Source: Entophlyctis helioformis (lineage: Eukaryota > Chytridiomycota > Chytridiomycetes > Chytridiales > Chytriomycetaceae). From it: a stretch of 49,374 bases of DNA. Position numbers and translations under genes: made by a program. The stretch covers positions 1 to 49,374 of the forward strand of contig JAHLKH010000192.1 of NCBI GenBank assembly GCA_025526915.1. Direction: 5' to 3'. Positions 1 through 49,374 of the stretch are shown here, one piece after another. The notes below the pieces were generated by a model, which was not told where the DNA came from, made no database searches, and saw only the letters and a list, made by a program, of their open reading frames with translations. How positions within the stretch are numbered: position 1 is the first letter of the stretch; each line of letters starts with the position of its first letter.

Positions 1-454
1 TGGCTTCGCGTCGGCACTGGGATGCAACTACAGCACGCGCATCAAGGAGACGCTCGGCTTTGACGACTCGCTGGATGCCTGGGGTCTGCACGGCGTCGGC
101 GGCACGATTGGCAACATCCTCACGGGATTCTTTGCGCAAAAGTGGGTCGCGATGCTCGACGGCACGTCCATCAACGGCGGTCTGATTGAGGGCAACGGCA
201 AGCAGATTGGATACCAGCTGGCTGGCACCATTGCGATTGCCGCGTGGTCGTTTGTCGGCTCGTACATCATCCTGTTTGTCATCAACAAGATCCCGGGTCT
301 GCACCTGCGCACGTCTGAGGAGGACGAGGCACTCGGCGGCGATCTGGGCGAGATGGGCGAGGCTGCATACGAGCTTGTGCCGTCGTCGGATCTGCCGATG
401 ATGGTTGGATCGCCATCGCTTGGCCCCAAAGCCAAGACAACCGACACGCTGTGA
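1..454 (+). CDS. Ammonium transporter (Amt/Mep/Rh family), C-terminal part, left copy
   Basis: Partial gene entering from the left edge; the readable frame begins at base 2 and ends at the TGA at 452-454. The family moves ammonium across the plasma membrane with about 11 membrane helices. Visible are the second pore histidine motif (DAWGLHGVGGTIGNIL), the last two helices, and a cytoplasmic tail ending KAKTTDTL. No frameshift is seen in this part. The same sequence lies in opposite orientation at 8904-10647 as the outer part of the inverted repeat. This copy reads GNGKQIGYQLAG where the other has lost one base, so it shows the intact reading. The 5' part is outside the window. Confidence 0.93.
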   Translation, partial: GFASALGCNYSTRIKETLGFDDSLDAWGLHGVGGTIGNILTGFFAQKWVAMLDGTSINGGLIEGNGKQIGYQLAGTIAIAAWSFVGSYIILFVINKIPGLHLRTSEEDEALGGDLGEMGEAAYELVPSSDLPMMVGSPSLGPKAKTTDTL

Positions 455-1718
455 TTCCTCGCACGCCGTTGTCGTCCAGCGGCGTCTCGCTCTTCTTGGT
501 TCTCTCTTCACTTCACTGTCCAAATTCAATATACGCTGAAATATTCGCCAGCACATACCCTGTGTATTCCATGCAGCCAGACACGGCACTCGACTGCTGC
601 GTGCACCAACACAGCAGGCATTCGTCTCACTGCTGGAAGTGGCTGACTGGCGGTTGTCCTTGGCATGTGTTGCATGGCATGTGGAGTCGTTTGGCAGCCA
701 ACCAGACCGCATGGCTTGGGCAAAGTGTGTCGCCACCGCCAACATCATGCCGACAGCTGCATTGACAGCCAGAAGAAGGTCGGCCATCTGCAGACACCGT
801 GCTGCACCTGCATCACCACTCTTGCAGCTCGTGCATCACTGCTGCGCAACACATGGTGGCGTGAATGCCGTCGTGCCGTCGTGCCGATCAAGCCGGCCGC
901 ATGCTGGATGTGGTCGCATGTGGCTGCCTGCATCACCTGTCGACAAGAGCAGCCTGCTTGATGAGATCTTTCCATGCGCAATGCATCCGGATCTTGTCCG
1001 TCTCATGTCTGACAAGGCAGTGATGGTGTGGCAAGAGCGAGACGGCCAGACGTGTTGCAGCCCTCGACAAGGTGGCTTGTGCTCGTGGATGCCTGACCGA
1101 TGTGCGGCACACTCTGTTGCGATGGCCCGACCAGCCGAGCATCGTCTTGAACGCGCCGATCCACGTCGTCTCTGACGCACACATGCTCCTGAGATGGACA
1201 GACGGCGGTTCAGCAGAGAAACGGCCGTCGTCGGCACACACGCAGTGGAAAGAGAAGTGGTTGTATCTGGGGCAGCAAGCGGCTGGCTGCTGCTGGGCTC
1301 GTCCAACGAGACGGCTGTCGCAAGTGCGTTGGAGACGGCTGCAACCACAACCACACGCTTGCCAGGAAGCTGCAGCTGCAGCTCTACGTTGCCCTGTGGT
1401 GCTGGCAGACACAGCGGCACTCGCTGCTGTTTGCGCAGCCCCCGTCACTGGCCTGCGCACCTTTGTGAGCATCGTTGCCATCGTCGCTGTTTCGTTGCCG
1501 TCGCTGTTGACAAGCGGTGTTTTGGACTGGCAAGCAAGGACACGCGGCACTCTCTCTTGCAGATCTGCATCGGATCTGTGTGCTTTGCATCGCCATGGCA
1601 TTGGCACTGCACAGCGACGGTCGATGCTGGCACAAGAACATGATCATCGACCACACTCACCAGCCCCGGACACGACTGCCAACAACAGGATCGAGTTGCA
1701 CACGCTTCATTCATAAAG
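455..1718. other. 1.26 kb between AMT and gene B copy 1, no gene recognised
   Basis: Open frames occur on both strands, but none shows a recognisable domain and all are mirrored in the right arm. The 60 bases next to AMT are AT-richer and probably its 3' flank. Bases 1570-1718 match the 3' flank shared by all gene B copies, ending in the GATCCGATGCAGATCTGCA-like word at which homology among copies stops. I see no promoter, RNA gene or transposon end. Confidence 0.5.
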
Positions 1719-3217
1719 TCACATGCCAAACCATTCAAACGAGTCCTGACCCGAAACATCGCAGACTGCCGCTCGCTTCTTGAAGACGGCTGTGTAAACT
1801 GACAGGAGAGCCTTGACCCCACTTGCGTCGCATGTCTGGAGAGCTTGTGAGGCTCTGAGGATGACCGTGCAGGTCGAAAAGTCGTCGTCTTGGTCGTCCG
1901 ACTCGTCGTCCTCAGTGTCGATATCCGAGTCATGCAGGAAGGGGTTGGCCTTCTTGGCCTTGATTCGCGCTGCCTTGGTAGCTGCTCGCTGCGTCTTGGT
2001 CGCGAGCATTGCCGACGCGACGGCGGCCCTTGCAACCTCGCGGGCGATGGCGTAGTCCTTGGTCAACGAAACCGACGTGGGCTTGGCCTTGATCTCGAGT
2101 TGGACATGCTTTCCAGTGACGTTGCGCTGGAGGCAACGGATGACGTTCTTGGCATCGAACTTGATCATCAGCTTGTCCTTGACCGTGATGATGATCGAGC
2201 CGTCATCAGCGGCGTCGACCTGAGCGCCGTTGAGCAGAAGTGTCCGCGACTTGGCGTCGACCAGTTTGGCGGCGATCTTGGCAGGGTAGGTCGGCTCCGC
2301 GACGTCCACGCCAGAGTCGGCCTTGGCGACGGTCGTTGAGGAGGTCTTGGCAGGCTTGTCCAGCATCGTCGGCGTGGCTGTGGCTTTGGCCGTGACCTTG
2401 GCTGTTGACCGACATTGAGCATTCCAGAAAGCAATGCCACAATGGGACGTTTGGTCAGATCCATCACGCGAAAACAATCCACGAAAACCACTCGCGAGAA
2501 TCACTCACAATGAGCGGATCTACTGCGCTGCGTGTTTGTGGCCGACAGGGTGGGTCCATTCGAGGTGGGTCCATTCGTGGTGGTGGTGATGGGGACAGTG
2601 ACGGTGGCGGTGGCAGGTGGGCAGGCTGCAGTCGATCATGATCAGCAAGGCAAGAGATGCATAGGTGGCTGCATTGCAAGGGCGGGAAGGCTGTGGGCGA
2701 CAGGCGACAGGAGACAGGCGACAGGAGACAGACATGGCATCGCGAGCGTACCTTTTGTGTTTGGCGAAAAGACAAGCCGCAGCCACATTCCAAGTCGGGC
2801 AATGAGGCTCATGAGCCACGTCCACCAGCTGGATCTCGTGGTGGCGGCATCGGCAGAGTCGGCCGTCGTGCTTGTCGTGTCGGTCGCGCTGTCATTGGTG
2901 ATATTGATGACCGTGCTGTGGGCAGCTGCTGCATTGGCAGCGAGATGTGCGGGCTCTGTAAAATGGCGAGCACGACCGCAATCAGCCGCCATTATACAGA
3001 CACACGAGAGACAAGAGCAGACACACGACAGACACGGACAGACAAGGACAGACAAGAGCAGACACGTCATGGCAGAGTCGGCATGCATACCTGGCTGTTT
3101 GACCGCAGCTGCGATCTTGGCAGCCGGCTGGCTCATGATGGTGGGCAGCGTGTCGTGCTGCGCCGAAGCCGGCTTCCATCCGAAAAAGAGCGCGACGCGG
3201 TTGGTAAACGAGAGCAT
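1719..3217 (-). CDS. Gene family B, copy 1: putative one-pass membrane protein of unknown function
   Basis: No known family recognised. Model: complement(join(1719..2401,2509..2625,2752..2955,3091..3217)), all GT-AG and phase-consistent, 376 residues. Exon 1 starts MLSFTNRVALFFGWKP. Exon 2 is Thr/Ser/Ala-rich with one hydrophobic, Trp-rich segment (SSWWAWLMSLIARLGM). Exon 3 is Thr/Pro-rich. Exon 4 encodes a soluble domain with a GKHVQLEIK motif, an Ala/Lys-rich helix, an acidic tract and the conserved end DSFEWFGM. Introns 1 and 2 are filled with short CTGTC-type repeats. The gene points towards AMT and lies in the left inverted-repeat arm. Two bases of coding support come from comparison with copy 2, which has the same exon lengths except for one codon. 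Confidence 0.72.
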
Positions 3218-3567
3218 CTTCTGTCTGCTTGTGTTGCGAGGGTTGGGGGAAAGCGCAGCTCGATGGATTCATTCAGAAATGGCTGCTGGTGGGCAGACAG
3301 GGGGACGGGGGGATAGAGGGACAGAGCGACGAGTGATGATGTCACTTGCAAATGGCAGCAGTCGTCCAGGGGCTTTGGATGACTGCAACTGCGCGTGATG
3401 CGCGACACGATGTCTGCGAGTCTCTCAGCAGACGCCTGCCAGATCATGGCATTGGGACTGGTGGCAGGCAGCAGCCCGACAAGAGTACGAAGCATCTCGT
3501 CCATCGTGCAATCTCGGCGGTCTCGGTCGAGAGTCTGGCTGCAAGATCAGTCGTTTGGCACAAGGCG

Positions 3568-3781
3568 TCAGTTCATTCGCGACTTCTTGACAAGTGCCTG
3601 CACGGCGTGGACGCGAGGCTGCGACCCAGACGCTGATGCAGGCGATGTTGCTGCAACTGCAGAGCCAGACGCGCCTGGTGCCTTGCGCTTGACCAGCCCT
3701 TGGATGCTGGCCACGGCAGGCGCTCTTGGCGCACTCGGGGCAGCAGATGCGGCCGGATCGCTTGCCACGCCGCCAGAAGGA

Positions 3782-3815
<34 letters not shown>

Positions 3816-5069
3816 ACGAAGACGCGCCAGAAGACAAAGGAGCAGCAACGTGGATCAGGCCGGTCGCAAGCCGCTGCGTGTCGCTTCCTGATGCAGACCC
3901 AAACCGCTGCTCAAAGACATCCAGCAGCCGCCGCGTCGACGCCTTGCACGCTGCCTCGCTGCCAAAGTCGCTTGCCATCCACGCGGCAACAAACTCGTTG
4001 AATGCCATCTGCGTGACCCCGACATCGCCCGACACGCCAAGCCGCGCTCGGCTGCCGACATGCAGACGCACGCCAAGCAGTGCACACGTGCGCTGGCACT
4101 CGCCCACAACTCCCAGCATCTCCTGCACGCCTGCCACGTCGGCAGCAGCGCGGACAGATGCGCAGCCTGCAGCATCCTCGCCCTTGCCGTCTCTGTTGCC
4201 GCCCAGCATGCGAACGGCCTTGGCGACAGGATCGTCTGGGAAGCACGGCAGCACGCGGCCCTCTCCGCTGCTGTGAGTGCCATCGCCATCGCCGTCGCCA
4301 TCGCCGTCCAAGCCAGCCGTGCACAGTCCCCATCGCCAGCCATCCTCGCGCCGTCCGTCCACCAACGACGCACACAGCGCGCTGCTCTCGCTCACGCCCT
4401 CGCCCGGCACAAACCAGAACCTCTCGGCATCCGGCCCGCCCGCAGCACCGTCCGCGTCTTGGTCACGCCGGCCCAGCCCGCTGCCAGCACCCGCATCCAC
4501 CACTTGACCAGCCCGCCATCGCCCAGCACCCGCTTGCCCGCTCGCCGGCCCGATCCCGCAAACAGGTACTGCGGCTGCGACCGTGCAAACACATGCACCT
4601 GCACCGTCGACGTCGGCTCGGCTCGGCAGTCGACCAGATGGCGCACGTACGCTCGCAGGCACGTCGACACTGCTCCGCGCATGGCACATGGCGGCAACGG
4701 CGGGCACAGGGCCGTGCCGCTGGTGTCGACCTTTTCAATGTTGACGAGCAGGGTGCTGCCCAGCGTGTACTCGGACGCCAGGAAGGCTGCCGTGAGCGAC
4801 GGTTCTGACTGCTGTCGGTGGCTGGAGGCTGCTGCTGTTGCGATAAAGACGAGACGGTCTGTGCGGAGAGTGGATCGGCCTGCGATGAGCGAGCGGGACG
4901 GGAACGGCTGCGTCGACAGACAGCCGACCGACACTTGGACGGCCGGCGAGCTGGCGGCTGCATGCGGCGTGGGTGCGGCGGTGTCGGCAGCGGTCAGGGC
5001 AGCCAGGATGGCGTCGTGCAGTCGCAGTGGCTGCGGCTGGCGGTCTGCGAGGCTTTCGGACATGGTCAT
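3568..5069 (-). CDS. RTT109: Rtt109-type histone H3 lysine acetyltransferase, copy 1 (one frameshift)
   Basis: Fungal Rtt109 acetylates new histone H3, mainly K56, with chaperones Vps75 or Asf1. Recognised from VHVFARSQPQYLFAGS, the GKRVL...GLVKWWMRVL block, FWFVPGE followed by a WRWGL motif, the FPDDP motif, and the late CQRTCALLG block matching the family's RQEC region. I chose the ATG at 5069 (MTMSESLADRQP); 5063 is also possible. A poly-Ala run is encoded by (GCT)n near 3782-3812. One base is missing near 4487 (CTGCCAGC here, CTGCCCAGC in copy 2), which breaks the frame after the KWW motif. The tail ends VQALVKKSRMN. It sits alone in the spacer of the inverted repeat, divergent from gene B copy 2. 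Confidence 0.85.
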
Positions 5070-5543
5070 GGCCGGCGAGATGGCGAGATGGCGAGATGGC
5101 GGACAAGCGAGCCAGACGCGGTGCACACGTCGAGGGCAGGCGGGCGAGCCAGATGAGCATGTCGAGCAGACGCACAGTCCCGCCCATCGCAGCAACGACC
5201 GCACACAGCTGCGTTGCCTTGCTGCATGTCTGCGCCATGCACTCGCAGTCCACTGGCTGCTCTCGATTGGACACTGATTCACTTGAAGGCGAGCAGGTTT
5301 TACAGAAGCAGCGTTGATGGTGCCTTGCTGTCAAGGCAATACTGCCATATGGCAGGCTGCATGAGTGCCGGTGGGGACTGACTCTGCGTTGACATCGCAC
5401 CTGCTTGCCATCGTGGACAGCGCGACACGGCGGCGACGCGTGGTTGCAATACAACTGGCAGGCACACAAAGCAAGCCATCAGAACAGCGTGCAAGGCGGC
5501 TTGGAGTTGGCGATACACTCGAGGAAACACCAGCAACCACAGC

Positions 5544-5860
5544 TTGCTGTCCAAAGTGCCTCTCGTCAGAAACGATCCATTCGAGTGTTGGATGTGGCTG
5601 CGCGAGATGGATTGCTCCATCGCACCAGGCTGCTGGATATCTGAGATGCGCATTCCACAAGCCAGGCAATGGGCTGCACTGCTGCGAATGGTCGCACTTG
5701 ATCACCGCATGGCTGCATGCCAATCAACGCAAAGGGATGCTCATCCAGAGCCTTGGACTGCGCAGCCAGAGAGGGCCGTCTGCATATCGGCGTGCGGCTT
5801 CTGGGCATCTGCACAAATGGCTTCACAGTCAACGCAGCCAGCAACCGCACGAGGGACCAG
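5544..5860 (+). pseudogene. Relic of protist/chytrid-type ankyrin repeats
   Basis: Fragments of ankyrin repeats of the WLHANR-EGC type are spread over all three plus-strand frames: VLDVAARDGLLHRTRLLD near 5587-5640, ITAWLHANQRKG near 5700-5735, and ALDCAAREGRLHI near 5748-5790. Stops and frameshifts separate them. No long open frame joins the pieces, and the same broken arrangement recurs at 38400-38720, so the decay predates the segmental duplication. It lies between the divergent RTT109 and gene B and may now be only promoter sequence. Confidence 0.55.
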
Positions 5861-6139
5861 ATGATGCGCACTCTTGTCGGGCTACTCTCTGCCACCAATC
5901 CGAATGCCATGGTCTGGCAGGCGTCTGCTGAGAGGCTCGCACGCATCGTGTCGCGCATCATGTGCAGTTGCAGTCATCCAAAGCCTTCTGGATGGCTGCT
6001 GCCATTTGCAAGTGACATCATCGCTCGTCGCTCTGTCCCTCTATCCCCCCGTCCCCCTGTCTGCCCACCAGCAGCCATTTCTGAATGAATCCATCGAGCT
6101 GCGCTTTCCCCCAAACCTCGCAACACAAACAGACAGAAG

Positions 6140-7639
6140 ATGCTCTCGTTTACCAACCGCGTCGCGCTCTTTTTCGGATGGAAGCCGGCTTCGGCGCAGC
6201 ACAACACGCTGCCCACCATCATGAGGCAGCCGGCTGCCAAGATCGCAGCTGCGGTCAAACAGCCAGGTATGCATGCCGACTCTGCCATGACGTGTCTGCT
6301 CTTGTCTGTCCTTGTCTGTCCTGTCTGTCGTGTGGCTGCCTTGTCTCTCGTGTGTCTGTATAATGGCGGCTGATTGCGGTCGTGCCCGCCATTTTACAGA
6401 GCCCGCACATCTCGCTGCCAATGCAGCAGCTGCCCACAGCACGGTCATCAATATCACCAATGACAGCGCGACCGACACGACAAGCACGACGGCCGACTCT
6501 GCCGATGCCGCCACCACGAGATCCAGCTGGTGGGCGTGGCTCATGAGCCTCATTGCCCGACTTGGCATGCGGCTGCGGCTTGTCTTTTCGCCAAACACAA
6601 AAGGTACACTCGCGATGCCATGTCTGTCTCCTGTCGCCTGTCTCCTGTCGCCTGTCGCCCACAGCCTTCCCGCCCTTGCAATGCAGCCACCTATGCATCT
6701 CTTGCCTTGCTGATCATGATCGACTGCAGCCTGCCCACCTGCCACCGCCACCGTCACTGTCCCCATCACCACCACCACGAATGGACCCACCTCGAATGGA
6801 CCCACCCTGTCGGCCACAAACACGCAGCGCAGTAGATCCGCTCATTGTGAGTGATTCTCGCGAGTGGTTTTCGTGGATTGTTTTCGCGTGATGGATCTGA
6901 CCAAACGTCCCATTGTGGCATTGCTTTCTGGAATGCTCAATGTCGGTCAACAGCCAAGGTCACGGCCAAAGCCACAGCCACGCCGACGATGCTGGACAAG
7001 CCTGCCAAGACCTCCTCAACGACCGTCGCCAAGGCCGACTCTGGCGTGGACGTCGCGGAGCCGACCTACCCTGCCAAGATCGCCGCCAAACTGGTCGACG
7101 CCAAGTCGCGGACACTTCTGCTCAACGGCGCTCAGGTCGACGCCGCTGATGACGGCTCGATCATCATCACGGTCAAGGACAAGCTGACGATCAAGTTCGA
7201 TGCCAAGAACGTCATCCGTTGCCTCCAGCGCAACGTCACTGGAAAGCATGTCCAACTCGAGATCAAGGCCAAGCCCACGTCGGTTTCGTTGACCAAGGAC
7301 TACGCCATCGCCCGCGAGGTTGCAAGGGCCGCCGTCGCGTCGGCAATGCTCGCGACCAAGACGCAGCGAGCAGCTACCAAGGCAGCGCGAATCAAGGCCA
7401 AGAAGGCCAACCCCTTCCTGCATGACTCGGATATCGACACTGAGGACGATGAGTCGGACGATGACCAAGACGACGACTTTTCGACCTGCACGGTCATCCT
7501 CAGAGCCTCACAAGCTCTCCAGACATGCGACGCAAGTGGGGTCAAGGCTCTCCTGTCAGTTTACACAGCCGTCTTCAAGAAGCGAGCGGCAGTCTGCGAT
7601 GTTTCGGGTCAGGACTCGTTTGAATGGTTTGGCATGTGA
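6140..7639 (+). CDS. Gene family B, copy 2: putative one-pass membrane protein of unknown function
   Basis: Model: join(6140..6266,6400..6603,6730..6846,6954..7639), 377 residues, uninterrupted. Splice sites are GT-AG and phases agree (1,1,1). Exon 3 has open frames in all three readings; I chose the Thr-rich one because only it enters exon 4 in phase. Features: short N-terminus, Ser/Thr/Ala-rich segment, a hydrophobic Trp-rich stretch at about residues 82-100, then a domain with DDGSIIITVKDKL, GKHVQLEIK, a basic Ala/Lys helix, a DIDTEDDESDDD acidic tract, and the end DSFEWFGM. A secreted or membrane-anchored surface protein is one possibility; nothing shows its job. This is the best template for the family, since copies 3 and 4 carry frame breaks. 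Confidence 0.75.
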
Positions 7640-8903
7640 CTTTATGAATGAAGCGTGTGCAACTCGATCCTGTTGTTGGCAGTCGTGTCCGGGGCTGGTG
7701 AGTGTGGTCGATGATCATGTTCTTGTGCCAGCATCGACCGCCGCTGTGCAGTGCCAATGCAGTGGCGATGCAAAGCACACAGATCCGATGCAGATCTGCA
7801 AGAGAGAGTGCCGCGTGTCCTTGCTTGCCAGTCCAAAACGCGGCTTGTCAACAGCGACGGCAACGAAACAGCGACGATGGCAACGATGCTCACAAAGGTG
7901 CGCAGGCCAGTGACGGGGGCTGCGCGAACGGAAGCGAGTGCCGCTGTGTCTGCCAGCACCACAGGGCAACGTAGAGCTGCTGCTGCCACTGCACGACAAG
8001 CGTGTGGCTGTGGTTGCAGCCGTCTCCAACGCACTTGCGACAGCCGTCTCGTTGGACGAGCCCAGCAGCAGCCAGCCGCTTGCTGCCCCAGATACAACCA
8101 CTTCTCTTTCCACTGCGTGTGTGCCGACGACGGCCGTTTCTCTGCTGAACCGCCGTCTGTCCATCTCAGGAGCATGTGTGCGTCAGAGACGACGTGGATC
8201 GGCGCGTTCAAGACGATGCTCGGCTGGTCGGGCCATCGCAACAGAGTGTGCCGCACATCGGTCAGGCATCCACGAGCACAAGCCACCTTGTCGAGGGCTG
8301 CAACACGTCTGGCCGTCTCGCTCTTGCCACACCATCACTGCCTTGTCAGACATGAGACGGACAAGATCCGGATGCATTGCGCATGGAAAGATCTCATCAA
8401 GCAGGCTGCTCTTGTCGACAGGTGATGCAGGCAGCCACATGCGACCACATCCAGCATGCGGCCGGCTTGATCGGCACGACGGCACGACGGCATTCACGCC
8501 ACCATGTGTTGCGCAGCAGTGATGCACGAGCTGCAAGAGTGGTGATGCAGGTGCAGCACGGTGTCTGCAGATGGCCGACCTTCTTCTGGCTGTCAATGCA
8601 GCGGTTGGCATGCTGTTGGCGGTGGCGACACACTTTGCCCAAGCCATGCGGTCTGGTTGGCTGCCAAACGACTCCACATGCCATGCAACACATGCCAAGG
8701 ACAACCGCCAGTCAGCCACTTCCAGCAGTGAGACGAATGCCTGCTGTGTTGGTGCACGCAGCAGTCGAGTGCCGTGTCTGGCTGCATGGAATACACAGGG
8801 TATGTGCTGGCGAATATTTCAGCGTATATTGAATTTGGACAGTGAAGTGAAGAGAGAACCAAGAAGAGCGAGACGCCGCTGGACGACAACGGCGTGCGAG
8901 GAA
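7640..8903. other. 1.26 kb between gene B copy 2 and AMT, no gene recognised
   Basis: Reverse-complement image of 455-1718. Frames on both strands stay open for 150-220 codons, but codon content is Cys/Arg/His-rich and no domain is seen. I treat them as chance frames in GC-rich DNA. The first 185 bases are the gene B 3' flank. Confidence 0.5.
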
Positions 8904-10647
8904 TCACAGCGTGTCGGTTGTCTTGGCTTTGGGGCCAAGCGATGGCGATCCAACCATCATCGGCAGATCCGACGACGGCACAAGCTCGTATGCCGCCTCG
9001 CCCATCTCGCCCAGATCGCCGCCGAGTGCCTCGTCCTCCTCAGACGTGCGCAGGTGCAGACCCGGGATCTTGTTGATGACAAACAGGATGATGTACGAGC
9101 CGACAAACGACCACGCGGCAATCGCAATGGTGCCAGCCAGCTGGTATCCAATCTGTTGCCGTTGCCCTCAATCAGACCGCCGTTGATGGACGTGCCGTCG
9201 AGCATCGCGACCCACTTTTGCGCAAAGAATCCCGTGAGGATGTTGCCAATCGTGCCGCCGACGCCGTGCAGACCCCAGGCATCCAGCGAGTCGTCAAAGC
9301 CGAGCGTCTCCTTGATGCGCGTGCTGTAGTTGCATCCCAGTGCCGACGCGAAGCCAATGACGATGGCGGCCCACGGCGCAACAAAGCCCGACGCCGGCGT
9401 GATGCCCACGAGGCCGGCAATGGCGCCAGAGCAGAAGTGAGGCCGGACAGCTTGCCCGTGCGGCTGTAGTCCACAAACATCCACGTGAGCGCACCCATCG
9501 ATGCAGCAATCGTGGTGACGGCCGCAGCCATGACGGCGCGCGGCGTCGAGGCGACTGCAGAGCCGCCGTTGAAGCCGAACCAGCCGAACCAGATGAGCGC
9601 GGTGCCGAGGAACACGTTGGTCAGGTTGTGCGGCTTGAAGGCGTCGTGGCCGACACGGCGACGCTTGCCGAGAATCAGGCAGTAGGCGAGACCGGCAAAG
9701 CCAGACGCAATGTGGACAGGGCCGCCGCCGGCATAGTCGTACGAGCCGACACCGCACGGCGTCTGGTCAAGCGCCGTGGTGGCCAGACAGTCGAGGTTGC
9801 GCAGCCAGCCGCGGTTGGACCACGTCCAGTAAGCCGACGGGTTGTACACGAGCGTGGCCCACACAAAGATGAAGACCATGGCCGGCATCAGGCGGATGCG
9901 CTCGGCGACCGAGCCAAAGATGAGGGCCGGCGTGATGGTGGCAAACTGCATCTGGTACAGCGCAAAGAGGATGCCTGGGATGGCGGGAGCGACGCCGAGC
10001 GCCTTTGAGCCGACGTTCTGCAGGCCGGCAAAGTGGAAGTTGCCCATGAGCGGCGAGCCGTCCTCGGCAAACGAGAGTGAGAAGCCCCAAATGACCCACT
10101 GCGACGGCGGGATGCCATGCGGGGAGTGGTTGGATGGAGCGATCGGCACGACCAGGAGAAGAACGAGAAGGCGAAGGCGAAGGAGAACCAACGGGCAAAT
10201 AGGATTAGCCGTTGCACGTGACAGTCGCGAGGCGGTGGAAAGGCAGGCACGTGGCAGGGGGCGACAAACGTGCGCGATAAGGGAGCGGGCGATAAGAAAG
10301 GAGCGGCAGCGAGGGTTGGAGGGCGGGGAGCATGCAGAGTGGGGCAGTCGAAAGGTGCAGACGAAAGGGCAGACTAAAGGGCAGACCAACAGAAGACCAA
10401 CAAACAACCAGCGACAGACGGCACGCACCTGGATGGTCACAATGGCCATGGACAGCATCGAGATCAGGATGAGCGACAGAGCGTTCTTTGAGCGGGCCAT
10501 GCCCGAGTACAGCAGGCCGACGCCGGGCGTCATGATGAAGACGAGCGACACGGCCCACAGCAGCGTGCCGGTGGACGCAAAGCCGCCGTCGGTAAAGGGC
10601 AGCGGGGCCGGCGACGGGGCAGCGGCGGCAGCAGGATCGGTGGACAT
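8904..10647 (-). CDS. Ammonium transporter (Amt/Mep/Rh family), complete copy with two one-base deletions
   Basis: Plasma-membrane ammonium permease. Model: complement(join(8904..10098,10429..10647)), start MSTDPAAAAAPS, GT-AG intron in phase 0 between IVTIQ and WVIWGFSLSF. About 471 residues once corrected. Family marks: TPGVGLLYSG in helix 1, DYAGGGPVHIASGFAGL with the first pore histidine, IWFGWFGFNGGSA, and the second pore histidine in LHGVGG. One base is missing near 9440 (between KLSGL and FCSGAIAG) and another near 9154, where the left copy still has the base. The first cannot be compared with the left copy inside the window. Either the copy is decaying or these are assembly indels. 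Four GATAAG sites upstream and in the intron suggest nitrogen control. Confidence 0.9.
10276..10296 (+). promoter_or_regulatory. Two GATA-factor sites inside the AMT intron
   Basis: GATAAG occurs at 10276-10281 and again at 10291-10296, both preceded by GC. Fungal AreA/Gln3-type GATA factors bind such sites to control nitrogen-source genes, including ammonium permeases. Function here is inferred from the target gene. Confidence 0.4.
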
Positions 10648-10909
10648 TGCAGCAGATGCGATGGACGGCAGACGGTGGTGGTTGCTATGTGCGGCTGGCT
10701 GGCTGTCTGTTTGTGTGTAGGAGATCGATGCGGCTGTTTGTGTGTTTGCTTGTGTGTTTGTGTGCTTGTGTTTGTTGAGCAAACAGACGAGGCGGGCATC
10801 CAGCGTTTAAATAGTCGCGGCCTTGGCGCTTGGCGCTTGGCACCTGCCAGCCAAACGACCACTTGCCAGCCACTTGCCAGCCAGCCAGACACCGCCACTT
10901 GCCCGGCGC

Positions 10910-10962
10910 GATAAGACGCAGCGAGCGAATTTTGGCCGTGTCACGTGGTCGCTGTTCTTATC
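10910..10962. promoter_or_regulatory. Paired GATA sites and an E-box upstream of AMT
   Basis: GATAAG at 10910-10915 on the plus strand and the same word on the minus strand at 10957-10962, with a CACGTG palindrome at 10942-10947 between them. They lie 260-315 bases upstream of the AMT start. A TTTAAATA-like element at 10806-10813 could serve as core promoter. The rest of 10648-11196 shows CTTGCCAG-type short repeats but no gene. Confidence 0.45.
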
Positions 10963-11196
10963 GCCTGTGACTCACAGGCACATGCAGGGCCGCTGGACAC
11001 GGCTTGGCGGAACGAGTGCCGCTGGGCGGACAGCAGAGGACGGCACAGCAGGAGAGAGCAGGCAGGACAGAGCACGGGAGAGCAAAAGGAGAGACGCACG
11101 AGGCGCAGCCACCGAGCCAGGCACGTGCGCCACGAGAGCAGTGTGGCAGGCGAGCGGGGCAGCAAAAGGGCAAAAGGAACGTGGGCAAAAGAGACG

Positions 11197-11269
11197 TGCC
11201 TCCTAGGTGATTTGAACACCTGACCTCTTGCTTACTAGGCAAGCGCTACTACCACTGAGCTAAGGAGGC
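11197..11269 (-). tRNA. tRNA-Thr (anticodon AGT)
   Basis: 73 bases fold as a standard cloverleaf: seven-base acceptor stem GCCTCCT/AGGAGGC, short D stem GCT/AGC, anticodon stem CTTGC/GCAAG with loop CTAGTAA giving anticodon AGT, and T stem AGGTG/CACCT with loop TTCAAAT. The A and B box promoters are inside the gene (TAGCTCAGTGG and GGTTCAAAT-like GTGTTCAAAT). No intron. A TTTT polymerase III stop lies just downstream at 11187-11190. Confidence 0.95.
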
Positions 11270-11729
11270 TCCTCTTGATCGAAAAGTTGTGCAAATGCAA
11301 TAAATACAGTAGCTTGACAAACACACACACAAGCGACACACATGCGCATTGCACGATCGTCTGGCGATGAATGCGTGTGGCGAGTGGGCCACTGTGCAGT
11401 GGTGGTGGTGACGGTGGTGGTACAGCAGATGATGCAACAGTCAATGGAGTGCAGTCAGTGCAGCGAGAGCAGGGAGAGCAGCGCGTGCACAGCAGGCATG
11501 GATCTTGGATGGGGCGTGGATGGGAGAGACGATTGGAGCGTGGCTTGGATGGGCGAGTGGAGGGGAGCCAAGAAGCGTTGATCCTTTTCCTTTTCCTTCT
11601 CCTGCTTCTCCTTCTCCTTTTCCTGCTTGATCTCAGCGAGTGGCACCACACGTCTGCACAGCCCCCTTTGCCCATCCTCTGCAGCCACACAACCACACAC
11701 ACGACCTCACACACAACCACAACCACAGC
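11270..11729. other. Intergenic, with polypyrimidine tract
   Basis: Separates the tRNA from the SH3 gene. It contains a C/T-only tract at about 11581-11628 (CCTTTTCCTTCTCC repeats) about 100 bases before the start codon, and ACAACCACA repeats in the presumed 5' UTR. No coding signal. Confidence 0.6.
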
Positions 11730-13853
11730 ATGGACATGGACGCCCTCGCCCGCCAGCCGGGCATCGTCGCGGGCGCCGTGCTGCTGGGCTTCATGGCCGG
11801 CCTGGGCCTCGTGTTCTCGGGCCTGATGCTGTTCGACCTGCTGACCGGCAGGCTCTCGCGCCGCAAGGCGGCCGGCCGCCTGTCCCGCCCAAAGGCCGGC
11901 TCGCTCAAGTACGCCATGCTGGCCGACGAGCGGGCGCTGCACGACCAGCACGACCAGCACGACCAGCGCGGCCTGAACAGCCTGCGCGAGGTCTTGCAGC
12001 GGGACTCGCAGTGGGACCCGCTGCACAGAGACTCGCACGACGCCGCGGCTGCTGGCCCGCTGGATGCAAAGGCCTTCCTGCAGCGATCCACGAGCATCAG
12101 CCGCAACACCACCGTCGTTGCCGCGGGATCTGACGGCCCTGCCGGCTCCACGGGCGGCCACCCCAACCGCCTGTCCGTGTCGTTCGACCTCGCCCGCACG
12201 CCCTCTCATCCGCAGCCCATGCTGCGTCTGCCCAAGCCCAAGCCCATGCCCAAGCCCAAGGCATGGCGGGCCAAGGCAACACAAGCAGGTCCTCGGCCAC
12301 GTTCAGCTTCGCCGGATCCAGCCGCGCCGGCAGCCGCAATTCGGGCGGCAGTGCCACAACGAACAGCAGCGCCGCGCCACGGGCAGCCGCCTGTCTGGCG
12401 TCCCGACCGTCCCTGTCGGCATGTCGGCCTCAGGCGCGACGCTGCGCACCGTGCGATCCGTCGTCGCCACGCCGAGCGCAACCGCCTCGTCCTTCCATGG
12501 CAGCGTCGACACGTACGACTCGGCGGCCGCCAGCTCGTCCGACAGCCCCGCGGGCTCTGGCTGTGCACGGTGCCCATGCGGACCGTGCTGCCGCCATCTC
12601 GCCCGACGCCCCTGCTCCGGTGGTGCCTGCCGAGCAGTACGAGAGCTGGCCGCGGTACCAGGCCATCATGCCCTACACGGCGACCAGCAAGGGCGAGCTG
12701 ACCCTCGACACGGGCGATGACGTGTTTGTCTCCATGGTTGGTCTTGCATGGATTGGATCGCGCCGAGCGGGCGGCTGCTGTGCACCCCCTCCATCTGCCT
12801 TCTGTTGCATGCATCGGCCCATGCCATCCGACTGACACTACCCATCGACAGGTGTTTACAGACGGCAAGGTGCACGGCGTTGCACCGCGCACGCAGACGG
12901 CCGGTCTGTGTCCCATCGCGTGTCTGCAGCGCATCGCAGCAGACGGCCGCCCCACACACATTGTGCCTGGCCGCGGCAGCGTCGACGACATCCCCAACAT
13001 GACCGGTCTCAAGGCGCGATCGGCCGGCGACCGCAGCCGCCCGCAGTCCGGCCACTATCTCAGCGGCCTCAAGGGCGTCAACAGCATGTCGGATCCGACC
13101 CCACCAGCCCGGCAACGGCAACACTCCAACCCTGACGCGCAATGCCCAACCCCACGCTCGCGCTGGCCATCGCGCCAACTCGGACGCCAATGCCGACGCC
13201 GACGGCATCCTCCTGCCACCCATCAGCCCCATCTCGCCCTCCAACTTTGGCTTCAACCCGGACACGTACCAGCGGTCGCCGTCGATGGCCAGCCGCATGA
13301 CCGACGACGAGGCACGCGAGATTGAAGAGTGGAAGGCAGCGCTGCCGCGCAAGGCGCCCGCGGGCAAGGCCAGCTGCTGTTTTCCATGATCCCGCAGGAC
13401 CAGGCGATGGAGGTGGTGCTCGGATCGCTCACACCAGAGATGCGCGCGCAGTACTTTGAGGAACGGCTGCGCAAGGGCAAGTCGTTTTCGTCGCTCGCTG
13501 CCGAGTCGCTGACGGCTGGCGCGGGCGGGTCGGCTGCCAGCTCGCCCGGCCATGCAGATGCCGCCTCTGTTGCCACCATTACTCGCCCTGGTGGTGGTGG
13601 TGGTGGTGCTTCTGGTGGCGAGGGTGGTGCTAGTGGTAGTGGTTGGGCATCGCCCGATGTCGAGTCGCCAGACGTCGAGGCTGGCCCCAAAAAGACCAAA
13701 CGCCGCGAAGCGCGGCAGTCGTGGCAGCTCCTGCGCAACAACTGGAAGTCGGCCATCGAGACGCGGCTGGACAGCAGCTACAGCGAGTTTGAGCAGAAGC
13801 GCCGGCAGGATGGCTTTGACGTGTGGAAGTTTGTTGCCGACAACTACTCGTGA
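11730..13853 (+). CDS. Single-pass membrane protein with SH3 domain (Fus1-like layout), frame disrupted
   Basis: Start MDMDALARQPGI, followed by one strong membrane helix (about residues 9-35, AGAVLLGFMAGLGLVFSGL) and a Ser-rich linker. An SH3 domain (YQAIMPYTATSKGELTL ... TAGLCPIACL) is split by an intron at 12737-12851. A C-terminal part ends in FVADNYS. The layout resembles yeast Fus1, a cell-fusion protein, but this is only architecture. The coding signal changes frame near 12265, 12390, 12560, 13095 and 13360, so at least five indels are needed. That density exceeds the rest of the window. Either this is a pseudogene or a poorly polished stretch; the conserved SH3 core favours error over decay. 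Confidence 0.6.
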
Positions 13854-14044
13854 GCGGCTGGCCTGACTGCTCGTGTCCATCCATCTATCTATCTGACTGA
13901 CAGGCTGCCTGACGGTCGGCTGCCTCTGTTGTTCTGTTGTCGCGCACTGTGCAATGAATCGTGTTGACAAACAAAGAGGATGCTGTATTCAACTATGTAA
14001 CAAGTGGGGTGTGGAGGGCAGACGGAGTGACGGCCGATCAGGGC

Positions 14045-14740
14045 TTATGCAAGCATGAACAGAGCCGAGACGAGGACAGAGAGGAGCGCCATTGCCGAGG
14101 ATGCAGTGGTGACCACCGTCGACGACGTGATGCTGTCCATCTTGACACACTGCGGTGCACCGGCAGCAACATCGCGCTTGCGGTAACCACCGGCACTGCT
14201 CGACGAAGAGGACGAAGACGAGGACGACGAGGACGAGGACGAGGCAGCCGAGGCGATCTTGTAGCCGGGCGGGCACACGGGGGCGGCAGGGCTCACGGTC
14301 GCACCAGCAGCCGCCGCGCTGACCGTCGTGGCAGCAACAGCCGTCACAGTCGCATCAGCAGCTCTCGTGGTCGTTGCAGCGGTAGCGTTACCGACAGCAC
14401 CGGGCAGCGACACACGGACGACACCGCGCATGCCGTTTGCGCAGTGGGCGCCGACCTTGCACACGTACCACCAGTTGCCCGGCGCACGGGCGGTCCAGTT
14501 GAAAGTGCGCGGTGCGGTGAGGAGGCCCGAGTCGACGCCGGCGGGCAGCGGCGTGCACGAGGTTGCGTTGGCGACCTGCGTTACCGAGTGGGGCGAGGCG
14601 GCAAACGACCAGACGATAACGTCGCCCACGGTTGCGGTAATGTCGGGCGTCGAGAAGGTCAGACCCACGGTGCGGATGTTGATGGTGGCGGCCGAGGCGG
14701 ACGAGGCGAGCAGGCAGAGGGCGGCAATGGGGGCAATCAT
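14045..14740 (-). CDS. Secreted cupredoxin-fold protein, probably GPI-anchored
   Basis: 231 residues, no intron. I chose the ATG at 14740 because it opens a clear signal peptide (MIAPIAALCLLASSASA); an in-frame upstream ATG gives an implausible leader. The mature part is one plastocyanin-like domain: VGDVIVWSF, then SPHSV, then YVCKVGAHC, giving the expected His...Cys...His copper ligands, with a second Cys pair likely forming a disulfide. A Ser-rich linker (poly-Ser from AGC/TCG repeats near 14200-14250) leads to a hydrophobic tail typical of GPI attachment (MALLSVLVSALFMLA). Likely an extracellular or cell-wall copper protein; electron transfer versus structural role cannot be told. It converges with the SH3 gene. 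Confidence 0.8.
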   Translation of the reverse strand: MIAPIAALCLLASSASAATINIRTVGLTFSTPDITATVGDVIVWSFAASPHSVTQVANATSCTPLPAGVDSGLLTAPRTFNWTARAPGNWWYVCKVGAHCANGMRGVVRVSLPGAVGNATAATTTRAADATVTAVAATTVSAAAAGATVSPAAPVCPPGYKIASAASSSSSSSSSSSSSSSSAGGYRKRDVAAGAPQCVKMDSITSSTVVTTASSAMALLSVLVSALFMLA

Positions 14741-15390
14741 GGCGCTGGTTGTGTGGATGGAGCGAGCGGGCAGGGCGGGGGGCCGGCGGGCCTTTATAGG
14801 CGAGGCCGCGGCGTGAAACAAACGTGAGCCGCAAAGGGCAAGTGACGCGGGCGGCAGAGAGCGCGCCACCGGTGGCTGTGTGCGCAGCGGCCAGGCGGGC
14901 GCCACACTGATGCGCGATTAATGCGGGCCGTGCAAAGTAATCGCGGGTGCGGGTGGCGGTGGCGCGCCTGCGGGCGGCGGGCGGCGAGAGCAGCCGGAGC
15001 GGCGAATGGATCTACGCAGGAGCGTCGGCCGCTGTGGCCGCTGTGGTCGCCAGTGTGGTGGCCGCCGTGAAAACGGCGCGTCTCGGCGGCTGGCTGTCTG
15101 CGGTGCCCGCCCTGCCCACCCTGCGCTGGTGCTGCATGTCGCCACGACGCCATGACGCATAGACGCTCCGACAACGACGGCAGGCATTCAGCCGTGCAAG
15201 CCTGGCATCGCATCCACCAGGCCATAGACTTGGTCGAAAGCGAGGACCTCACACCCCGTGACTCTGCAGTGTCGGACGCGGCCACAATCAGCAACATCGT
15301 GGAGATTGAACGCGTGTCGGATGGGAACGCAATGGACCAACGCTGGGAACCATCGCAATGTTCTCACCATCAAGTGCTATGCCACGATGA
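14741..15390. other. Intergenic between cupredoxin and gene B copy 3
   Basis: GC-rich, with GGCGGC and TGGCCGC stretches on 14950-15080. Apart from the TATA box I see no gene. Homology to the other gene B 5' flanks begins abruptly at about 15391. Confidence 0.6.
14793..14798 (-). promoter_or_regulatory. TATA box of the cupredoxin gene
   Basis: TATAAA on the minus strand, 53 bases upstream of the chosen start codon, in otherwise very GC-rich sequence. Confidence 0.6.
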
Positions 15391-17342
15391 ACCAGATGAT
15401 GCGCACTCTTGTCAGGCTGCTGTCTGCCACCAGTCCAATGCCATGATCTGGCAGGCGTCTGCTGAGAGGCTCGCACGCATCGAGTCGCACATCATGCGCA
15501 GTTGCAGTCATCCAAAGCCTTCTGGATGGCTGCTGCCATTTGCAAGTGACATCATCGCTCGTCGCTCTGTCCCTCTATCCCCCGTCCCCCTGTCTGCCCA
15601 CCAGCAGCCATTTCTGAATGAATCCATCCAGCTGCGCTTTCCCCCAACCCTCGCAACACAAACAGACAGAACATGCTCTCGTTTACCAACCGAGTCGCGC
15701 TCTTTTTCGGATGGAAGCCGGCTTCGGCGCAGCACGACACGCTGCCCACCATTATGAGCCAGCCGGCTGCCAAGATCGCAGCTGCGGTCAAACAGCCAGG
15801 TATGCATGCCGACTCTGCCATGGCGTGTCTGCTCTTGTCTGTCCTTGTCTGTCCTGTCTGTCATGTGGCTGCTCTTGTCTCTCGTGTGGCTGTATAAGGC
15901 GGCTGATTGCGGTCGTGCTCGCCATTTTACAGAGCCCGCACATCTCGCTCCAATGCAGCTGCTGCCCACAGCACGGTCATCAATATCACCAATGACAGCG
16001 CGACCGACACGACAAGCACGACGGCCGACTCTGCCGATGCCGCCACCACGAGATCCAGCTGGTGGAGTGGCTCATGAGCCTCATTGCCCGACTTGGCATG
16101 CGGCTGCGGCTTGTCTTTTCGCCAAACACAAAAGGTACGCTCACGATGCCATGTCTGTCTCCTGTCGTCTGTCGTCCTGCCGCCTGTCACCTGTCTTGCA
16201 AGGCAGCCACCTATGCATCTCTTGCCTTGCTGATCATGATCGACTGCAGCCTGCCCACCTGCCACCGCCACCGTCACTGCCCCCATCACCGCGACGACGC
16301 AAGGACCCACCGCGAATGGACCCACCCCGTCGACCACAAACACGCAGCGCAGAATATCCGCTCATTGTGAGTGATTCTCGCGAGTGGGTTTCGTGGATTG
16401 TTTCGCGTGATGGATCTGACCAAACGTCCCATTGTGGCATTGCTGTCTGGAATGCTCAATGTCGGTCAACAGCCAAGACTACGGCCAAAGCCACAGCCAC
16501 GCCGACGAAGCTGGACAAGCCTCCCAAGACTGCCTCAACGACCGTCGCCAAGGCCGACTCTGGTGTGGACGTCGCGGAGCCGACCTACCCTGCCAAGACT
16601 GCCATCAAGGTCTTTGACGCCAACTCCCGGTCACTTCTACTTGATACCGCCCAGGTCGAGGCCGCTGATGACGGCTCGATCGTCATCACGATCAAGGACA
16701 AGATGACGATCAGTTTCAACGCCGACGACATCACGCGTTGCCTCCAACGCAATGTCACCGGAAAGCATGTCCAACTCGATCTCAAGATCGACTCGCCAAT
16801 ATTCATCTTCAACAAGGACTACGCCCACGAACGCGATGTTGCAAGGGCCGCCGTCGCGTCTGTAATGCTCGCGACGAAGATGAAGCGAGCGGCAGCCAAG
16901 GCAGCGCGTCTGCAGGCCAAGAAGGCAAACCGCTCGACAGCCGACTCGGACAGCGATGACACCGAGGACGACTCGGATGACACCGAGGACGATTCTGACG
17001 ACAACGTGCAGGACGATGACTTTTCGGCCTGCAAAATCGTCTTGAGAGCATCACAGGCTCTTGAGACGTATGACGACAGTGGCGTCGAGGCAGTTCTTGC
17101 CATTTTTGAAGGCGTCTACAAGTACCGACCGGAAGACTGTGACTTGTCGGGCCGGGACTCGTTTGAATGGTTTGGCATGTGACTTGTGGAATGAAGCGTG
17201 TGCAAGTCGATCCTGTTGTGGCAGTCGTGTCTGGGGCTGGTGGGTGTGGCCGATGATTATGTTCTTGTGCCAGCATCGACCGCCGCTGTGCAGAATGTGC
17301 TGTGCGCATGCTCGGCGCACTCGGATCCGATGCAGATCTGCA
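15391..17342 (+). repeat. Gene B duplication unit 3 (without RTT109)
   Basis: Begins at ACCAGATGATGCGCACTCTTG and ends at GATCCGATGCAGATCTGCA, matching about 5856-7800 and 38715-40690. RTT109 and the ankyrin relic are absent. The right end lies only about 70 bases before the TOR start codon, so much of TOR's upstream region is derived from this unit. Confidence 0.85.
15673..17182 (+). CDS. Gene family B, copy 3: diverged paralogue with exon 2 frame breaks
   Basis: Model by homology: join(15673..15799,15933..16134,16250..16366,16473..17182). Exon 1, exon 3 and all splice sites match copy 2. Exon 2 lacks one base near 15951 (CGCTCC instead of CGCTGCC, shared with copy 4) and one near 16064 (GGTGGAGTGG), so as written it does not translate through; exon 4 is open for 236 codons. 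Exon 4 differs strongly from copy 2: residues before TGKHVQL are largely changed, the acidic tract is longer with DDTEDDS repeats, yet the DSFEWFGM end is kept. An exon 4 under this much change that stays open suggests that it is or was translated. It ends 230 bases before TOR. Confidence 0.6.
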
Positions 17343-17411
17343 GGCGAAGCTTTCGGGCCGCTTTCCCTGCAACGCCAACTCCCTCGCCTTCGCCCACGCG
17401 CACGCCCACGC

Positions 17412-17553
17412 ATGGCACCCAACATCGGCGACCTCGCAAAGGTCTTCCAGGACCTGCGCAGCAAGTGCGTCTGCGTGTGCCTGCGTGTGCTTGCCGTGTG
17501 CCCTGCGACTGACGAGCCCGTCGCTCTGCTCATGCACTTTCCTCGCCTGCACC

Positions 17554-17586
<33 letters not shown>

Positions 17587-20500
17587 TGGTGTTGGTGTTG
17601 CTGTGTCGTGCAACCCAGGGCCGAAGACACTCGGGCCAAGGCGGCTGGCGAGCTGTACGACTACGTAAGCCTGCGTCCGCATGCACCACCTGCCACCACC
17701 TGCCACCACATGCCACCACCTGCACCGCCTGCACGCCCGGCAGCTGCTGACCCTCGAGCCCACGCCGCCAGGTCACGTCCTCGTCGCGCGAAGTCTCTGC
17801 CGAGCTTCGCAGCCGCTTCACCACCGACGTCTACCGCCGCATCTTTGAGCTCATCCAGAGCCCAGACATTGACGAGAAGCTGGGCGGCATCGCTGCTCTC
17901 GGTACGTCTGCTCTGCCCTGTACTGCCTTGCGAGGCATACGAGGCACTGCTCCACTGTGATCCATCTCGCTGACCCTTTGTGTGCTGCCTTGCGCCAACA
18001 GACAAGCTGATCGACTTTGATATGGGCGACGACAATGCCAACAAAGTCACCCGCTTCGCAAACTACCTGCGCGTCGCTCTGCCCGGCACAGATCCGCGCA
18101 TCACCATCGCCGCAACCGCTGCTCTCGGTACACCCACTCGTTGCCATGCATGCAGTCGGGCTGTCCAGATCGTCTGCGACATACGGCTGACCCGTGCACG
18201 CAATGCCGCCCGATCACAGGCCATCTGGCTACATTGACGAGCACCCTCGCGACAGAGTTAGTCGAGTTTGAGGCCAAGAATGCTCTGGAATGGCTGCAAG
18301 GTACACACGTTCATTGTCAGATGCCCGTCGCCATGCCGATCCCAGTTCATCGTGCTCAACGCGCGCCATCCGCTTGACTCCATCCAGGCGACCGAAACGA
18401 GGCCCGCCGCTATGCTGCCGTGCTTGTACTCAAGCAGCTGGCCATCAACGCCCCGACTCCGATTTATGTCTACATCCCACAGATCCTGGATATGGTCTGG
18501 GTCGGCCTGCGTGATCCAAAGGCGAGTCGAGCCCTTTCGCCACGCTCATCATGCCCGTCCGTATCCTGTTGCTAACAGCACATCAAGGTCACTGTGCGCG
18601 AAGGCGCGGCAGAAGCCCTGAGCGAGTGCCTTGCGCTTGTGCAGATCCGCGAGAACCAGGTTCGGCGCCAGTGGTACAAGAAAATCTTTGAAGAGGTCCA
18701 AAAGGGACTCAGGCTGAGCAGCTCAGACTCGATCCACGGATCACTGCTCGCTCTGCGCGATCTGTTGATACAAGCGCCTCGGGTAAACAGTGCCTTGGTC
18801 GTGGTTTGGTGCCGGCATCGCCAGCGCGACTCACAACGTGGCTCTTGAATGCATGCCAGTTTGTGGATGGCCGTACATGGAAGTGTGCGAGATTGTGTTA
18901 CGGTACCGCGAGCACCGGGAGCTCCTTGTCCGCCAGACCATCATCTCGATCATTCCGGACCTGGCCCAGTTTGACTCGGACCTGTTTGTCAACAACTACC
19001 TGGGCATGTCCATCTACTATCTCCTCACGCAGATCAAGCGCGAAAAGGACCGCAGCAACGGTACGCAGCATTGTATGGGCAGATAGGCATGGCATCCTCT
19101 TTGTCGACTGACTGGCCGTTGCATGCGCGTCTCCAGCATTCTTGGCTATTGGCCGCGTTGGTGTGGCTGTGGGTCGCAGTATCGCAGAGTACCTTGAGCC
19201 CATCCTGGCCAGCATCAAAGAGACTCTTGCTGCCCAAGGGTAAGTGCGATTGTATGTGTGCCGATGCCATTGTAGCCAGGCAGCTGGAAGGCTAACACTT
19301 GTACCATGGCGTACCAGAAAATCGCGCAACGAGTCCAGTGCCGGACCGTTCCAGTGCATCTCGCTCCTGGCGGTCGCAGTGGGACCGACCCTCACCAAGC
19401 ACATCCACGGGCTGCTTGATTACATGTTTGCTGGCGAGCTGACTGAACCGCTCCGCCAGGCTCTGGTCGACCTGTCCACCCACATTCCAGCACTCTTGCC
19501 CATGATCCAAGGTACATGCTCTGTGCTCCAGCAGCACATCTGGGTCTGAACCGAGCCGCTCTGGACGCGCTGCTGACTAAAAGTCCTTTGACAGAACGCC
19601 TGCTCAACGTCATCTCATTGACGCTGTGCGGAAGACCATATGTGCATCCTGGCGCGCCAGCCAATGCAACAGCCGCCCATCCAGCCATTGCGACGCATGC
19701 TCCCGCCTCCATCGTTGCATCAGCGTCACGATCAGCGCAGGTTCGTCCTCCTGCCCATTGCCATCTGCCACCATATCGCGTCCATCCCTGCCGATGCATT
19801 CTGCTGCGATGCCGCGATTGTTATCGGCCGCCAGTGTTCACAGCAAACATCACCGCCACTGCGTATCACCACTTTGACGACGGCCATATCCAGCAACGAC
19901 AAAGGCTGCTATGGCGGTGCGCAGATCCATTTGGCGGCTGCACGTCTGGACCGACTGAAGCGATAGATGTGCTTGCTGTGGCGGTGATTGCTCTTGCGCC
20001 TTTGCTTCTGTCCCTTCTGTCCACCTTTTGGTTGCCCAGCCTTGCCTGCTCTTGACGCGCCGTCCCTAACATGCGCTTGTTCTGCCATGCATCTTCTAGC
20101 CACAGCCGTTTGAGCCATTGCGCGACCACGCGGCCTTGCTCCTGGCGCTGACCACGCTCGGCAACTTTGACTTCAAGGGTAGGCATTCCGTCCCGCTGCA
20201 TGCATGTGCTATAGCGTGTACCCATGGCTGACGGCCCTGAACAGGCCACATGCTCCACGAGCTCGTCCGAGAGTGCGCATGCCTTTACCTCGAGGACGAA
20301 GATGTCGAGATCCGCAAGGCTGCTGCTTTGACGTGTTGCCAGCTGCTGGCGCGCGATCCCATCTGCTACCAAACCAGCATGCACGCCATGCAGCTCGTGT
20401 CCGACGTTCTGGAAAAGCTGCTGTCGATTGCCATTGCTGACCCGGACCCGACGATCCGCCAAACCGTCCTCAATGCTCTGGACGAGCGGTTTGACCGCCA

Positions 20501-23500
20501 TCTAGCGCAAGTCGAGCATCTCCAGTCGATCCTGATTGCGCTCGGCGACGAAGTGTTGGCGATCCGCGAGTCGGCACTCGTCATCATCGGCCGTCTGACG
20601 ATGCACAACCCGGCGTTTATTCTGCCGCCGTTGCGCAAGTTCCTCATCAAGCTGCTCACCGAGCTCAAGTACTCGAGCGCAACGCGTCAGAAGGAGGAGA
20701 GCGCCTTTCTCATTGGCAAACTCATCCATGCGGCACCCACGCTCGTCGAGCCGTACGTCGATCCCATACTGGAGATCCTGCTTGTCAAGGCCAAATCCAA
20801 GGAGACGGGAGCAACCGTTGCCTCCCAGGTGCTCACGGCTATTGGCGAGCTTGCCAACGTCGCGGGCCGCGAAATGGTCGCATATCTTGACGACCTCATG
20901 GCCATCATCCTCGACACGCTCCAGGACCAGAGCTCGCCCAGCAAGCGCGAGGCTGCCCTGCAAACCCTAGCGCACGTCGCCTCCAGTGCTGGATGGGTGA
21001 TTGAGCCGTACCTCAAGTACCCCAGCTTGCTCAACCATCTCATCCACATCCTCAAGACTGAGCAGACGTCGTCCATCCGCAAGATGACGGTCAAGGTCAT
21101 TGGCATCCTTGGCGCGCTCGATCCTTACCGCCACAAGATCACGTCGGGCCCTCCCGAAGTTGTGGTCGGCGATGCTGGCGATGGCTTTCTGGCGCTCGGC
21201 GTCAGCCCTTCGTCGGACGACTACTACCCAGCCGTTTCCATCCACGCACTGCTCAAGATCCTCCGAGACCCATCGCTCAGCGCGCATCACATGGCGGTTG
21301 TGACGGCCATCATGAACATCTTCACGACGCTCGGCCTCAAGTGCGTGCCGTTCCTGCCGCAGATCCTGCCGCCCATCTTTGGCATCATCCGCACGTGCCC
21401 GCCCAATGCACACGAGTTCTACTTTCAGCAACTGAGCGCGCTTGTGGCGACGGTCAAGCAGCACATCCGTGGCTACGTCAACGACTTTATCCAGCTCATC
21501 CAAGAGTTTTGGACGCTGTCCGCCAATACCCAAAGCACGGCGCTGTCGCTTATCGAGGTCATTTCATCTGCCCTCGAGGGCGAGTTCAAGGTGTATCTGC
21601 CGACGCTGCTGCCCATGATGCTGCAGATCTTTGACACGGACTTGACCGACAAGCGGCTGCCTTCCCACCGGCTCATCAAGGCTCTCAACTACTTTGGCGC
21701 CATTCTTGAAGACTATCTGCATCTTGTCATCCCGGCCATCGTCAAGGTCATTGAGCGGTCCGACCACCCCGTGTCGCTTCGCCAGCAGGCCATCCTGCTG
21801 GTCGGCCAGCTGTTCCGCAAGGTCAATCTGGTTGCCGAGGCGTCGCAGATCATCCACGCGTTGATGCGAGTGCTGGCCCAGCCCCAGCCGACGCTTCGCA
21901 CAGCCGTCATGGACACGTTCTGCGTGCTCATCTACCAGATGGGCGACGAGTTCCTGCTGTTCTCGCCCATGGTGCAGCGCGTCATGGCCCACCACCACAT
22001 CCGGCACGAGCAGTACGAGACGCTGCTCGCCGCCGTCACCAACAACGAGACGCTGCCCAAGGACCTGACTAGCGTGTCGGATAGACTCTTTGGCGAGTCA
22101 ATCCTCCAGGACGCGCCGATCATGGAGGCTTCGACCAAGAAGCTGACCGTCAACCAGCAGCAGTTGCAGAAGGCGTGGGAGACGACGCAGCGATCGAACC
22201 GCGAAGACTGGCAGGAGTGGATCCGCCGGTTCAGTGTCGAGCTGCTCAAAGAGTCGCCCTCGCACGCTCTTCGTGCCTGTGCGTATCTGGCCGGCAACTA
22301 CTACCCGCTTGCACGCGAGCTGTTCAACCCAGCGTTTGTGTCGTGCTGGAGCGAGCTGTACGACCAGTTCCAGGACGAGCTGGTGCGATCGCTCGAGACG
22401 GCCCTGACGTCGCCCACCATCCCGCCCGAGATCATCCAGACGCTGCTCAATCTCGCCGAGTTTATGGAGCACGACGACAAGGCGCTGCCCATCGACATCC
22501 GCACGCTCGGTCTGTACGCAACCAAGTGCCACGCATATGCCAAGGCGCTGCACTACAAGGAGCTCGAGTTTATCTCCGAGTCTGTGACCAACACCATCGA
22601 GGCGCTCATCAGCATCAACAACCAGCTGCAGCAGCCCGACTCTGCCATTGGCATTCTGACGTATGCCCAGCAGAACCACAATGTCGAGCTCAAGGAGTCG
22701 TGGTACGAGAAGCTGCATCGCTGGGAGGATGGTCTGGCCGCCTATGAAGCACGGCAGATCGAAGACCCGTCGTCTGTGGACGCCATGCTCGGTCGCATGC
22801 GCTGTCTGCACAACCTCGGCGACTGGGACGCGCTCACGGTCCTGGCGCAAGAACGGTGGGGCGACGCGCGGGTCGAGGTGCGCAAAGCTATGGCGCCGCT
22901 TGCAGCCGCTGCTGCATGGGGCATGGGCCAGTGGGACGTCATGGACGAGTACATTGGCATGATGAAGCAGGAGTCGCCCGACTCGGCCTTTTTCCGAGCG
23001 ATCCTGGCTCTGCACCGGAACATGTTCCCCGAAGCCAAGATGCTCATTGAGAAGACGCGCGAGCTGCTGGACACGGAGCTCACTGCACTCGTTGGCGAGA
23101 GCTACAACCGCGCTTACAGGTAATTTTATCAGCACCCCCTCTTGTTTGGACACCGACGCCATGTGAACTGCGGCTGACATTGTCTGTCGTCTGCAGCATC
23201 GTTGTGCGCATCCAGATGCTGGCCGAGCTGGAGGAGATTATCTTCTACAAGCGTCTGTATGACCAGCCTGAAACGCAGCTCAGAATCCGCAAGACGTGGA
23301 TGGAGCGCATCGACGGGTGCCAGCGCAACGTCGAGGTCTGGCAGCGCATCCTCAAAGTGCGCGCTCTGGTCGTGTCGCCGCGCGAAGACCAGGAGACGTA
23401 CATCAAGTTTGCCAACCTGTGCCGCAAGAGCACGCGCATGCCGCTGGCGTTCAAGACGCTGTCGGACCTGCTGACGGTGCCTGCGCCGGACTTTGCCAAC

Positions 23501-26013
23501 CTGTCGCTTGCAGGCAACCCGCCGCAAGTCGTGTATGCCTGTCTCAAGCACCGCTGGAGTGCCGGCGAGCGCGAACCGGCCCTTGTGCAGATGCGCGAAT
23601 TCACGCAGATGCTCGTCGTGAAGCTGGGGCTCTCGTTCCGCAGCGACTTTTCTATCCACATCGACGCCAGCCGCCACGACTTTTCCCATGGCGACTCGCT
23701 CGAATCGCTGCTGTCGCTGCTGTCGCGCTGTTTCCTCAAGGTCGGCGACTGGCAGACGGCGCTCAACGACGAGCTCAACGAGGCGATCATCCCCGACATG
23801 CTGCGGTCGTACATTGCTGCCACCAAGTGTGACCGCGACTCGTACAAGGCGTGGCACGCGTGGGCACTTGGCAACTTTGAGGTGCTTGCGTTCCATGAAA
23901 AGGTCCACCAGGCGGTCCCCAACAACATCCTTGTGACTCATGTTGTGCCGTCTGTGCAAGGTCGGTGCTGGAGCTGGTTGGCTGAGCGTGTTGCCATGTT
24001 TGCATGCGGATGCGATCGGCTGACACGGCACGAGCAGGGTTCTTCCGGTCCGTTGCGCTGTCCAAGGGCAACTCGCTGCAGGACACGCTGCGACTGTTGA
24101 CCCTGTGGTTCAAGTACGGGTTCCAGCAGGACGTCAACATTGCCATCGCAGAGGGATTCGTCACCGTCACGATCGACACATGGCTGCAGGTTATTCCGCA
24201 GCTGATTGCGCGCATCCATGCACCGAACCCGCACGTGCGCCGCCTGATCCACCAGCTCCTTGCGGATGTGGGCCGCGAGCATCCACAGGCGCTCGTCTAC
24301 TCGCTCACGGTTGCGTCCAAGTCGCAGAGCGCCAACCGCAAACGGGCCGCCCTGTCGATTCTCGACAACATGCGCATGCACTCGGCGACGCTGGTCGAGC
24401 AGGCGGTCATTGTCAGCCAGGAGCTCATCCGCGTCGCCATTCTGTGGCAGGAGATGTGGCACGAGGGACTCGAGGACGCGTCGCGGCTGTACTTTGGCAA
24501 CCGCAACATCGACAGCATGTTTGCGACGCTCGAGCCGCTGCACCAGATGCTCGAGCGCGGGCCCGAGACGGCCAAGGAGACTGGGTTCATCCAGACTTTT
24601 GGCCGCGACCTGGCCGAGGCCAACGACTGGTGCAAAAAGTACAAGCGCACGCTCAATGTCGACGATCTCAACCAGGCGTGGGACCTGTACTACCAGGTGT
24701 TCAAGAAGATCACCAAGCAGCTGCCGCAGCTGACGACGCTGGAGCTGCAGCATGTGTCGCCCAAGCTGCTCACCGCCAAGGATCTCGAGCTTGCTGTGCC
24801 TGGATCGTACAAGAGTGGCGATCCCGTTGTGCGCATCGCGTCGTTTAACCCGCTGCTGAATGTCATGACGTCCAAGCAGCGGCCGAGACGGCTCAATATC
24901 AAGGGCAGCGACGGCAAGGAGTACCAGTTCTTGCTCAAGGGTGGGTATCGTCTGTGTCGTCTGCCTGGACAGGATGCTATCAATGACTGACGCACGCATG
25001 GCATGCTGTGCAGGACACGAGGATCTGCGACAGGACGAGCGTGTGATGCAGCTGTTTGGACTGGTCAACACGCTGCTGTCTGTTGATCCCGAGACGTTCA
25101 AGCGCCATCTCAGCATCCAGCGGTACCCCGTCATTCCGCTGTCGCCCAACTCGGGTCTGATTGGCTGGGTGCCGCACTGCGACACGCTGCACGGACTCAT
25201 CCGCGACTACCGCGAGAGCCGCAAGATCCTGCTCAACATCGAGCACCGGCTGATGCTGCAGATGGCTCCCGACTACGACAACCTGTCGCTGCTGCAGAAA
25301 GTCGAGGTGTTTGAGTACGCGCTCGAGAACACGACCGGCCAGGACCTATACAAGGTGCTCTGGCTCAAGTCCAAGAACTCGGAGGTGTGGCTGGACCGTC
25401 GCACCAACTACACGCGCTCGCTGGCAGTCATGTCGATGGTGGGCTACATTCTCGGCTGGGCGACCGCCACCCGTCCAACCTCATGCTCGACCGCTACACG
25501 GGCAAAGCGATCCACATTGATTTTGGCGACTGCTTCGAGGTTGCCATCCACCGCGACCGGTACCCGGAAAAGATCCCGTTCCGGCTCACGCGCATGCTCA
25601 TCAACGCCATGGAGGTGTCGGGCATCGAGGGCAACTTCCGCATCACGTGCGAGAACGTCATGCGCGTGCTGCGCGAGAACAAGGACTCGCTCATGGCCGT
25701 GCTCGAGGCGTTTGTGTATGATCCGCTCATCAACTGGCGGCTCATGACCCTGGCGAGCCCAAGAGCGGACGGTCGGCCCGGCCGGCGTGGCGCGGGCGGT
25801 GGTGGTGGTGGCGGTTTGACGAACATTGCGGAAGCAGGACAGGGGCAGCACCAGCAACAGCAGTTGCAGATGCAGATGCAGCATTACCAGCAGCAGCAGA
25901 TGATGCACCTCCAAGGCCAGCCGGACGATGACGCGGACGGCACGCGGCCCATGACGATGCAGGGACGTCGGACGTCGCGCGCCGATGCGGATGGCACGGG
26001 TGCAGGTGCGTGA

Positions 26014-26065
<52 letters not shown>

Positions 26066-26421
26066 AGATGTTGTTGGCGTGACGGGCTGGGACGATCCGT
26101 GACTGACACGCGGCCTGCCACAGAGGAGCAAGACCAGATGCCCGAGGCACTCAATGCGCGCGCGATTGCGATTATCAACCGCGTGTCCAACAAGCTGACT
26201 GGTGCGTGCCCCCCCTGTCCCGTTGCCTGCTTGCCTGCTTGCTTGGCTGTCTGTTGTCGTTGCGGTCGAGACTCACCACCACCTGCCGTCCTGATCCAGG
26301 CCGTGACTTCAAGCCCAATATGACACTCGACGTTCCGCTGCAGGTGCACAAGCTGATCCTGCAGGCCACGTCGCTCGAGAACCTGTCGCAGTGCTTTATC
26401 GGATGGTGTCCGTTCTGGTAG
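17412..26421 (+). CDS. TOR: TOR kinase (target of rapamycin), 18 exons
   Basis: Catalytic subunit of TOR complexes, coupling nutrients to growth. Exons: 17412-17464, 17619-17664, 17772-17901, 18002-18127, 18220-18300, 18388-18521, 18588-18782, 18860-19060, 19137-19239, 19318-19511, 19595-19740, 20100-20178, 20245-23119, 23197-23960, 24038-24940, 25014-26005, 26124-26201, 26300-26421; about 2407 residues. N-terminal HEAT repeats ([21 protein letters not shown]), FAT region to 24400, FRB domain at about 24415-24725 with DASRLYF (the rapamycin-contact serine kept) and [10 protein letters not shown], kinase domain ([28 protein letters not shown]), FATC end FIGWCPFW. Intron 6 starts with GC. One base is missing near 25458, inside the catalytic loop GYILG-GDRHPSN, and one in exon 8 near 18880; exon phases confirm both. 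An unusual Gln/Gly-rich insert lies between kinase and FATC. Confidence 0.97.
17556..17585 (+). repeat. (TCG)10 microsatellite in TOR intron 1
   Basis: Ten perfect TCG units followed by TTGGTG repeats, just upstream of the exon 2 acceptor. Confidence 0.9.
26018..26065 (+). repeat. (CTGG)12 microsatellite in TOR intron 16
   Basis: Twelve perfect CTGG units fill the start of the intron between exons 16 and 17. Shorter CTGG/GGCT runs recur at 31247-31284 and 36342-36362. Confidence 0.92.
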
Positions 26422-26521
26422 CTTGTACTGGAATGAACAGAGAAGGATGGGAGCTGTTTATGGATACGTGACTGTATGAGAGACTAGAGAGAGACTAGAG
26501 AGAGGAGAGAGAGATCACATG

Positions 26522-27676
26522 CTAGACGCGGGTGCTGGGCCAGCTGCCTGCAAAGCCCTTGTCGGCCAGCACCTGGTTGGAGTGGTCCCACCACCGCTGC
26601 GCCAAGCCAGCATTGCGGCCGTTGGCATCCGTCTCGGCGCGTTTGGCGATGGGCAGATAGTACTGGCCCTTGATACCCTGCGTCTCGACATCAGGCGACG
26701 TGGCGAGATACAGCTGCGTCTTGGCGCCCTGCTCGGTGGAGAGCAGTGCCCACGAGAACATGCCCATGATCCGCTCGCCGACGCCTGCGGCGTTATTGCC
26801 CAGGTTGGACGCGATGACACCGGGATGCAGGGTATTGACGTACACGTTATGGATGCCGCGGGCATCGAGCGACGACTGCAGCGCGCGCGTGAACAGGATG
26901 TTGGCCAGCTTGGACTCGCCGTAGTTGGTGTAGGGGCCGTAGTGGGCGGGCGAGTTGTACTTGTCGAAGCGGATGCCGACGGACGGAGCAAACAGGCCCG
27001 TGTGCGCCACGGAGCTGACATTGACGATCCGCGACGGCCGCGACGACTCGAGCACGGGCAGCAGGTTGCGGGTCAGCAGGAAGTGCCCAAAGTGGTTCGA
27101 CGCCATCTGCATCTCGATGCCGTCCTTGGACGTCTCGAACTTGGGCGGCGCCATGATTCCTGCGATGCTGGCGTCAGACTGGCTGGCCCAAGGTGTCTGC
27201 CGTGCACACATTCATGCACGCATGCATTCAGAGTTCAGCAGCCTCAGCATGCCGACTCACCGGCATTGTTGACAAGGAGGTGCAGAGGCAGGCCGCGGGC
27301 CAAAAAGGCGGCCGAGGCGTCTTGCACTGACTGCAGCGACGCCAGATCGAGACGGAGAAACTCGATGTTGGGGTTACCGGTTTCGGCCTTGAGGGACTCG
27401 ACGACCGGAAGTGCCTTGGACTCGGTGCGGCAGGCGAGAATCACATGGGCGCCTTTGCGGGCGAGCTCGCGGGCCGTGACGAGACCGATGCCGCTGTTGG
27501 CGCCCGTGACTGGCGGGAAGCGACGATCGTGGCGGACCATGCGTCAGCCAGAGCGTGCACCAGCACCACTTCTACAAGACGGAATGGGCAGACTCACCAA
27601 TGGCGACCTTGCCAGAGAGGTCGGGAATGTCCTTGAAATCCCAGGACGAGCTTGAAGCAATCAGACCGCCGAGCAT
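26522..27676 (-). CDS. Short-chain dehydrogenase/reductase, retinol-dehydrogenase-like
   Basis: Model: complement(join(26522..27159,27261..27509,27598..27676)), 321 residues, GT-AG introns, phases consistent. Classical SDR: cofactor motif VTGANSGIG spans exons 1-2, followed by VILACRTE (second-strand Arg favours NADP), the NNAG motif across exons 2-3, the catalytic serine in NVSSVAH, and the YGESK Tyr-x-x-x-Lys pair, here within NYGESKLANILFTRAL. Closest in feel to RDH11-14/WWOX-type reductases acting on lipophilic aldehydes or steroids; substrate unknown. A short hydrophobic N-terminus (MLGGLIASSSSWDF) is present but no clear membrane anchor. Converges with TOR: stop codons are about 100 bases apart. 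Confidence 0.92.
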
Positions 27677-27947
27677 GATAGCAGTCGACTAGACAATGAG
27701 GTGCAGAGTGAATTGAGCGGGCAACCTCGAGCGGAGCTTGTCACCTTTTGTGGTGGAGAATCCCGCCAAGTTCGGCCGCGCGTTGCGGCGAATTAGATGT
27801 ATGGTGGTGGATGTCGTCGCATGTGGCTGCTGGCATGTGGCGGCTTGCATCGGGATCTGTCGCACGCTTGCCGCAGACAAACACACGGCAGCTGGCAGGA
27901 AACCCAAGAGTGGCACTCTTGTTCACATGAATGTATTTCATGCCGTT

Positions 27948-28337
27948 CTAGCCAATGAACATGTCGAACCACAGATCCAGCATGTACTTGCCGACTTGTC
28001 GTGTCTTTTCGTCGGCCGGCACAGTTTGGACGTCGCCGCCAGCTCCCAGACAGTACGGCTCCCTTGTATTGTTCCAAACGCCCGTGCTGTTGAAATCCAC
28101 GATGAAGTGGGTAATGTTGACCACCGAGTTGGGCACCTTGGCTTTTGCGCGGGGAGACGCGATGCCGCCGTTGAACCACAAGGGCAGGAGGTCTGGCGTT
28201 GTGTGGAACATGCCACTGCAGATGGACGGCGGATTACACGTTGTGTTGATGGTGCCATGGGCCGGCACTTGGATACACCGCGAAAAACCATCGTGTGTTG
28301 CCGACAGGTCATTCATTCCATTCGAGCAAGAATGCAA
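27948..28337 (-). CDS. Hypothetical protein, possibly secreted fragment
   Basis: 129-codon frame, not recognised. It is Cys-containing with several N-glycosylation sequons (NTT, NIT, NST, NNT), which suits a secreted domain, but no signal peptide is visible. The space to the next gene (HSP20 ends at 28419) is only 82 bases, so no room exists for a normal upstream exon and promoter. It may be a gene remnant or a chance frame. The interval 27677-27947 upstream of the SDR gene shows nothing else. Confidence 0.3.
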   Translation of the reverse strand: MHSCSNGMNDLSATHDGFSRCIQVPAHGTINTTCNPPSICSGMFHTTPDLLPLWFNGGIASPRAKAKVPNSVVNITHFIVDFNSTGVWNNTREPYCLGAGGDVQTVPADEKTRQVGKYMLDLWFDMFIG

Positions 28338-28418
28338 GCTTCTGTGGGATGCTGGTGGAGGGATATGCAGGTGGAGGGAGTGAGGGAGGGATGTGCAGGT
28401 GGGAAGCGTCAGGACCGA

Positions 28419-28880
28419 TCAGGCAATCGTGATCTTGGAGCGCTGCTTCTCGGTCGTCTTGGGGATGGTAATGTCCAGCACACCATTCTCGAACTTGGCC
28501 TGGATGTTGGACGTGTCGACGGTCGCCGGCAGCCCAATCACACGCTGGAAGCGGCCATAGCGACGCTCACGGATGCGGGCCTGGTTCTGGTCGTAGTCGC
28601 GCGAGCTGGACGTTTCGCCCTCGATGATGAGGTTGCCGTTCTTGTCAATGTCGGCCTTGACGGCCTCCTTGGGCACGCCTGGGAGATCGGCGTGGACCTT
28701 GATGGCGTCGGCCGTGTCCCACACGTCGACGTTTGGACGGAAAAAGCCAACGTCGCTTGTCGCGAAGCGCGGGCCGACTTCTGCGAGGCGGTTGAAGCGG
28801 TCCAAGAGCGACCAGGGCGAGACGAGCGAGGTGGAGTCGAAGGGGTCTGAGAAGAACGGGTCGCGGGAAATGAGAGACAT
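28419..28880 (-). CDS. Small heat shock protein, Hsp20/alpha-crystallin family
   Basis: 153 residues, no intron. ATP-independent chaperone that holds unfolding proteins. N-terminal arm with SLISRDPFFSDPFD, then the alpha-crystallin domain from about residue 47: RPNVDVWDTADAIKVHADLPGV, the basic GRFQRVIGLPATVD strand, and the GVLDITIPK motif typical of beta-9. The tail is very short (TTEKQRSKITIA). Residue composition and spacing match class I cytosolic fungal Hsp20. A TATA box at 28923-28928 and a heat-shock element at 29022-29034 support stress induction. Confidence 0.97.
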   Translation of the reverse strand: MSLISRDPFFSDPFDSTSLVSPWSLLDRFNRLAEVGPRFATSDVGFFRPNVDVWDTADAIKVHADLPGVPKEAVKADIDKNGNLIIEGETSSSRDYDQNQARIRERRYGRFQRVIGLPATVDTSNIQAKFENGVLDITIPKTTEKQRSKITIA

Positions 28881-28922
28881 GTTGTTGATTAATGAGGGCG
28901 GGAGCGAGGGCTGGCCGCTGCT

Positions 28923-28928
28923 TTTATA
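28923..28928 (-). promoter_or_regulatory. TATA box of HSP20
   Basis: TATAAA on the minus strand, 43 bases before the start codon. Confidence 0.7.
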
Positions 28929-29021
28929 CTCGCGGGAGGGCTGGCAGCGTGCGAGCGTACGAGTGTGGGAGCTGCGTCACATGCCACGCAATGCCATGCC
29001 GGCCAGCACGCTTGCTCGCAC

Positions 29022-29034
29022 GAACATTCGAGAA
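29022..29034 (-). promoter_or_regulatory. Heat-shock element upstream of HSP20
   Basis: GAACATTCGAGAA is a perfect three-unit nGAAnnTTCnnGAA site, bound by trimeric heat shock factor Hsf1. It sits 142 bases upstream of the HSP20 start and about 95 bases from its TATA box. No other gene starts nearby; 29035-29305 contains nothing else recognisable. Confidence 0.75.
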
Positions 29035-29305
29035 GATCGCACTCGACTCGCGCAGGATCTCGCATTGGCATGGAATGCCATGGAAACTCAGTCGCGTTGC
29101 ATGATTCATGGTGAGCTGCGGGCATGCGTGCACGAGGACAGAGCGTGACTCAGGATGAGTTGCTCACAGACACACCTGTGCGTGGCCAGCGCATGGCGAC
29201 ATCTGCGGCCATCATCGCAGGAGCAGCACCAGGACCAGCACCATGAGAACGTCTTTGACTCACAGACACTCCTGAACGACCAGAGGCTGTCACAATACAA
29301 ACGTT

Positions 29306-31165
29306 TCATTGGCTCAGCACCATCAGCACTTCCTTGACCACCAGGCTGACGAACCACGCGTAGCGCTCTTCTCCCTGAGCATCGCGCACAAACATGTTCA
29401 TGTGCGCATCAATCTGGTCAGACAGCGGCGATGCGACCGTGTCGAATAAGTCGGACACCTCGGGCGGAGGCGGGATGCAAAAGTGGCGTGTGTGGTGCGT
29501 GGCCGTTGACGCTGGTGGCGGCGTTGATGTAGACGCCTCTGGTCCTTGTGCAGGAGTGCCCGTGGCAGCAGTAGCATCAGCAGTAGCATCGGCATCGGCA
29601 TCGATGTCGTCCATCTCAAACAGCACAGCCTCGACATTGGCCGGCCCGCCAAGAGGTCTGTTCCATGGCGACCGGCCGTCTACAAGGTCGAGATAGAAGC
29701 CTCTAAAGTACAGCCGCTTCATGTGCTCCATCTCGCGCTGCAGGATCGTAACGCGCTCCATCATGGCCGAGCGCGACGAGAGGAGCGGGTTGAGAAACTC
29801 GGCGTGCTTGTACAGCTCGTCTGCCTGGTTGATGGCCCATTTGGCAGCGATGCTCTGGGCGACCATCGCGGCGGGCACAAGCACACCACCTGAGCTCATG
29901 GTTGTCAAGGCAGCAACGGCAACAACGGCGGTTGTGGCGGCCGCGTGCTTGGACCACGAGGGAAAGGACGATGTGGATCCTGCAGCTGGAGCGTCTGGCT
30001 GTGCGGCTGATCCAGATGTCGATCCGGGTGCAGATGCCGATGCAGCTGGGTTGCTTGGCCCTGCGGCCGATCCTGGCATTGGTGCAGATGCAGGACCAGA
30101 TCCGGATGCTGCAGACGGTGCTGGCGGCGGGACAAAGGGGGGCGCAGTTGTCGACGAGGCAGCAGATGCAGTCGAAGCAGCAGCGGTGCCGGCGGTTGTT
30201 GATGGCGTGGTGCTCTTGGACAGCACAGACTTGGCGGCCTCCTTGACCCACACGGTCGACACGGGCACGTGCACATGCTTGATGCCGGTGGGCATGGCCA
30301 CACGGTCAGGGATCAGCTTATTGACTGCCTGCTCCGCGGTCGGGATGTACTGGGGCAGCGTCTCGGGCAGCTTGGTGACAATGTTCTGCGCCTTGGCCGT
30401 CCCCGTCTTGGTGATGACGTTGGGATGCAGGCCAAAGAAGGGCGAGTCGAACGTGATGATGCCGCGAATGTTGATGAGGAAGCGCACGTCGTCTGGATGG
30501 GCGGCGTCTGGGCTGGTGTTTGAGTACGAGAACCAAGAGCCGACGGCGGATCGAGCTCGAGACAGCCACGACGGCTGCTGGGCAGCGTCGAGCATCTTGG
30601 CCGTGGCAGCGTCCTCGGCGGCATCGGCGGCATGGGCATCGGCGTCATCGCCGCTCAGATTGGCTTGCAGTGGCGTCTTTGCGATGCTGCCCGAGCTGTT
30701 GCTGACGCTGTTGGACAAGTCCTTGAGCGTCAGCTTGTACAGGTAGCGGTACGCATCGGCGACGAGCAGGCCGCCCATGGAGTGCGCACACAGGATGACG
30801 GCCTCGTAGCGGGCCGACGATCCGTGCAGCAGCAGCCAGTTCATGAACGACTGCACGAGCCGCTGGTTGTTGCCCTTTGTGTCGTAGCGCGGAAAGGCAA
30901 CGACATCGACGGAGCCGACGGGCAGCGACGGCAGCGACGGCTGGTCGACGGTTGCGGCCGCAAGCGCCTCGGCCAGGTCCTGCGGGAACGACGCAAACGA
31001 GTCCTCTGAGCCGAGGAAGCCGTGCACAAACACAACCAGCGCCTTCTTGCGGGCCGCCGGGAACGCCGGGAACGCCGCCTTTGCATTCGCTGCTGCCGCT
31101 GGTGCTGCTGCTGCTGCTGCTGGTGGTGTCGCTGTGCTCGTCATGTCAGCCAGGCGATGCTCCAC
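29306..31165 (-). CDS. Alpha/beta hydrolase (putative lipase/acyltransferase, DUF676-like)
   Basis: Single open frame of 619 residues; the start could be 31165 (MEHRLADM) or 31144 (MTSTATPP). After an Ala-rich N-terminus comes the core: strand VVFVHGFLGSEDSF with an oxyanion HG, FPRYDTKGNN, and the nucleophile elbow CAHSMGGLL (Ser 129). A later block FDSPFFGLHPNVI resembles the GFDTPF region of fungal serine hydrolases of the YOR059c/ROG1 type, which act on lipid droplets or membranes. A long Pro/Ala/Ser-rich linker (about residues 320-400) precedes a hydrophobic stretch (AVVAVAALTTMSSGGVLV) and a C-terminal region. Catalytic Asp and His not placed with certainty. It is divergent from the P450-like gene. 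Confidence 0.82.
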   Translation of the reverse strand: MEHRLADMTSTATPPAAAAAAPAAAANAKAAFPAFPAARKKALVVFVHGFLGSEDSFASFPQDLAEALAAATVDQPSLPSLPVGSVDVVAFPRYDTKGNNQRLVQSFMNWLLLHGSSARYEAVILCAHSMGGLLVADAYRYLYKLTLKDLSNSVSNSSGSIAKTPLQANLSGDDADAHAADAAEDAATAKMLDAAQQPSWLSRARSAVGSWFSYSNTSPDAAHPDDVRFLINIRGIITFDSPFFGLHPNVITKTGTAKAQNIVTKLPETLPQYIPTAEQAVNKLIPDRVAMPTGIKHVHVPVSTVWVKEAAKSVLSKSTTPSTTAGTAAASTASAASSTTAPPFVPPPAPSAASGSGPASAPMPGSAAGPSNPAASASAPGSTSGSAAQPDAPAAGSTSSFPSWSKHAAATTAVVAVAALTTMSSGGVLVPAAMVAQSIAAKWAINQADELYKHAEFLNPLLSSRSAMMERVTILQREMEHMKRLYFRGFYLDLVDGRSPWNRPLGGPANVEAVLFEMDDIDADADATADATAATGTPAQGPEASTSTPPPASTATHHTRHFCIPPPPEVSDLFDTVASPLSDQIDAHMNMFVRDAQGEERYAWFVSLVVKEVLMVLSQ

Positions 31166-31436
31166 GTGCGCGCGATTTTGCGCAAAGTCGCCTGCTTGGT
31201 GCCTGTTTGTTCCCTCGGAATCTCACAACCGAACAAGGTGCGGCTGTCGACTGGCTGGCTGGCTGGCTGGCTGCTGGCTGGCTGCGTATGCGAGCGAGCG
31301 GGCGGGCGCATTCAGCGGCGCTTGTTGGGCATGTGCACTGACACTTGTAAACCCACAACCACAACCCTGTCCATACCCACAACCACAACCACAACCACCT
31401 GCACACGACGACACGACGACACACGACACTCGCAGC

Positions 31437-34048
31437 ATGTCCGACGAGAAGCAGCCCGACAAGATCACGCTGCTGTCGCCCGAAGTGGCGCAAAACCTGC
31501 GTCTGCCCAAGGGCATGTACAAGGAGGACGACCACGGCATCTACATCGACATGGAGGACCTCAACCCCAAGCAGCGCTCCGCCACGCCCGGCGAGATGAT
31601 CGGCATCTTCACCGAGCTCGTCAACTCGGACCACCCCATGGCCAAGCCGCTCATCTGGGGCCTGGCCATCTTTGTCGGCATCCCCATCGTGCTCGGCCTC
31701 GTCTTTGTGATGCTCGGCATGCACAGGCGGCCAAAGAACCATGTGCCGCCCACCTTCTCGTACGTGCCCTTTGTCGGCGTCCTGCTCTTCTTTATGCTGG
31801 TGAGTCTCTGCATGCCTGCTGCATGTCTGGCTGTCTGGCTGTCTGGCTGTCTGGCTGTCTGCATGCCTGCATGTCTGGCTGTCGCATCGCTCGGTGTGGT
31901 GCACATGGGCACGCTTGGCGGCCTCTATCGTTGCGCCTGTCTGCATGGCTGCCAACAGCCGGCCTGCCGGCCTGCTTCCCTGCCTGCGCCGCATGCCGTG
32001 CGGCCGTCTGCATGGCCCACGGTGCACAGTGTCTCCAGCGCAGCTCACTCACGCTGCTCTGCCGTGCTCGTCTGTGCGCCTCTTTCGGCTTGTCGCTGTC
32101 GCCTCGCCTCGCTTCCCATCGCCTCGCTTCCCATCCCAGGATCCCGTCGGCTACGTTATCAGCGAGGCCAAGAAGCTCTCGGCCGGCTTCTGCATCGCCC
32201 TGACCTACACCGAGTTCACCGTCTTCCCAGGCAGAAAGGTGCGCTCCATCCATGCATCCAGCCAGCCATCCAGCCATCCCTCTGCCAGTGTGCATGTCTG
32301 CATGTCTGCCTTTGCATGTCTGCCTTTGCATGTCGCCGCATGGCTGACCAATAATGCCTGTTGGACGCCTCCTGCCCAATGCGTCGCTCTCCACATCCGC
32401 TCAACGGCAACAGGGCCAGAAGCTTATCGACAGCATCGAAGAGGCGGCAAGTAGCGATCCCCCCACGCCCTGCTTGGCGCTCCATGGGCAGCCTGCTAAC
32501 ACAGACCTGCCGTGCGGCCCTGCCTGATCCTGGGGTCGCCGTCTGCAGAAGTTGACCTTTGCCCACGGCTTCAAGACGCTCTTTGACGGCGTGCTGGTGC
32601 CGTCCGAAGTCAAGACGTTCCACACCAAGGAGCTCTCCGAGGCCCTGCCAAGCCCGAGATCTTCAAGCAGATTGCCGAGTTTGCCCCCAGCATCCTCGAC
32701 GCCCGCTTCCAGCTGGCCCATGCCGCCAAGAAGGTCGAGCTGTTCTTCCTGGCGTCCGACCTCACTCTCCGCATCCTGCTCCGCATTGCTCTCGGCCAAA
32801 AGGTTCGTCGGTCTCGTCGCCAACGCCTCATCTGCGCGAACCATCTGCCCTCCCGCAACATGCTCACATGGCTGTCTTGGATCGATCTGGAAAACAGCTG
32901 TTTGACGAGAACGATGACGACCTCGTCAGCCAGTTCCAGGCCATGGAGCCCAAGCTGTTCAGCATGTGGTACCTGATCCTCAAGTCGTGGTCTGGCGACT
33001 CGAACCCTGCCCACAACCTGTTCAAGGACATGGTTCTGATCGTCAACGACGAGCTGCAGGTCCGCAAGAACGAGCCCGAGGGCACCGTGCACAATGACCT
33101 GATTGACGCGCTTCTCAAGGCCAACCCGTGAGCCGCCACTGCTGATTGGGTCTGGGTTGCTTCTCAAAGCTAACGCTGGCTGCGCCTTGTCTTGCCTTTG
33201 GCAGTGAGATCGGCGCCGTCGAGATCGCCGCGCACATTGTCATGTTTGTCGTCTCGAACCACTCTGACCTGTCTGGCACTGCCGCGTGGTCCATCTACCA
33301 CATTGTCAAGAACAAGAGCCTCAAGGTGCGCGTCATGGCCGAGCTCAGCCAGGCCAAGCTTGCCAAGCCCGACATTGGCGATCTCGACCTTGGATCGTCT
33401 GCGCCGCTCAAGACCCTCACGGGTGTCATCCGCGAGGTTGGCCGTCGCTACGCGCCCCTCTTCCTCTTCAACGGATCCCGCAAGAAGCAAAAGATGAACG
33501 ACTACGACGTGTACTATTGCGATCTCATCTGCTCGGCACCCGTGACGGCTGCTCTCAACGAGACTGTAAGTTTGCGCAGCCGTGTGTGCCCGAGATTCCC
33601 ATGTATATGCGTGTGTGTGTGTGAATGGGAGTGCATGCCAAACTCACTCGCACCTCCCGGCACCGACTCCCCCCAACCACCGTCACAGTTCTTTGAGAAG
33701 CCGCTCGAGTTTGATCCCTCGCGCCTCCTGGACGATGTCGCTCTCAAGCGCCACATTGAGCAGGGCAAGTTTGTGCAGTTCCGCAACGCCGACAACGCGT
33801 TCCTCGGCGCTGCCCAGGCCGAGAAGCTCGTCAAGGCCGTGCTCATCCCCGCCATTCTCAGCCAGTGCGACATTGACCTCGTCAAGCCCGACTACAACTT
33901 CAAGCCGCGCTACCTCACGACCTTCTCGACGCCCAAGGCTGACTCGGACATGGCCGTGTACCTGTACGCTGGCGCCACCGGATCGACCGGCGAGGCCAAG
34001 AAGGCTGCCATTGAGAAGAAGACGGGCGCCAACAAGAAGAGAAACTGA
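31437..34048 (+). CDS. Cytochrome P450-fold protein lacking the heme-binding cysteine
   Basis: Exons 31437-31799, 32140-32238, 32414-32450, 32549-32802, 32898-33127, 33205-33565, 33689-34048; about 565 residues. An N-terminal membrane helix (WGLAIFVGIPIVLGLVFVML) and the hinge VPPTFSYVPFVG look like CYP51/CYP7-type microsomal P450s. The K-helix ExxR (REVGRRYAP) and the PERF-type block PLEFDPSRLLDD are kept. At the heme loop the family has FxxGxxxCxG; here it reads FRNADNAFLG, with Phe (codon 33800-33802) in place of the ligand Cys and Ala for Gly. The I-helix AGxDT motif is also lost (SNHSDLSGTAA). A missing C near 32650 shifts exon 4, and the exon 3/4 phase is unresolved. Likely a non-catalytic relative. 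Confidence 0.8.
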
Positions 34049-34454
34049 TTGTCTTTGGCGTCGTTGGGGGGCTATTCTGGGTCCTCTGCGTTGTGTGGTG
34101 TGAATGGACATGCCGTTTTGGAGGGTCTGTGCACCACTGCCACCTGCACGCACCACTGTCCCCCTCCCTGCTAGTTTGTCTGTGCCGTTTGTTATCAACC
34201 ATAAACTCGTTTGCTTTCGTCACGAGATCCCGGTCCACAAACTCTTGACAACCGTCTTCTTATAGATCCATTCACAAGACAGGCGTCGTGGTGACAGGGA
34301 AGAAGGGGGGAGAAGGGGAGAGGCGATGAGGGTAGAGACAACAAGCACAAGGGAACGACGCGGTGGAGGGGGGGGGGGGAGCAAGAGAGAACGCGTGCGT
34401 CTGGCCAACCCCAAGGAACCGCGGGCACCATCGTCATCGTCATCGTCATCGTCA

Positions 34455-36151
34455 TCATCGGTACGTCTCCGTGTTCCTGAAACTCGAGTTGTCCGCCACA
34501 GCCGCCTTGTGTGCCTTGTACTCGAGCACGCAGTTGGGCGGCAGGCTGAGCACGCGCTTCATGGTATCGCGGATCCGCAAATTGGTGCGGCCGTCGTCCG
34601 CCGTCTTGTTCCACAGCGACAGAATGTCCTCTGAGTGGCGGATCGAGATGACTGCGCCACAGATCTCATCGCCGACATCAAACTGGTCGCCCATGATGGC
34701 CAGAAGCTGTGGCCGGGATTGGGGGTGTTGTCAAGGCGAGAGAGTGTGTGTGAGTGAGTGTGGTGTGAGTGCGAGCAGAGACAGTGAGGTCAAGGATGTC
34801 GGAGACGCAGCGTGGTTGGCGCGGTGCACTCACAAGGTCCTCCCAGTACCGCGACGCAATACCCTTCTTGAGCCGGATCTAGACGCGCGCATTCCAGTCA
34901 GCCGTCGCTCTCCGAGTCCAGCCCATCCAGCCCATCCAGCCCATCCAGTCCAGCTCAACTCACAATCCACTTGCCGCCAACCAAATTGTCCTGCAGATCC
35001 ATCACCCCCGCATAATAGTCAGTCTCAGACATCAAAACGAGTTCGGGCAGCCACTGCCCTCGAAAGGACTTGCCTCCCAAGTGGGCCGGATGCCCTCCTT
35101 GAACACGTGGTAGTCGCTGATGTTGGTGAGCTCGTTGGGCCACTTCAGGTGGCTGTACGCACCCCAAAAGTCCTCCACCTGCAATACAAACAGCGGCATT
35201 CACACATTAGCAACATGAGCTGTGCTCTCCGAACAACAGCGGGTCCGGGTCTGAACAGCCAGCCAGGCGGACAGGCAGACATGCCACGCACCGTATGCAT
35301 CGTGCAGAGATGCTTGACCTCACTGGTATAGTCCTGGATCTTGGCTCCAGGTGCTCGGTGCATGAACCTGCAGATTCGGCCAAGCCAGGCACGGTGTCAA
35401 TCGCCTCCAGTCGGCCACGAACCACCCCCACAGCATCGCATGGCATCGCATGACATCGCAGGCTGCCGTTACCAAAAGTCCCAGCTGTAGTGCAGCTTGT
35501 GCAGGCCGCTGCCGACGACAAGCTTCTGGTGCGCCTCCTGCATCTCGTTGACCTTTGGCCCGTCAGCGACAACGCCGTCTCCCAGAGGCGCGACGGCCGC
35601 CGTCTTGGACGGGGACGTGGATCCACCTCCGTTTGCAGATGTGGCGGCTGCGGCTGCGGCTGTCGTCGCTGATGCCGGGTCTGTGGATGCTGGTCCGGCT
35701 GCGGCTGCTGACTTTGTTGGAGATTCCCTGCTGCAGCGGGGGGACAGGCGAGGCAGATGAACGGACGGGGGCAGATGTGTGGCAGAGACACAGACAGAAA
35801 AGGGTCAGCACGGCGTCGGGTCTTGCAGCGCATATGGCCCACACAGCAGCCACGGTCCAGGCTGGCTGGCTGCGTATGCGTCTGCCCATGCGGCTGTCTA
35901 TGAGGCTGTCCATGCGGCAGTCCATGCGGCAGTCCATGCGGCTGTCTGTATGCGACGAGCGAGACGAGACGAGACTCGGCAGCGTCGAGCTGCCTCGCCC
36001 CGGATGGAGCAGCGTCGAACAGCATCGAGCAGCATCGAGCAGTAGCTGATGCAAGGCTGGTGCAAGGTCGATGCCAGGCTGGTGCAGGGCTGGTGCAGGG
36101 CTGTGCTCGAGACACGCACGGCAGCGCCTCTCTACGGGCTCACCGAGTCAT
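34455..36151 (-). CDS. Class II eIF4E (4EHP-like) cap-binding protein, seven exons
   Basis: Binds the mRNA 5' cap; class II members usually repress or specialise translation. Model: complement(join(34455..34706,34834..34878,34964..34990,35074..35178,35292..35367,35473..35727,36144..36151)), 255 residues, every phase consistent. Exon 1 is only 8 bases (ATGACTCG). An Ala/Ser-rich N-terminus leads to LHYSWDFWFMHRAPG, then VEDFWGAYSHL, GIRPTWE with the second cap-stacking Trp, GGKWI, GDEICGAVISIR and WNKTADD. The first cap-stacking Trp of class I is a Tyr here (KIQDYTSEV), the class II hallmark. The intron after TWE begins GCAAGT, a GC-AG intron. A (GTCATC)n run at 34435-34459 abuts the stop codon. 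Confidence 0.9.
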
Positions 36152-36426
36152 TTGGGCCGTGTATTGCGTGGGGCTGGTGGTGGTGCTGTGCGTGGCCGTG
36201 GTGGTCGTGGTCGTGGTCGTGTGAGGTGTCCGCGGCTGCGGGCCGGGCAGGCAAGGGTCAGCACAGGCGGCAGGCGGGCAGCAGCAGCAGTGGAAGGCGG
36301 GCAGCAGCAGCAGGCGGGCCGCGGCACACGCAGCGAGCCTCACCTGGCTGGCTGGCTGGCAGTTGTGCAATCTCGGCGGTCTCGGTCGAGAGTCTGGCTG
36401 CAAGATCAGTCGTTTGGCACAAGGCG

Positions 36427-36640
36427 TCAGTTCATTCGCGACTTCTTGACAAGCGCCTGCACGGCGTGGACGCGAGGCTGCGACCCAGACGCTGATGCAG
36501 GCGACGTTGCTGCAACTGCAGAGCCAGACGCGGCTGGTGCCTTGCGCTTGACCAGCCCTTGGATGCTGGCCACAGCAGGCGCTCTTGGCGCACTCGGGGC
36601 GGCAGATGCGGCCGGATCGCTTGCCACGCCGCCAGAAGGA

Positions 36641-36674
<34 letters not shown>

Positions 36675-37932
36675 ACGAAGACGCGCCAGAAGACAAAGGA
36701 GCAGCAACGTGGATCAGGCCGGTCGCAAGCCGCTGCGTGTCGCTTCCTGATGCAGACCCAAACCGCTGCTCAAAGACATCCAGCAGCCGCCGCGTCGACG
36801 CCTTGCACGCTGCCTCGCTGCCAAAGTCGCTTGCCATCCACGCGGCAACAAACTCGTTGAATGCCGTCTGCGTGACCCCGACATCGCCCGACACGCCAAG
36901 TCGCGCTCGGCTCCCGACATGCAGACGCACGCCAAGCAGTGCACACGTGCGCTGGCACTCGCCCACAACGCCCAGCATCTCCTGCACGCCTGCCACATCG
37001 GCTGCAGCGCGGGCTGACACGCAGCCTGCAGCATCCTCGCCCTTGCCGTCTCTGTTGCCGCCCAGCATGCGAACGGCCTTGGCGACAGGATCGTCTGGGA
37101 AACACGGCAGCACGCCGCCCTCTCCGCTGCTGTGAGTGCCATCGCCGCTTCGCCGTCGCCATCACCGTCCAAGCCAGCCGTGCACAGTCCCCATCGCCAG
37201 CCATCGTCGCGCCGTCCGTCCACCAACGACGCACACAGCGCGCTGCTCTCGCTCACGCCCTCGCCCGGCACAAACCAGAACCTCTCGGCATCCGGCCCGC
37301 CCGCAGCACCGTCCGCGTCTTGGTCACGCCGGCCCAGCCCGCTGCCCAGCACCCGCATCCACCACTTGACCAGCCCGCCATCGCCCAGCACCCGCTTGCC
37401 CGCTCGCCGGCCCGATCCCGCAAACAGGTACTGCGGCTGCGACCGTGCAAACACATGCACCTGCACCGTCGACGTCGGCTCGGCTCGGCAGTCGACCAGA
37501 TGGCGCACGTACGCTCGCAGGCACGTCGACACTGCCCCGCGCATGGCACACGGCGGCAACGGCGGGCACAGGGCCGTGCCGCTGGTGTCGACCTTTTCAA
37601 TGTTGACGAGCAGGGTGCTGCCCAGCGTGTACTCGGACGCCAGGAAGGCTGCCGTGAGCGACGGTTCTGACTGCTGTTGGTGGCTGGAGGCTGCTGCTGT
37701 TGCGATAAAGACGAGGCGGTCTGTGCAGAGAGTGGATCGGCCTGCGATGAGCGAGCGGGACGGGAACGGCTGCGTCGACAGACAGCCGACCGACACTTGG
37801 ACGGCCGGCGAGCTGGCGGCTGCATGCGGCGTGGGTGCGGCGGTGTCCGGCAGCGGTCAGGGCAGCCAGGATGGCGTCGTGCAGTCGCAGTGGCTGCGGC
37901 TGGCGGTCTGCGAGGCTTTCGGACATGGTCAT
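36427..37932 (-). CDS. RTT109: Rtt109-type histone acetyltransferase, copy 2 (two frame breaks)
   Basis: Near-identical to 3568-5069 with a few substitutions (for example VGECQRTCALLG region kept, minor changes near ASVRAAA/VSARAAA). The KWWMRVL to FWFVPGE join is intact here, showing that copy 1 lost a base. This copy has its own breaks: an extra C near 37848 (GTCCGGCAG) and a changed CGCCGCTTCGCC stretch near 37143. The breaks in the two copies do not overlap, so a consensus of both reads as a full Rtt109. Start MTMSESLADRQP at 37932. The gene is convergent-free: it runs towards eIF4E's upstream region with its stop about 275 bases from eIF4E exon 1. Confidence 0.83.
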
Positions 37933-38399
37933 GGCCGGCGAGATGGCGAGATGGCGAGATGGCGGACAAGCGAGCCAGACGCGGTGCACACTTGAGGGCA
38001 GGCGGGCGAGCCAGATGAGCATGTCGAGCAGACGCACAGTCCCGCCCATCGCAGCAACGACCGCACACAGCTGCGTTGCCTTGCATGTCTGCACCGTGCA
38101 CTCGCAGTCCACTGGCTGCTCTCGATTGGACACTGATGCACTTGAAGGCGAGCAGGTTTACAGAAGCAGCGTTGATGGTGCCTTGCTGTCAAGGCAATAC
38201 TGCCATATGGCAGGCTGCATGAGTGCCGGTGGGGACTGACTCTGCGTTGACATCGCACCTGCTTGCCATCGTGGACAGCGCGACACGGCGGCGACGCGTG
38301 GTTGCAATACAACTGGCAGGCACACAAAGCAAGCCATCAGAACAGCGTGCAAGGCGGCTTGGAGTTGGCGATACACTCGAGGAAACACCAATAACCGCA

Positions 38400-38720
38400 G
38401 CTTGCTGTCCAAAGTGCCTCTCGTCAGAAACGATCCATTCGAGTGTTGGATGTGGCTGCGCGAGATGGATTGCTCCATCGCACCAGGCTGCTGGATATCT
38501 GAGATGCGCATTCCACAAGCCAGGCAATGGGCTGCACTGCTGCGAATAGTCGCACTTGATCACCGCATGGCTGCATGCCAACCAACGCAAAGGGATGCCC
38601 ATCCAGAGCCGCGGACTGTGCATCCAGAGAGGGCCGGTAGCATATCGGCGTGTGGCTTCTGGGCATCTGCACAAATGGCTTCATAGTCAACGCAGCCAGC
38701 AACCGCACGAGGGACCAGAT
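38400..38720 (+). pseudogene. Ankyrin-repeat relic, second copy
   Basis: Same broken ankyrin fragments as at 5544-5860 (LDVAARDGLLHRTRLLD, ITAWLHANQRKG-type), in mixed frames, with extra substitutions. The shared breaks show that it was already dead when duplicated. Confidence 0.5.
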
Positions 38721-38996
38721 GATGCGCACTCTTGTCGGGCTACTCTCTGCCACCAATCCGAATGCCATGATCTGGCAGGCGTCTGCTGAGAGACTCGCAG
38801 ACATCGTGTCGCGCATCACGCGCAGTTGCAGTCATCCAAAGCCCTTCTGGATGGCTGCTGCCATTTGCAAGTGACATCATCGCTCGTCGCTCTGTCCCTC
38901 TATCCCCCGTCCCCCTGTCTGCCCACCAGCAGCCATTTCTGAATGAATCCATCAGCTGCGCTTTCCCCCAACCCTCGCAACACAAACAGACAGAAC

Positions 38997-40522
38997 ATGC
39001 TCTCGTTTACCAACCGAGTCGCGCTCTTTTCGGATGGAAGCCGGCTTCGGCGCAGAACGACACGCTGCCCACCATCTTGAGCCAGCCGGCTGCCAAGATC
39101 GCAGCTGCGGTCAAACAGCCAGGTATGCATGCCGACTCTGCCATGACGTGTCTGCTCTTGTCTGTCCTTGTCTGTCCTGTCTGTCATGTGGCTGCTCTTG
39201 TCTCTCGTGTGCTGTATAACGGCGGCTGATTGCGGTCGTGCTCGCCATTTTACAGAGCCCGCACATCTCGCTCCAATGCAGCAGCTGCCCACAGCACGGT
39301 CATCAATATCACCAATGACAGCGCGACCGACACGACAAGCACGACGGCCGACTCTGCCAATGCCACCACCACGAGATCCAGCTGGTGGGCGTGGCTCATG
39401 AGCCTCATTGCCCGACTTGGCATGTGGCTGCGGCTTGTCTTTTCGCCAAACACAAAAGGTACACTCGCGATGCCATGTCTGTCTCCTGCCCTGCCCTGCT
39501 CTGTCCTGCCCTGCCTCCTGTCGCCCACCGCCTTCCCGCCCTTGCAAGGCAGCCACCTATGCATCTCTTGCCTTGCTGATCATGATCGACTGCAGCCTGC
39601 CCACCTGCCACCGCCACCGTCACTGCCCCCATCACCGCGACGACGCAAGGACCCACCGCGAATGGACCCACCCCGTCGGCCACAAACACGCAGCGCAGAA
39701 TATCCGCTCATTGTGAGTGATTCTCGCGAGTGGGTTTCGTGGATTGTTTCGCGTGATGGATCTGACCAAACGTCCCATTGTGGCATTGCTTTCTGGAATG
39801 CTTGATGTCGGCCAACAGCCAAGACTACGGCCAAAGCCACAGCCACGCCGACGAAGCTGGACATGCCTGCCGCGACCGTGGCCCGTCAGCCCACCACCTT
39901 GACTGCCACCGCAAAGGCCGACTCTGGCGTGGACGTCGAGGAACCGATCCAGCCCGCCAGAATCGCGGCCAAGTTTGTTTATGCAAAGTCACGTTCCCTT
40001 CTTTTTGAAGGCGTCAAGATCGGCATCACCGACGACGGCAAGATTGCTATCACGGTCAAGGACACGTTTTCGATCAAGTTCGACGTCAAGAACATCAGCA
40101 GATGCCTGCAGCGGGAGGTCACCGGAAAGCATGTCCAACTCGATCTCAAGATCGACTCGGCCAAGATCACCTTTGCCCAGGACGATGCCAACGGACGCGC
40201 TGCAGCCATGGCTGTTGTCGTGGCGGCCATCACCGCCGCCAAGCAGCAACGAGCGGCAGCCAAGGCAGCGCGAATCAAGGCCAAGAAGGCCAATCGCCTC
40301 CCGCACGACTGTGATATCAATACCGAGGACTCGGACGACGACGACCTCCATATCAACGACTTTTCAACGTTTACCCTCATTCTCAGAGCCTCACAAGCTC
40401 TCGCGACGTATGACGCCAGCGGTGTCAAGACACTCGTATCACTTTACGCGGCCGTTCACAAGATGCGAGCGGAAGTCTGCGATGTTTCGGGTCAGGACTC
40501 GTTTGAATGGTTTGGCATGTGA
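38997..40522 (+). CDS. Gene family B, copy 4: most diverged paralogue
   Basis: Model by homology: join(38997..39122,39256..39458,39596..39712,39819..40522). Exon 1 has lost one T in a TTTTT run near 39029, and exon 2 shares the CGCTCC one-base loss with copy 3 (near 39272), so the protein does not read through as written. Exon 4 is open and codes 234 codons with a rewritten middle: about 24 of 69 residues differ from copy 2 between SGVD and GKHVQL, while introns differ at only a few positions. The end DSFEWFGM and its codons are unchanged. In the intron 3 region a TGA (GCTTGATG) blocks any read-through, which supports the intron. Confidence 0.6.
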
Positions 40523-40822
40523 CTTTACGAATAAAGTGTGTGCAACTCGATCCTGTGTTTTGGCAGTCGTGTCTGGGGCTGGTGAGTGTGGCCGATGATC
40601 ATGCTCTTGTGCCAGCATCGACCGCCGCTGTACATTGCCCCTGCAGTGGCGATGCTCGTCGCACACACACCAGATGCAGATCTGCAAGAGAGAGAGGCGC
40701 GCGTCCTTGCCCGTCACTCATTACGCGTTTCATCAATCCGCTGATCACATCCAAAAACAAACCACGGATGATAATGTATTAAAAACCGTCGGTTAAAGAA
40801 AAAGGCAAGAAAACCACCACAT
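40523..40822. other. Intergenic between gene B copy 4 and DUF1003 gene (convergent)
   Basis: The first 190 bases are the duplicated gene B 3' flank; the last 100 are AT-rich (ATGTATTAAAAACC, AAAGAAAAAGGC) and fit 3' ends of the two convergent genes. Confidence 0.55.
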
Positions 40823-43620
40823 TCACTCGAGCTCTTCAATCTCGCCATGGAAGCCGATACGTCCGTCGTCGCTCATGAACACGTAGGTGGCCGGCCCAGC
40901 AAACTCCTGTTCAATCTCGACAGTCACGGGGGCCGTCGCAATGAACGCCGTGAGCTGCACATCATCCACGGACGTGCCCGCATCAGCGTCAATCTCAAAC
41001 GTGCCAGTCGCATGGACGGCTGTGCTGGTGCCGGCAGCCGCGTTGACGAGGGCCGCGGCACCGGTTGCGGCGGACGCTGATGCCGATGCCGATGCCGATG
41101 CCGACGCCGTGCTCTTGCTGCTGTTGTTGCCCAGCCCAAAGATGGACCGCGAGGCACGCGCAGTGACGGACGTGCTCTTGGTGCCAGCAGCCACCGCACT
41201 GGCCGACGAGGCAGACGCGGCGGCAGTCACCGTCGTCGGCAACCCGCTGGCAGCATCAATGGCGTCGCCGAGCAGATCTGGCGTGTGCAGGTTGGCCTTG
41301 CTCAGACGGCGAGAGGCTCGCACGAGCGACGACCGGCGCTGCAGCGTGGTTGTACGTGCACTGGCGTTGGTCGGTGGGCGGAACACAAAGTCGAGGACAG
41401 GCTGCCATGTTTCCTTGGACAGCGGACGCGGCCCAATGAGATGGCGGCTGTACACGAGCGGGTAGTCTAGGCGCTTCTCGACGCCAGCCGTGGTCTCTGA
41501 CTCGTCGCCTTCGTCCACGGACGGTGCCGGCTGCTTGTTCGTGACTGACTTTTTGTCGGCGGTCTCGGTATCGCTGGCGCTCGAGTCCACATTGTCCGTG
41601 TCGCTGGGCTGATCCGCGTCAGTGGAACGGGCGGGAGGCAGATCCGGATGGCGGTCAGCGGCCACGTAGACGACGGCCGAGGGGATGGCGCCGCTCGAGC
41701 GCGGGTAGATGGAAGCCGTCACATGGCGCAGGACACAGCCAGCGTCCACGTCAATGACGGCGACCTGGAGAGGCGGCACGTATGTGACGGTGACTCCAAT
41801 CACATGCGTCTTCCAGATCTCGGTAATACGCTCCTGCCGCTTGCGCGCAAAGGCCGGCTTGTACCGCGGCGGCAGCTCGCCATTGGTGAACATGACATTG
41901 GCGCCGTTTCTGAAATAGGCGTGGATGCGACTGATGCGGCCGTGGTGCTGCATGTGCGGGATATTAAAGTCGTTGCGCAAGCCCACGGTGCCCTCGCCGG
42001 TGAAGATGTCATCCATGGTAGCCGTCGGGTCGGGGATGATGATGGAGAACGTGATCTGGGTGAGCTGGCGGTCGCTAATGTCGAGGACGACATCGCCGAC
42101 GTTGGCCACAAAGTTGTCGCCGTCGTCGTGCCAGTGCGAGAAGACGAGGTTGTCGCCCGAAAGCGGCGCATCAAAGTAGTGGCGCAGGAGCATGCGGGTG
42201 AGCTGGTCGGACTGGATCTCATGGGCCCAGCTGCGCTTGTACGGGTTGTTTCGCGACGGGATGGCTGTGCCGCGGGGCGAGCCGATCAAGCCAAACTCGC
42301 TCGGCTGGGACTGCAGATGGTGCGAGTGCTTGGAGAGCGATGGGTTGTGGCGAATCTGCAGCTCAAGCAGATGGATCTGGATCTCCTGGATCTCAAGGAG
42401 ACGCTTCCACTGGTTGGACAGAAGATGGTCGACCTTGGCATCGACAAGACGCGTCTGGTGCTCGTTGCGCAGAATGGCTTCCGAGACGTACTTGCTCTCT
42501 GTGCGATCAATCTCGGACGATCTGTTTTGGGACATCATGATGATGGGTGCCTGGAGGGCCGCGATCGTCGACAGAAACAGGTTGAGCAGAATGAAAGGAA
42601 ACGGGTCCCACGCAGCAGCAGGCGCGATAGTGTTCAGCACCGAGTTGGATCTGTGCATTCATGTCAGCCGCATTGTACGTGACATGGAGGTGTGTCGAGC
42701 AGCACTTACACCATCCAGAACGCAAGGAAGCACAAGAGGCCAATGACAAAGTTCCACGAGCCGCCGACGCGGGCGATGCCATCGGCGGCTCGTTGGCCGA
42801 TGGTGCGATCCTTTTCAAACTGGGCTTGCCAGTTCTGCTCCTCGATCTCGTAGCGCTCAATGTTCTTCATGGCGTCCTCCTGCAGCCGAGAGAACTGCGA
42901 GAGATCCTCTTCGAGCAGAAAGTCGATGCGGCCCTGGAGAGCGCCCTGGATGTGCTCGTGGCAGACGCGGCGGGCCGGGTCGGTGAAGACGGCAAGCGGA
43001 AAGTCGCGCTGCAGCTGGCGCATGAAGCGCGGCTTGATGTCTGCGACGGTGGACCAGGCATCGACGCTGCGGGACAGGTGGCGGCGGCAGATGATGCACG
43101 AGAAGGCGGGCGAGGGCTCGACAAAGGCCTTGCTGGCCTGGCGCTGCGACGGGCCGTTGATGGACATGCCGTGCGGATGGTGCGAGTGGGCGTGGTGGGG
43201 GCCGGCGCTGTTGCCGTTGGTGTTGTTGGACTGGGCCGAGTGCGAGTGCGAGTGCGAGTGCTGCCTGTGCGAGTCTGTGGCCGACGACCCGGCCTTGGAC
43301 AGGCCCGGGCCGGCATCGGCGGCATTGGCGGCGGCAGTAGCAGCGGCAGCAGCAGTAGACGACGACGGCAGCGCCGAGTCGGGCAGCAGCAGCTCGGGCA
43401 GCAGCGACGACGGCAGCAGCCGCGCGGGCACGCCGGCCGTGCTGGCAGCGCTCTGCGGCGTGGCGGCCACCACCACGATGCCTGCGTTGGCCGCCGTGTT
43501 GGCCGCCGTGGCAGCGTCGACGGGTGTGTCGTCGGCGTCCCTGGCGGTTGTGCTGTTGGACAGCAGCGGCAGCCGCGACTGCGACGCCTCGTTGAGCTCG
43601 TAGTAGTCGTTGCTGCTCAT
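40823..43620 (-). CDS. DUF1003 family membrane protein with zinc-ribbon-like N-terminus and long C-terminal extension
   Basis: Model: complement(join(40823..42650,42710..43620)), 912 residues, one GT-AG intron. Start MSSNDYYELNEA; MLLPSARM 21 bases upstream is possible. Residues 1-170 are low-complexity with a His/Ser run. CIICRRHL (about 175) with CHEH (about 220) matches the cysteine knuckle that precedes DUF1003 in bacteria. Two membrane helices follow (WNFVIGLLCFLAFWMV, PFPFILLNLFLSTIAALQAP), then the family motif IMMSQNR and the coiled HLLSNQWKRLLEIQEIQ end. DUF1003 is mainly bacterial and its function is unknown. The remaining 450 residues, with a DNLVFSHWHDDGDNFV block and acidic, Ser-rich tail, match nothing I know. 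Confidence 0.85.
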
Positions 43621-43710
43621 CCTGGCTGACGGCAGCAGCACCCGAGTCGATCAGGAGGATCTTCGCTGTTAAGAAAACAGCAGGAAATATTGAGACGGCA
43701 GCATCAACGT

Positions 43711-44995
43711 TTAATCCATGCCAAACCAGGCTGCCCACGACGAGTGCAGCCGCCAGCTGCCAGAGAAAAAGTGCTTCACGCAGGCCTCTGGGTCCGTCTC
43801 TGGCCGTGATCCCTGTGGCAGCAGAGTGCACGCCATTCAAGCCATTCAAGCCATTCAAGCCATTCAAGCCATTCACGCGTCAGTCCACACATGCAGCACG
43901 CCGCGGGATCTGCAGCCGGCACAGGTCGCTTACCATGTGGTGCATGCCGGGCGAAAAGGCCGTGATGGGCAGCACGGCCACGTCGCCAAACAGCACCGAG
44001 TGCTCCAGCTTGCGCAGCGACCGGCGCGGCACATTCTGCAGATGCAGCTCGGCAAGGATGCCGTCGGTCCAGGGGCCCGGCCCCGTCGTCTCGAGCACGT
44101 CGATGCCGCTCTTGTCCTTGCCGTTCCTGTCCCTGGCGCGCGTCTGCTCGTCCTTGAGCTGCTCGGCGGCCATGGCCTGCTGCGTGATGGCCAGCGACAG
44201 GCCGACGGCGCGCCGCACGGCAGGGTGGTCGGGCGCCGACGCCATGGTCCACTGGCACAGCTGCAGCGAGCGCGTAAAGTACTTTTTCCAGCCGCGCTGG
44301 AAGACGTCGGCCTCGACGCCGACAATGAAGCGGGCGGCGCGTGCCTGGCTGCGGGGCAGCCACTGGCCGACGGGCTTGAGCGGCGAGGTGTCGAGGTCGC
44401 TGTAGATGCCGCCAAACGTCAGCAGCAGCAGGTAGCGGGCGAGGTCTGCGCGCAGCACGTTCTTGGGCAGGCTGCGGTACAGGTCGACGATCGCCGGGTG
44501 GTATTTGCGCACAAAATCGTCGAGATCGGCGTCGGTCCACAGGAGGTGCGTGTGGCTCGGATGCATGCTGATGAACGCCCGCACCTTGTCGAGGTGCTCG
44601 TTGGGCACCGTGGCCGACTTCCACTGCTGGTGGATGAGCGGCGGGATGTGCGGCAGGCGGCCCGCCGTTGCTGTGGCCGTTGCGTTGGCCGGCGTCGTTG
44701 CGTTGGCCGCAGCATCCCGCAGGAACGCTCCGACAGCGGCCTCGGCTGTTGCAAGAACGCCGCCGGAGGCGCCAGCGCTTTGTTTGAGTGCGTCGAGAAC
44801 GCTCACGTCGCCCGAGTACGGCTGCACGTGCAGCGCCTGCTCCAGCTCCAGGTGGTAGCGCTCGTCGATGTTGTCCACGTCCACCTGCACGGCCAGGATG
44901 GGGCTCGACGGCAGCACGGCCATGACAATGCTCGTCACCACCAGCGCGAGGATGCCCAGCGCCGCGACCACAACAAACCGACTGGTGCCCTTCAT
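43711..44995 (-). CDS. GT32-family glycosyltransferase, Och1-like alpha-mannosyltransferase
   Basis: Golgi type II membrane enzyme of the Och1/Hoc1/Sur1 superfamily, transferring mannose from GDP-mannose. Model: complement(join(43711..43797,43934..44995)), 382 residues. Start MKGTSRFV, a signal anchor (VVVAALGILALVVTSIVMAVL, residues 8-28), a variable stem, then IPPLIHQQWK, LWTDADLDDFV, the catalytic DxD in TFGGIYSDLDTSPL, and a second exon giving the family's terminal KHFFSGSW motif and ending WFGMD. The small last exon was found by requiring that motif and a phase-0 join. Its intron holds a CCATTCAAG tandem array (about 43838-43876). Upstream 44996-45288 contains only presumed promoter. Confidence 0.9.
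43838..43876 (+). repeat. CCATTCAAG tandem array in the GT32 intron
   Basis: About four to five copies of a nine-base unit, inside the 136-base intron. Confidence 0.85.
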
Positions 44996-45288
44996 TTTGC
45001 GATTGTTTCGCAAGTTTGAGTTGCGCCCCCCGTGTGCTCTCCACCGGCTTGTGGCAGCGTTGAACACCAAGCACCACACACGGCGATCTTTATGAGGGGT
45101 GGGCAATAGGGCGAGGGAATGCCGGCAGTTGCCGGCAAAATGCCCGACATCCAAACAATTACCAAGAATCATTGAATTAAATTGGACCCAAGAGGCGTCG
45201 AATGTAAGGCAAGCATAACACACGATTGAAGGTTCGAGTCAGCAACGAGCATGCGACGACAGGCGGGCGAGGCACATCCACATGCATG

Positions 45289-45341
45289 AGGGTCTTACCT
45301 TCGTAAAGTGACCCTATTGGTCGATCGGGAGGTGCCCCGAT
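45289..45341 (-). ncRNA. Candidate Fanzor guide (omega) RNA: two hairpins after the stop codon
   Basis: The base after the Fanzor stop begins a perfect six-base stem (45324-45329 with 45336-45341, ATCGGG/CCCGAT, six-base loop). Eight bases on is a second hairpin, 45289-45315: outer stem AGGGTC/GACCCT, inner stem TTAC/GTAA with a CTTC loop and a three-base bulge. In studied Fanzor and TnpB loci the guide RNA scaffold overlaps or follows the 3' end of the nuclease gene. The structure and position are seen; the RNA itself is inference. The guide part would lie towards 45200-45288. Confidence 0.4.
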
Positions 45342-48300
45342 TCATATTGTGCTGGAAGTCACAGCACGTGGAGTTGCATGTGCCTTGCTGGCTCGTGACC
45401 CGCGGACAGACCGTGTCCGTGGTGGAGGCGGCAGGACGATGGGCGGATCGGGTGGTCTTGGAGGCCGCTGGTTGACAGGCAGCTCAGGTACTGGAAGCTG
45501 CTGGACGACAGGCTGGCTGGCCTTTGTGTGCGTCAAGTAGAGCGGCCGCTCTCCATCGAGCAAATGCCCCAGTGCGACCATTCCGATGTTGGTGGCTCCA
45601 AGCACGTCTCGGTGGTAGACGGCCTTGCATGCTGTGCACTCGTAGCGTCGCAGGTTGGTGCGGTTCTTGTCTGGGATGCGCTGCTTGCACTGCGGGCACA
45701 TCTGGCTGGTCAGGTTCTCGTTGCAGCGGTAGATCTGTGTGTGTGTGTGTGTGGCATGATCGTGTGGTCAGTTGGTGCACAGATGGATGGATGGATGGAC
45801 AGTGTGGCATCAGACGCACATAGGCATATCCAGACGACCGCAGATGCCTGATGAGAAACTTCTCAAACACTGCATGCCGGCCACCCTCGCCAGTAAAGTC
45901 GATGCCCAATGCCCAGACAACTGGGATGTTGTCCTCTGCCGGCTTTGTTTGGTCGAAGGGCAGGCCTTGAGACGCAGGAGATGCGCGCTTGCCAGTGGTC
46001 GATCCTGCCAGCTTCATGATGCCCTCAAGAGCATGTCCGCGAAAAGACATGCTGTTGCTGCGCATGGAAAAACGCTCGGCCTTGACCTTCTGTGGAATGC
46101 CATGCCATGGCACTCAATGCAATCAGCAGGCGATCAAGCAGCATGGCGATCATGTCAATGGGCATCCAGAAGCAGAGAAAACATACCTTTGCATTCAGGA
46201 ATGTCGAGCAGTACGCCAAGCAGCGAAGATCCCAAAAGGCTCTCTCGCCAGGCTTGACGTTGGATCGGCATGCTTTGCCATCTTGAAGGCAATCGCCTCA
46301 TGGATGTCGGCTGCCTTGGCATATCGATTGTTGAACCTGGCACAAGAGACAGGCGCTGTGAGTTGATCTACCCAAGAGTGCACAGAGTCATTGCATACAT
46401 ACCATCGCAGAAGTTCGCGCTCAGCTTGAAATAAGCCAGAGGAGAGCACATAGTTGGACTCGTGCGTGTATGTGCCGGTATTGACGTTGACCAGCATGCT
46501 GGACGCGCCAAACAGGTACCGCTGGCCCCAGTCTAGACTGACAACGCGAACAGTCTGGTAGCCCTTGTCGGCGAGCAGCTTGTTGGCATCAGCAACATCA
46601 GGTAGTCGCTGGGATGCATTGAAGTTGCGCTTGGCCTGTCATGCCATGGCATGAGTGAGGGATGTGCAATGCATGTGCACCAATGCGCGAGGTTGCATGC
46701 AAGTGGCTTACAGGATTGGGTGCTTTTGGCTTGGCAGCTGTGGATGGCATGTCAGTTGGTGTGGACAGCAAGTACGCGTCTGGATTGGCACAGCAACTCA
46801 CATTCGCTGTTGAGGTAATCAGGCACACAATCAGCCTCATTGGCAAGACTGGGAAGCTCGCATGAAGACGCCGTGTCGGGACCTGCGAAGCAAGGCGGCG
46901 GTTAGAATTGATGTGTGCACCAAAGCATCCAAGCACGGCACATACTGCAAGGCGACTCTGGACGGTCTGTGCGATAATCGCGAACCAACTGGCCGACGCT
47001 GTATCCGTTCGAGATGACACTACTCATCCGTGTCCGTTTGGTTGGTCTCGCTGGGGGTAGAGCATCAACCGCAGCCTGGATGAAGTCCTTGCGCTCCTTG
47101 CCACGCAGACGCTGCTTCTTGGCCTCTTGCGTCGCCTTGGCTCTAGCCGCTTTCTTGGCCTTGGTGTTGGCTGCGTCCATTTCCGCTTCGGCTTCTGCCG
47201 GCGTTTGATACCGGCCTTTCTTGGGGCGGAGGCCGGGAAGCAGGACGTCCATGACGCAATTCTCGCGACTCGAGCTGAATGCCTTCTTGATCTCGCTGTC
47301 GGTTGACTTGAGTGTCAACTTTTTCGAGCCAGGCTCTTTGAGAAAGGTGGATTGTTAGTATCAAATCATAAAAAGATGGCACAAACAGGCAGTGCAACTT
47401 ACTGATCGCAGCAAGTAGCTCCTTTCGCAGTGCTTGCAAAGCAGGATCCTGCCCCTTGCTGTCGCGCTCCTTCTTTGTCCCCATCACAGACCAAAAGAGT
47501 GTCCTCTCTGTGATGAGAACGAAAGGGTCGCAGCTTGCCGGCTGCGGGCAAAGCTTGATGCTCTGTCTCCCAGCGAGATTGCGCAGCGCATGGAACTTGC
47601 CGGGATGCGACAGCGACTCACTGAGCACAATCGCAGCGAGCTCGTCTAGCTCTGGAGGTAGCACGACAACGGCCTTGCCCTCTGTGGCTGAGGAAGAGCT
47701 GGATGCTGCGGCCTTCTTGCTGCGTGGCTTCTTTGGTGCGTCCTTGCCCTCCGTGGCTGGCGATGGGCTCGGCGCCGCGCTCTCGGTGGTGGCAGCCTTC
47801 CCGACACATGGCTTCTTGGCATCCTTGGCAGCGGCGGCCTTAGCAACGCGTGGCTTCTTGGCGGCTTTGGCAGCAGCACCGTTGGCAGCCGTGGCGTCCT
47901 TGGCAGTGGTGTCCTTGCCGACGCGTACCTTCTTGGCTACGCCGCCCTTGTCGGTGATTGAAGTGCTGGACGCGGTCCGCTTGTGGGTTGGCACGGCGTC
48001 CTTGCCGACGCGTACCTTCTTGGCTACGCCGCCCTTGTCGGTGATTGAAGTGCTGGACGCGGTCCGCTTGTGGGTTGGCACGGCGTCCTCAGTGGCAGCC
48101 TTCCCAACGCGTGGCTTCTTGGTGGCTATGGCAGCAGCAAGCCTGGCGTCCCTGGTGGCTTTGGCAGCTGCATCCCTGACGGCTTTGGCAGCTGCACGCT
48201 CGGCGTCCCTTGGCAGCTTTGGCAGCTGCGCGCTTGGCGTCCCTGACGGCTTTGGCAGCTGCGCGCTTGGCGTCCCTGGCGGCGTTGGCAGCTACACGCT

Positions 48301-49374
48301 TGGGATCCTTGGCGTCTGCGGCGTCCTTGGCAGCTTTGGCAGCAGCGCGCTTGGCGGCGTTGGCAGCAGCACGCTTGGCGGTCTCAGCGTCCCTGGCTTT
48401 CTTGATCAGGTACGTAGTCCACGCCGTCGCTTGCTTGGGAGTTGAACCGCGCACAAGCTTGAGGCACGCTGCAAACACCAGGTCGGACTGGCTTCCAATG
48501 TAGTGCTGCGCCAGCATGGCACACACACTCTTGGCGAGGTTGCTGAAGATATCATTCGCAGCTTCCGCGCAGAGGCTGCCGTCAAGCCTGTCTGGTAGAG
48601 CCGGCTCCTGCGCGACGGCTGGCGGCATTTTGGGCTGTGGTATGCCTTTCTTGATCGCATTGGCGTGCACCATGCCTCGCGTCCATGACCGGTGCATCAT
48701 CAGCTGCATGGCCGTGACGAGCCACGCGTTGATCGTGCTCATATTGAGACCCGGCTGGGCCATCTGCTTGCCACTGAAAATGTACGACAGGTGGCGCAGC
48801 ATACAGGCCATGGACGTCTCGCCGCCAGAAGCGCTGCTGATGATCTCCGTGAGCAGTTGGTTCGCTGTTGGCACCGCCGGTGCTGCTCCTGGCTGCTCAG
48901 ACTCGTCGGCGTCCTCGGCGTCCTCAGACTCGTCGGCGTCCTCGATGTCCTCAATGTCCTCATACTCGTCGGCGTCCTCGCTGTCCTTTGACTTCTTGAC
49001 CCTCTCGTGCAGACATATCTCGAGTCTCGTGCCCGTGGCGAGTGGCACCGGATCGCCAAAGCGAGGATCGCTGCTCTCTGGGTTGTACAAACTTGAGCCA
49101 TACATGATCCGCGCATCGATGCCCTTTCTGAGCGTAAATCGGCCGGACAGGAAATCCTCCCTTGACACGCCGCCGGGGCGGTTGGTGCGTCTGAGTTGCT
49201 GGGATCGTCGAGGGCTCTGATATCATCGTTGCTCAAGAAGCAGAACCCGGTCTGCTTTTCTTGGAACCACTGGTAAACGTGGTATTTTGGCGGGAGGGGC
49301 GCGTCTTGAACGATCTCGAGGAGCTCTTCAAGGACGGCACCAATGACGATAAGGCCGGCCTGCCGAGTACCGAC
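45342..49374 (-). CDS. Fanzor: eukaryotic TnpB-like RNA-guided nuclease, 5' end beyond the window
   Basis: Exons 45342-45734, 45820-46089, 46187-46336, 46403-46635, 46712-46737, 46802-46882, 46946-47335, 47403->49374. RuvC-I VVSLDWGQRYLFGASS carries the first catalytic Asp; WALGIDFTGEGG is the RuvC-II region; NENLTSQMCPQC supplies the Glu in the alternative place described for Fanzors; the zinc ribbon CPQC...CTAC ends in YHRDVLGATNIG with the third Asp. Upstream lie a basic helix-rich region, a Lys/Ala-rich histone-H1-like stretch with KKPRVGKAA repeats (likely nuclear targeting), an acidic EDIEDIEDADESE tract and an unassigned N-terminal domain. One C is missing near 46279 (GATCCAACG); frames also shift near 48208 and 49175. 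Intron 7 has TACTAAC. Confidence 0.87.
47911..48084 (-). repeat. Perfect 87-base tandem duplication inside the Fanzor gene
   Basis: Two identical 87-base units (47911-47997 and 47998-48084) encode 29 residues twice, containing PTHKRTASSTSITDKGG and KKVRVGK. Perfect identity indicates a recent duplication. It keeps the reading frame and adds one more basic, nuclear-signal-like cluster. Confidence 0.92.

Follow-up and report, generated by a model that had tools for sequence, protein, structure and literature searches.

The window (the whole 49,374-nt stretch of Entophlyctis helioformis DNA analysed here) breaks off within a damaged, contig-cut member of a large family of mobile DNA in this fungus, and its end holds a nearly whole Fanzor gene together with the last 4.3 kb of the element copy. 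Fanzors are eukaryotic RNA-guided nucleases and relatives of CRISPR enzymes. The element is probably a roughly 10-kb, two-gene transposon that encodes a divergent Fanzor1-type nuclease with an added N-terminal domain, carries a candidate guide scaffold at its 3' end and would act by cutting empty sites. Over a hundred copies, close copies amongst them, defined ends, a selected domain and a probable second nuclease gene, all within a small fungal genome, make the role of a Fanzor in transposon maintenance testable in its native host.

Exons and catalytic core of the Fanzor gene

Joining by phase gave eight exons on the minus strand, separated by seven GT-AG introns; exons 3–9 are complete and exon 2 runs off the contig (table). 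Exon 1, seen in relatives and read there as 54 residues, probably lies beyond the window, a placement drawn from frame and GT-AG boundaries only. This exon structure agrees with that proposed in a first-pass annotation of the same DNA, and the RuvC-I, relocated Glu and zinc ribbon named there were all located, in addition to a RuvC-III Asp (codon starts: RuvC-I Asp, 46533; Glu, 45719; RuvC-III Asp, 45608). An HMM check of the zinc ribbon, proposed beforehand, returned PF07282 (C4 zinc ribbon, TnpB/Cas12f type) at 45585–45749, above its cut-off (43.1 vs 26.3 bits). About 957 of about 1270 protein residues lie upstream of RuvC-I (a sum that uses the exon lengths of relatives, with exon 1 entered as 58 residues), in line with the earlier estimate of more than half.

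The description of the core as catalytically complete apart from one probable missing base holds in part. The three catalytic residues are present, but the frame of the window copy contains three breaks (near 49.18, 48.21 and 46.26 kb), and RuvC-I reads DWG instead of DPG. The breaks may be mutations or assembly errors; relatives with open frames at the same positions exist.

Table. Positions of the Fanzor gene and associated features in the window
Feature	Position	Strand	Remarks
Fanzor gene (nearly whole)	45342..49374	-	
Exon 9	45342..45734	-	relocated Glu, CPQC/CTAC zinc ribbon, RuvC-III Asp; stop 45342-45344
Exon 8	45820..46089	-	junction 7-8 also in deposited model P0004, junction 8-9 in P0006
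Exon 7	46187..46336	-	frame break near 46.26 kb
Exon 6	46403..46635	-	RuvC-I; catalytic Asp within SLDWGQRY
Exon 5	46712..46737	-	
Exon 4	46802..46882	-	
Exon 3	46946..47335	-	WED-like region; SNG replaces the Fanzor1 TDG motif
Exon 2	47403..49374	-	5' part cut by contig end; N-terminal domain, acidic tract, Lys/Ala linker, pre-RuvC (REC-like) segment; frame breaks near 49.18 and 48.21 kb
Conserved N-terminal domain, 260 aa	48395..49174	-	228 matches in own genome; none found elsewhere
Acidic D/E-A repeat tract	48896..48994	-	inside the N-terminal domain
Lys/Ala-rich low-complexity linker	47671..48400 (approximate limits)	-	'histone H1-like' part of the first-pass annotation
Conserved 3' non-coding stretch, candidate guide-RNA (omegaRNA) scaffold	45136..45345	-	20/20 loci compared that extend past the zinc-ribbon exon
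3' tail	45094..45141	-	common to part of the family; other subfamilies stop before the tail, at TCGGGCC
3' terminus and imperfect TIR, CCCTATTGCCCACCCCTC	45094..45111	-	same end, then unrelated sequence, in 9/9 subfamily copies compared

The transposon, its ends and its first gene

The family occupies >100 places in the E. helioformis genome, though two copies (C98 and C182) share a left flank and contigs can be allelic, so that copy numbers are not locus numbers. The full-length relative C98 spans 9,948 bp, and full-length copies begin GAG...GGTAATTG. The 5' end of relatives, GAGGGGGGGGTAATTG, pairs with the 3' terminus at 13 of 16 positions (counted by eye), and a 9-bp target duplication flanks three of four copies (9/9 in C121 and in C144, the latter read by eye; 7/9 in C15; none in C98). 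The Fanzor thus sits in a eukaryotic transposable element, a repeated unit with defined ends, terminal inverted repeats (TIR) and target duplications (TSD). It is the second of two genes that run in the same direction, the first being a probable XPG-like nuclease gene, and synonymous divergence drops towards the 3' end of the element. A MULE transposase (PF10551) had no match in the genome, while three control genomes matched. A Helitron was considered and rejected, as TIR and TSD speak against it; the RepHel profile (PF14214) also had no match, a weak negative since none of the control genomes matched either. At sixteen flanks, judged by open frames, insertions showed no clear preference for the starts of genes or for one orientation.

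A conserved stretch of roughly 200 nt, lying after the Fanzor stop codon and before the 3' end, may serve as a guide-RNA scaffold, with transcription across the element end picking up the guide from flanking host DNA, which in the window would be the DNA below 45094. Candidate places for this stretch numbered 211 in the genome, and all 40 that were scored matched. It is possible, if rather unlikely, that the stretch is instead a transposase-binding or subterminal end needed for movement, as its location at the element end, its near invariance and its weak covariation would allow. Both sides change in one of 37 predicted pairs, the covariation score of three helices was reached by 28 of 500 shuffles, the stretch in the window folds no better than 15 of its 200 shuffles, and a search of Rfam returned no match; support for an RNA structure is weak. 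Against a role as an end only, the stretch occupies the position of Fanzor omegaRNAs, and at one place within it a hairpin recurs with changing length and sequence (12 variants), although some variants fold no better than shuffles.

A further explanation is that the family has decayed, its copies being dead relics in which the Fanzor no longer works. The three frame breaks of the window copy, breaks at other positions in C82, C333 and C98, and 5'-truncated copies (for example C82, C3 and C177) are all consistent with decay, which is nevertheless unlikely for the family as a whole given that nine full-length N-terminal rows of the window's subfamily are 97–100% alike, several copies retain long open frames, and, of 24 dN/dS values that could be measured for N-terminal blocks, 23 lie between 0 and 0.47.

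The first gene of the element probably encodes an XPG/Asteroid-type nuclease. The motifs HVD, HVDG, E[AS]D..IA, [ND]xxDL and D[YFC] occur in the order of the XPG/Asteroid domain (PF12813); D61, D111, D249 and D307 are invariant in nine aligned copies and presumably correspond to FEN1 residues, and E[AS]D[VC]CIA is present in all eight copies holding that segment. PF12813 matched three of nine members (best E 0.0017) but never above the curated cut-off, and a genome scan with this profile gave three matches, all outside element copies. An hhalign comparison with a host PF12813 protein aligned EADVCIAR..NDSDLV (E 0.022, probability 2.1%); human FEN1 gave no hhalign match, and a profile search of the PDB returned no XPG chain, with a COMM domain protein at E 0.11. 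The AlphaFold model, built from three sequences, was unusable (pLDDT 38.9). Unlike for the known domain, homologues of the XPG-like protein were found in E. helioformis only (three amongst 5.8 billion proteins, with the best 7,996 candidates by shared words scored), in a search needing shared 5-residue words, which distant relatives can escape. Academ transposons carry XPG; no paper joining Fanzor with XPG or FEN1 was found among the matches listed, a literature search mostly outside subscription journals.

In the favoured model of a two-gene transposon, the Fanzor would cut empty or just-vacated sites, favouring retention or copying of the element. A more elaborate version, considered improbable, is a two-nuclease system in which an element-encoded, XPG-type structure-specific nuclease works with an RNA-guided Fanzor docked to it by the large N-terminal domain (or the domain is the missing transposase), coupling empty-site cutting, processing of broken ends and copying of the element from its 3' end. 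Such a system, if true, would account for the 3' ends being constant, for the 5' truncations and for the gradient in synonymous divergence.

The N-terminal part of the Fanzor protein

Across the E. helioformis genome, the RuvC-I exon lies downstream on the same strand, 1.1–2.5 kb away, in 93 of 126 N-terminal places tested, and in none of the 126 were the two found in another arrangement. These places were taken among the N-terminal matches listed (228 in all), leaving out further pieces of the same copy, and were compared with 150 rows of one core search and 142/150 rows of another. The recurrence of the N-terminal part and the core together across the genome indicates that the arrangement is more than chance. 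In 14 of the 20 copies read, including the two most divergent of them (C139, 518 codons; C50, 616 codons), a single uninterrupted frame holds both the last part of the N-terminal domain and LCPQPA, the pre-RuvC motif, and one deposited gene model (P0008, read by eye) splices exon 2 to exon 3. These results bear out the earlier proposal that the N-terminal half of this Fanzor is unusually long and make it very unlikely that the domain and the core belong to separate, adjacent genes of one element, fused in appearance only, even though both motifs were not seen in one frame in the other six copies and none of the eight deposited models examined spans both domain and core.

The N-terminal domain (roughly 260 residues) is kept at identities down to 36% across the family, is mostly under purifying selection and is lineage-specific. 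No homologue of the N-terminal part was found amongst 5.8 billion proteins by a search that needs shared 5-residue words, which distant relatives can escape. Its profile returned nothing meaningful from the PDB (Mediator subunit 18, E 0.08, aligned to a region that takes in the acidic tract), and a structure prediction of the domain alone, proposed beforehand, reached a pLDDT of 43.3. A viral origin was also considered for the domain and the core; 46 and 91 viral-contig stretches fit a pattern, respectively, and none was confirmed as a relative. The domain could be a protein- or DNA-docking module for the element's own machinery.

The basic and acidic tracts had been read in the first-pass annotation as a histone-H1-like region and a strongly acidic region that could target chromatin, which their variability and the missing H1 match leave without support. 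A linker-histone-like chromatin-targeting module is most improbable: the linker is rich in Lys and Ala in the close relative C173 (K+R 62 and A 83 of 242 residues), but relatives differ widely in its length (5 to 253 residues), it is not basic in C50 (K+R 8, D+E 14 and A 19 of 82 residues), the Lys/Ala stretch is absent from C139 (5 residues), and a Pfam scan of two window pieces gave no linker-histone (globular winged-helix) family at E<=1. The acidic tract, likewise proposed as a module, is a D/E-A repeat that varies in length between copies. The linker would be a flexible tether for the N-terminal domain, its length and sequence hardly mattering.

Likeness to known Fanzors and their elements

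The protein shares with Fanzor1 (SpuFz1, GtFz1, PpFz1) the RuvC D-E-D residues with Glu just before a C4 zinc ribbon and a 3' non-coding end that adjoins the host flank (PMC10432273, PMC11423790). The alternative Glu (Ealt) stands six residues before the zinc finger (NENLTSQMC) in 17/17 copies with exon 9. The WED motif of Fanzor1, TDG, was read in 9 of 14 copies and SNG in the other five, which make up the window's subfamily and include the window copy; the TDG position lines up with that of GtFz1 in a match that is not significant. The Fanzor1 motif D-X(125,275)-[TS][TS]-XX-[C4]-X(5,50)-RD (PMC3627910) is present, with 191 residues from D to TS and 5 from the last Cys to RD when exon 7 is taken from a relative.

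The differences are also distinct. DPG in RuvC-I is near-exclusive amongst Fanzors (PMC10711439), whereas DWG was found in 15/15 copies with exon 6, and the protein is therefore called Fanzor1-type and not a strict Fanzor1 member; its DWG/Ealt combination puts to the test whether DPG is a mark of almost every Fanzor, as claimed. Further, the protein has about 1,270 residues compared to 600–700 in the majority of Fz1 (PMC11423790), its N-terminal domain is without relatives, the candidate scaffold is about 200 nt compared to omegaRNAs of 75–150 nt, and the third catalytic residue is Asp where GtFz1 has Asn (PMC10432273, PMC11423790). PpFz1, with its cyclophilin-binding FRI insertion, is likewise a Fanzor1 to which a domain restricted to its lineage has been added, but FRI adds about 100 residues within RuvC (PMC11423790), whereas the addition here, about 420 residues and a linker, precedes the REC/WED-like region. 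The core had no significant match in the PDB (E 0.32 and above), and its eight homologues amongst 5.8 billion proteins, in a search needing shared 5-residue words, were all from E. helioformis. No literature joining Fanzor and Entophlyctis was found in a search mostly outside subscription journals.

As an element, it resembles the transposase-less, MuDr-type Fanzor1 elements of mucoromycetes (Bao and Jurka 2013, PMC3627910), which also have 9-bp target duplications, terminal inverted repeats and no transposase found. The E. helioformis element differs in its size (about 9.9 kb) and its second gene of probable XPG type, and the MuDr likeness shown here is one of TSD/TIR features, not of similarity to known MuDr ends. 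In the same source, MCi-2 is described without TIR, compared to the imperfect TIR here, and the CRe elements are Helitron2, whereas the RepHel domain was found neither in the E. helioformis genome nor in the control genomes. Both MCi-2 (eleven loci) and CRe-1/2/3 (about 150 loci for CRe-1) share with the E. helioformis family a constant 3' region and a variable or truncated 5' part (PMC3627910).

Fanzor core and its N-terminal fusion

On contig C192 (49,374 bases, from an assembly of 29.6 Mb), a spliced gene extends on the minus strand from the contig end to a stop codon at 45342–45344, with eight visible exons, GT-AG introns of ~60–100 bases and intron phases that are consistent except at frame breaks. 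It is a real, unusually long Fanzor in a known kind of element, and its N-terminal domain is new. The core proposed in the first-pass annotation, with RuvC-I, a relocated Glu, a CPQC/CTAC ribbon and RDVLGATNIG, was recovered in exons 6 and 9, with a PF07282 match above the cut-off score. Frame damage had also been proposed, as one missing base; the damage is present but amounts to three breaks, near 49.18, 48.21 and 46.26 kb. Relatives have an open frame at all three places, and the assembly alone does not decide between window and relatives as the original reading. Database homologues of the upstream protein (3/3) and of the core (8/8) were all from Entophlyctis helioformis, a chytrid.

Features of the Fanzor element and its surroundings (positions in the window unless a contig is named)
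Feature	Place	Strand	Detail
N-terminal domain	48395–49174	minus	260 residues
RuvC-I	exon 6	minus	SLDWGQRY
Relocated Glu	exon 9	minus	NENLTSQMC
C4 zinc ribbon	exon 9	minus	CPQC/CTAC
RuvC-III	exon 9	minus	HRDVLGATNIG
Nearly invariant non-coding stretch	45136–45345 and 19 further loci		between stop codon and element end
Host gene beyond 3' end	43880–45019	minus	
Host PF12813 gene (locus L063)	G000:C38:89474-90367		
Lys/Ala stretch	C173		242 residues
Lys/Ala stretch	C15		253 residues
Lys/Ala stretch	C49		79 residues
Lys/Ala stretch	C139		5 residues
Lys/Ala stretch	C50		82 residues, not basic
9-base duplication	C121		AGATCCCAT
9-base duplication	C144		AGCAATGAA (by eye)
9-base duplication	C15		7 of 9
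9-base duplication	C98		none

The DWG of RuvC-I was present in 15/15 copies with exon 6 and the relocated Glu (Ealt) in 17/17 copies with exon 9. In the available text of Yoon et al. (PMC10711439), DPG with Ealt is the Fanzor fingerprint, and a separate Ealt clade has a hydrophobic residue replacing the Pro. The Entophlyctis core has the RuvC-I pattern of that clade but the TDG motif of Fanzor1 (9/14 copies read). A profile match to Guillardia theta Fanzor1 was non-significant (E 0.65), with TDG, RuvC-I and zinc ribbon aligned in order. The core is here provisionally called Fanzor1-type.

Genome scans, with the share of candidates scored in brackets, gave at least 150 matches to the zinc ribbon (150 of 205), at least 150 to the RuvC-I exon (150 of 206) and at least 228 to the N-terminal domain (147 of 270). 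The RuvC-I exon lay downstream on the same strand, at 1.1–2.5 kb (median, 1,664), in 93 of the 126 N-terminal places entered, with no other arrangement within 3.5 kb at any of them; the 33 unlinked by this 3.5-kb test include some at contig ends or with wider spacing. Counted in reverse, the domain was upstream of 93/150 RuvC-I exons. The domain end and the pre-RuvC motif shared a single open frame in 14 of 20 copies read (absent in six). All eight deposited models seen were partial (P0005, for example, keeps an intron). By eye, three of them use junctions found here: exon 2 to exon 3 in P0008, exon 3 through to exon 8 in P0004, and exon 8 to exon 9 in P0006. The fusion is taken as real, and the proposal of one gene holds on the linkage, the single frame and the P0008 junction.

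N-terminal domain and linker

Ahead of the linker lie ~420 residues, encoded by a probable exon 1 (54 residues, known from relatives only) together with the 5' portion of exon 2. The 260-residue part had 36–66% identity to the window in ten copies compared. dN/dS was compared 26 times, with overlaps, across three N-terminal blocks and could be measured in 24 cases, two near-identical pairs lacking synonymous change; 23 values were 0 to 0.47 and the single higher value was 0.69 (C50–C139, 40 codons). No homologue of the domain was found among 5.8 billion proteins or by profile search of the PDB, nor any relative in viral contigs, and Pfam matches were weak and varied between copies. A D/E-A repeat of variable length occurs inside the domain.

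The Lys/Ala stretch, between the domain and the pre-RuvC part, had been read as histone-H1-like. It varies from 5 to 253 residues between copies and is non-basic in C50; it is a linker that lengthens and shortens, not a histone module, and the histone idea was dropped.

The upstream XPG-like gene

A second gene, upstream of Fanzor and reading the same way, occurs in relatives including C98, C333, C49, C50 and C139 (loci L048, L049, L050–L061) and is missing from the window because the contig ends. As aligned from pieces joined by eye (A1, nine copies), its protein carries HVD, HVDG, EADVCIA, NDSDLV and NDY, or close variants, in that order, and starts MG[IV].G in 4/9 copies as read; the same protein is present in deposited models P0001–P0003. 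PF12813 (XPG_I_2) was matched by 3/9 members (best E 0.0017), the sole family matched by more than one, and in an hhalign comparison with a PF12813 protein of the host, EADVCIAR..NDSDLV was aligned (E 0.022, probability 2.1%). There was no match to FEN1, no XPG chain among PDB matches and no element copy among matches of a PF12813 genome scan, and the predicted fold was unusable. An XPG-type nuclease is nonetheless a fairly likely identity, and the element probably encodes a nuclease partner of its Fanzor. The N-terminal domain followed within 6 kb at 82/142 upstream-gene places entered. One element copy has the Asteroid-like host PF12813 gene on C38 about 6 kb past its zinc ribbon.

Element ends, 3' stretch and divergence

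The 3' end CCCACCCCTC was found in 9/9 copies of the window's subfamily, with unrelated DNA beyond. Full-length copies (9,948 bases in C98) start GAG..GGTAATTG where upstream sequences were compared, C333 deviating at the start, and the ends pair at 13/16 positions by eye. Copies in C82, C3 and C177 are 5'-truncated; their right flanks lack the AG start found in 5/5 of C121, C144, C15, C98 and C333. Two 3' terminus types, a TCGGGCC end and an extra ~48-base tail ending at or near CACCCCTC, were distinguished on comparing loci L002, L003, L007, L050 and L052 with the remainder. The ATG of a host gene, presumably glycosyltransferase-like by eye, lies 98 bases beyond the window's element end. Bao and Jurka (PMC3627910, available text) described MuDr Fanzor1 elements that lack a transposase and are flanked by 9-bp duplications. 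No MULE domain was found in the E. helioformis genome.

Of 211 genome candidates for the 3' stretch, 40 were scored and all matched. Three hand-drawn helices had compensatory changes at two pairs (three cells), a covariation score reached by 28/500 shuffles, and a third helix paired in 88% of cells; RNAalifold gave one compensatory pair of 37. An extra hairpin varies in length and sequence (12 variants), some variants folding better than shuffles and others no better. The window's stretch had a folding z of −1.50, and Rfam gave no match. The stretch is best read as a guide-RNA scaffold, with reasonable probability, because Fanzor guide RNAs occupy an equivalent place, taking in TIR and duplicated bases (PMC10711439, available text).

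Synonymous differences, compared among four subfamilies (C333, C49, C50, C139), decreased between the 5' gene and exon 9, resembling homogenisation of the 3' end across subfamilies: their share was 0.36–0.80 in the XPG-like and N-terminal blocks, 0.09–0.49 in exons 6–8 and 0.08–0.19 in exon 9. This gradient, with the constant 3' ends and 5' truncations, suggests that copying or gene conversion starts at the 3' end, an observation and not proof of mechanism.

C98 and C182 have the same left host flank; the two contigs are probably alleles or duplicates, which inflates the copy numbers. Near the 5' end of C98 (L048) and C333 (L049), on the opposite strand, a Ser-rich open frame common to both, of ~170–190 codons with a basic stretch is possibly a third gene of the element.
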